Position numbers and translations under genes: made by a program. Source: an uncultured Oscillospiraceae bacterium (lineage in GTDB: Bacteria; Bacillota; Clostridia; Oscillospirales; Oscillospiraceae). From it: a stretch of DNA of 35,704 nt. The notes beneath the pieces are model-generated. The model had not been told where the DNA came from. It did no database searches and saw nothing but the letters and a program-made list of their open reading frames with translations. Below, in pieces: positions 1 to 35,704 of the stretch. The stretch is from the NCBI GenBank assembly GCA_947627715.1, contig CANQXK010000025.1, forward strand, positions 1 through 35,704, in the 5' to 3' direction. The stretch's first letter is position 1. Each line of letters opens with the position of its first letter.

Positions 1-299
1 CTGGGGTCCATGGGGTTGATGCCGTCGATGGCCCGCAGCTGGGGACAGCAGATGTCGTTCATCTCGTTGTAGTCCCGGCCCTCGAAGCCCACGCCGGAGC
101 CGTCCAGCCCGATATGGGTGTGGGCGTCCACAAATCCCGGCCACACCTCCAGCCCCTGGGCGTCAAAGCTCCGGCACCCCTCCGGGGCCGGAAGGTCCGC
201 GCCCACGGCGGCGATCTTCCCGTTTTCCACAAGGATGTCCGCCCTGTAGGCCTCCCGGCGGACGGCGTCGTGGACGTTCCCGTTTTTTATGAGAAGCAT
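1..299 (-). CDS. Amidohydrolase, N-terminal part (cut by window edge)
   Basis: This is the first 99 or so residues of an amidohydrolase-superfamily enzyme of the imidazolonepropionase-like group; the rest lies beyond base 1. Visible are the N-terminal beta-sandwich (MLLIKNGNVHD, then ILVENGKIAAVG) and the metal-binding HxH motif in GFVDAHTHIGLD at residues 60 and 62. Such proteins hydrolyse C-N bonds with one or two metal ions in a TIM barrel; the substrate cannot be told from this piece. The ATG is preceded by GAGGAAG at good distance and lies 10 nt after the tldE stop, so it is the third gene of the tldD-tldE operon. Peptidase neighbours make an amino-acid or peptide-derived substrate possible, but that is inference. 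Confidence 0.8.
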   Translation of the reverse strand, partial: MLLIKNGNVHDAVRREAYRADILVENGKIAAVGADLPAPEGCRSFDAQGLEVWPGFVDAHTHIGLDGSGVGFEGRDYNEMNDICCPQLRAIDGINPMDP

Positions 300-309
300 A
301 TGGTCTTCC

Positions 310-1656
310 TCACTTTCCCGCCACGGTCAGGCCCTCCACGAGGACGCTGGGCGAGGCGAAGTTTGTGATGCCGTGGGCCTCCGCAAGCTCGATATTGGAA
401 CCCACGGCGGCAATGCCCTTCAAAAGGCCGAAGAAGTTCCCGGCCACGGTAAAGGACTTCACGGGCGCTGTCTTTTTGCCGCCCTCGATGAGGAAGCCGC
501 CGCTTTGGAGGGAGAAGTCCCCGGAGATGGGGTTGGCCCCGGCGTGAAGGCCGCCCACCATGTTGATGTAGACGCCCTCCCCCGCCTTCTCCAAAAGCTC
601 CTCCTCGGAAAGCGCGCCCGGCGCCAGGTACATGGTGAAGGGCTGAACGCCGATCTTGGAGGCGTACCCCGATTTGGCCGCGTTGCCGGTGGTCTCCCGC
701 CCGGCCTTCGCCGCGGTCTGGAGGTTATAGAGGAGCGTCAGGAGCTTTCCGTTCTCGATGACGTTCTTCCTGTGGGCCGGGGACCCCTCCGCGTCAAAGG
801 GCACGGGCATGGGGCTGTCCTTGTAGAAGGGGTCGTCGCACAGCGTGACGCACGGCGCGGCCACGGTCTCCCCCTCCTTGCCGGCCAGCGCCGACAGGCC
901 CTTCTGGGCCATCTCGGAGGAGAAGGAGGAGGCGAACGTCGCCAAAATCGCCCCCATGGCGTCGGGTGAGAAGACGATGGGCACAGCGCCTGTTTTGGGG
1001 ACGCCGCCGCCCAGCTTGGCCTTGGCGTTTTCAACGGACTTCCTCACCACCTTCTCCCGGTCCAGCTTGGAGAAGTCGCCCCTGTCCACCTCGTAGGCGT
1101 TGACCATCTCCGTGCCGTCGGTGACGATGGGCATGGCCATGATCATGGCGTTTTTGGCGGTGAAGCTCACATCCAGCCCCCTGGAGTTGAAGATGGCCAC
1201 GGTGGAGGTCCCCGCCGCCGCCGCGCTGCGGCTGCTCTCCGTCACGGCGCTGTCCTCCCGGCGGAGCATCTCCTGGATCTCCAGCGCGGTTTTCACCAGC
1301 TCCGACGGCTCAGGCAGGGCGAAATCCGCCGTCTCATGCGCCTCGTAGGTCTGTCCGCCGGGGACGAACACCGCCGCCTCGTCGGACTCCACGGTCTCCG
1401 CGTTGCTCATGGCCCGGCGCACCAGGGACTCGGCCTCCCCGGCGCTGAGGTTCTCCGTGGAGGCGTATCCCAGCTTGCCCGCGTGGACGCACCGAAGGCA
1501 CACGCCCCCGTCCACGGAGGAGCCGAACTGGTTGATCTCCCCCCGGAAGGCGGAGGCGGACACGTCCTCCCCGCCGGAGTAATAAAGCTCGTATTCCGTG
1601 ACGCCCAGCTTCTCCGCCGCGGCGACGACGGCTTTTCTGAAATCCTCAAAATTCAT
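310..1656 (-). CDS. tldE: TldE/PmbA-family metalloprotease subunit
   Basis: The protein is 448 residues, the usual length for PmbA/TldE (peptidase family U62). It is the partner of TldD in a heterodimeric cytosolic metalloprotease; in E. coli TldD/TldE matures microcin B17 and degrades unfolded peptides and the CcdA antitoxin. Typical features are the N-terminal segment with YSGGEDVSASAFRGE, the central KLGGGVPKTGAVPIVFSPDA stretch and the C-terminal GNFFGLLKGIAAVGSNIE region. It lacks the HExxxH metal site, as expected for the TldE subunit. The ATG lies 12 nt after the tldD stop, so the two are cotranscribed. TldD and TldE are homologous; assignment as TldE rests on the missing metal motif. 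Confidence 0.92.
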   Translation of the reverse strand: MNFEDFRKAVVAAAEKLGVTEYELYYSGGEDVSASAFRGEINQFGSSVDGGVCLRCVHAGKLGYASTENLSAGEAESLVRRAMSNAETVESDEAAVFVPGGQTYEAHETADFALPEPSELVKTALEIQEMLRREDSAVTESSRSAAAAGTSTVAIFNSRGLDVSFTAKNAMIMAMPIVTDGTEMVNAYEVDRGDFSKLDREKVVRKSVENAKAKLGGGVPKTGAVPIVFSPDAMGAILATFASSFSSEMAQKGLSALAGKEGETVAAPCVTLCDDPFYKDSPMPVPFDAEGSPAHRKNVIENGKLLTLLYNLQTAAKAGRETTGNAAKSGYASKIGVQPFTMYLAPGALSEEELLEKAGEGVYINMVGGLHAGANPISGDFSLQSGGFLIEGGKKTAPVKSFTVAGNFFGLLKGIAAVGSNIELAEAHGITNFASPSVLVEGLTVAGK

Positions 1657-1668
1657 GTTTCTGCCTCC

Positions 1669-3048
1669 TTATCTTCCGCCCACGGTGATGGAGGACACCC
1701 GGATGAGGGGCTGGCCCACGTTCGTGGGGATGGAGCCAGAGGAGGAGCCGCACATCCCCTGGCCCATGTCCATATCCGTGCCCACCATGTCGATCTTCTG
1801 AATGACGTCGGAGCCCTTTCCCACAAGGCTCGCGCCCCGCACAGGCTCGCAGATCCTGCCGTTTCTGATCATGTACCCCTCGTTGACGGCAAAGTTGAAC
1901 TCCCCGGTCACCGGGTTCACCGAGCCGCCGCCCATCTCTTTGGCGTAGAGGCCGTACTCGATGGAGGCGATGATGTCCTCGTTTTTGTCCTCCCCCGCCG
2001 CGATGTACGTGTTGGTCATGCGGGAGGTGGGGGTGAAGGCATAGGACTGGCGGCGGGAGGACCCCGTGGAGGCCATCCCCATGCGCCGTCCGTTGAATTT
2101 GTCGATCATGTAGGTCTTGAGCACGCCCTTCTCGATGAGCACCTTGCGCTGTGCCGGCGTGCCCTCGTCGTCGATGTTGATGGACCCCCACGCGCCGGGG
2201 ATGGTGCCGTCGTCAATGGCGGTGACCTTGGGGTTGGCGATGGTCTGGCCCAGCTTCCCGGCAAACTGGCTCGCCCCGTAAGCCACGGAGCTTGCCTCCA
2301 GGGAGTGGCCGCAGGCCTCGTGGAAGATGACGCCGCCGAAGCCGTTCTCGATGGCCACAGGCATCACCCCCGCCGGGCAGTACCCCGCCCCGGCCATGGT
2401 CACGGCCTGCCGCGCCGCGTGGACGCCCACCTTGACGGGGTCGATGAAGTCGAACATCTCAAGCCCCATCCTGCGCCCCGGACGGCAGCCCCCCGTCTGG
2501 GTCTCGCCGTTTATCTCCGCCACGGCGTTCACCATGAGGCGCGTGCGGATCTGGCGGTCCTGGACGTAGATGCCGTCCGTGCTGGCGATGAGGATGTTGT
2601 GGTCCACATCCAAAAACGTCCCTGTCACCTGACGGACCTTGTCGCTGTATTCCATGGCCGCGCAGCAGGCCGCCCGGAGAATGTCCGCCTTCGTTTTGTT
2701 CTCAACGCCGGAGGGCACCACGCGCACCGGGTGGATGTCCCCGAAAAGCCTCTCGTTGAGGACGATCTCGATCTCCGCCTTCCCCTCGCCCAGCGCCGAA
2801 GCGGCCGCTGCGGCGCATCGGAGAAGCCCCGCCTCCGTGGTGTCCACCGTGGTGGCGGAGACGCTGCGAAGGCCCTTGTAGACGCGGATCCCCGCGCCGG
2901 CAATGACGTTGTCGTTGATGGCGTCCACCTTTCCGCCCACCATCTCGATGGAGTGGTTCAGCGTGTTCTCTGCGAAGATCTCCGCGTAGTCCGCCCCGGT
3001 GGAGACGGCCTTTGCCAGAACGCGCCGGCATACTTCAACAGGTATCAT
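1669..3048 (-). CDS. tldD: TldD metalloprotease catalytic subunit
   Basis: The protein is 459 residues and belongs to the TldD branch of peptidase family U62. The zinc-binding motif HEACGH is at about residues 243-248 in GGVIFHEACGHSLEAS, and the GSS(S)GSIPTNVGQP(L)IRV region near the C-terminus is conserved in the family. It forms the active heterodimer with TldE, encoded immediately downstream. The start is supported by AAGGAGGAAAAAG directly before the ATG. A sigma-A promoter lies at 3129-3157, so transcription starts just after the trailing end of the CRISPR array. No modified-peptide biosynthesis genes are nearby, so a general proteolytic role is likelier than peptide maturation. Confidence 0.94.
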   Translation of the reverse strand: MIPVEVCRRVLAKAVSTGADYAEIFAENTLNHSIEMVGGKVDAINDNVIAGAGIRVYKGLRSVSATTVDTTEAGLLRCAAAAASALGEGKAEIEIVLNERLFGDIHPVRVVPSGVENKTKADILRAACCAAMEYSDKVRQVTGTFLDVDHNILIASTDGIYVQDRQIRTRLMVNAVAEINGETQTGGCRPGRRMGLEMFDFIDPVKVGVHAARQAVTMAGAGYCPAGVMPVAIENGFGGVIFHEACGHSLEASSVAYGASQFAGKLGQTIANPKVTAIDDGTIPGAWGSINIDDEGTPAQRKVLIEKGVLKTYMIDKFNGRRMGMASTGSSRRQSYAFTPTSRMTNTYIAAGEDKNEDIIASIEYGLYAKEMGGGSVNPVTGEFNFAVNEGYMIRNGRICEPVRGASLVGKGSDVIQKIDMVGTDMDMGQGMCGSSSGSIPTNVGQPLIRVSSITVGGR

Positions 3049-3089
3049 CTTTTTCCTCCTTGCGTAGAATAGTTGGATTATGTAAACAA

Positions 3090-3131
3090 AATAGGCCCAA
3101 CGGAGGGAACGCTCCCCCGTCTGGACCTATT
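3090..3131 (-). terminator. Hairpin between CRISPR array and tldD
   Basis: An imperfect inverted repeat has outer arms AATAGGCCCA and TGGACCTATT and a GC-rich inner stem. On the minus strand it is followed by TTTTGTTT, so it looks like an intrinsic terminator for transcripts arriving from the CRISPR array. The tldD promoter -10 box overlaps its outer arm. A transcript starting there would carry only the inner stem, so the element could stop array readthrough while letting tldD transcripts pass. The termination role is inferred. Confidence 0.5.
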
Positions 3132-3157
3132 ATAGTAAAATAATTTCCGTTTTTCAA
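3129..3157 (-). promoter_or_regulatory. Sigma-A promoter of tldD operon
   Basis: On the minus strand, TTGAAA (3152-3157) and TATAAT (3129-3134) are separated by exactly 17 nt. The predicted start, near 3122, is about 75 nt upstream of the tldD ATG. The -10 box is perfect and the -35 box matches 4 of 6 consensus bases. Confidence 0.7.
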
Positions 3158-3280
3158 GAGCGGCGGGGAATTTCCGCCCCCCTCCGCCGAAAAACCCGCC
3201 CGCCGGAAACGAGAGTACATTTAACTCTCGTCCCATGCGTGGCGTCCGATAAAGCAATCGTAGATGGCATCCTCATCGAT

Positions 3281-3573
3281 TTTTCAATCCACGCCCTCAA
3301 AGGGGCGGCTTTCTCAAAGTTGGCTTCAAGGTTGATTGCCTGCATATTTCAATCCACGCCCCACCCGGAGGGCGACAAAGACTACACCCGATACCCTTTT
3401 TGCCGGAGTTATTTCAATCCACGCCCCCCCGTGCGGGGGGCGACCCCGGTGTCGGCCAGGTATGTGTGGAATCCGAGATTTCAACCCACGCCCCTAAAGG
3501 GGCGGCTGACCTCCTACAAGGTAACTCCCAAGATAGGGCTATTTCAACCCACGCCCCCCTCGCGGGGGGCGAC
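3281..3573 (-). CRISPR. Type I-C CRISPR array, distal (trailer) block: 5 degenerate repeats
   Basis: There are five repeats, at 3281-3310, 3346-3376, 3411-3444, 3478-3507 and 3541-3573, separated by four spacers of 33-35 nt. The repeats vary in length (30-34 nt) and in the stem-loop, but keep complementary stem arms, for example CCCCTAAAGGGG in the fourth. Three of them end (crRNA sense) GGATTGAAAT and two end GGGTTGAAAT. Degeneration and position farthest from the leader mark this as the oldest part of the array. The block is cut off from the main array by a 681-bp interval carrying a toxin-antitoxin operon. Orientation is minus, as for the cas genes. Confidence 0.9.
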
Positions 3574-3615
3574 GCAGTAATCTGAGGCGACGGGCGGCGA
3601 GATATAGCCGGGAAA

Positions 3616-3897
3616 TCAGCGCGCAAGCTTGTAGACGGCATACTGATTCAGGCTCACGCCGTTCCTTTTCGCGGCTTCAGCCAGGTCCCGATGCAGGTCT
3701 TTCGGGATCCGCAGCATCAGTTTGCCGCTGTATTCCCTCTGAGCGCGGTAATCCTCAAGAGATAACGCCTCGGCGGGATCCTCATCCTCGGCCTGAGCCA
3801 GTGCCGCAAGGTCCTCGGCCGTGGGTTCCTCCGGCTCCCTGGCGTCAATTTGCGCTAAACGTCCGGCAAGCTCCTCGTCTGTCAATTCATGATTCAT
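3616..3897 (-). CDS. HicB-like ribbon-helix-helix antitoxin
   Basis: The protein is 93 residues. The N-terminal 55 are strongly acidic (EEPTAEDLAALAQAEDEDPAE), and the C-terminus is a ribbon-helix-helix domain with GKLMLRIPKDLHRDLAEAAK followed by NGVSLNQYAVYKLAR, the form seen in HicB-family antitoxins. It should bind DNA as a dimer, neutralise the toxin encoded 11 nt upstream and repress the shared promoter. AAGAGGTG precedes the ATG at good spacing. The toxin-first gene order resembles hicAB and higBA. The odd feature is location: the gene sits inside a CRISPR array, its stop codon 42 nt from a repeat. Confidence 0.75.
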   Translation of the reverse strand: MNHELTDEELAGRLAQIDAREPEEPTAEDLAALAQAEDEDPAEALSLEDYRAQREYSGKLMLRIPKDLHRDLAEAAKRNGVSLNQYAVYKLAR

Positions 3898-3908
3898 GGT
3901 CTCACCTC

Positions 3909-4154
3909 TTAATACTTGATATTTGTGCGTGTGTTGATCTCAATGACAGTTATTATCACATCCCCCTTTTCCCATGTGAACAGGATTCGATAATGCGCTA
4001 TCTTGTATCGATAAGCGTTTTTCGTCCCGGCAAGGCGGACGATGTCCCCCTCCCACCGGGAAAGATGGTCAAGGGCTTTATATAGCTTTTGACGGGTATT
4101 GTCATCCACACTGTCAAGATATTTTTGCGCTTGTTTTTTCAATATTATCTGCAC
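3909..4154 (-). CDS. RelE/ParE-family toxin
   Basis: The protein is 81 residues with the compact RelE/ParE fold signature: an N-terminal strand and helices (QIILKKQAQKYLDSVDD), then the basic strand pair YRYKIAHYRILFTWEKGDVIITVIEI. Members are mRNA interferases acting on the ribosome or gyrase poisons; the sequence alone does not say which. I chose the GTG at 4154 because GTGAGGTG lies 6 nt upstream; a longer reading frame to 4298 only translates promoter and CRISPR repeat sequence. The antitoxin follows after 11 nt. The gene is clearly more AT-rich than the cas genes, suggesting separate acquisition. Confidence 0.75.
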   Translation of the reverse strand: MQIILKKQAQKYLDSVDDNTRQKLYKALDHLSRWEGDIVRLAGTKNAYRYKIAHYRILFTWEKGDVIITVIEINTRTNIKY

Positions 4155-4179
4155 GATGTTCACCTCACGCGACAATATT

Positions 4180-4208
4180 ATGATAGTATATGCGCTATCA
4201 TATGTCAA
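4180..4208 (-). promoter_or_regulatory. Promoter and operator of the toxin-antitoxin operon
   Basis: On the minus strand, TTGACA (4203-4208) is followed after 17 nt by TATCAT (4180-4185). A perfect 7-bp inverted repeat, ATGATAG...CTATCAT (4180-4201), covers the -10 box and spacer, as expected for autorepression by the ribbon-helix-helix antitoxin. The promoter lies between CRISPR repeats and points in the direction of array transcription. Confidence 0.7.
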
Positions 4209-4254
4209 GTGAATAATGATAATTTTTTGTGCGCCCCAACTATGGGGAACACCG

Positions 4255-5887
<1,633 letters not shown>

Positions 5888-6059
5888 AGCAGATTTGCAC
5901 AATTTTTTCGTCGTACTTCTGTGCAATCTGTCAAAAAAGCTTTTCCTCTAAAAAAGAATCAGACTGGAAAGGCCGTCCTTCAAGCGGCCGGTTCCAGTTT
6001 TGCCGCAAAAAGGCGGTGCGAACCTTGCGGGGAACCTCTGCCCGCTTGCCATTCGCACG
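5888..6059 (-). promoter_or_regulatory. CRISPR leader between cas2 and first repeat
   Basis: The 172 nt separate the cas2 stop from the first repeat. Directly beside the repeat is an inverted repeat, AGATTTGCACA (5891-5901) with TGTGCAATCT (5920-5929), of the kind leader-anchoring sites for Cas1-Cas2 can show. Further up, ACTGGAA-GGCCG and CGGCC-TTCCAGT (5963-5998) form a strong hairpin followed on the minus strand, after 8 nt, by a T-run, a possible terminator for the cas mRNA. A TTGACA occurs at 5929-5934 without a good -10 box, so the array promoter is not identified. Confidence 0.7.
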
Positions 6060-6350
6060 TCACACCAGCAGCACCCCCTCCGGCTCATAGGACGCTTTCA
6101 CGCCGAAGTGCTCAATCTTATTGCGGTACGAATTTCCCAGCTGGTAGAACCGCAGACTGTCTTTTTCCGGGTCGATGACCGCCAGCAGTTCGGTCTGGAG
6201 CAATTTATATTGCGCCGGGTCCAACAGGCACTCAAACACTGAGTTCTGTACCCTCTGGCCGTAGTTGACACACTTCTTGGCCACCCGCCGGAGCCGTTTC
6301 CGTCCGGCGGCGTCCTCCGTGTTCACGTCATAGGTGATCAGCACCAGCAT
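6060..6350 (-). CDS. cas2: CRISPR-associated Cas2 (type I-C)
   Basis: The protein is 96 residues and shows the N-terminal beta strand MLVLITYDVNTEDAAG with the conserved aspartate at residue 8, then RLRRVAKKCVNYGQRVQNSVFEC, characteristic of type I-C Cas2. It forms the Cas1-Cas2 integrase that inserts new spacers at the leader. It is the last cas gene, 9 nt after the cas1 stop and directly upstream of the leader and array, the standard I-C position. Confidence 0.97.
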   Translation of the reverse strand: MLVLITYDVNTEDAAGRKRLRRVAKKCVNYGQRVQNSVFECLLDPAQYKLLQTELLAVIDPEKDSLRFYQLGNSYRNKIEHFGVKASYEPEGVLLV

Positions 6351-6359
6351 GATACCGCC

Positions 6360-7391
6360 TCACTTCCATAAAAAGGGCGGGTAGCCGTCCAAATCTCCCC
6401 GGAGATACCGGGCCAGCAGAAGAGCCTGGACATAGGGGATCAACCCCCACGCCAGCTTCTCTTTCAAATAGGGGTGGGTGATAGGCTCCGCAAGCCGCTT
6501 CTGCCACGCGGTGAGAAAGAGCTTCCGCCCCTCCTCGGTGAGCCAAACCGCGCCGCCGGGCTGCCGCTCAAAATGCTCCGGCCGGATCGCCCGGTTGTTG
6601 ATGAGCGTCAGTACAAAACGGTCGGCGAACAAGGGCCTCAGTTCCTCCATCAGATCCAGCGCCAGCGAGATCCGCCCCGGCCTGTCCCGGTGGAGGAAGC
6701 CCACATAGGCGTCCAGCCCCACGCTCTCCAGCGCCCCGGCGCAGGCATTGGCCAGCAGGGTGTAGGCGAAGGACAGGAGGGCGTTCACCGGGTCCATCGG
6801 CGGGCGGCGGGAGCGGCCGATAAAGGTGAAGGTCTCCCGCTGGTTCAGTATGAGGGCGTCAAAGGCGTCGAAATAGACCGCCGCTGTCTGCCCCTCCATC
6901 CCTCTCAGGGAGTCCGGGTCCGTCTCTTCCAGAAAGGCGGGCAAACTGTCCGCCAGCGCGGCGGAGGCCCGGACAAGCTTTTCCTCGTCTACCCGCATGG
7001 CATGATCCCTGCGGGTGCGCTCAATGCTCCAACGGCTGTTATAGACCTTGCCGAAGAGGAAGCACCGGGCGATCCGGCAGCTCTGAGCCGGGTCGTCGGC
7101 CACGCGGTACTGGGTCCGGCGCAGCAGCACGTTGCCCGGATTTTCCCCGCAGATCCTTGCCAAAAATCTGCCTCTGGGCGTCAGGAAGCATAGATTGACC
7201 CCCTCGCGGGCGCATTTGCCCATGAGGGCGGGGCTGGCCCCCTTGTAGGAAAAGCACAGAATATTCTCCAGGGTGTGAAGAGGAAACTGGCCCCGTTTCT
7301 CCTCCCCGGAGAGCACCTCCACCGTCTCCCCCTCCAGCGCAAGATAGCTGTCCTCGCTGAGGACAAACAGCGTGTTCAGGAATTTTCTCAC
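6360..7391 (-). CDS. cas1: CRISPR-associated Cas1 integrase (type I-C)
   Basis: The protein is 343 residues. The start is a GTG that overlaps the cas4 stop (GTGA), giving VRKFLNTLFVLSEDSYLALEGE; an upstream in-frame extension would only read cas4 sequence. The N-terminal beta domain is followed by the helical catalytic domain with GFLHRDRPGRISLALDLMEELRP, which supplies the active-site histidine (about residue 234) and acidic residue. With Cas2 it integrates prespacers; in type I-C, Cas4 joins the complex to select TTC-flanked prespacers. Translational coupling with cas4 fits that. Confidence 0.97.
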   Translation of the reverse strand: MRKFLNTLFVLSEDSYLALEGETVEVLSGEEKRGQFPLHTLENILCFSYKGASPALMGKCAREGVNLCFLTPRGRFLARICGENPGNVLLRRTQYRVADDPAQSCRIARCFLFGKVYNSRWSIERTRRDHAMRVDEEKLVRASAALADSLPAFLEETDPDSLRGMEGQTAAVYFDAFDALILNQRETFTFIGRSRRPPMDPVNALLSFAYTLLANACAGALESVGLDAYVGFLHRDRPGRISLALDLMEELRPLFADRFVLTLINNRAIRPEHFERQPGGAVWLTEEGRKLFLTAWQKRLAEPITHPYLKEKLAWGLIPYVQALLLARYLRGDLDGYPPFLWK

Positions 7392-8062
7392 GGCATATCC
7401 TCCTCCCCCGGCAGGTGGGCGCGGAGATAGGCGTTGGGCGATTGGATCCTTGTCAGCCTGGGCAAACACAGGTCCTTTAACGAGCAGGCGGCGCACCCTC
7501 TGCCGGACTTTGCTTTGGGGGTATAGCCTCTTTCATAGAGGGCGCGCATCTCGGCAAGCATGGCCTCCACCCGCCCCCGAAGAGCGGCGTCCAACGCCAC
7601 CCTTGTGCGCCGCCGGGGTTCGCCGTAAAAGAGGCTTCCCTCCGGGATGGCGCACAACAGCATCTCCTCCAGACACATGGCCTGAGCGCACAGCTGAAGC
7701 TCGTCTGCCTCAAAGGGCTTCGGCTTGCCCCGCTTGTACTCCACAGGATAGGGCTGCCACGTCCCTTCCTGGCCCGCCAGGGTCACCCCGGCGGGGTCCC
7801 GGTGGAACTCCACCACGTCGCACACTCCCTGGACCTGGAGCCGGTGAGACACGACCCGAAGGCCGCGGACGATCAGGGTATCGCCGCGGCTCTCGGTCTG
7901 CTGTTCATCGTGGGCGCGCCTGTGGAGCAGGTCCCCCTCCACGGTGCGCAGATTCTCCGCCCACTGCCGCTCGATGTGGATGAGGGCCCACTGCCTCCGG
8001 CAGAAGGCGAAGTGCTGAAGGCCGGACAGGGCGAGATACCCCTCCTCCGGCGCGGCCGTCAC
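7388..8062 (-). CDS. cas4: CRISPR-associated Cas4 nuclease (type I-C)
   Basis: The protein is 224 residues, a RecB-like nuclease with an iron-sulfur cluster. The cluster cysteines are C21 (HFAFCRRQW) and C190, C193, C199 in GCAACSLKDLC. VEYKRGKPK near the middle is the PD-(D/E)xK-type motif. Cas4 trims prespacers and sets PAM and orientation for Cas1-Cas2. The GTG start overlaps the cas7 stop by four bases (GTGA), as cas1 in turn overlaps cas4, so translation of the module is coupled. Confidence 0.96.
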   Translation of the reverse strand: MTAAPEEGYLALSGLQHFAFCRRQWALIHIERQWAENLRTVEGDLLHRRAHDEQQTESRGDTLIVRGLRVVSHRLQVQGVCDVVEFHRDPAGVTLAGQEGTWQPYPVEYKRGKPKPFEADELQLCAQAMCLEEMLLCAIPEGSLFYGEPRRRTRVALDAALRGRVEAMLAEMRALYERGYTPKAKSGRGCAACSLKDLCLPRLTRIQSPNAYLRAHLPGEEDMP

Positions 8063-8949
8063 CCCATGCGGGTGCAGGTGACGCCGGCGGGCAGGGCGGC
8101 CTCGTCCACGCAGACGGTGTAGTCGCTGTAGGCGCGGGGGCTGATAACATCCGCGTTCCGGGCCACCTTGACAGTGTCGAAGAGCTTCCAGGCCGGGGCG
8201 CAGCCCAGCTCGGAGTCGTGCTTGAAAACGATCAGCTCCCGGACGGCCATCTTGCCCCGCGCGGCGGAGCGGTCAAACTCGAACATATTCAAAATGGCCT
8301 GCCACAGAAGCTCCAGGTCGTCCTCAGAGAACCCGGTGACCTTCCGGGCCAGATTGGCGGAGACAAATCCCTCGCAGCGGTAGAGGGCGTAAGGGACGAT
8401 GTACTTCCGGCCCATTTCAGTCCCCTTCTTCTCCGCGTCGGCCTCGGTGGTGATGGCCACGCGGGTGATGGTGACCTCCTGAGGCACGATGGGATCGATG
8501 CTGCGGGCAAAGCCCAACTGGACAGGCCCACGGATCTGGCCGCAGTTGAGGTTGTTCTTCACAAAGGTGGTCATGACGGCGCCGAAGGAACGGATGTCAA
8601 AGAAGTTCCGGCACATATAATCCCGAACCCTTTCGTCCAGCTTGTCGTCCTTCTTTTTGGCCTCCTTGACGGTCTTCTCATCCACGCCGCAGTGGTCAAA
8701 TGCCTCGGCGTCGGAGCGGTTCAGAGGCACGCCGTCCTTGATGTAGATGCGAAAGCCCGCATCGCCCTCCCTGGCGGTCTCCACGTAATTGCGGATCTTC
8801 CGCTTCAGGCACACATCGGTGACCAGGCCGTAGCCTGTCTCCGGGTCCAGCCGGGGCATATTGCCCGCGTCGGGGTCGCCGTTGGGGTTGCCGTTCTCCA
8901 CGTCGAACAGGATCACAAATTCATAGCGGTTTTTAATGGGTTCAGTCAT
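8059..8949 (-). CDS. cas7: Cas7 (Csd2), Cascade backbone
   Basis: The protein is 296 residues, a RAMP-fold Cas7 of the Csd2 type. The N-terminus NRYEFVILFDVENGNPNGDPDAGN is diagnostic, with the following DPETGYGLVTDVCLKRKIRNYV. Seven or so copies coat the crRNA spacer in the type I-C surveillance complex. I chose the ATG at 8949 (MTEPIKN) because GGAGAG lies 7 nt upstream; a longer frame to 8979 has no such site. The start overlaps the cas8c end by 8 nt. Confidence 0.97.
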   Translation of the reverse strand: MTEPIKNRYEFVILFDVENGNPNGDPDAGNMPRLDPETGYGLVTDVCLKRKIRNYVETAREGDAGFRIYIKDGVPLNRSDAEAFDHCGVDEKTVKEAKKKDDKLDERVRDYMCRNFFDIRSFGAVMTTFVKNNLNCGQIRGPVQLGFARSIDPIVPQEVTITRVAITTEADAEKKGTEMGRKYIVPYALYRCEGFVSANLARKVTGFSEDDLELLWQAILNMFEFDRSAARGKMAVRELIVFKHDSELGCAPAWKLFDTVKVARNADVISPRAYSDYTVCVDEAALPAGVTCTRMG

Positions 8950-9316
8950 TTTTGCTCTCTCCTTTATCCTTTTTTTCATAGAATTTCTGTACCTGATGAT
9001 AGTAGCCGAGATGGAACGTCCCCTGATCGGCCAGGGAAAGCCTGGCGGGAAGCGTCTCGTGGATGCGGCACTCCAGATCGCCGATCAGCTTCTCATAGTA
9101 GACCCGCAGGCCCGTTTCCAACTTGCGCAGGTGGCTCTGGGACAGCTTTGTCAGCAGGGGGAAAACAACGGCGGGGGTGGCACAGGCGCTGTTGAAATAC
9201 TTGTCCTTGATGGTGGCGTTGATGACGGGGTTGGCGGCCGACTGGACCCGCTCCAGCACGGCGAACAACCGGCCCAGCACGTAGGGGAGATGGGTGCTTT
9301 GTTCATTCAGTTCCAC
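8942..9316 (-). CDS. cas11c: Cas11c small subunit, internal start within cas8c
   Basis: AAGGAGG at 9325-9331 is followed after 8 nt by an in-frame GTG at codon 464 of cas8c, which would give a 124-residue protein beginning MELNEQSTHLPYVLGRLFAV. The product is the helical C-terminal domain of Cas8c. In characterised type I-C systems a small subunit of about this size is made exactly this way and occupies the Cascade belly. A Shine-Dalgarno this strong inside a gene with no downstream gene start nearby is good sequence evidence; expression itself is inferred. Confidence 0.75.
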   Translation of the reverse strand: MELNEQSTHLPYVLGRLFAVLERVQSAANPVINATIKDKYFNSACATPAVVFPLLTKLSQSHLRKLETGLRVYYEKLIGDLECRIHETLPARLSLADQGTFHLGYYHQVQKFYEKKDKGESKND

Positions 9317-10705
9317 TTGTAAGACCTCCTTTGGTATTTGAAACTCTCTGTTTTTCAGGAAAAAAGCTTTCAGAATGGCCGCCCGGCCATAGGTGACCTC
9401 CTTCTCCGCCCGGATGCGCAGCATGGTCTGCTCCAGCAGGGAGACGGGATATGGCCCGTCGGTGAGGATGGCCCGCATGACCGCTCCCGCCATGGGCGGG
9501 GACGCCTTCCTGTCCCGGCTTTTTTGGTTCACGGTCTCGTTCAAAAGCCGCCACAGGGGCAGGGACCCGTTCTGGACGTAAGCGGGCCTGACGATGGACA
9601 GCCTGTCGTAGTGCGCCTGCACGTGCGCCAACATCTGGCCGAAGGTGCTTTGCAGGAAAAACCGCACGCTCAGCCGCGCGGCATTGGGCGAGAGGCCCAG
9701 CACATAGAAGCGGTTTTCAGGGCAAAGCGGGATGCCGTTCACATCCACCGGGTCGCCGCGGGCCAGGTCCCTCACCGCGTCCTGCAGGTCCGTGTCGGTG
9801 ATGACCTCCGGCGCGTCTCCGAACGCGACGCAGGAGAACACGTCCTGGCACAGAGGCTCCGCGTCCTCCGCCCAAAAAACCACGGCGGTGTCCCCAATGT
9901 ACTGGACGTGCCGCCGGTCGGCGATGAGCCGGTTCAGCGCCGCGCCGTATCGGAAGGCGGCCTCCTCGGAGACAGGGGAGTTGAACCCCTGTCCTGTCTC
10001 CTTTCCCTCGTGGCCGTAGGACTCAAAAGCGGCGGCGTTGAAGGACACCAGCGACGCGCCGGAGGGCTGCGCCCCCTGAACGCCCCTGATGGAGGGGTGG
10101 AGCCGGGCAATGGGAGCCTGTCTGCCTGTGACAAGGCAGCGGCCGGACGCCGCCCCGGCGGACTTGGCCTCACGGTAGTCCTGCCACGCGGCCCGAACGG
10201 CGGGGTCGTCCTGAGCGTAAAGCTGGTTGACGGAGAAGATCAGATTCGCGCCATTCAGGATCTCCTCCAGATAGGGACGCAAGACCGGGTGTTCCGCCGC
10301 CTGTTCCGGCTTCCAGACGTCGAAAAAGGCGCACACCGCCCGCGCGGCGGGGCTGTCCGCCGCGCCCAGGATTTTCTGATGCAGTTCCTTTGCCGCCTCG
10401 AAGCATTTCATCGTTCGGTCGGGCTTTCCCTTGTTGTCCACACCGAGAAGATAGGCGCTGTTTTCACACAGGAAGTTGGAATTGATGCCCGACGCCTTTT
10501 TCACCTGCTCCGGCACCTGCAAGGACTGGGGTATCTCCTTTTTGCCCCCCTCCGGCGTCACCTTCAGGGGAATAATACCGTTGAGGACGCCCTGCTCGTC
10601 GATGTCCAGGGCGAAGGACGCCTTCGCCATGCTCCAGCCGGGGGACGTGACCTCTCCCCGCCGGGCAAGGGCGTCGTAGTAGTCGCAAAGCGCCTGCAAA
10701 ATCAT
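8942..10705 (-). CDS. cas8c: Cas8c (Csd1), Cascade large subunit
   Basis: The protein is 587 residues, close to the Csd1 family length, and starts with the typical MILQALCDYYDALARRGE. It is the large subunit that reads the TTC PAM and opens the target. The family regions with FSVNQLYAQDDPAVRAAWQDYR, CLVTGRQAPIARLHPSIRGVQGAQ and FNAAAFESYGHEGKETGQ are all present. It overlaps cas5 by four bases (ATGA) and cas7 by eight. An internal ribosome binding site near the 3' end probably also produces Cas11c from the same frame (see separate entry). Confidence 0.97.
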   Translation of the reverse strand: MILQALCDYYDALARRGEVTSPGWSMAKASFALDIDEQGVLNGIIPLKVTPEGGKKEIPQSLQVPEQVKKASGINSNFLCENSAYLLGVDNKGKPDRTMKCFEAAKELHQKILGAADSPAARAVCAFFDVWKPEQAAEHPVLRPYLEEILNGANLIFSVNQLYAQDDPAVRAAWQDYREAKSAGAASGRCLVTGRQAPIARLHPSIRGVQGAQPSGASLVSFNAAAFESYGHEGKETGQGFNSPVSEEAAFRYGAALNRLIADRRHVQYIGDTAVVFWAEDAEPLCQDVFSCVAFGDAPEVITDTDLQDAVRDLARGDPVDVNGIPLCPENRFYVLGLSPNAARLSVRFFLQSTFGQMLAHVQAHYDRLSIVRPAYVQNGSLPLWRLLNETVNQKSRDRKASPPMAGAVMRAILTDGPYPVSLLEQTMLRIRAEKEVTYGRAAILKAFFLKNREFQIPKEVLQVELNEQSTHLPYVLGRLFAVLERVQSAANPVINATIKDKYFNSACATPAVVFPLLTKLSQSHLRKLETGLRVYYEKLIGDLECRIHETLPARLSLADQGTFHLGYYHQVQKFYEKKDKGESKND

Positions 10706-11355
10706 CGCAGCGCCTCCTTCCCCGCCACCTCCAGCACGCCGTTGGTCAATTCAGCCATGAAAAACACGGGCTGAATGTCCCGGGGGTTGGAGTAGTCCAT
10801 GTCGTAAAGCATCAGCCCCAGAGAACGGCTCTCCGAAATGGCGGGCACCGGCCCGCCGGGCCACGCCCGGAAATGGGCGGGAAACTCCCGGCAGCCGAAG
10901 CAGGGCTGGTGGTAGCACTGGCCCTTTGACAGCCTCCTTCGGGCGATGTCGATGAACTTGCCCTCGCTGTCGCCGGGCGCGGCCTTGTCGGTCATGGTGA
11001 AATGCGCGTCGATCACATACCGCACGTCCGTCAGCACCATGGACGCCCTCTGCTGGATGCTCTCGCCGGTGTAGATGGCCGCCTGTCTGCCCACGCCGGT
11101 CATCTCCCCGCGCACGTTGGAGGCCAGGACCTTGTCCTTGACCTCGTTTCGCCTGATGTTGGTAAAGGCGATGGGGTTCATCACATGGATGCGGTCGATG
11201 TGCCACCGCAGTCCGGGGTGCCAATAGATCGCCTCGATAAGTCCCCTGGCGGCAGAAGGCGTCATCACATCGTAGCTGACCCGTTCCACCTTAAGTTCCG
11301 GACGGGTGAAGAGCGCGTAGTCTCCCCACACCTCCACCTGGATCCCTTGGCTCAT
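10702..11355 (-). CDS. cas5: Cas5c (Cas5d), pre-crRNA processing endoribonuclease
   Basis: The protein is 217 residues, starting MSQGIQVEVWGDYALFTRPELKVERVSYDVMTPSAARGLIEAI, the standard Cas5d N-terminus. Type I-C has no Cas6, and Cas5 itself cuts the repeat RNA at the base of its hairpin and holds the 5' handle. That leaves this protein able to process both the array and the solitary pseudo-repeat at 11652-11681. GAGAGGTGG precedes the ATG. It is the first gene of the cas5-cas8c-cas7-cas4-cas1-cas2 operon, with a 390-bp regulatory region between it and cas3. Confidence 0.97.
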   Translation of the reverse strand: MSQGIQVEVWGDYALFTRPELKVERVSYDVMTPSAARGLIEAIYWHPGLRWHIDRIHVMNPIAFTNIRRNEVKDKVLASNVRGEMTGVGRQAAIYTGESIQQRASMVLTDVRYVIDAHFTMTDKAAPGDSEGKFIDIARRRLSKGQCYHQPCFGCREFPAHFRAWPGGPVPAISESRSLGLMLYDMDYSNPRDIQPVFFMAELTNGVLEVAGKEALR

Positions 11356-11464
11356 AGCCGGTCCACCTCTCTTTCGTGTTTAGAATATTTTTGGTATTTT
11401 CTAAATAGGGGTGGCGTCCGGTTGGTTCGGCCGCCTGTTCTCCTCGCCTCCACCATGACAACAT
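11291..11464 (-). CDS. Possible 57-residue leader peptide overlapping cas5 start
   Basis: A reading frame starts with ATG at 11464, preceded by the purine-rich AGAGGAAAGGAGAG. It begins MLSWWRRGEQAAEP, runs through the cas5 start in another frame and ends inside cas5. The tandem TGG TGG AGG CGA codons right after the start recall the rare-codon starts of CreT toxin mini-ORFs, but this is weak. It may equally be chance. No homology is recognised. Confidence 0.2.
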   Translation of the reverse strand: MLSWWRRGEQAAEPTGRHPYLENTKNILNTKERWTGYEPRDPGGGVGRLRALHPSGT

Positions 11465-11477
11465 CTCTCCTTTCCTC

Positions 11478-11522
11478 TTAAGGTGACAAGTTGAACCGTG
11501 AGTTCGACTCCTGTCACCTTAA
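11478..11522. other. Long hairpin with T-loop-like sequence in cas5 leader
   Basis: A perfect 11-bp outer stem, TTAAGGTGACA (11478-11488) with TGTCACCTTAA (11512-11522), encloses a second stem GTTGAAC/GTTCGAC (11490-11496 and 11502-11508, one G-T pair). The plus strand reads GAGTTCGACTC, like a tRNA T-arm followed by an acceptor strand. It is too short for a tRNA and has no D or anticodon arm. It lies between the predicted cas5 promoter and cas5, so it would form in the cas mRNA leader. Function unknown. Confidence 0.6.
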
Positions 11523-11531
11523 TCTAAGCTT

Positions 11532-11560
11532 ACATTACCACAAACGTCAAACTATGTCAA
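11532..11560 (-). promoter_or_regulatory. Candidate promoter of cas5-cas2 operon
   Basis: On the minus strand a perfect TTGACA (11555-11560) lies 17 nt from TAATGT (11532-11537), a weak -10 box. A second TTGACG (11545-11550) with TTAGAT (11522-11527) offers an overlapping alternative. The pseudo-spacer target (11574-11590) with its TTC PAM (11571-11573) lies just upstream of this -35 box. Confidence 0.45.
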
Positions 11561-11570
11561 CTATTTTTTC

Positions 11571-11590
11571 TTCAAAAGATTTGCAAATGT
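11571..11590 (+). promoter_or_regulatory. Predicted Cascade target site of the solitary guide RNA (TTC PAM plus 17-nt match)
   Basis: TTC at 11571-11573 is the canonical type I-C PAM. The following 17 nt, AAAAGATTTGCAAATGT, match the start of the pseudo-spacer at 11682-11698 at 16 of 17 positions. The single mismatch is at position 6, which is flipped out and unpaired in type I crRNA-target hybrids. Beyond position 17 the match stops, as for repressive guides that bind without triggering Cas3. A plus-strand promoter candidate (TTCAAA at 11571, TATATT at 11595-11600, 18-nt spacer) coincides exactly with the site. Confidence 0.75.
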
Positions 11591-11604
11591 CAATTATATT
11601 TAAA

Positions 11605-11667
11605 AATTCTATTGCAAACGCAGGATGCATGGGATATACTATATATGAAATGTCGCTTATTCTTTAA
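11605..11667 (+). other. Candidate CreT-like mini-gene upstream of the pseudo-repeat
   Basis: If the plus-strand promoter overlapping the target site is real, its transcript would start near 11605 and contain a 12-codon frame (ATG at 11629 to TAA at 11665-11667; MGYTIYEMSLIL) with AGGA just upstream. It runs into the pseudo-repeat, as creT runs into creA in known CreTA modules. The ATA codon would be rare in this GC-rich genome. This is speculative; the frame is very short and the SD spacing poor. Confidence 0.2.
11612..11640 (+). promoter_or_regulatory. Sigma-A promoter of the solitary CRISPR-like RNA
   Basis: TTGCAA (11612-11617) and TATACT (11635-11640) are separated by exactly 17 nt. The predicted start, near 11647, is about five bases before the pseudo-repeat, so the transcript would consist of little more than repeat, pseudo-spacer and a terminal hairpin. 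Confidence 0.7.
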
Positions 11668-11743
11668 GCGTGGGTTGAAATAAAAGTTTTGCAAATGTTG
11701 TACTACGGCCGTGGGGCAGATGCAAGGGCATCTGCCCCACGGC
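11648..11743 (+). ncRNA. CreA/CreR-like solitary crRNA: pseudo-repeat, pseudo-spacer and hairpin
   Basis: The pseudo-repeat (11652-11681, 30 nt) starts GTCGC and ends GCGTGGGTTGAAAT, identical to the array repeat at both ends. Its inner part is replaced by a different but still complementary stem, CGCTTA/TAAGCG. Conservation of the ends and the fold means Cas5c should process it and Cascade should load it. The pseudo-spacer begins at 11682 (AAAAGTTTTGCAAATGT) and runs about 26 nt to a perfect 16-bp hairpin. It lies on the strand opposite to the cas genes, between cas5 and cas3. CreA (antitoxin of CreTA modules) and CreR (cas-repressing RNAs) have this structure: one degenerate repeat, a partly matching spacer and a PAM-flanked target in a nearby promoter. 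Which of the two this is remains open. Confidence 0.8.
11708..11743. terminator. Perfect 16-bp hairpin between convergent cas3 and CreA-like RNA
   Basis: The arms at 11708-11723 and 11728-11743 (GCCGTGGGGCAGATGC and its exact complement) enclose a 4-nt loop. It ends 3 nt before the cas3 stop codon on the plus side and about 26 nt after the pseudo-repeat. Neither strand has a T-tract after it, so it may act as a bidirectional 3'-end stabiliser or an atypical terminator. Confidence 0.6.
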
Positions 11744-11746
11744 TGT

Positions 11747-13909
11747 TCACAGGAAGATTCCCACGCCGGTGTCGGACATGATCGCAAGCCCCGTGCTCTC
11801 GCTGTAAAGGGACGGATCGGTCAGGAGGAACAGGTCCTCCTCCAAAGGCTCCAGGGCGCGCTTATCGTTTAGGGCGTTGAAATAACCCTGGTAAACGTTC
11901 ACCGCATACCTGCCGGCCTTTCGCAGCAGGGTGCGGCTGCGCTCCCCGTTTTGCAGGCGGGCGGCCGCTTCTGCGGCCTCCTTCGTGCGGGGGATGAGCA
12001 CGGCGCGGGTGTTCTCCTCGATGAGGCGAAAGTCTCTGTCCACCTCGGCAAAGGGGAAGGAGGGGCGGCGCGGGTCCTGCATCCCGTTTTCAAACCGGGG
12101 GACGATGCGCTTCCTGTCGATCTCCTCCCCGGTAAACTGCCGCAGGGCGGTGAAATATCGCTCCACGGTCTCCGGCGCGTCCAGCTCCGAACACTCCCGG
12201 ACAACGGCGCGCATGATTTCCAGAGGCCGCTTCATCGCGTGGGGCAGGGTGGCCGTGTAGGCGCTGTCGGGCCGGAAGATGTAGACGCGGCTCTCGTCCG
12301 GGGGGCGCTTCCCCTCCCGGTTGCACCGCCCGGCGGCCTGGACGAGGGAATCAAGGCCCGCCTCGGCCCGGTACACGGCAGGGAAATCCACGTCCACGCC
12401 TGCCTCGATGAGGCTGGTGGACACCACCCGGCAGGGAAGCCCTTCTTTCAGCCGCTCCTTTACGGTCTCCAGCACCGTCTGACGGTGCTCCGGCGTCATC
12501 AGCGTGGATAGGTGAAAGCTGCCCTCTTTGTCCAGAAGGCCGTAGACCGTCTGGGCCTGTTTGCGGGTGGATACGATGCAAAGGACCTGTTCATGGGCAT
12601 TGAGCCGGCGGGCCAGCTCCTCGTCGGAGAGCTGCCCCATATGCTCATAGCGCACCCGCCGAAAGACGCTTGTCGGAACAGCGGGGGCGATCTCCCTGGG
12701 GGCAAGCTCCGGCGAGATGGCGGCAAACATGGGACCCAGGGCGGGCTGAGTGGCGGTGCACAGGACGCAGGACGCGCCGTAATTCACCACCAGCTCCGCA
12801 ATGACCCGCACACAGGGCTGCAGGTAAGGCAGCGGGATGGTCTGGGCCTCATCAAAGATGATAACGCTGTCCGCCAGATTGTGGAGCTTCCGGCACCGGG
12901 AGGGCCTGTTTGCAAAGAGAGATTCAAAAAACTGGACGGCGGTGGTCACCACGACAGGCATATCCCAGTTCTCGGATGCCAGCTTCCTGCGCTCCTTCTC
13001 CGGGTCCCGCGGCCCGCTCTCGTCATCGCCGAAGTCCACATTGGAGTGGTGCTCCAGCACCGCCTCCTCCCCCAGGACCTTGCGGAAGGTGTCCGCCGTC
13101 TGCTCGATGACGCTGGTGTAGGGGATAACGTAAATCACGCGGCTCTTTCCAAATTGCGCGGCGTGGCGCAGGGCGAAGGCCAGGGAGGAAATCGTTTTGC
13201 CCCCGCCGGTGGGCACCGTCAGGGTAAAGAGGCCGGGGGCCTGAGTCTCCCCCGCCTCCAGGCAGGCCCGGAGAATACGGCGGCGGGTACGGTTGAGTTC
13301 AGAATCGGGGGTCTGCCAGCGGGTAATGTAGTTCTCCAGCCGGGCAAGCAGCTCGTCTACGGTGACGTCGCTGCCCCTGGGCGGCGGGCTTCCCCGCATA
13401 AAGGTCTCGGTGTCCAGATAATCCGCGTCCACAAGGCACGAAAACAGCATCCGGGTCCAAAAGGCGGCGCTGAACCCGCCCCGGCCCAGCAGCTTTGGCG
13501 GCCGAAAAGTCACCTTTTCAGGCTTGATCTCCTGAGAAAACTCCCCGTACGGCTCCACAGTCCGCTTGAGCCGCCCGCGGAGCGTGGGGCTGGAGGGGTC
13601 CGCTCCACCGCCCCCTCCGTCCGGCAGACCCCCGTGGTGTCCCGCCACACAGTAGGCCAAAAGGTAGGGCGCGACCTTCACGATCTCCTGCGCCCCCGCG
13701 GTGGAGTGGTCCACCTGGAGGCTGCCGCCTCTGATGCGGCGCTGAAACGCCTGGGAGTATTTCCCTATGTCGTGGAGCAGTCCCGCCAGCTCCGCCGCCT
13801 TCTCCGCGCCAAAGGGCGCGGCAAAACCGGCGGCCAGCTTCGCCACCTCCGACCCGTGCTCCAGCACGCTCTGTTCCCGGCCGTCTGCGGCCAGATGGGC
13901 AAGGGCCAT
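11747..13909 (-). CDS. cas3: Cas3 helicase-nuclease (type I-C)
   Basis: The protein is 720 residues. The N-terminal HD nuclease shows H18, the HD pair at residues 46-47 (LLHDIGKYSQAFQ) and HHGGLPD from residue 91. The helicase part has Walker A VPTGGGKT (about 231-238), DEAQ (about 353) and the later STSLIEAGVDVDFPAVYRAE and QAAGRCNREG motifs. Cas3 is recruited by target-bound Cascade and degrades DNA. AAGGAGG lies 7 nt before the ATG. It is transcribed separately from the other cas genes, which lie beyond the guide-RNA gap; so Cascade can be regulated, or act as a repressor, independently of Cas3. Confidence 0.97.
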   Translation of the reverse strand: MALAHLAADGREQSVLEHGSEVAKLAAGFAAPFGAEKAAELAGLLHDIGKYSQAFQRRIRGGSLQVDHSTAGAQEIVKVAPYLLAYCVAGHHGGLPDGGGGGADPSSPTLRGRLKRTVEPYGEFSQEIKPEKVTFRPPKLLGRGGFSAAFWTRMLFSCLVDADYLDTETFMRGSPPPRGSDVTVDELLARLENYITRWQTPDSELNRTRRRILRACLEAGETQAPGLFTLTVPTGGGKTISSLAFALRHAAQFGKSRVIYVIPYTSVIEQTADTFRKVLGEEAVLEHHSNVDFGDDESGPRDPEKERRKLASENWDMPVVVTTAVQFFESLFANRPSRCRKLHNLADSVIIFDEAQTIPLPYLQPCVRVIAELVVNYGASCVLCTATQPALGPMFAAISPELAPREIAPAVPTSVFRRVRYEHMGQLSDEELARRLNAHEQVLCIVSTRKQAQTVYGLLDKEGSFHLSTLMTPEHRQTVLETVKERLKEGLPCRVVSTSLIEAGVDVDFPAVYRAEAGLDSLVQAAGRCNREGKRPPDESRVYIFRPDSAYTATLPHAMKRPLEIMRAVVRECSELDAPETVERYFTALRQFTGEEIDRKRIVPRFENGMQDPRRPSFPFAEVDRDFRLIEENTRAVLIPRTKEAAEAAARLQNGERSRTLLRKAGRYAVNVYQGYFNALNDKRALEPLEEDLFLLTDPSLYSESTGLAIMSDTGVGIFL

Positions 13910-13935
13910 CTCATCCCCTCCTTAAAAAATTTTTC

Positions 13936-13964
13936 AATATGATGTTATCATAAAACGTGTCCAA
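13936..13964 (-). promoter_or_regulatory. Candidate cas3 promoter
   Basis: On the minus strand, TTGGAC (13959-13964) and CATATT (13936-13941) lie 17 nt apart. A GTCC...GGAC inverted repeat (13959-13974) overlaps the -35 region. Both boxes are imperfect. Confidence 0.35.
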
Positions 13965-14169
13965 AAAAGCGGACAGTTTCCCGCGTCCCGTCGCTTTTCA
14001 GCGAAAATCCCACTTTTTCCTTCGTTTGACGGGGAAAACGGATTAAAAATTCTCGTAATCTTAACAAAACTTACAAGGCGCGGGCGTGGCATATCTCCGG
14101 CGGCATCGGCAATCATAAAGAGCGAAAGGCGGTTCGACGCCCTTCAATCAAAAAAGGAGATGCAAAAAA

Positions 14170-14367
14170 ATGGCTAACAAAACCAATCGTATCAACATTC
14201 CTGAAGCCCGTGCGGCCATGGACAAGTTCAAGATGGAGTCCGCTTCCGAGGTCGGTGTGAACCTCAAGCAGGGCTACAACGGCGACCTCACCAGCCGTCA
14301 GGCCGGCTCTGTGGGCGGCCAGATGGTCAAGAAGATGATCGAGGCCTACGAGAACGGCCTGAAGTAA
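14170..14367 (+). CDS. Alpha/beta-type small acid-soluble spore protein
   Basis: The protein is 65 residues with the family hallmarks: PEARAAMDKFKMESASEVGV, holding the GPR protease cleavage region (KMESASE, about residues 21-27), then GYNGDLTSRQAGSVGGQMVKKMIE. Such proteins coat and protect DNA in the dormant spore and are degraded at germination. AAAGGAG precedes the ATG. Expression should be under the forespore factor sigma-G; I could not fit a convincing sigma-G promoter (a GCATA at 14089 is badly spaced). It is divergent from cas3 and ends in a terminator. It shows the host forms endospores. Confidence 0.95.
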   Translation: MANKTNRINIPEARAAMDKFKMESASEVGVNLKQGYNGDLTSRQAGSVGGQMVKKMIEAYENGLK

Positions 14368-14383
14368 CCTCATCCCGGTAAGT

Positions 14384-14417
14384 CAAACCCCCGGTCTCCC
14401 GGGGGTTTGCTTTGTTG
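14384..14417 (+). terminator. Intrinsic terminator of the spore protein gene
   Basis: A perfect 11-bp stem, CAAACCCCCGG and CCGGGGGTTTG with loop TCTC (14384-14409), is followed by CTTTGTTG. It lies 17 nt after the stop codon. Confidence 0.85.
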
Positions 14418-14600
14418 CATGGATGCCCGCAAAAAGCGCCGCCGAATGACAGTTGGCCGTAAGCAGTATATATAATATAAAATGTTATAAAAACGCCGGC
14501 ACTTTCACCGAGGAGCCGGTAAGGGGCGGCCAATCTTTCGGTATTCAGTTTTATTGCATTGGATAGCAAGTTGGCTTACGCCTTTATCTCAAGAAATTTG

Positions 14601-15317
14601 TCAATCGAGGATATAGGTATCATAGGAATCTATACCTGATGTGTGGAAAAATGCTTTCAATTCCATTGCTGCCGGGTCACAGTCGTCACACTCGAATGAA
14701 ATACTACTGTATTGAGCCAACATTCTGAAAAGTAATGTCTGAGCAAAGCAATAATAATCCGATTGACTGACCGTTCCTATATAGGCGATCTCATTTTCAT
14801 CAATAAAGGCAAAATGTTTAATTGTACCGTTTTCTTGACACAGCAGGACCTTATTCGGTAGTGCCTGACAAAATGAATCCATGTCCGCTGTTAATGGGTT
14901 AATTGCATTATGGGCTTTGGCATAACTTTGATATAAAAGTTCACAACAAACTTTATAAGAGGATTCGCCGCGCTCGCTCTCTGTTATTGGAACAGATTCA
15001 TGTACAGGTGCTGTAAGTTCTTTCGCGCTTACTTCCAGTTCATAGCATTGACGCTTTCTCTGAAAACCGCCAGAAATGAGAAAATCACGTTTTTCACATT
15101 CTCGTGAGTAGAGCATGACCTGCAACGGACGCGACAGTTTTGATCGGAATAATGCAAACATTTCTTTTGCATTTTTCATATCGTATTGCGTGAGTTCCAA
15201 CTTCAAATAGCTATTTTGAGTGTGAAATGAGTTGCAGCTTACAGAAATAAATCCTATACTTTTGCCCGAGTCAAATATTTCGTAGCGGTTATTATTTTGA
15301 AGTTCGATTGTTATCAT
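14601..15317 (-). CDS. GNAT-like protein of unknown substrate
   Basis: The protein is about 238 residues. The C-terminal half has the order of a GNAT N-acetyltransferase: IKHFAFIDENEIAYIGTVSQSDY, then a helix and SISFECDDCDPAAMELKAFFHTSGIDSYDTYIL, like the strand 5 to GF segment of the fold. The N-terminal 100 residues are not recognised. I prefer the ATG at 15317, with GGAG 8 nt upstream; ATG at 15323 is too close to it. The gene is AT-rich against its GC-rich surroundings and lies downstream of a mobile-element-type regulator, so it is probably acquired. The GNAT call is tentative. Confidence 0.5.
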   Translation of the reverse strand: MITIELQNNNRYEIFDSGKSIGFISVSCNSFHTQNSYLKLELTQYDMKNAKEMFALFRSKLSRPLQVMLYSRECEKRDFLISGGFQRKRQCYELEVSAKELTAPVHESVPITESERGESSYKVCCELLYQSYAKAHNAINPLTADMDSFCQALPNKVLLCQENGTIKHFAFIDENEIAYIGTVSQSDYYCFAQTLLFRMLAQYSSISFECDDCDPAAMELKAFFHTSGIDSYDTYILD

Positions 15318-15344
15318 AAACATCTCTCCATAGGGCAGATTCAG

Positions 15345-15393
15345 ACTTGTCGAACAGGTAAAGCCGCAAAGTGGGTTTACCTGTTTGGCAAGT
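15345..15393. other. Long imperfect inverted repeat, oriT-like
   Basis: ACTTGTCGAACAGGTAAA (15345-15362) pairs with TTTACCTGTTTGGCAAGT (15376-15393) at 16 of 18 positions around a 13-nt centre. It lies in the 249-bp non-coding stretch between a ribbon-helix-helix gene and the GNAT-like gene. In conjugative elements such repeats downstream of a small DNA-binding protein often mark oriT. No relaxase gene is present here, so this would be a remnant. Confidence 0.4.
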
Positions 15394-15566
15394 ACACTGG
15401 GGATAGCCGCATGAGCGGACCGCGGGGTGTAGTCCCCTTTTGAGGTCGCGGAAGCGGCAACCTTGCGTGGGCTGCCTTCCTGCTGTCAGGGTGCTTTCCC
15501 GGCGCACGATACAAAGTCGAAAGGCCCATGAACGGAAGTCGCGCCTTTTCGTTCCAAAAGGGTCTT

Positions 15567-15959
15567 TCATCGTATCTTGAAATATTTCTTAATCCTCTCG
15601 GAACATATGACTTTGCCTTTAACGGCAATGCTTTCAACATTTTCAATCACAAGGTCATCAAGCTCGCAGTCGATGCCCAAAAGCCCATAGCCCTTGATTC
15701 TTATTTTGATCCGCTTCTCCCTCGCTTTCAGCAGCTCTTCTTTTTCCAGAGACATCACTCCGATAAACCATCTGAAATCCAGATCCTTTTGCTGTCTGCT
15801 CATCTCATCGACAACCGATTTCTTCTCATTTAGAGCCTGCCGTACAGCCTGGTTGATAAAATCGCTTCGGTTGGAATAATACCCCTTATCGACCAGCAGG
15901 TCAATTTGAGACAGCGTTGCGATGTTCATGTTGACGGACACCTTTTCACTTGTTTCCAT
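15567..15959 (-). CDS. CopG-like ribbon-helix-helix regulator of mobile-element type
   Basis: The protein is 130 residues. Residues 6-45 form a ribbon-helix-helix domain (VSVNMNIATLSQIDLLVDKGYYSNRSDFINQAVRQAL), and the rest holds DLDFRWFIGVMSLEKEELLKAREK and a hydrophobic C-terminus. Proteins of this size and layout are common next to mobilisation genes in Bacillota conjugative elements. GGGAGGG precedes the ATG. Its promoter carries a perfect inverted repeat directly upstream of the gene, suggesting self-repression. It is AT-rich and lies in an island with an oriT-like repeat but no relaxase or integrase. Confidence 0.65.
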   Translation of the reverse strand: METSEKVSVNMNIATLSQIDLLVDKGYYSNRSDFINQAVRQALNEKKSVVDEMSRQQKDLDFRWFIGVMSLEKEELLKAREKRIKIRIKGYGLLGIDCELDDLVIENVESIAVKGKVICSERIKKYFKIR

Positions 15960-15981
15960 GGAAATACCCTCCCTGTTAAAA

Positions 15982-16033
15982 TATGCTCTATTTGGAGCAT
16001 ACGCAGAATATCATATAGTTTCATCTTTGTCAA
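15982..16033 (-). promoter_or_regulatory. Promoter and operator of the ribbon-helix-helix gene
   Basis: On the minus strand, TTGACA (16028-16033) is followed after 17 nt by TATTCT (16005-16010). Just downstream, TATGCTC and GAGCATA (15982-16001) form a perfect 7-bp inverted repeat over the likely transcription start, a good operator for the encoded dimeric protein. Confidence 0.7.
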
Positions 16034-16113
16034 GGAAACATGATCAAAAAACATGAAAAGGTGTGCGCACCCGGCCTTTCAGTCTTTTTTAAGCTTCGGC
16101 CCCCAGATAGACA

Positions 16114-16143
16114 AAGGCGGCCCGCCAAACGGCGGGCCGCCTT
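16114..16143 (-). terminator. Terminator downstream of the VanW-family gene
   Basis: A perfect 13-bp stem, AAGGCGGCCCGCC and its complement, with a 4-nt loop, is followed on the minus strand by TTTGTC after the paired TT. It lies about 47 nt after the stop codon. Confidence 0.7.
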
Positions 16144-16190
16144 GTATCGCTGCTCTGTCAACTTTTTCAGGGAATACGCTCCGGCTCCGC

Positions 16191-18062
16191 TCAGCCGGCC
16201 GCGCCGCCGCCCTCTGTGGGGTCACCCATTTCGCCGTCGTCCTCCTCCTGGGTCTGCCCCTCGCCGGGGTTCCCGGTCTCGCCGCCGGGATTCTCAGTCT
16301 CTCCACCGGGATTCGTAGTCTCCCCGCCGGGAGTCGTGGTCTCCCCGCCGGGGTCCGTGGTCTCCCCGCCGGGGTTCGTAGTCTCCCCGCCGGGGTCCGT
16401 GGTCTCCCCGCCGGGATTTGTGGTCTCTCCGCCGGGATCCGTGGTCTCCCCGCCGGGGTCCGTGGTCTCCCCGCCCACCGGGGTGGAGGCCTCCGGCCCG
16501 ACGCGCACCACCTTATCCATGGCCCTGTAGGTGTCGTGGGAGATGAGCGTCCGGCTCAGGAGGTTCCCGTTGCCGTCGTAAATGAGCTTGTACGCCTCGG
16601 ACACCAGCCCGTACTGGCCGTTCTCGTCCACCACGCGCTCGCCGGGGGCCAGGGTCTCGTCGATCTTCTCCACCACCTTCGGGGAGATGGTGCTCAGGGT
16701 CTTGGACTCCAGCTGGACCGTGTAGTCGTTCTCCTTTGTGCCCCAGATCTCCACGTAGAGGCGCTTATTCTCCACCCACGCCACCAGCTTGATGGGGAAA
16801 TTCCTGTTGTTTTCAAACTTGAAGTCCAGATTCGGCCAGTTGACGGTGGCATCCAGGCTGGCGGGGAGGTACGCCACGGTGTAGCCGTGATTCTGCCGCT
16901 CCACGATCTTCAGGTCGGCCTTCAGGGTGCAGAAGTAGAGGGTTGAGCTGAGCTGGCAGATGCCGCCGCCCACCTCGCTGACGTGTCCGCCGCCGGCGTA
17001 GGCCCCGGCGGGCTTGTAGCCCTTGGCCTCCGTGCGCTGGCCGATGGTCCCGTTATAGCTGAACCTGTCGCCGGGGTTGAGCACCGTGCCGTTGATGGCC
17101 GCGGCGGCCAGGGTGATGTTGGTGATGCGGTTCGCGGAGCTTGTGGCCAGGGTGGTGTCCTTCTCGGCGAGCTTGTCCTTGAAGAGAAGGTCGTTCACCT
17201 CGCCCGACCCGTTCTCCGGCTCGGTGAAGATGAGAGGCACCCGGATGGTCTCGCCGTTTCCGGCGGCGTCCAGAAGGGCCTGCGCGGCCGCCACGTCGAA
17301 GCTGATGCCCGTGACCGCCGCCCGCACCTCGCCGCTCTCCGCGTCGAAGTAGGCGTCCTGAGGCTCTGTGTACACCTCGTTGTAAATGGCCTCAAGGTCC
17401 GGCTTTTCCACGGTCCCGCCGGTGGACCTGGCCTCGGAGAAGGCGTCCGTGCTCCGGGAGGTCCCGGAGGCCAGCGTCTCCTTGATGAACTGGAAGACCG
17501 CCTCCTCGTCCACCGTATACCCGGAAGACCCCACGGTGATGAAAAGCTCCGTCTGGGAGACCTCGTAGGAGGGTTCCTTCGCCCCGTGGTTCACAAGGCG
17601 CGCCGCCTGGGCGATCTTCGCCCGGACGCCGTCCTCGTTGAGATTCTGGAGGGCATAGACCTCGTGCCCGTGGGAAAGGCAGCTGACGAACGTGCCGAGA
17701 TTTTTGAAGAAGCCGTCCTCCCGCCCATAGGCGTAGGCCATATCCACCGCCTCCGTGATGGGGACGGTCAGGCCCGCCTCGTCGCTGGTGACGGTGACGC
17801 TCTGGGTGCCGGTGAGGACAGCCGTGGCCTGAATGCCCGTGGGCACGCCCACGGAGGCGCCCAGGAGCGTGCTCCTGGCCTCGTCATAGGTCATGCCGCC
17901 CACGTCCACTCCGGCCACCGTCACATGGGGGAACACCGTGTCCCGGCTGGCCACATACGCCCCGCCCCCCAGGATGATCCCGGCGATGACCACCACCAGG
18001 ATGGCAACCGAGGCCAAAATCACAATGCCCGTGTCGTTCTTTCTCTTTCTTTGCTGTGCCAT
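16191..18062 (-). CDS. VanW-family membrane-anchored cell-wall protein with GGETTxP repeat tail
   Basis: The protein is 623 residues. A basic N-terminus is followed by one membrane segment (about 12-38). Residues 45-250 resemble peptidoglycan-binding type 4 domains (VTVAGVDVGGMTYDEA). A VanW domain covers about 300-440, with NRITNITLAAAAINGTVLNPGDRFSYN and GGHVSEVGGGICQLSSTLY. A G5-like segment follows at about 445-520, then ten 7-residue GGETTxP repeats (530-599) and an acidic end. It should be anchored in the membrane and act outside the cell in contact with peptidoglycan. The family's biochemical role is not firmly known. AGAGGATAAG precedes the ATG, and it has its own promoter and terminator. 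Confidence 0.9.
   Translation of the reverse strand: MAQQRKRKNDTGIVILASVAILVVVIAGIILGGGAYVASRDTVFPHVTVAGVDVGGMTYDEARSTLLGASVGVPTGIQATAVLTGTQSVTVTSDEAGLTVPITEAVDMAYAYGREDGFFKNLGTFVSCLSHGHEVYALQNLNEDGVRAKIAQAARLVNHGAKEPSYEVSQTELFITVGSSGYTVDEEAVFQFIKETLASGTSRSTDAFSEARSTGGTVEKPDLEAIYNEVYTEPQDAYFDAESGEVRAAVTGISFDVAAAQALLDAAGNGETIRVPLIFTEPENGSGEVNDLLFKDKLAEKDTTLATSSANRITNITLAAAAINGTVLNPGDRFSYNGTIGQRTEAKGYKPAGAYAGGGHVSEVGGGICQLSSTLYFCTLKADLKIVERQNHGYTVAYLPASLDATVNWPNLDFKFENNRNFPIKLVAWVENKRLYVEIWGTKENDYTVQLESKTLSTISPKVVEKIDETLAPGERVVDENGQYGLVSEAYKLIYDGNGNLLSRTLISHDTYRAMDKVVRVGPEASTPVGGETTDPGGETTDPGGETTNPGGETTDPGGETTNPGGETTDPGGETTTPGGETTNPGGETENPGGETGNPGEGQTQEEDDGEMGDPTEGGGAAG
16266..16475 (-). repeat. 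Ten 21-bp tandem repeats coding GGETTxP
   Basis: The units encode GGETTDP, GGETTNP, GGETTTP, GGETENP and GGETGNP variants in tandem. Units are near identical at DNA level, so copy number is likely to vary between strains by slippage without shifting the frame. The product is a flexible, proline- and glutamate-rich spacer. Confidence 0.9.
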
Positions 18063-18153
18063 ATCTTATCCTCTCTCCGAAAAACCGTCCCGCCGGTTGG
18101 CCCCCGGCAGGGCGTCCAAAGCTGACGGGAGGCAAACTTCCCCCGATTCAGCT

Positions 18154-18182
18154 ATCATATCTTTTATTCCCAAAAAAATCAA
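18154..18182 (-). promoter_or_regulatory. Sigma-A promoter of the VanW-family gene
   Basis: On the minus strand, TTGATT (18177-18182) and TATGAT (18154-18159) are separated by 17 nt. Upstream lie two similar direct repeats (ttttggtaaagattt at 18187 and attcggtaacgattt near 18210), a possible regulator site. Confidence 0.65.
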
Positions 18183-18244
18183 TACCATTTTGGTAAAGAT
18201 TTAAAGTCAATTCGGTAACGATTTCTTTCACGCCCGCCGCCCGC

Positions 18245-19498
18245 TCAGGTGATCCCCTGGAAGAGCTGGACCTCTCCGGGGCGCTTGGAGAACATGGAGA
18301 ACTGGTACTCCTCCTCCGCAGACTCCTGCTTCCACGGGGAGACGATGCTCATGCGCTGTTTGGTCTGGGCGTCCAATATCTCCCCGATCAGCACGTTGGA
18401 CAGCAGGAAGCCCTCCGGCGTGAAGGCCCAGCGGTCGTCGTTCTTCACCATCCACCCGCGCTTGACGTAGTCGTCCAGGATCTTCCGGGCCATGTCGAAC
18501 TTGCAGGGGAAGATGTCGTAATACTCCTTCTCCGAGATGCCCCAGGTGGTGCGCAGGCCCAGCATCAGGTACTCCCCCGCCCGCTCAAAATCGGTGACCG
18601 ATTCGGCGTGGTCCACCACGCTCCGCCCCGCCAGGATGTTGTCGGCGTAAAGCTCCATATCCGCCGCGCAGGAATACCGCTGGCCCGACACGCACGAGTG
18701 GGCCGCCGCGCCGAAGCCCATGTACTCCCCCATCTGCCAGTACTTGAGGTTGTGCTTCGAGGCGAACCCCCGGCGGGCGAAATTCGACACCTCGTACTGC
18801 TTGTAGCCGTAGCGACTGAGCATATCCACGGCGAAGAGGTACATATCCGCCTGGAGGTCGTCGTCGGGGATAAACGGGGAGTCCTTGTAGGGGTAGAGGG
18901 CCGTCCCCTCCTCGATCTTCAGCCCGTAGGCGCTGATGTGCTCCGGCTTTAAGGCCAGCATCTTGCTCAGGGTGTCCGCCCAGTCCTCCCGCGTCTGGGA
19001 GGGAAGCCCGTAGATGAGGTCCAGGGACACGTTCTCGAACCCCGCCCGGCGGGCGTCCAGGACGGTCCTCTCCACCTGGGCGAAATCGTGCAGCCGCCCA
19101 ATGCTCTTGAGGATCCCGTCGTTGGCCGACTGCGCCCCCACGGACAGGCGGTTGAAGCCCGCCCGGCGCAGCTTCACCATGTCCTGATAGGAGATGCTGT
19201 CGGGGTTGACCTCCACCGTCATCTCGCCGTCCACCATCACGCGGCCGTATTTTTTCAGCGCGTTAAAAAGCTCAATGAGCCGGCCCGCCCCGTAGAAGCT
19301 GGGCGTCCCGCCCCCGATGTACACCGTGTCGATGACGTACCCCTGGAGCTGCTGGGAGGCCTCCCGGATGTGGGTGAGCAGGGCCTTCTGATACCGGGGG
19401 ATCATGTCCTCCCGGCCCACCAGCGAATAGAAGTCGCAGTAGGCGCACTTTCCCGCGCAAAAGGGGATGTGAATGTATATACCCAGTCTCTTCTCCAT
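18245..19498 (-). CDS. hemW: HemW-type radical SAM heme chaperone
   Basis: The protein is 417 residues. It starts MEKRLGIYIHIPFCAGKCAYCDF, with the radical SAM cysteines at residues 14, 18 and 21 binding a [4Fe-4S] cluster. YIGGGTPS and the SVGAQSANDGIL region follow, as in HemN/HemW proteins. Single-domain proteins of this size lacking the extra N-terminal extension of true HemN are HemW, which passes heme to target proteins; many are mislabelled coproporphyrinogen oxidase. I chose the ATG at 19498 because AGGAGGGGAAGGG precedes it; a frame to 19528 lacks a site. It has its own promoter at 19534-19562. Confidence 0.88.
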   Translation of the reverse strand: MEKRLGIYIHIPFCAGKCAYCDFYSLVGREDMIPRYQKALLTHIREASQQLQGYVIDTVYIGGGTPSFYGAGRLIELFNALKKYGRVMVDGEMTVEVNPDSISYQDMVKLRRAGFNRLSVGAQSANDGILKSIGRLHDFAQVERTVLDARRAGFENVSLDLIYGLPSQTREDWADTLSKMLALKPEHISAYGLKIEEGTALYPYKDSPFIPDDDLQADMYLFAVDMLSRYGYKQYEVSNFARRGFASKHNLKYWQMGEYMGFGAAAHSCVSGQRYSCAADMELYADNILAGRSVVDHAESVTDFERAGEYLMLGLRTTWGISEKEYYDIFPCKFDMARKILDDYVKRGWMVKNDDRWAFTPEGFLLSNVLIGEILDAQTKQRMSIVSPWKQESAEEEYQFSMFSKRPGEVQLFQGIT

Positions 19499-19533
19499 CC
19501 CTTCCCCTCCTTCCGCAAAACTTGACATAATAC

Positions 19534-19562
19534 AGTATAAACCAACTGCGGCAGGTTTTCAA
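19534..19562 (-). promoter_or_regulatory. Sigma-A promoter of hemW
   Basis: On the minus strand, TTGAAA (19557-19562) and TATACT (19534-19539) are separated by 17 nt, about 36 nt upstream of the ATG. It lies between the ruvX stop and hemW. Confidence 0.7.
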
Positions 19563-19587
19563 GAGGAAATCTCTTTAAGGCGACGCT

Positions 19588-19995
19588 TTACCGCCTCCCC
19601 AGATAGCCCTCCAAGATCAGGGTCGCCGCCACGGCGTCCACGCGCTCCCGGCGCTTTTTCCCGAAGCGTTGGTTGGCGGAGAGGATGCCGTGGGCCTCCA
19701 CCGTGGTCCGGCGCTCGTCCCACAGGACCACCTCAAGCCCTGTAAGCTCCCGCAGCAGCGCCCCGAAGGCCCTGGCCTTTTCGCTTCTGGGACCCTCCGT
19801 CCCGTCCATATTCACGGGATTTCCCAGCACCAGCGTCTCCACGCCCCGCTTTTCACACTCGGCGGCGATCCTCTCCGCCAGCCTCCGCCCGTCCCACTCG
19901 GCGATGACGAACGCCTCCCCGGCGATGGACCCCGTGGCGTCGGAGACGGCCACGCCCGTCCTCTGATCGCCGTAATCCACGGCAAGCACTCTCAC
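19588..19995 (-). CDS. ruvX: Putative Holliday junction resolvase RuvX (YqgF)
   Basis: The protein is 135 residues with an RNase H-like fold. Motifs are AVDYGDQRTGVAVSD (aspartate 7), LVLGNPVNMDGTEG, LWDERRTTVEA and the C-terminal RVDAVAATLILEGYL. It is annotated as a Holliday junction resolvase and linked to 16S rRNA 5'-end maturation in some bacteria. The start is GTG, with AAAGGGGG some 10 nt upstream. The gene is divergent from the rpmG-secE-nusG cluster. Confidence 0.93.
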   Translation of the reverse strand: MRVLAVDYGDQRTGVAVSDATGSIAGEAFVIAEWDGRRLAERIAAECEKRGVETLVLGNPVNMDGTEGPRSEKARAFGALLRELTGLEVVLWDERRTTVEAHGILSANQRFGKKRRERVDAVAATLILEGYLGRR

Positions 19996-20097
19996 GCTTC
20001 CAGCCCCCTTTGCGTATCTGCCTTTTTGACCTCTATACTCTACCGTACTTTCTTTGGATTTTCAACGTATTTTTCTCATTTTTTCTGTAAATTTTTC

Positions 20098-20126
20098 TTG
20101 ACTTTGCAGGGGGCAGGGTGTATAAT
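20098..20126 (+). promoter_or_regulatory. Sigma-A promoter of rpmG-secE-nusG-rplKA
   Basis: TTGACT (20098-20103) and a perfect TATAAT (20121-20126) are separated by 17 nt. The transcript would have an untranslated leader of about 105 nt including a CTTTTTG...GCAAAAAG hairpin near 20152-20180. Confidence 0.85.
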
Positions 20127-20237
20127 TTCCTCACCTGTCGGCTGAGAGGGCTTTCTTTTTGTGCGTCAAAACGCAAAAAGCGGCCCTGCCCGGTCAATAT
20201 AACGCAGGGAGGCAATTTATTAGGAGGTGCCGAAAAG

Positions 20238-20399
20238 ATGGCTGCTGAAAACAGAGTCAAGGTGGTCCTGCGCTGCTCGGAGTGCAAACAGCGCAACTAC
20301 AACACCACCAAGAACAAGCGAAACACGCCCGACAAGCTGGAGCTTCGGAAGTACTGCCGTTTCTGCCGCAAGCATACGCTCCACACCGAGACGAAGTAA
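20238..20399 (+). CDS. rpmG: Ribosomal protein L33
   Basis: The protein is 53 residues. It has the two CxxC pairs of the zinc-binding form ([11 protein letters not shown] and [16 protein letters not shown]), and the N-terminal [15 protein letters not shown] is typical. AGGAGG lies 10 nt before the ATG at 20238; a longer plus-strand frame upstream has no support. It is the first gene of the secE-nusG cluster, the usual Bacillota order. Confidence 0.97.
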
Positions 20400-20417
20400 G
20401 CGCAAAGGAGAGAGCAA

Positions 20418-20633
20418 ATGGCAACGTCAAAGAAAAAGTTCTTCACCCGCATCGCCGACTGGTTCCGCGGCATGAAGAGCGAGCTCAAAAAGGTCATTTG
20501 GCCCACAGCCAGGCAGACCACCAACAACACCCTGGTGGTGCTGGCCGTCTGCGCCGCTTCCGCCATTGTGCTTGGCGGATTTGACTGGCTTGCCTCCAAG
20601 CTTGTCCAGGTCCTTATCAGCCTTCTCGGCTAA
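20418..20633 (+). CDS. secE: Preprotein translocase subunit SecE
   Basis: The protein is 71 residues with one membrane span, the short Gram-positive form. The conserved amphipathic segment FRGMKSELKKVIWPTARQT precedes the span NTLVVLAVCAASAIVLGGFDWL. It clamps SecY in the translocon. AAAGGAGAGAG precedes the ATG, and nusG follows after 9 nt. Confidence 0.96.
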   Translation: MATSKKKFFTRIADWFRGMKSELKKVIWPTARQTTNNTLVVLAVCAASAIVLGGFDWLASKLVQVLISLLG

Positions 20634-20642
20634 GGAGCTACG

Positions 20643-21167
20643 ATGGCGCAGGAAGCAAAATGGTATGTGGTCCATACCTACTCCGGCTACGAGAACGCCG
20701 TAGCCGACACCGTCATGAAGGCGGCGGAAAACCGCAACATGACCGACCTCATACAGGAGGTCAACATCCCCCTTGAGACCGTCACGGAGCTTGAGGACGG
20801 CGTCCAGAAGACATATGAGCGCAAGGTGTTTCCCGGCTATGTGCTGGTCAAGATGATCATGACGGACGAGAGCTGGCACCTGGTGCGCAACGTCCGTGGC
20901 TGCACGGGCTTCGTGGGCACCGGCAACAAGGCCATTCCCCTGTCGGAGAGCGAGATCCTCTCTCTTGGCGTGGAGAAGCGCGATTTCAAGGTGGATTTCG
21001 ACATCGGCAGCCGCATCCGCGTCTCCGACGGCCCGCTGGAGGGCTTCTTCGGGGTGGTGGAGGAGCTGGACATGGACAAGCAGATCGTCCGTGTGGTCGT
21101 CTCCATGTTCGGACGCGAGACCCCTGTCGAGCTGGACTTCGACCAGATCGAGCTGGCGAAGGACTGA
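20643..21167 (+). CDS. nusG: Transcription termination/antitermination factor NusG
   Basis: The protein is 174 residues, the standard length. The N-terminal NGN domain has KWYVVHTYSGYENAVADTV and RKVFPGYVLVKM; the C-terminal KOW domain has DIGSRIRVSDGPLEGFFGVVEEL. NusG binds the RNA polymerase clamp and links it to Rho or the ribosome. TAAGGAG lies directly before the ATG, overlapping the end of secE. Confidence 0.97.
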   Translation: MAQEAKWYVVHTYSGYENAVADTVMKAAENRNMTDLIQEVNIPLETVTELEDGVQKTYERKVFPGYVLVKMIMTDESWHLVRNVRGCTGFVGTGNKAIPLSESEILSLGVEKRDFKVDFDIGSRIRVSDGPLEGFFGVVEELDMDKQIVRVVVSMFGRETPVELDFDQIELAKD

Positions 21168-21216
21168 GACCCCGCGCATCCGCCGTAAAAGGCATCAGCG
21201 CCCGTGAGAGGCGCAA

Positions 21217-21251
21217 GTGGGAGGAGCTTTCAAAAAGCTTCGCCTGACCAC
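21217..21251 (+). promoter_or_regulatory. Hairpin in the nusG-rplK intergenic region
   Basis: GTGG (21217-21220) pairs with CCAC (21248-21251) around an inner AGCTT/AAGCT stem. It lies just before the rplK ribosome binding site (AGGAGG). A GTGGGAGG...CCAC structure upstream of rplK is frequent in Bacillota, and L1-mediated feedback on the rplK-rplA mRNA is well known; that this hairpin is the site is inferred. Confidence 0.4.
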
Positions 21252-21274
21252 AAAATATAGGAGGTTCACTTAAA

Positions 21275-21703
21275 GTGGCACAGAAAGTAACAGGAATCAT
21301 CAAGCTTCAGATCCCTGCCGGCCGCGCGACTCCCGCGCCCCCGGTCGGTCCCGCCCTTGGACAGCACGGCGTCAACATCGGCGCTTTCACCAAGGAGTTT
21401 AACGAGCGCACCAAGGCCGATATGGGCATGATCACCCCCGTGGTCATCACCGTCTATTCCGACCGCAGCTTCACCTTCGTCACCAAGTCCGCCCCTGCGG
21501 CCGTTCTTCTCAAGAAGGCGTGCGGCATCGAGAAGGGCTCCGGCGTTCCCCAGCGCGACAAGGTCGCCAAGATCGCCAAGTCCGAGATCCGCAAGATCGC
21601 CGAGACCAAGATGAACGACCTGAACGCCGGCTCCATCGAGGCCGCCATGAGCATGATCGCCGGCACCGCCCGCAGCATGGGCATCGTAGTAGAGGAGGGC
21701 TGA
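21275..21703 (+). CDS. rplK: Ribosomal protein L11
   Basis: The protein is 142 residues, the standard length. It contains [27 protein letters not shown] and the RNA-binding C-terminal domain ending with [14 protein letters not shown]. It binds the GTPase centre of 23S rRNA and is needed for RelA-type stringent signalling. The start is GTG, with AGGAGG 10 nt upstream. Confidence 0.98.
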
Positions 21704-21707
21704 GACT

Positions 21708-22400
21708 ATGTTCAGAGGCAAGCATTATAAAGACGCCGCCAAGCTCATCGACCGCAGCACGCAGTATGAGCCCCAGGACGCGTTCGATCTCATCACCAAA
21801 ACCAGCAAGGCCAAGTTTGACGAGACGGTGGAGCTTCACGTCAAGCTGGGCGTTGACTCCCGCCACGCCGACCAGCAGGTCCGCGGCGCCGTCGTCCTGC
21901 CCCACGGCACCGGCAAGACCCGCAGGGTCCTGGTGTTCTGCAAGGACGAGCGCCGTGACGAGGCCCTGGCCGCCGGCGCCGATTACGCCGGAGCCATAGA
22001 CATAGTGGAGAAGATTCAGAAAGAGAACTGGTTCGATTTTGACGTGTCCATCGCTACGCCTGACATGATGGGTGTGGTGGGCCGCCTCGGTAAGATCCTT
22101 GGTCCCAAGGGCCTGATGCCCTCCCCCAAGGCCGGCACCGTCACCCCCAACCTGACCCAGGCCATCACCGAGGTCAAGGCCGGTAAGATCGAGTACCGTC
22201 TGGACCGCACCAACATCATCCACTGCCCCATCGGCAAGGTCTCCTTCGGCGCGGAGAAGCTCACCGAGAACTACAACGCTCTCATGAACGCCCTGCTGCG
22301 CGCCAAGCCCGCCGCCGCCAAGGGCCAGTATATCCGCTCCTGCGTCACCGCGTCCACCATGGGACCCGGCATCAAGATCAACGCCCAGAAGACCCTCTGA
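21708..22400 (+). CDS. rplA: Ribosomal protein L1
   Basis: The protein is 230 residues, the standard length. The L1 signature is seen in [31 protein letters not shown], with [18 protein letters not shown] before it. It forms the L1 stalk near the ribosomal E site and can repress translation of its own mRNA. It starts 4 nt after the rplK stop. A terminator follows: rplJ and rplL, usually next, are absent here. Confidence 0.98.
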
Positions 22401-22443
22401 GCGCCCTGCCGGGAGCCTCGGCGGAGAGAACATAACAAAATAC

Positions 22444-22482
22444 GAAAGCCGTGGATCGCAAAGACCCACGGCTTTCTCTTTC
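22444..22482 (+). terminator. Intrinsic terminator after rplA
   Basis: GAAAGCCGTGG (22444-22454) and CCACGGCTTTC (22466-22476) form a perfect 11-bp stem, followed by TCTTTCC. It closes the rpmG-rplA transcription unit. Confidence 0.8.
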
Positions 22483-22864
22483 CTCTGCGCCCGGCAAAAC
22501 TCCCGAATGCCGCGCAGGGGCTTTTCATTTTTCTCCCAATTCCCTTTTGCGTCCCCGAAGCGTCAAGCCAATAGCCGGGGTGAAAATTTACCCAACGGTG
22601 TTTTACGTCATCTCAACAAACGGGAATTTGAAAACCACGATTTCATAAGTGGTTATTGCCCTTCTGAGAGCTGTAATAAAATCCTCCAAAACGCTTGAAA
22701 ATAAAGGATTTATCGCAATGTGTCTGCCTTACTCCTTTATACGATTTCACACAAGTTTACCCTTTCCCTCGCACCTCATAAGGGCAAAAACAAGGGAAGC
22801 AAAATCTTGTAACAAGCTATAACAAAGGTAGCAATCGGGAAACCGTGGCATATGTGCGAATATA
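22483..22864. other. Non-coding transition into AT-rich island
   Basis: The composition shifts from GC-rich to AT-rich near 22600. No frame here looks like a gene. A 24-bp stretch at 22774-22797 (ctcataagggcaaaaacaag) recurs in similar form at 23994-24019, on the other side of the next gene, perhaps residues of a lost element. No promoter or integrase site is recognisable. Confidence 0.4.
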
Positions 22865-23800
22865 TTATCCAATATTACTTGATTTGTACAAAACTTTCGC
22901 TGTTGCTTGAACCGCATCAATTTCCAAGTTTTCGAGTTCAGCATAACTCTTGCCCAGTATTTTTGAAAAACCTTCAATAATTCTGCTGGATGCCACTGAA
23001 TGTCCATTACTCTTATCACAACTGTTCGCTTCTTTGGCGAACCGCTTTAATAGATTTCTTTCGCTGGAATAGATTAGTTCTACCAGTTTGGCTCGATACT
23101 CCAAATCTTCAGAGGACATTTCTTTATTAATTGTCAAATCTCTTGCGTGTTGTGCTTCATGCTTTAGCAGCGATACCTTGAAATCCTCACTATCAAAATC
23201 ATAAGAGGATTTTACACAGTTAATAACCCCATCACTGTCTGTCCAGCCGCCGGGACCAACCTCTCCAAAGGAGAGATAGTCAAGCCAACTCTTGGAGATA
23301 AACCCATCTAACAATTTTACCGTATAGGTCTGGGTTCCATCCGGCAACTCCACCTCAAATGTTTTAGTCTCCGTTACTCTCCAGATATAAGGTCCATAAT
23401 AACCACTTGTCATACCGCCTAAGAAGTAAAATCCTCTATCCCGGAATGCTTCAGCTATTTGATTTTGTTCTATGTCACACAACTCAACTCCATCATCTAT
23501 ACCGAAGAAAGCTGCTAAGTCCGCCCGCAGCTTGTTCACAGCATTATCTTTGATGATACGCAGATAAAAAGCATTTCTATAATACCTCTGATAGATGGAC
23601 AATATCTCATTAAGATAGGCATCCACGTCATAGGTGATATAATGTTCTTGTTCAAATATCGCTACGAATTTGTTATACAGCTCTTCCTGATTTGGAAATT
23701 GCTTAACATAACTGATTGCACCTATTAGATCAGCTTTGATTAGGTATCCGTAATAGAGATCTTGACAAAATGTCTTTTTGCTTAGCAATTCTTTTTCCAT
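22865..23800 (-). CDS. Uncharacterised protein with HEAQH metalloprotease-like motif
   Basis: The protein is 311 residues with no signal peptide or membrane span. Residues 214-218 read HEAQH in FKVSLLKHEAQHARDLTINKEMSSEDLEYRAKLVELIYS, a zinc HExxH-type motif in a helix, with glutamates some 14-20 residues later that could be the third ligand. Upstream, the GFYFLGGMTSGYYGPYIWRV segment is distinctive, but I do not recognise a family. I chose the ATG at 23800, with GGGGG 8 nt upstream; a TTG-started frame to 23824 is less likely. The gene is isolated in an AT-rich island and probably acquired. A protease acting on one specific partner is possible but unproven. Confidence 0.65.
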   Translation of the reverse strand: MEKELLSKKTFCQDLYYGYLIKADLIGAISYVKQFPNQEELYNKFVAIFEQEHYITYDVDAYLNEILSIYQRYYRNAFYLRIIKDNAVNKLRADLAAFFGIDDGVELCDIEQNQIAEAFRDRGFYFLGGMTSGYYGPYIWRVTETKTFEVELPDGTQTYTVKLLDGFISKSWLDYLSFGEVGPGGWTDSDGVINCVKSSYDFDSEDFKVSLLKHEAQHARDLTINKEMSSEDLEYRAKLVELIYSSERNLLKRFAKEANSCDKSNGHSVASSRIIEGFSKILGKSYAELENLEIDAVQATAKVLYKSSNIG

Positions 23801-24106
23801 TCGATTATCCCCCTGCCAAAGCAAAATAATGATACCATCAGTATGGGAACTTTTCTATGGTTGACTTCCCGAATAGTAAAAATGCACTGAGCGTAAACAG
23901 CAGGTTTGTGCGAAAGGTGTATTTCGCTCTCAAACGCTGAGGGCTTATTACCTGCCGAAAGAATCTCAGTCTTACGGTAGTTTCCTTATTTCGGCTCGTA
24001 AGGGCAAAAGCAAGGGGAAAAACATTAAGTCTGAGCATTTGACAGGCAAAATGCCTTGAAATTACAAGGCTTTCAGAGGGTAACTAAGATAAACTGGAAT
24101 TTATAA
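23801..24106. other. Non-coding AT-rich stretch with repeat copy
   Basis: The 306 bp between the HEAQH gene and the acetyltransferase pseudogene hold the second copy of the 24-bp repeat (gctcgtaagggcaaaagcaa, from about 23994) and several short inverted repeats. No supported gene is seen. Confidence 0.4.
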
Positions 24107-24606
24107 CTAAAAACGCTTTTCCATCAAAAAGAATTTCCCCTTTCGCCAGTCAGCATGACCGACTTTAGAATAACCCAAAGAATTATACAGTCTTAACGCA
24201 AACGGGTTATCAGAGAATACATCTAATCGAATTACATGGATACCGATTTCCTTTAATTGCTTTTCAATATAGAATAGTGTAGATTTAGCGATCCCTTTAT
24301 TTTGAAAAATCGGATTCACACAAAGCCTGTGTACGATATAAAAAGGCTCATCCTTATGTTTCCATTTTCCGTTTTCATATGCTTCATCACATTCTTGATT
24401 TAATGTATAATAACCGCTATTTGACCATGTACTGATCCAACATAGAGTTGACCCTTCCTAATATCTTCCTGAAAATCTCCTTTCGCGGGATATAGATCAT
24501 CCCATTGAAAAATATACTTCCGCTCCATAACATCTACAGCATCATGAACGATGCTGCATATTTCTTCAAGATTATTTGGCTCTGCTTTTCTATATTGTAT
24601 TGTCAT
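24107..24606 (-). pseudogene. GNAT family N-acetyltransferase, frameshifted
   Basis: Two adjacent frames make one acetyltransferase. The first starts at 24606 (MTIQYRKAEPNNLEEICSIV, with GAGGAAG upstream) and runs to GQIA. The second carries GYYTLNQECDEAYENG, then YIVHRLCVNPIFQNKGIAKSTL (the acetyl-CoA binding motif A) and the strand and helix RLDVFSDNPFALRLYNSLGYSKVG. They are joined by the loss of one base at about 24411-24420, after which the first frame stops at once. Everything else is intact, so inactivation is recent, or the base is a sequencing error. AT-rich like the neighbouring HEAQH gene. Confidence 0.8.
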
Positions 24607-24787
24607 TACTTCTTCCTCACAAATCCTGATCTGTCGAGCAGCCGCCCGTTCAATATTTAATATTATATCATCCAAATATGAAGAAATCTACCGCTCGTCA
24701 GGTGGATGTGATGGGGTCATATTCATACTGATCGATACTCTTTCACGATTTTAGATGGGAACACAAAGTCGAATTGGGACTCTTTTT

Positions 24788-25396
24788 TCAGCGCCCTTGC
24801 AGGAGGACGCCCAGGGCCGCCGCCACTCCGGCGGCGATACCGTCAAGGGGGAGGCTCGGAAGCTCCGGCCTCTCCGCCGTCTGCTCCGGCGTGCAGGGCA
24901 CGTGCATGAACCCCGCCGGGATGGAAAGCCCCTCTTTCTTCAGCGCGTGCAGGACCCCGTACATCAGGTGGTTGCACACGAACGTCCCCGCGGTGTTGGA
25001 GATGGCCGCCGGCGCCCCGGTGCGGCGGATGGCCTCCGTCATGGCGCGGATGGGCAGGGTGGAGAAGTACGCCGCCGGGCCGTCCGGCACAATGGGCCGG
25101 TCCTCCGGCCGGTTCCCCTCGTTGTCCGGGATGCGGGCGTCGTCCACGTTAATGGCCACCCGCTCCGGGGTGAGTTGGCTCCGCCCCGCCGCCTGGCCCA
25201 GGCAGAGCACCGCGTCCGGGCAGAGATCGTGGATAGCCTCCGTCACGGTCCGGGTGCTCTTCCCGAACACCGTGGGCACGGTGAGCTTCACGATCTCCCC
25301 GTCCCCCATCCGCTCCGGCGTGCGCCTCATGGCCTCCAGCGCCGCGTTGACCCGCTCCCCGCCGAAGGGTTCAAAGGCCGTGAGAAGGATCTTCAT
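24788..25396 (-). CDS. pcp: Pyroglutamyl-peptidase I
   Basis: The protein is 202 residues, a cysteine peptidase of family C15 that removes N-terminal pyroglutamate from peptides in the cytosol. The start MKILLTAFEPFGGERVNAA is typical. The catalytic triad is visible as E78 (LTPERVAIN), C141 (NTAGTFVCNHLMYG) and H165 (AGFMHVP). GAGGAAAG precedes the ATG. It follows nfnB after 54 nt, across a perfect hairpin, so it may be only partly cotranscribed with nfnAB. Confidence 0.96.
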   Translation of the reverse strand: MKILLTAFEPFGGERVNAALEAMRRTPERMGDGEIVKLTVPTVFGKSTRTVTEAIHDLCPDAVLCLGQAAGRSQLTPERVAINVDDARIPDNEGNRPEDRPIVPDGPAAYFSTLPIRAMTEAIRRTGAPAAISNTAGTFVCNHLMYGVLHALKKEGLSIPAGFMHVPCTPEQTAERPELPSLPLDGIAAGVAAALGVLLQGR

Positions 25397-25408
25397 ATCT
25401 TTCCTCGT

Positions 25409-25441
25409 CCCTTCAAAAGCGCGTCCCCGGCTTTTGAAGGG
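25409..25441 (-). other. Perfect 12-bp hairpin between nfnB and pcp
   Basis: CCCTTCAAAAGC (25409-25420) and its exact complement (25430-25441) flank a 9-nt loop. No T-tract follows on the minus strand, and the stem ends just before the pcp ribosome binding site. It may protect the nfnAB mRNA 3' end or lower pcp expression. Confidence 0.5.
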
Positions 25442-25450
25442 GAGGGCGCG

Positions 25451-26833
25451 TCATTTGCTCTTGATATACTCGTCGATGCTCCCGGCGGCGGTCTTGCCCG
25501 CCCCCATAGCCAGGATCACGGTGGCCGCGCCCGTGGCGGCGTCGCCGCCGCAGAAGACGCCCTCGCGGGAGGTAGCGCCCCTCTCGTCGGTGGTGATGCA
25601 CCCGCGCCTGTTGGCCTCCAGCCCCGGCGTGGTGGAGCGGATCAGGGGGTTGGGAGAGGTGCCGATGGCCACGATCACCGTGTCCACCTCCATCTCAAAC
25701 TCGCTGCCCTCAATGGGCACCGGCCTGCGGCGGCCGGAGGCGTCCGGCTCGCCCAGCTCCATGCGGATGACCTTCATGGCCCGGACCTTCCCCTGCTCGT
25801 CCCCCACGATCTCCGTGGGATTGCAGAGGAGGTCAAACACGATGCCCTCCTCCCTGGCGTGGTGGACCTCCTCGGCCCTGGCGGGCAGCTCGGCCTCCCC
25901 CCGGCGGTAGACGATGTGGACCTCCGCGCCCAGCCTCCGGGCGCAGCGGGCCGCGTCCATCGCCACATTCCCGCCGCCCAGGACCGCCACACGGCGGCTG
26001 CGGTAGACGGGGGTGGCGCTGTCCTCTCGGTACGCCTTCATGAGGTTGATGCGCGTCAGGTACTCGTTGGCGGAAAAGACCCCCACCAGGCTCTCGCCGG
26101 GGATCCCCATAAACTGCGGAAGTCCCGCCCCGGAGCCGATAAAGACGGCCTCGAAGCCCATCTCAAAAAGCTCGTCCACGCTGAGGACCTTGCCGATGAC
26201 CATGTCAAGCTCAATATCCACGCCCAGGCGGCGCAGCTTATCCACCTCTTTTTCCACCACGGACTTGGGCAGGCGGAACTCCGGGATGCCGTAGCTCAGC
26301 ACGCCCCCGGCCACGTGGAACGCCTCGTACACCGTGACGGCGTAGCCCATGCGCGCAAGCTCCCCGGCGCAGGTAAGGCCCGCGGGGCCGGAACCCACCA
26401 CCGCCACCCGGTGGCCGTTGGCGGGGGCCTTATCGGTGTTGGCGACGCCCTGCTCCAGCGCCCAGTCCGCCACGAACCGCTCCAGCCGCCCGATGCCCAC
26501 GCTCTCGCCCCGGATGCCCCGGACGCATTTGCCCTCGCACTGGTTCTCCTGGGGGCAGACCCGCCCGCAGACGGCGGGCAGGGCGTTGGCCCGGCTCAGG
26601 GCGTTGTACGCCCCCTCCAGGTCCCCCTTCTGGATGTGCCCGATGAACTCCGGGATGGGGACGTTCACGGGACACCCCTCCACGCACCGGGGGTTTTTGC
26701 ACCCCAGGCACCGTCCGGCCTCCTTTTGGGCCAGCTCCGGGGTGTAGCCCATAGCCACCTCCCGGAAATTCTTATTCCGAACGTCCGGCGCCTGTTCCGG
26801 CATCTTCGTCTTTTCCGGGGTCATGTCAGCCAT
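25451..26833 (-). CDS. nfnB: NfnB: NADP-binding large subunit of electron-bifurcating transhydrogenase (GltA-like)
   Basis: The protein is 460 residues, homologous to the glutamate synthase small subunit. Cluster cysteines lie in CLGCKNPRCVEGC (C42, C45, C50, C54) and CGRVCPQENQCEGKC (C89-C103). The FAD motif VAVVGSGPAGLTCAGELA and NADP motif VAVLGGGNVAMDAARCARRLGA follow. With NfnA, encoded just upstream, it forms NADH-dependent ferredoxin:NADP+ oxidoreductase, which couples ferredoxin and NADH oxidation to NADPH formation in anaerobes. Alone it would be called glutamate synthase, but the absence of a large GltB and the pairing with NfnA favour Nfn. It overlaps nfnA by 8 nt. Confidence 0.9.
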   Translation of the reverse strand: MADMTPEKTKMPEQAPDVRNKNFREVAMGYTPELAQKEAGRCLGCKNPRCVEGCPVNVPIPEFIGHIQKGDLEGAYNALSRANALPAVCGRVCPQENQCEGKCVRGIRGESVGIGRLERFVADWALEQGVANTDKAPANGHRVAVVGSGPAGLTCAGELARMGYAVTVYEAFHVAGGVLSYGIPEFRLPKSVVEKEVDKLRRLGVDIELDMVIGKVLSVDELFEMGFEAVFIGSGAGLPQFMGIPGESLVGVFSANEYLTRINLMKAYREDSATPVYRSRRVAVLGGGNVAMDAARCARRLGAEVHIVYRRGEAELPARAEEVHHAREEGIVFDLLCNPTEIVGDEQGKVRAMKVIRMELGEPDASGRRRPVPIEGSEFEMEVDTVIVAIGTSPNPLIRSTTPGLEANRRGCITTDERGATSREGVFCGGDAATGAATVILAMGAGKTAAGSIDEYIKSK

Positions 26834-27674
26834 TGTTCATCCCCTCCAGTCTGCATTTATGCTCCGCCCGGCGGCGCTGCTCGAACTCCTTATACGTGGC
26901 CGCCCTGGCGATGGTCTCGTCAAAGTCGATCTTGTGCCCGTCGAAGTCCGGCCCGTCCACGCAGGCGAACTTCACCTGGCCGTCCACCGTCACCCGGCAG
27001 CACCCGCACATCCCGGTGCCGTCGATCATAATGGGGTTCATGCTGACGATGGTGGGCGTGTCGAACTCCCGCGTCAGGCGGCAGACGAATTTCATCATCA
27101 CCAGCGGCCCGATGGCGTAGACCCTGTCGTACCGCGCCCCCGCCTTCAGCCGCTCCTCCAGCTTGCCCGTGGTAAAGCCGGCAAAGCCGTAGGACCCGTC
27201 GTCCGTGCAAACGGTCAGCTCGTCGCAGGCCCCCCGCATCTCGTCCTCCAGGATCACCAGGTCCCTGGTCCGAAAGCCGCCGATCAGCTCCACATACGCC
27301 CCGGCGTCGTGGAGTGCCTTGGCCACAGGCAGCGCGATGGCGCACCCCAGCCCGCCCCCGATGACGGCGGCGCGCTTCACCCCGTCAATGGGCGTGGGTT
27401 CCCCCAGCGGCCCCACGAAGTCCGCGAGGCGCTCCCCCGCGTGAAGCTCGTCCAGGGTCATGGTGGAGTCCCCCACCTTCTGATAGACCACGGTGACCAG
27501 CTCCCCCGACACGGAGGAAACGGTCAGCGGGATCCTCTCCCCACCGTCTGTGGCGCGCAGGATGATGAACTGCCCCGCCCGCGCCTTCCGGGCGATCAGG
27601 GGCGCATAAACGGAAATGCTGGTAATATCGGGGGTAAGGGGCTTTTTTTCAACGATCTCGAACTTTTCCGGCAT
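26826..27674 (-). CDS. nfnA: NfnA: FAD/[2Fe-2S] small subunit of electron-bifurcating transhydrogenase
   Basis: The protein is 282 residues of the ferredoxin-NADP reductase/dihydroorotate dehydrogenase electron-transfer type. FAD binding is shown by GERIPLTVSSVS and the nucleotide site by AAVIGGGLGCAIALPVAKAL. The C-terminal [2Fe-2S] cysteines are in GTGMCGCCRVTVDGQVKFACVDG. It oxidises NADH and passes electrons into NfnB. GTGAGGTG precedes the ATG. A SudB/sulfide dehydrogenase label is also used for this family; the Nfn role is favoured by gene order and size. Confidence 0.9.
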   Translation of the reverse strand: MPEKFEIVEKKPLTPDITSISVYAPLIARKARAGQFIILRATDGGERIPLTVSSVSGELVTVVYQKVGDSTMTLDELHAGERLADFVGPLGEPTPIDGVKRAAVIGGGLGCAIALPVAKALHDAGAYVELIGGFRTRDLVILEDEMRGACDELTVCTDDGSYGFAGFTTGKLEERLKAGARYDRVYAIGPLVMMKFVCRLTREFDTPTIVSMNPIMIDGTGMCGCCRVTVDGQVKFACVDGPDFDGHKIDFDETIARAATYKEFEQRRRAEHKCRLEGMNNG

Positions 27675-27712
27675 ATGGGTTCACCTCACTAAAAGAATGA
27701 AACTCACAGCTA

Positions 27713-27745
27713 AAATTCAATCCGGCCCCGCGAGGCCGGATCGAA
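27713..27745 (-). terminator. Terminator after rpsU
   Basis: ATCCGGCC (27720-27727) and GGCCGGAT (27734-27741) form the core stem, extended by an outer TC/GA pairing. On the minus strand it is followed by AATTTTAG. It ends the rpsU transcript before nfnA. Confidence 0.7.
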
Positions 27746-27756
27746 TCTGCTGTCAA

Positions 27757-27942
27757 TCAATAGTACCGCTTGTTCTTATTCTTCCGAGCCGCCTCGGACT
27801 TCTTACGGCGCTTGACGGAAGGACTCTGATAGTACTCCTTCTTGCGGAGGTCGGCGAGGACGCCCGCCTTGGCGCAGTTGCGCTTGAATCTCTTCAGCGC
27901 GCTGTCCAGAGACTCGTTCTCCTTGACATGGACTTCTGACAT
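27757..27942 (-). CDS. rpsU: Ribosomal protein S21
   Basis: The protein is 61 residues with the family pattern: [45 protein letters not shown] and a basic tail. It binds the 30S platform near the 3' end of 16S rRNA and assists initiation. GGGAGGGGAAATAG precedes the ATG. It forms its own transcription unit with promoter and terminator. Confidence 0.97.
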
Positions 27943-28023
27943 CTATTTCCCCTCCCTCCGACAACCGCTGTGAGAGCGTGTTTACGTTATATGGTCTTTG
28001 CCGAATCAAATTCAGCACTGATT

Positions 28024-28052
28024 ATTATAATAACTTCCGGCTCAAATGTCAA
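28024..28052 (-). promoter_or_regulatory. Sigma-A promoter of rpsU
   Basis: On the minus strand a perfect TTGACA (28047-28052) and a perfect TATAAT (28024-28029) are separated by 17 nt, the strongest promoter in the window, fitting a ribosomal protein gene. Confidence 0.9.
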
Positions 28053-28067
28053 TACGAAATTGCACTT

Positions 28068-30599
28068 TTATTTTACCGGCTTCACCACGAGGCTCACCAT
28101 CTTGTTTTTGACGATGGTGCGGACGATCTCCATGCCCTCTAAGGTGCGGGCGATCTTCTCCTGGCCGCGCACGATGCGCAGGATCTCGTCCTCCCCCGCG
28201 TCCACGGGGACCACGGCGGTGCCCTTGAGCTTGCCGTTGACCTGGACGGCCACTTCCTTCTCGCTCTCGGTCATCCTGGCCTCGTCATAGGCCGGCCACG
28301 AGGAGGAGGCGGCCCGGCCCTCAAAGCCCTGCTTCTCCCACAGCTCCTCGGCGATGTGGGGGGCGAAGGGCGAGAGCAGCTGCAGCAGCACCTTCACGTC
28401 CCCGCGGGAGGGCGGGTTCTCGGAGAAGGCGTTCACAAGGCCCATCAGCGCGGCGATGGCGGTGTTGAACTTCATGGCGTCGATGTCCTCCCCCACCTTC
28501 TTTACGGTGCGGTGGACGGCGGCCTCGTTGGCGGCGGAGCAGGTCTCCTCCCCGTCGATGCGGTTCTCGGCCATGTTCCAGATGCGGTCCAGAAAGCGTT
28601 TGCAGCCCTTGACGGCGTTGTCCTGCCAGGGCGCGGCCTTCTCAAAGTCCCCCAGGAACATGATGTAGGTCCTGAGGGTGTCCGCGCCGTAGGTCTTCAC
28701 CACGTCGTCGGGGTTCACCACGTTCCCCAGGGACTTGGACATCTTCACCACGGGGTGGGCGCTCATCTCGCCGTACTTCTCCAAAAGGTGCGCTCTCGCG
28801 CCCTTCTCGCCGCCGTACTCCGCCATGAGCTTGGCCCGCTCCTCGTCGCTGAGGTTTTCAAAGGCGTGGGGGTTGAGGCCCAGGATCATACCGTGGGAGG
28901 TCCTCTTCTGATACGGCTCCTTGGTGGGGACCACGCCGATGTCGTAGAGGAACTTGTGCCAGAAGCGGCTGTAGAGAAGGTGCAGGGTGGTGTGCTCCAT
29001 GCCGCCGTTGTACCAGTCCACCGGGGACCAGTACTCCAGCGCCTCCCTGCTTGCCAGAGCGTCGTGGTTGTGGGGGTCCATATACCGCAGGAAGTACCAG
29101 CTGGACCCGGCCCACTGGGGCATGGTGTCCGTCTCCCGCTTGGCCGGTCCCCCGCAGTGGGGGCAGGTGGTGTTGACCCAGTCGGTCATTTTGGAGATGG
29201 GACTCTCCCCGTCGTCGGTAGGCTCGTAGTTCTCCACCTCGGGCAGCCGCAGGGGCAGCTCCTCCTCCGGCACCGGCACGTAGCCGCACTTGTCGCAGTG
29301 GACGATGGGGATCGGCTCGCCCCAGTAACGCTGGCGGGAGAACACCCAGTCGCGCAGCTTGTAGTTGACCTTCTCACAGCCCACGCCCTTCTCGGTGAGC
29401 CACGCGGTGATCTTCTTCTTGGCCTCCTCCACGGAAAGGCCGTCGAGGAACCCGGAGTTGACCATGATCCCCGTCTCGCAGTCGGTGAAGGCGGCCTCCT
29501 GGACGTTTCCGCCCTTCACCACCTCGATGATGGGCAGGCCGAACTTTTTGGCGAAGTCCCAGTCGCGCTCGTCGTGGGCGGGCACCGCCATGATGGCCCC
29601 GGTGCCGTAAGTGGACAGCACGTAGTCGGAGATGTAAATGGGGATCTCCTTCCCCGTGACGGGGTTGATGGCCCGGACGCCCTTTATCTCCACGCCCGTC
29701 TTGTCCTTGGCCACCTCGGTGCGCTCAAAGTCCGACTTCCTGGCGGCGGCGGCCTGATAGGCGGCGATCTCCTCCGGGTTCTCAAACCGAGGCGCCCACT
29801 TCTTCAGGATGGCGTGCTCCGGGGAGATGACCATGTAGGTAGCGCCGAACATGGTGTCGGGCCGGGTGGTGAAGATGCGCAGCTTGTCCCCCTCGGTGGT
29901 GTCGAAGTCCGCCTCCGCGCCCACGGACCGGCCGATCCAGTTCCTCTGCTGGGTCTTGACCCGGTCGATGAAGTCCACCTCGTCCAGATCGTCCAAAAGC
30001 CGCTGGGCGTAGGCGGTGATCTTCAGCATCCACTGGCTCTTCTCAAGGCGGATGACCTCGCTTCCGCACCGCTCGCACACGCCGTTGACCACCTCCTCGT
30101 TGGCAAGCACGCACTTGCAGGAGGTGCACCAGTTCACGGGCATATGGGCCTTGTAGGCCAGGCCCTTTTTGAACATCTGGAGGAAGATCCACTGGGTCCA
30201 CTTATAGTACTCCGGGTCCGTGGTGTCCACCACCCGGTCCCAGTCGAAGGAGTAGCCCAGCATCTTGAGCTGCTGGGTGAACCGGGCGATGTTCCGCTTC
30301 GTCACGTCGTGGGGGTGGACGTGGTTCTTGATGGCGAAGTTCTCCGTGGGCAGGCCGAAGGCGTCAAAGCCGATGGGGAAGAGGACGTTGTAGCCCTCCA
30401 TCCGCTTCTTCCGGGCGATGATGTCCATGGCGGTGTAGGGCCGGGGATGGCCCACGTGAAGCCCGTCCCCGGAGGGGTACGGGAACTCGATAAGCCCGTA
30501 GAACTTGGGCTTGTCGGACCCCGTCTCCGCCCGGAAGGGGCGCTCCCGCTCCCAGATGTCCTGCCACTTCTTCTCGATCTGTGCAAACTCGTATTTCAT
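28068..30599 (-). CDS. leuS: Leucyl-tRNA synthetase
   Basis: The protein is 843 residues, a class I synthetase. The HIGH-type motif is HVGH at residues 48-51 ([19 protein letters not shown]) and the KMSKS motif is near residue 619 ([15 protein letters not shown]). A zinc-type CTSCKCV...CERCGSE insertion and the CP1 editing domain ([17 protein letters not shown]) are present. It charges tRNA-Leu. It is the last gene of the ftsY-to-leuS cluster, 14 nt after rsfS; the usual upstream T-box leader is absent, so regulation would come from the operon. Confidence 0.98.
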
Positions 30600-30613
30600 G
30601 GCGTTTTCACTCC

Positions 30614-30976
30614 TCAGCCCTGGGCCAGCAGGGCGCTGACGTCCACCTCCGGCGCGTCGCCCCAGAGGTGCTCCAGGTTATAAAACTTTCTCGTCTCGTC
30701 GGTGAAGATGTGGACGATCAGGCATCCGAAGTCCACCAGCACCCAGCCGCCGCCGTGGTAGCCCTCGGTGCGCAGCGCGCGCTCCCCCTGGTCCTCCAGG
30801 GCCTTCTCCACCTCGTCGGAGAGGGTCTTGATGTGGGTGGTGGACCCGGCGGTGCAGATGACGAAGTAGTCCGCCAGCACCGTCACGTCCCGCGTCTCCA
30901 GGACCTTGATGTTCTCCGCCTTCTTGGCGTCCAGCGTCCGAACGGCGATGTCGGTCATCTCTTTCGGTGTAAGCAT
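30614..30976 (-). CDS. rsfS: Ribosomal silencing factor RsfS
   Basis: The protein is 120 residues, the usual length. Motifs are [28 protein letters not shown] and [32 protein letters not shown]. It binds L14 on the 50S subunit and blocks subunit joining in starvation. AAAGGGAGG precedes the ATG. Close linkage downstream of nadD and yqeK is typical of Bacillota; here an LCP gene lies between. Confidence 0.97.
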
Positions 30977-31024
30977 ATTGCTGCCTCCCTTTATTTGAAA
31001 TTCAGGTTTTTCCTGTGTGTCTCC

Positions 31025-32320
31025 TTATTTCAGCGTCCCGCTGGTAGCCACCATCTTCCCGTTGGCGTTGCGCCCGGCCACGTCGATATTGGCCGTGGTG
31101 ATCTCCTCGTAGAAGGGGTTGAAGGACTCGTTGAGCATCTCCACCCACTCGTCGATCTTCACCGTCACGTACCCGCTGCCGTTCACCACGTCGTTATAAT
31201 TCCCCGGCAGGGTGAAGAAATGGATGTTCTCCGCGTCCAACTTCAGAAGCTCCTGGGCAAGCCAGGTGCAGCTGGTGAGGTCCAGGTCCGTTTTCACGTC
31301 GCTGAGGACGATGCTGATGAGGGTGTTGACGGGGATGGAGCTTTTCTTGGCGAGGATCTGCTTGGCCGCCGTCATGAGGAAGTCGTGCTGGGCGTCGATG
31401 CGCCCGATGTCCGCGTCGGCGTAGCCGGAGCGGAAGCGGCAGTACTCCATGGCCTTCTGGCCGGTCATATGGTTCATGCCCTTGGAGAAGTGGATGTGCA
31501 GGTTCTGGGCCTCGTCGTCGTAGTTGATGTTGGCGGGCACGTAGTAGTCCACGCCCCCGATGCCGTCCACAAGCTTGATGAAGGCGTTCAGGTCCACCAC
31601 CGCGTAGAAGTCCGGCCGGCAGCTCATAAACGCCGAGACGGCGTCCATCAGCCCGTCCGCGCCGCCCACGCCGTAGATGGAGTTGATGCGGTGGTTCCTG
31701 TAGGTGGTGTTGGCGTAGGTGTCCCTGGGGATGCTCACCACGTTGAGGGTGTGGTTCTCCACGTCCAAATTCGCCACCATGATGACGTCGGTGTTGCTGC
31801 CCACCTTGTCCTTGCCCGCCACCAGGAAGGTGTAGATGTTCTCATTCCGCCCGGTCTTGGGAGGCTCCGTCTCCGTCTCCCCGCCGGCAGATTCCGTCTG
31901 CTCCGGGGGCGCCTGGGTCTCCGGGGGCGCGGTGGGCGCCGCGGCGGAGGTCTCCTGGCTCTGGGTCTGATAGGTGTTCATGAACTGCGTCTGCTCCGGG
32001 GGCCTGGCCGTCTTGATCCAGATGAACAGCGCCGCGAAGAGGATGATCAGCACCGACCCCACGATGATCACCACCTTCGCCCAGGTGGGGATCCCCCCGT
32101 CGTAGCCGTCCTCATATTCCCCGGCGTCCCTGTCAAGGTCCGCGTCCTCCTCGTAGCGCCGCCGGGCGCTCTCCTCCTGCCGTGGAGCGTGGGAGGACGG
32201 TTCCTGCCCCTTCGGGGTATAATTCCACCACTCCGTCCGCTGGGAGGCGTCCAGGTCCTCCCCGTGGTGGATGTGGTCTGCGGTGTGTTTGGAATTTTTG
32301 CTTCCGCCAAAAAGCTTCAT
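31025..32320 (-). CDS. LytR-CpsA-Psr (LCP) family cell-wall glycopolymer ligase
   Basis: The protein is 431 residues. A charged cytosolic region of about 78 residues is followed by one membrane span (WAKVVIIVGSVLIILFAALFIW, about 80-103), a PETQAPPEQTES-rich linker and the LCP domain. Diagnostic parts are NIYTFLVAGKDKVGSNTDVIMVANLDVENHTLNVVSIPRDTY and later FRSGYADADIGRIDAQHDFL. LCP enzymes attach teichoic acids or polysaccharides to peptidoglycan outside the cell. I chose the ATG at 32320 (AAGGACAG upstream); it starts one base after the nadD-yqeK stop, so translation is coupled. Confidence 0.94.
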   Translation of the reverse strand: MKLFGGSKNSKHTADHIHHGEDLDASQRTEWWNYTPKGQEPSSHAPRQEESARRRYEEDADLDRDAGEYEDGYDGGIPTWAKVVIIVGSVLIILFAALFIWIKTARPPEQTQFMNTYQTQSQETSAAAPTAPPETQAPPEQTESAGGETETEPPKTGRNENIYTFLVAGKDKVGSNTDVIMVANLDVENHTLNVVSIPRDTYANTTYRNHRINSIYGVGGADGLMDAVSAFMSCRPDFYAVVDLNAFIKLVDGIGGVDYYVPANINYDDEAQNLHIHFSKGMNHMTGQKAMEYCRFRSGYADADIGRIDAQHDFLMTAAKQILAKKSSIPVNTLISIVLSDVKTDLDLTSCTWLAQELLKLDAENIHFFTLPGNYNDVVNGSGYVTVKIDEWVEMLNESFNPFYEEITTANIDVAGRNANGKMVATSGTLK

Positions 32321-32321
32321 C

Positions 32322-33491
32322 TTACTGTCCTTTCCTGTCTCTGATCCATGCGAACGCCCCAAGGGTACGCTCGTGGGGAACGATATTTCTGGAGCGCATA
32401 TCCTCGATGCTCATGGCAAACCCCAGCTCCAGAGCCCGGTCAAGGTCTGAGTAGGCCAGCTTTCGCAGCTCCTCCACCCCGTCGAAATCCCTGTTGGGCT
32501 CTATGTAGTCGGCCATGTAGACCACCTTCTCCAAAAGGCTCATGTCCTCTTTTCCCGTGGTGTGCCAGAAGATGGCCCCGTAGACCTCATCGTCACACCC
32601 GAACTCATACCGCGCGATGCCGGCCCCCGTCTTGGAGTGGAGGAGCTTTCCCTCCCGCCGCTCCACCTCGTCCAGCCGGATGCCGTATTTTTCGCAAAGG
32701 CGCAGCTGCTCGTCCAGCTTCTCCTTTTTCGTCACGTCGTGGAGGATCGCCGCCTCCCTGGCCCGCTCCACGTCGGCTCCCCAACGGACGGCCAGCTTCA
32801 CGGCCTCCTCCTCGCACCCGGCCACGTGGGCCACGCGCCTGGGGTCCAGCATGGCGTAGGCCCGCCGGCGCAGCCAGGCAAACTCCGGCTTCGCCCCGTA
32901 GAGCCGCAGCCGGACGATCTCGGCGTAGGTCCCCTCAGTGAGGTATTCCCTCCCCCGCCTCTGGGGCAGAAGCTCCCGGACCCTGGTGGAGGACGCCTCC
33001 GTCAGCTCCAACTTCACCGTCTTTACGTTGGCCCCGTACCTGAGCCGCAGGTTCTCGGCGGCCCTGGCAATCTGGCGCTCCTCCCCCTCGCTCCTGGCGA
33101 ACACCGCCAGCGTCACGGCGGACAAAAGCGCCTCGAACTCCCGCCACTGCTCAAAGCACAGCAGCATATCCGTGCCCATCAGGAGGTAGAGCCTCGCCTG
33201 GGGGAAGCTCTCCCGGACGCGGCGCACCGTGTCCACGGTGTAGCTTTTCCCGCCGCGCCGAAGCTCCATGTCCGAGACCCGGCACTTCTTGATCCCGCCG
33301 AAGGCGATGCGGCACAGCTTCAGCCGCTCCTCCCCCTCCGGCGAGCCTTCCGCCAGCTCCTTGTGGGGAGGCTGGGCGTCGGGTATCACCAAGAGCCTGT
33401 CCAGCCCCAGCTCCCGCACCGAGGCCTGGGCCGCCCGCACGTGGCCCAGGTGGGGGGGATTGAAGGTCCCCCCGAAAATTCCTATCTTCAT
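32322..33491 (-). CDS. nadD: Fused nicotinate-nucleotide adenylyltransferase (NadD) and YqeK HD-domain hydrolase
   Basis: The protein is 389 residues and joins two enzymes normally encoded by adjacent genes. Residues 1-200 are NadD: GIFGGTFNPPHLGHVRAAQ (nucleotidyltransferase GxFxPxHxGH), VDTVRRVRESFP, and SSTRVRELL near 168. Residues 210-389 are YqeK, a bis(5'-nucleosyl)-tetraphosphatase: AHVAGCEEEAVKLA (H222), the HD pair at 251-252 (AAILHDVTKKEK), LLHSKTGAGIARYEFG and FWHTTGKEDMSLLEKVVYMADYIEPNR. The fused protein would make deamido-NAD and remove Ap4A. The frame is continuous. The ATG at 33491 overlaps the yhbY stop (ATGA); a longer frame to 33620 only reads yhbY out of frame. Confidence 0.93.
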   Translation of the reverse strand: MKIGIFGGTFNPPHLGHVRAAQASVRELGLDRLLVIPDAQPPHKELAEGSPEGEERLKLCRIAFGGIKKCRVSDMELRRGGKSYTVDTVRRVRESFPQARLYLLMGTDMLLCFEQWREFEALLSAVTLAVFARSEGEERQIARAAENLRLRYGANVKTVKLELTEASSTRVRELLPQRRGREYLTEGTYAEIVRLRLYGAKPEFAWLRRRAYAMLDPRRVAHVAGCEEEAVKLAVRWGADVERAREAAILHDVTKKEKLDEQLRLCEKYGIRLDEVERREGKLLHSKTGAGIARYEFGCDDEVYGAIFWHTTGKEDMSLLEKVVYMADYIEPNRDFDGVEELRKLAYSDLDRALELGFAMSIEDMRSRNIVPHERTLGAFAWIRDRKGQ

Positions 33492-33802
33492 GGCCTGCCC
33501 TGCTTCCTCAGCGTGATCCTCTTCTCCTCCGGGAGGGCGGGATTTTCCCTGTACAGCACGAATTTCGTCCCGATGGCCTGTACGCCCTCGGCTCCCGTGG
33601 CGGCGCAGATGCCGTCGCACGCCTCCCGCGCCGTGAGAAGGGAGGTCTCCAGCACGCGGCCCTTGAGAAGCTCCCTGGTGCGCAGGGCGTTCTCCGCCTC
33701 CTGCACCACGTTCTCCGTGACGCCCCCCTTGCCCACGATAAGCACAGGCTCCAGGGAATTGGCCAGCGCCCGCAGCTGCGCCCTCTGTTTGCTTGTCAGC
33801 AT
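33488..33802 (-). CDS. yhbY: YhbY-family ribosome assembly RNA-binding protein
   Basis: The protein is 104 residues with a CRM domain: MLTSKQRAQLRALANSLEPVLIVGKGGVTENVVQEAENAL, including the GKGG turn, then REACDGICAATGAEGVQAIGTKFVLYRENP. It associates with pre-50S particles. It overlaps rdgB upstream by 7 nt and nadD downstream by 4 nt, so the block is translationally coupled. Confidence 0.96.
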   Translation of the reverse strand: MLTSKQRAQLRALANSLEPVLIVGKGGVTENVVQEAENALRTRELLKGRVLETSLLTAREACDGICAATGAEGVQAIGTKFVLYRENPALPEEKRITLRKQGRP

Positions 33803-34398
33803 ATCTGTTCTCTACCCTCCATGACCCTTTTCAGTTCCTCCGCGAACCGGCGGAAGGCCCGCCCCCGGTGGGAGATGGCGTTCTTCTCCCCGTCCGTCAG
33901 GCACGCCATGGAGCGGCCGTATCCCTCCGGCACGAAGATGGGGTCGTAGCCAAAGCCGTGCTCCCCCTCGTAGACGCGGCCGATCCGGCCCTCTATCACG
34001 CCCTCACAGGCGATCTCCCGCCCGTCCGGGAAGCGGCACACCACCGCGCAGCGAAAACGCGCTCCCCGCGCTCCCGCCCGGTCCACCGTCTCCATGATGT
34101 CCCGGCAGGCCTCCTTATACGTCCTGTCCCCGCAAAAGCGGGAGGAGTAGATGCCCGGCCCGCCGTCCATGGCGTCCACCTCCAGCCCGGAGTCGTCCGC
34201 CACGCATATTTTCCCCGTGGCCGCCACGGCGGCCAGCGCCTTGATCCGGGCGTTCTCCGTAAAGCTCGTCCCGTTCTCCTCCGCCTCGAACCGGCACCCG
34301 GCCTGGGCCTGGGACAGCACCGTGATGCCCAGGGGCGCTAAGATCTCCCGGACCTCCCGGAGCTTGTCGGGGTTGTTGGACGCAAGTATGATCTCCAT
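33796..34398 (-). CDS. rdgB: XTP/dITP diphosphatase (RdgB/HAM1)
   Basis: The protein is 200 residues. It begins MEIILASNNPDKLREVREIL and has TSFTENARIKALAAVAATG, VADDSGLEVDAMDGGPGIYSSRF and GFGYDPIFVPEG, the family's substrate and metal sites. It hydrolyses non-canonical purine triphosphates (XTP, dITP) to monophosphates, keeping them out of DNA and RNA. I chose the ATG at 34398 because GGGAGG lies 8 nt upstream; an extended frame to 34530 only reads ftsY sequence. Confidence 0.96.
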   Translation of the reverse strand: MEIILASNNPDKLREVREILAPLGITVLSQAQAGCRFEAEENGTSFTENARIKALAAVAATGKICVADDSGLEVDAMDGGPGIYSSRFCGDRTYKEACRDIMETVDRAGARGARFRCAVVCRFPDGREIACEGVIEGRIGRVYEGEHGFGYDPIFVPEGYGRSMACLTDGEKNAISHRGRAFRRFAEELKRVMEGREQIC

Positions 34399-34411
34399 AT
34401 CCGTTCCTCCC

Positions 34412-35323
34412 TCAGTCCTCTCCCAGAAGCGCCTCCACAAACTCCGCCGGCTCGAAGGGGATGAGGTCGTCCGCCTGCTCCCCCACGCCCACAAAGCGCA
34501 CCGGCACCCCCAGCCGTGAGGCGATGGCAAAGACGATGCCGCCCTTGGCCGTGCCGTCCAGCTTCGTCAAAACGATCCCCGTCAGGGGCGCGGACTTGGC
34601 GAACTCCTCCGCCTGGGAAAGGCCGTTCTGCCCGGTGGTGGCGTCCAGCACCAAAAGCGTCTCCCGGTCGCCCCAGGGCATCTCCCGGTCGATGACGCGG
34701 CTTATCTTCGCAAGCTCGTTCATAAGGTTCGACTTGTTGTGCAGCCGCCCGGCGGTGTCCACGATGATGAGGTCCGCCTTTCTGGCGATGGCCGCCGCGA
34801 CGCTGTCAAAGACCACGGCGGCGGGGTCGGACCCCTCCTCATGCCGGACAAAGTCCGCGCCGGTCCTCTGGGCCCACACGCCCAGCTGCTCCGCGGCGGC
34901 GGCGCGGAAGGTGTCCCCCGCCGCCAGCAGGACCTTCTTCCCCTGCCGGGCGTACATCTGGGCCAGCTTCCCGATGGTGGTGGTCTTTCCCACGCCGTTG
35001 ACGCCCACCACCAAGATCACCGAGGGCCGGGAGTCCAGCTTCAGCTCCCCCTTCTCCCCCAGCATCTCCACCAGGATCTCCTTCAGCGCCGCACGGACCT
35101 CCTCCGCGCCCCGAAGCCCCCGCTCCGACACCGCGTCCCGCAGTCTGTCCACCGCCTCCATGGAGGCCTCCGCCCCCACGTCGGAGAGGATCAGCGTCTC
35201 CTCCAGCTCCTCGAAGAACTCCTCGTTCTCCCCGGTGAAGGAGGCGATGGTGGAGTTGAGCTTCGTGCTCATGTTCTCCTTGGTCCGCGTCAGTCCCGCC
35301 CTGATCTTATCAAAAAAGCCCAT
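34412..35323 (-). CDS. ftsY: Signal recognition particle receptor FtsY
   Basis: The protein is 303 residues, the short form without a long acidic A domain. It starts MGFFDKIRAGLTRTKENM, then the N domain and the GTPase domain: GVNGVGKTTTIGKLA (G1), DTAGRLHNKSNLMNEL (G3), TKLDGTAKGG (G4) and GVGEQADDLIPFEPAEFVEALL at the end. It docks ribosome-SRP complexes at the membrane. GGAGGACAGT precedes the ATG at 35323; the longer frame to 35401 crosses the promoter. rdgB follows after 13 nt. Confidence 0.97.
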   Translation of the reverse strand: MGFFDKIRAGLTRTKENMSTKLNSTIASFTGENEEFFEELEETLILSDVGAEASMEAVDRLRDAVSERGLRGAEEVRAALKEILVEMLGEKGELKLDSRPSVILVVGVNGVGKTTTIGKLAQMYARQGKKVLLAAGDTFRAAAAEQLGVWAQRTGADFVRHEEGSDPAAVVFDSVAAAIARKADLIIVDTAGRLHNKSNLMNELAKISRVIDREMPWGDRETLLVLDATTGQNGLSQAEEFAKSAPLTGIVLTKLDGTAKGGIVFAIASRLGVPVRFVGVGEQADDLIPFEPAEFVEALLGED

Positions 35324-35372
35324 ACTGTCCTCCGCTGCCGCCTGTCCCCCGGTATTTTCCCGGTATGATCCC

Positions 35373-35401
35373 AGTATACCACAAGTCCAAGCAAATGTCA
35401 A
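35373..35401 (-). promoter_or_regulatory. Sigma-A promoter upstream of ftsY
   Basis: On the minus strand a perfect TTGACA (35396-35401) and TATACT (35373-35378) are separated by 17 nt. It lies between the smc stop and ftsY, so the ftsY-to-leuS cluster can be transcribed independently of smc. Confidence 0.85.
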
Positions 35402-35419
35402 GTATTATTTTAAGTAAAC

Positions 35420-35704
35420 TTAATTATTTTTTCCCACAGTCTTTTCCGCCTCGTCCAAGTCGATGACCAGCACGCGGGAGACGCCCTGCTCCTGCATGGT
35501 GACGCCGTAGAGGACGTCGGCCTCCTCCATGGTGCCCCGGCGGTGGGTGATGGTGAGAAACTGGGTCTTTTCCGTAAGGCCCCGCATATACCGGGCCACC
35601 TTCCCCACGTTCGCGTCGTCCAGGGCGGCCTCGATCTCGTCCATGACCACGAAGGGCGTGGGCCGCACCTTCAGGATGGCGAAATAGAGGGCGATGGCCA
35701 CGAA
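35420..35704 (-). CDS. smc: Chromosome segregation protein SMC, C-terminal end (cut by window edge)
   Basis: The last 94 residues of SMC are present; the rest lies beyond the window. The Walker B and D-loop region is seen in PFVVMDEIEAALDDANVGKVARYMRGL, followed by the switch histidine in TQFLTITHRRGTMEEADVLYGVTMQEQGVSR, as in the ABC ATPase head. SMC forms the condensin ring that organises the chromosome. The smc-ftsY order is standard in Bacillota, which supports the call. Confidence 0.95.
   Translation of the reverse strand, partial: FVAIALYFAILKVRPTPFVVMDEIEAALDDANVGKVARYMRGLTEKTQFLTITHRRGTMEEADVLYGVTMQEQGVSRVLVIDLDEAEKTVGKNN

Follow-up and report, generated by a model that had tools for sequence, protein, structure and literature searches.

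In the window analyzed here, a 35,704-nt stretch of DNA from an uncultured Oscillospiraceae bacterium, the gap between cas3 and cas5c of a type I-C CRISPR-Cas locus carries a solitary, degenerate CRISPR repeat followed by a 17-nt guide that matches a TTC-flanked site beside the predicted cas5 promoter. The element probably encodes a CreR-type RNA which, once processed by Cas5c, would guide Cascade in cleavage-free repression of the operon that encodes it. This reading draws on features established at the level of sequence, namely the anatomy of the element, its conservation, the locus-by-locus matching of guide and target, a six-base period in their mismatches and the nearness of the sites to predicted promoters.

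The Putative Guide-RNA Element and Its Locus

On the minus strand of the window, the order is cas3 (11747–13909), upstream of the guide gene, a 391-bp gap, cas5c (10702–11355; TIGR01876), at the head of the operon presumed to be regulated, cas8c, cas7, cas4, cas1c, and cas2 (6060–10705), and then a CRISPR array (3277–5887, interrupted at 3577–4256) that is the source of the parent repeat and of potentially competing crRNAs. Genes were assigned with NCBIfam models, and cas5c, cas8c, and cas7 are of I-C type (TIGR01876, TIGR01863, TIGR02589, TIGR03640); cas6 was absent among the nine proteins scanned at the locus. The interruption of the array is a two-gene, toxin-antitoxin-like cassette on the minus strand that encodes a ParE-like protein (PF05016, 22.1 bits, below the cut-off of 23) and a HicB-family protein (PF05534, 57.3 bits), neither of which gave anything above the cut-offs against NCBIfam. 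Elsewhere in the window, a tandem array with a 21-bp period (16238–16510) lies within the gene for a VanW/G5-domain protein (16191–18062, minus strand).

The putative guide gene lies in the cas3-cas5 gap, antisense to the cas genes. Its predicted promoter, TTGCAA (11612–11617) and TATACT (11635–11640) separated by 17 nt on the plus strand, ends 11 nt before the pseudo-repeat GTCGCTTATTCTTTAAGCGTGGGTTGAAAT (11652–11681, plus strand), a single copy of a degenerate type I-C repeat with a 6-bp stem (CGCTTA/TAAGCG) and a 5-nt loop; the stem of the array repeat has 7 bp and its loop is likewise 5 nt. The final 11 nt, UGGGUUGAAAU (11671–11681), are identical to the 3′ end of the array repeat and are predicted to form the 5′ handle of the processed RNA, which we take to be the product of Cas5c cleavage at the place known from I-C processing. 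The guide, AAAAGTTTTGCAAATGT (11682–11698, plus strand), is identical at 16/17 positions to the target AAAAGATTTGCAAATGT (11574–11590, plus strand), which is preceded by the PAM TTC (11571–11573) on the same strand. The preliminary description of this DNA had proposed the pseudo-repeat, the guide, and its TTC-flanked near-copy, together with the stem and the promoter-like hexamers 11 nt upstream of the repeat, and each is present where it had been placed. Beyond the guide, a 16-bp hairpin (11708–11743) may be the common end of the RNA on the plus strand and of cas3 on the minus strand. Because this hairpin has no U-tract on the plus strand and no terminator-like site occurs in 11356–11780, the 3′ end of the RNA is less certain in the window than in several relatives.

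The cas5 promoter, TTGACA (11560–11555) and TAATGT (11537–11532) separated by 17 nt on the minus strand, was predicted with a promoter score of our own and has a TG one base before the -10 hexamer; it is missing from a consensus scan, its weak -10, TAATGT, matching the consensus at 3/6 positions. The target site does not overlap this promoter, from whose -35 it is separated by 13 bp, PAM included, and it is situated between two divergent predicted promoters, 21 bp before the -35 of the RNA itself. As in CreR systems, the guide can pair in part with a PAM-flanked site at a predicted cas promoter, and the pseudo-repeat is a degenerate copy of the cognate array repeat that lies outside the array and beside the cas genes. 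The cas5 leader contains a 34-codon ORF, MVEARRTGGRTNRTPPLFRKYQKYSKHEREVDRL (11352–11456, minus strand), whose stop codon overlaps the cas5c start codon and which is possibly a leader peptide or a translational coupler; a similar ORF is present in L027, L030, and L031, and 4 of the 14 loci with long leaders that were checked have such an ORF behind the predicted promoter. The leader also holds, at 11480–11520, a 9-bp inverted repeat (AAGGTGACA/TGTCACCTT) that is single copy in the genome. Similar inverted-repeat ends in the leader of L027 enclose a stretch about 230 bp longer, the two resembling a small mobile element (L027) and its remnant (window).

With at most one mismatch, GCGTGGGTTGAAAT has 28 copies in the 2.64-Mb genome, 27 of them in the array and one at the pseudo-repeat. 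When 11356–11650 was subjected to 20,000 dinucleotide shuffles and both strands were searched, no site with fewer than two mismatches to the guide arose; two mismatches were reached in 2 shuffles, three in 58, and four in 524. The window was also screened, ignoring guide positions 6 and 12, for TTN-flanked matches to the sequences following its 56 handle-like sites (up to two mismatches, both strands), and only the 11652–11681 unit had a match with at most 2/15 mismatches anywhere in the window (0/15, with two other handle-like sites having 3). A regulon beyond cas5 was considered and rejected, the genome having no other site with up to one mismatch to TTY plus the guide (positions 6 and 12 free); at two mismatches, three places in the genome are found in addition to the guide gene itself. 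Array spacers were likewise rejected as further regulators, none having a match with up to 2/15 mismatches in the window. An Rfam search of the gap returned two matches far below gathering scores (best E 0.23), and a search with one exact guide pattern found no viral contigs with this guide.

Conservation and Guide-Target Matching in Related Loci

Loci with a related Cas5c were taken from named genome records, the best 80 of 136 found being used; among these 80, the closest relatives belonged to uncultured Oscillospiraceae and Clostridia with isolates named Lapin, presumably from rabbit gut. Their cas3-cas5 gaps range from 0 to 625 bp, and the 51 gaps that reach 90 bp (50 loci and the window) were analyzed, with L010–L013 omitted as repeats of L026–L028 and L035; L047, L084, and L097 have no cas3 match (contig ends). 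In 35/51 gaps there is a pseudo-repeat on the antisense strand that departs from one of four repeat-end variants at no more than one position. When guides were searched against their own gaps with no position favored and no PAM required, 31/36 found a match with up to 4/17 mismatches, compared with 37/1258 swapped and 50/1800 shuffled guides; the PAMs of the 31 were TTC (21), TTT (8), and TTA (2). The preliminary description had looked for repeat ends and a TTC-flanked match to be kept in the gaps of related loci. This was borne out for 32/51 gaps, in which a pseudo-repeat is combined with a TTN-flanked match (1/510 shuffles), and not for the other 19/51, which lack the combination. In regions upstream of cas3, a match was found in 6/71 against 1/710 shuffles, and the short-gap loci L060, L074, and L076 have the element there instead; matches of L038 and L039 in this region were discounted because they overlap themselves. 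Four close relatives with short gaps (L022, L023, L034, and L035) have no element, and 24 of the 78 loci examined have neither a 90-bp gap nor a match in the 500 bp upstream of cas3.

A joint test was applied to 141 whole loci, comprising the best 80 relatives, the window, and 60 regions (59 of 62 places among 391 class genomes, plus one other). The test excluded array repeats and demanded a handle with at most two mismatches and, within 400 bp, a match with at most 2/15 mismatches (positions 6 and 12 ignored) and TT before the last PAM base; 53/141 loci passed, vs 0/141 shuffled loci. Five matches were dropped by eye: that of L038, which overlaps itself, and those of L136, L153, L177, and L182, which are far from a cas promoter, the first three of these four also having repeat-like guides. 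Retained in spite of weaknesses were L162 and L167 (poor stems) and, in the held-out set, L249 (weak match). The 48 loci kept, 13 of them from the class regions, have the element in the cas3-cas5 gap (40) or upstream of cas3 (8), and the downstream gene is cas5c or cas3. The predicted RNA is antisense to cas in 46/48, the site is on the cas-sense strand in 9/48, and the PAMs are TTC (37), TTT (9), and TTA (2). A held-out set that played no part in setting the joint test was drawn from 80 of 90 places among 299 phylum genomes (85 with a match), some regions being shortened by contig ends. Here 5/80 regions passed the joint test and five passed when no position was ignored (up to 4/17 mismatches), vs 0/240 shuffles in each case.

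With a prevalence of 32/51 in gaps near the lineage, 13/60 in class regions, and 5/80 in phylum regions, the element is common near this lineage, rare elsewhere, and not universal. Eight plasmid I-C loci, out of 54 matching records, were tested and none had it; these came from Nitratidesulfovibrio, Parabacteroides, Treponema, Thermus, Lysinibacillus, Paenibacillus, Streptomyces, and a Geminicoccaceae bacterium. Outside the Clostridia, the I-C locus of Enteroscipio rubneri (L055) has a sense-strand pseudo-repeat upstream of cas3 and a TTC-flanked match on the opposite strand with 2/15 mismatches.

The sole mismatch between guide and target in the window is at position 6. The preliminary description had regarded this as an unpaired position, a view that proved correct and general across the relatives, and position 12 behaves alike. 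In the 31 own-gap matches, position 6 is mismatched in 23/31 and position 12 in 26/31, with 0–5 mismatches at every other position; the 23 dissimilar guides of this set give 16, 20, and 0–4. Across the 48 loci the figures are 34/48, 38/48, and 0–7 for the others of positions 1–17, a profile that inside 1–17 is partly present by construction because the joint test ignored positions 6 and 12 and limited the rest; it is unchanged in outline among the 35 dissimilar guides. Positions 18–34 have 30–42 mismatches each, and matching stops at 17 in most loci, few guides (notably those of L024 and L026) matching further. The tests free of position choice are the own-gap search and the held-out check; in the latter, with no position ignored, mismatches fell at position 6 in 5/5, position 12 in 4/5, position 10 in 3/5, and the others in 0–2. 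Under a strict setting of the held-out check, eleven pairs of positions six apart were ignored in turn, and only (6,12) gave matches (3 loci). In class 1 complexes, every sixth guide base is described as flipped out (PMC11127173; PMC5904413).

As with CreR RNAs, the matching of guide and site is maintained in related loci. Guide positions 1 and 5 differ between the window and L027, and both changes also appear in the target. In eight hand-picked related pairs, two of which have no difference at paired positions, 20 differences at the fifteen paired positions appear in guide and target alike (mirrored) and 7 do not, compared with 0 and 11 at positions 6 and 12. For 19 machine-picked pairs of mixed kinship, the corresponding counts were 78 and 22 at paired positions and 1 and 25 at positions 6 and 12. 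Mirroring is partly expected since the presence of a match was itself the reason for including each locus; the independent control for co-change is provided by the swapped guides (37/1258).

Thirteen loci selected only by the place of GTC have standard stem pairs in 52/52 cases, three of the four pairs varying on both sides, while slid-partner controls gave 8–35 of 52, or 11–14 of 39. Judged from these base pairs, the pseudo-repeat stem is maintained by double changes. In 39/48 loci, vs 33% of shuffles, a stem of 4 bp or more runs up to the handle; in the remaining 9/48 it is shorter than 4 bp or absent, six having none. Relatives have a hairpin 3′ of the guide, often with a T-run, which by our own scoring (run with no shuffle control) starts near guide position 17 in L139, L150, and L154 and at a median of 25.5 over the 48 loci. 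GTCGC or GTTGC is retained at the hairpin in 5/48 loci and is possibly the relic of a second repeat. When gaps were searched with no array filter, 34/35 loci had one repeat unit; a second handle (up to two mismatches) within 110 nt occurred in 0/48, a prior filter having removed units 50–90 nt apart. The exception is L026, in which, unlike the single-unit majority of relatives, two units are spaced 67 nt apart. Its first guide has a best match with 7 mismatches and its second a TTC-flanked gap match with 3/17, an arrangement suggestive of a spacer that entered the guide gene by insertion or recombination. In type I-C Cascade, Cas5c processes the crRNA and holds its 5′ handle, there is no Cas6, and the crRNA is described as having no 3′ stem-loop (PMC7684278); on these grounds a second repeat may be dispensable, and the single-repeat form would suit I-C.

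Placement of the site relative to the predicted cas promoter was judged with the same simple score in 42/48 loci, the others being two with the RNA on the other strand and four with no cas5 match. The site precedes the predicted -35 in 21/42 (20 with an edge 4–19 nt away, one at 170), begins in 18/42 within an interval reaching from 12 nt upstream to 34 nt downstream of the predicted start, and overlaps the promoter in 3/42. A zone bounded 20 bp ahead of the predicted -35 and 10 bp beyond the predicted start contains the site in 36/42, vs 17.7 by random placement. The window belongs to the class with the site before the -35.

Predicted Mode of Action and Alternative Explanations

We infer transcription, processing, binding, repression, and feedback as follows. 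A small RNA would be transcribed from about 11647 on the plus strand, antisense to the cas genes, and would consist, in order, of one degenerate I-C repeat, the 17-nt guide, and a terminal hairpin. Cas5c would trim it to the 11-nt handle, and the RNA would be loaded into the Cas5c-Cas7-Cas8c Cascade. Pairing is expected as three blocks of five (1–5, 7–11, and 13–17), with bases 6 and 12 flipped out, such that Cascade would be parked next to the cas5 promoter, on the TTC-flanked site, and the cas5-8-7-4-1-2 genes would be held down by occlusion. The site would be occluded and left uncut because pairing that ends at 17 would be insufficient to recruit Cas3. Repression would relax once array crRNAs or an inhibitor draw Cascade off, and CreR repression is described as being eased in this way (review PMC12737573). 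Short pairing is reported to permit Cascade binding, interference in type I-E needing more than 18 bp (PMC5904413); in type I-B, interference is lost at 30 and priming at 24, and a 24-nt spacer still represses (PMC10989794). TTC and TTT serve as PAMs in a functional I-C repression system (PMC10865793). Pairing in the elements described here involves up to 15 bases in a span of 17, and since six PAM-distal mismatches sharply reduce promoter repression in I-E (cited in PMC5904413), 17-nt pairing may repress weakly or partially.

It is conceivable, if unlikely, that the guide mainly represses its own promoter as a form of guide-level homeostasis, the effect on cas5 being incidental or both promoters being repressed together. 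The window site, between divergent promoters and close to the -35 of the RNA, would allow this, as would the 20 loci with a site 4–19 nt before the cas -35, where the RNA -35 is mostly 22–55 nt from the cas-side edge; however, in the 18 loci with a site at or past the cas start the RNA -35 is mostly 51–141 nt away, and where the leading cas promoter is upstream of cas3 the element is found there too. A Cascade-dependent toxin guard akin to CreTA is very unlikely. The candidate toxin would be the 34-codon leader ORF, which has AGG AGA after codon 4; such an ORF follows the predicted promoter in 4 of the 14 loci checked, all with leaders of at least 110 nt, yet the other 10 have no ORF of 34–36 codons (L036 has a shorter likeness), and the overlap of its stop with the cas5 start is consistent with translational coupling.

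A decaying array remnant with an old self-targeting spacer, although compatible with the degenerate repeat and with the paired units of L026, is highly improbable given that guides differ between loci yet match their own sites, that mismatches concentrate at positions 6 and 12, and that the stem has undergone double changes. Direct repeats near promoters often mark operators, and the 17-bp near-repeats might in principle be two operator copies for a protein repressor beside a coincidental pseudo-repeat. That explanation is scarcely credible when a repeat handle precedes one copy and a TTN PAM precedes the other, the mismatches fall at 6 and 12, the site is on the cas-sense strand in 9/48 loci, and the 17-mer varies between loci (35 dissimilar).

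Relation to Known Systems

CreR RNAs have been reported for types I-B, I-E, and V-A (review PMC13131331). The window element is like them in being a putative crRNA-like RNA with a partial match to a cas promoter and, as predicted here, autorepression; it differs in that CreR is described as a mini-CRISPR (review PMC12948488), whereas this is a type I-C element of one repeat and a hairpin, and in that its system has Cas5c where CreR has Cas6. A degenerate repeat, a partial guide, a TTC PAM, and (here predicted) repression by Cascade are shared with CreA of CreTA (PMC9458426), but CreA controls a toxin RNA and mostly has two repeats, and its type case has an 11-bp seed match (PMC10989794) compared with 15 paired positions in three blocks here. 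Racr RNA anti-CRISPRs also have a solitary repeat unit after a promoter; these, however, are viral, lie apart from cas genes, and bind Cas proteins into an aberrant subcomplex (PMC10651486), whereas the window element is in a cas locus and has a matching guide.

No type I-C single-repeat cas regulator was encountered in the literature searched, the main survey of crRNA-like elements lying outside that search. Stand-alone repeats with promoter-matching spacers were reportedly found in many type I loci by Shmakov et al. in 2023; those elements are said to be often mini-arrays of two repeats and may include I-C cases, and there is a fair chance that some members of the present set are already listed in print. 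Another natural single guide, the tracr-L of Streptococcus Cas9 reportedly described by Workman in 2021, is said to autorepress the CRISPR operon through a short match; it differs in using Cas9 and a tracrRNA, an effector unrelated to Cascade. A tentative proposal, about which we are rather doubtful, is that the elements constitute a distinct natural single-guide class of type I-C, with one repeat, a 17-nt guide, and a terminator-like hairpin cap, possibly forming a short bind-only Cascade (about three to four Cas7) and dedicated to autorepression in Clostridia.

If the CreR-type reading is true, RNA-guided CRISPR self-control extends to type I-C and to gut Clostridia in a minimal design for which one repeat is sufficient, and repression with native, Cas3-retaining I-C systems could draw on the elements as ready-made short guides. 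The record of guides and targets over dozens of lineages would be a natural read-out of the bases that Cascade pairs in vivo, the matching pairs providing evolutionary evidence for the six-base pairing rule and for the amount of pairing that gives binding without cutting. Carriers with culture-type names include Faecalibacterium sp. I4-1-79 (L075), Pseudoflavonifractor gallinarum (L083), and Yanshouia hominis (L039), and the idea is therefore testable.
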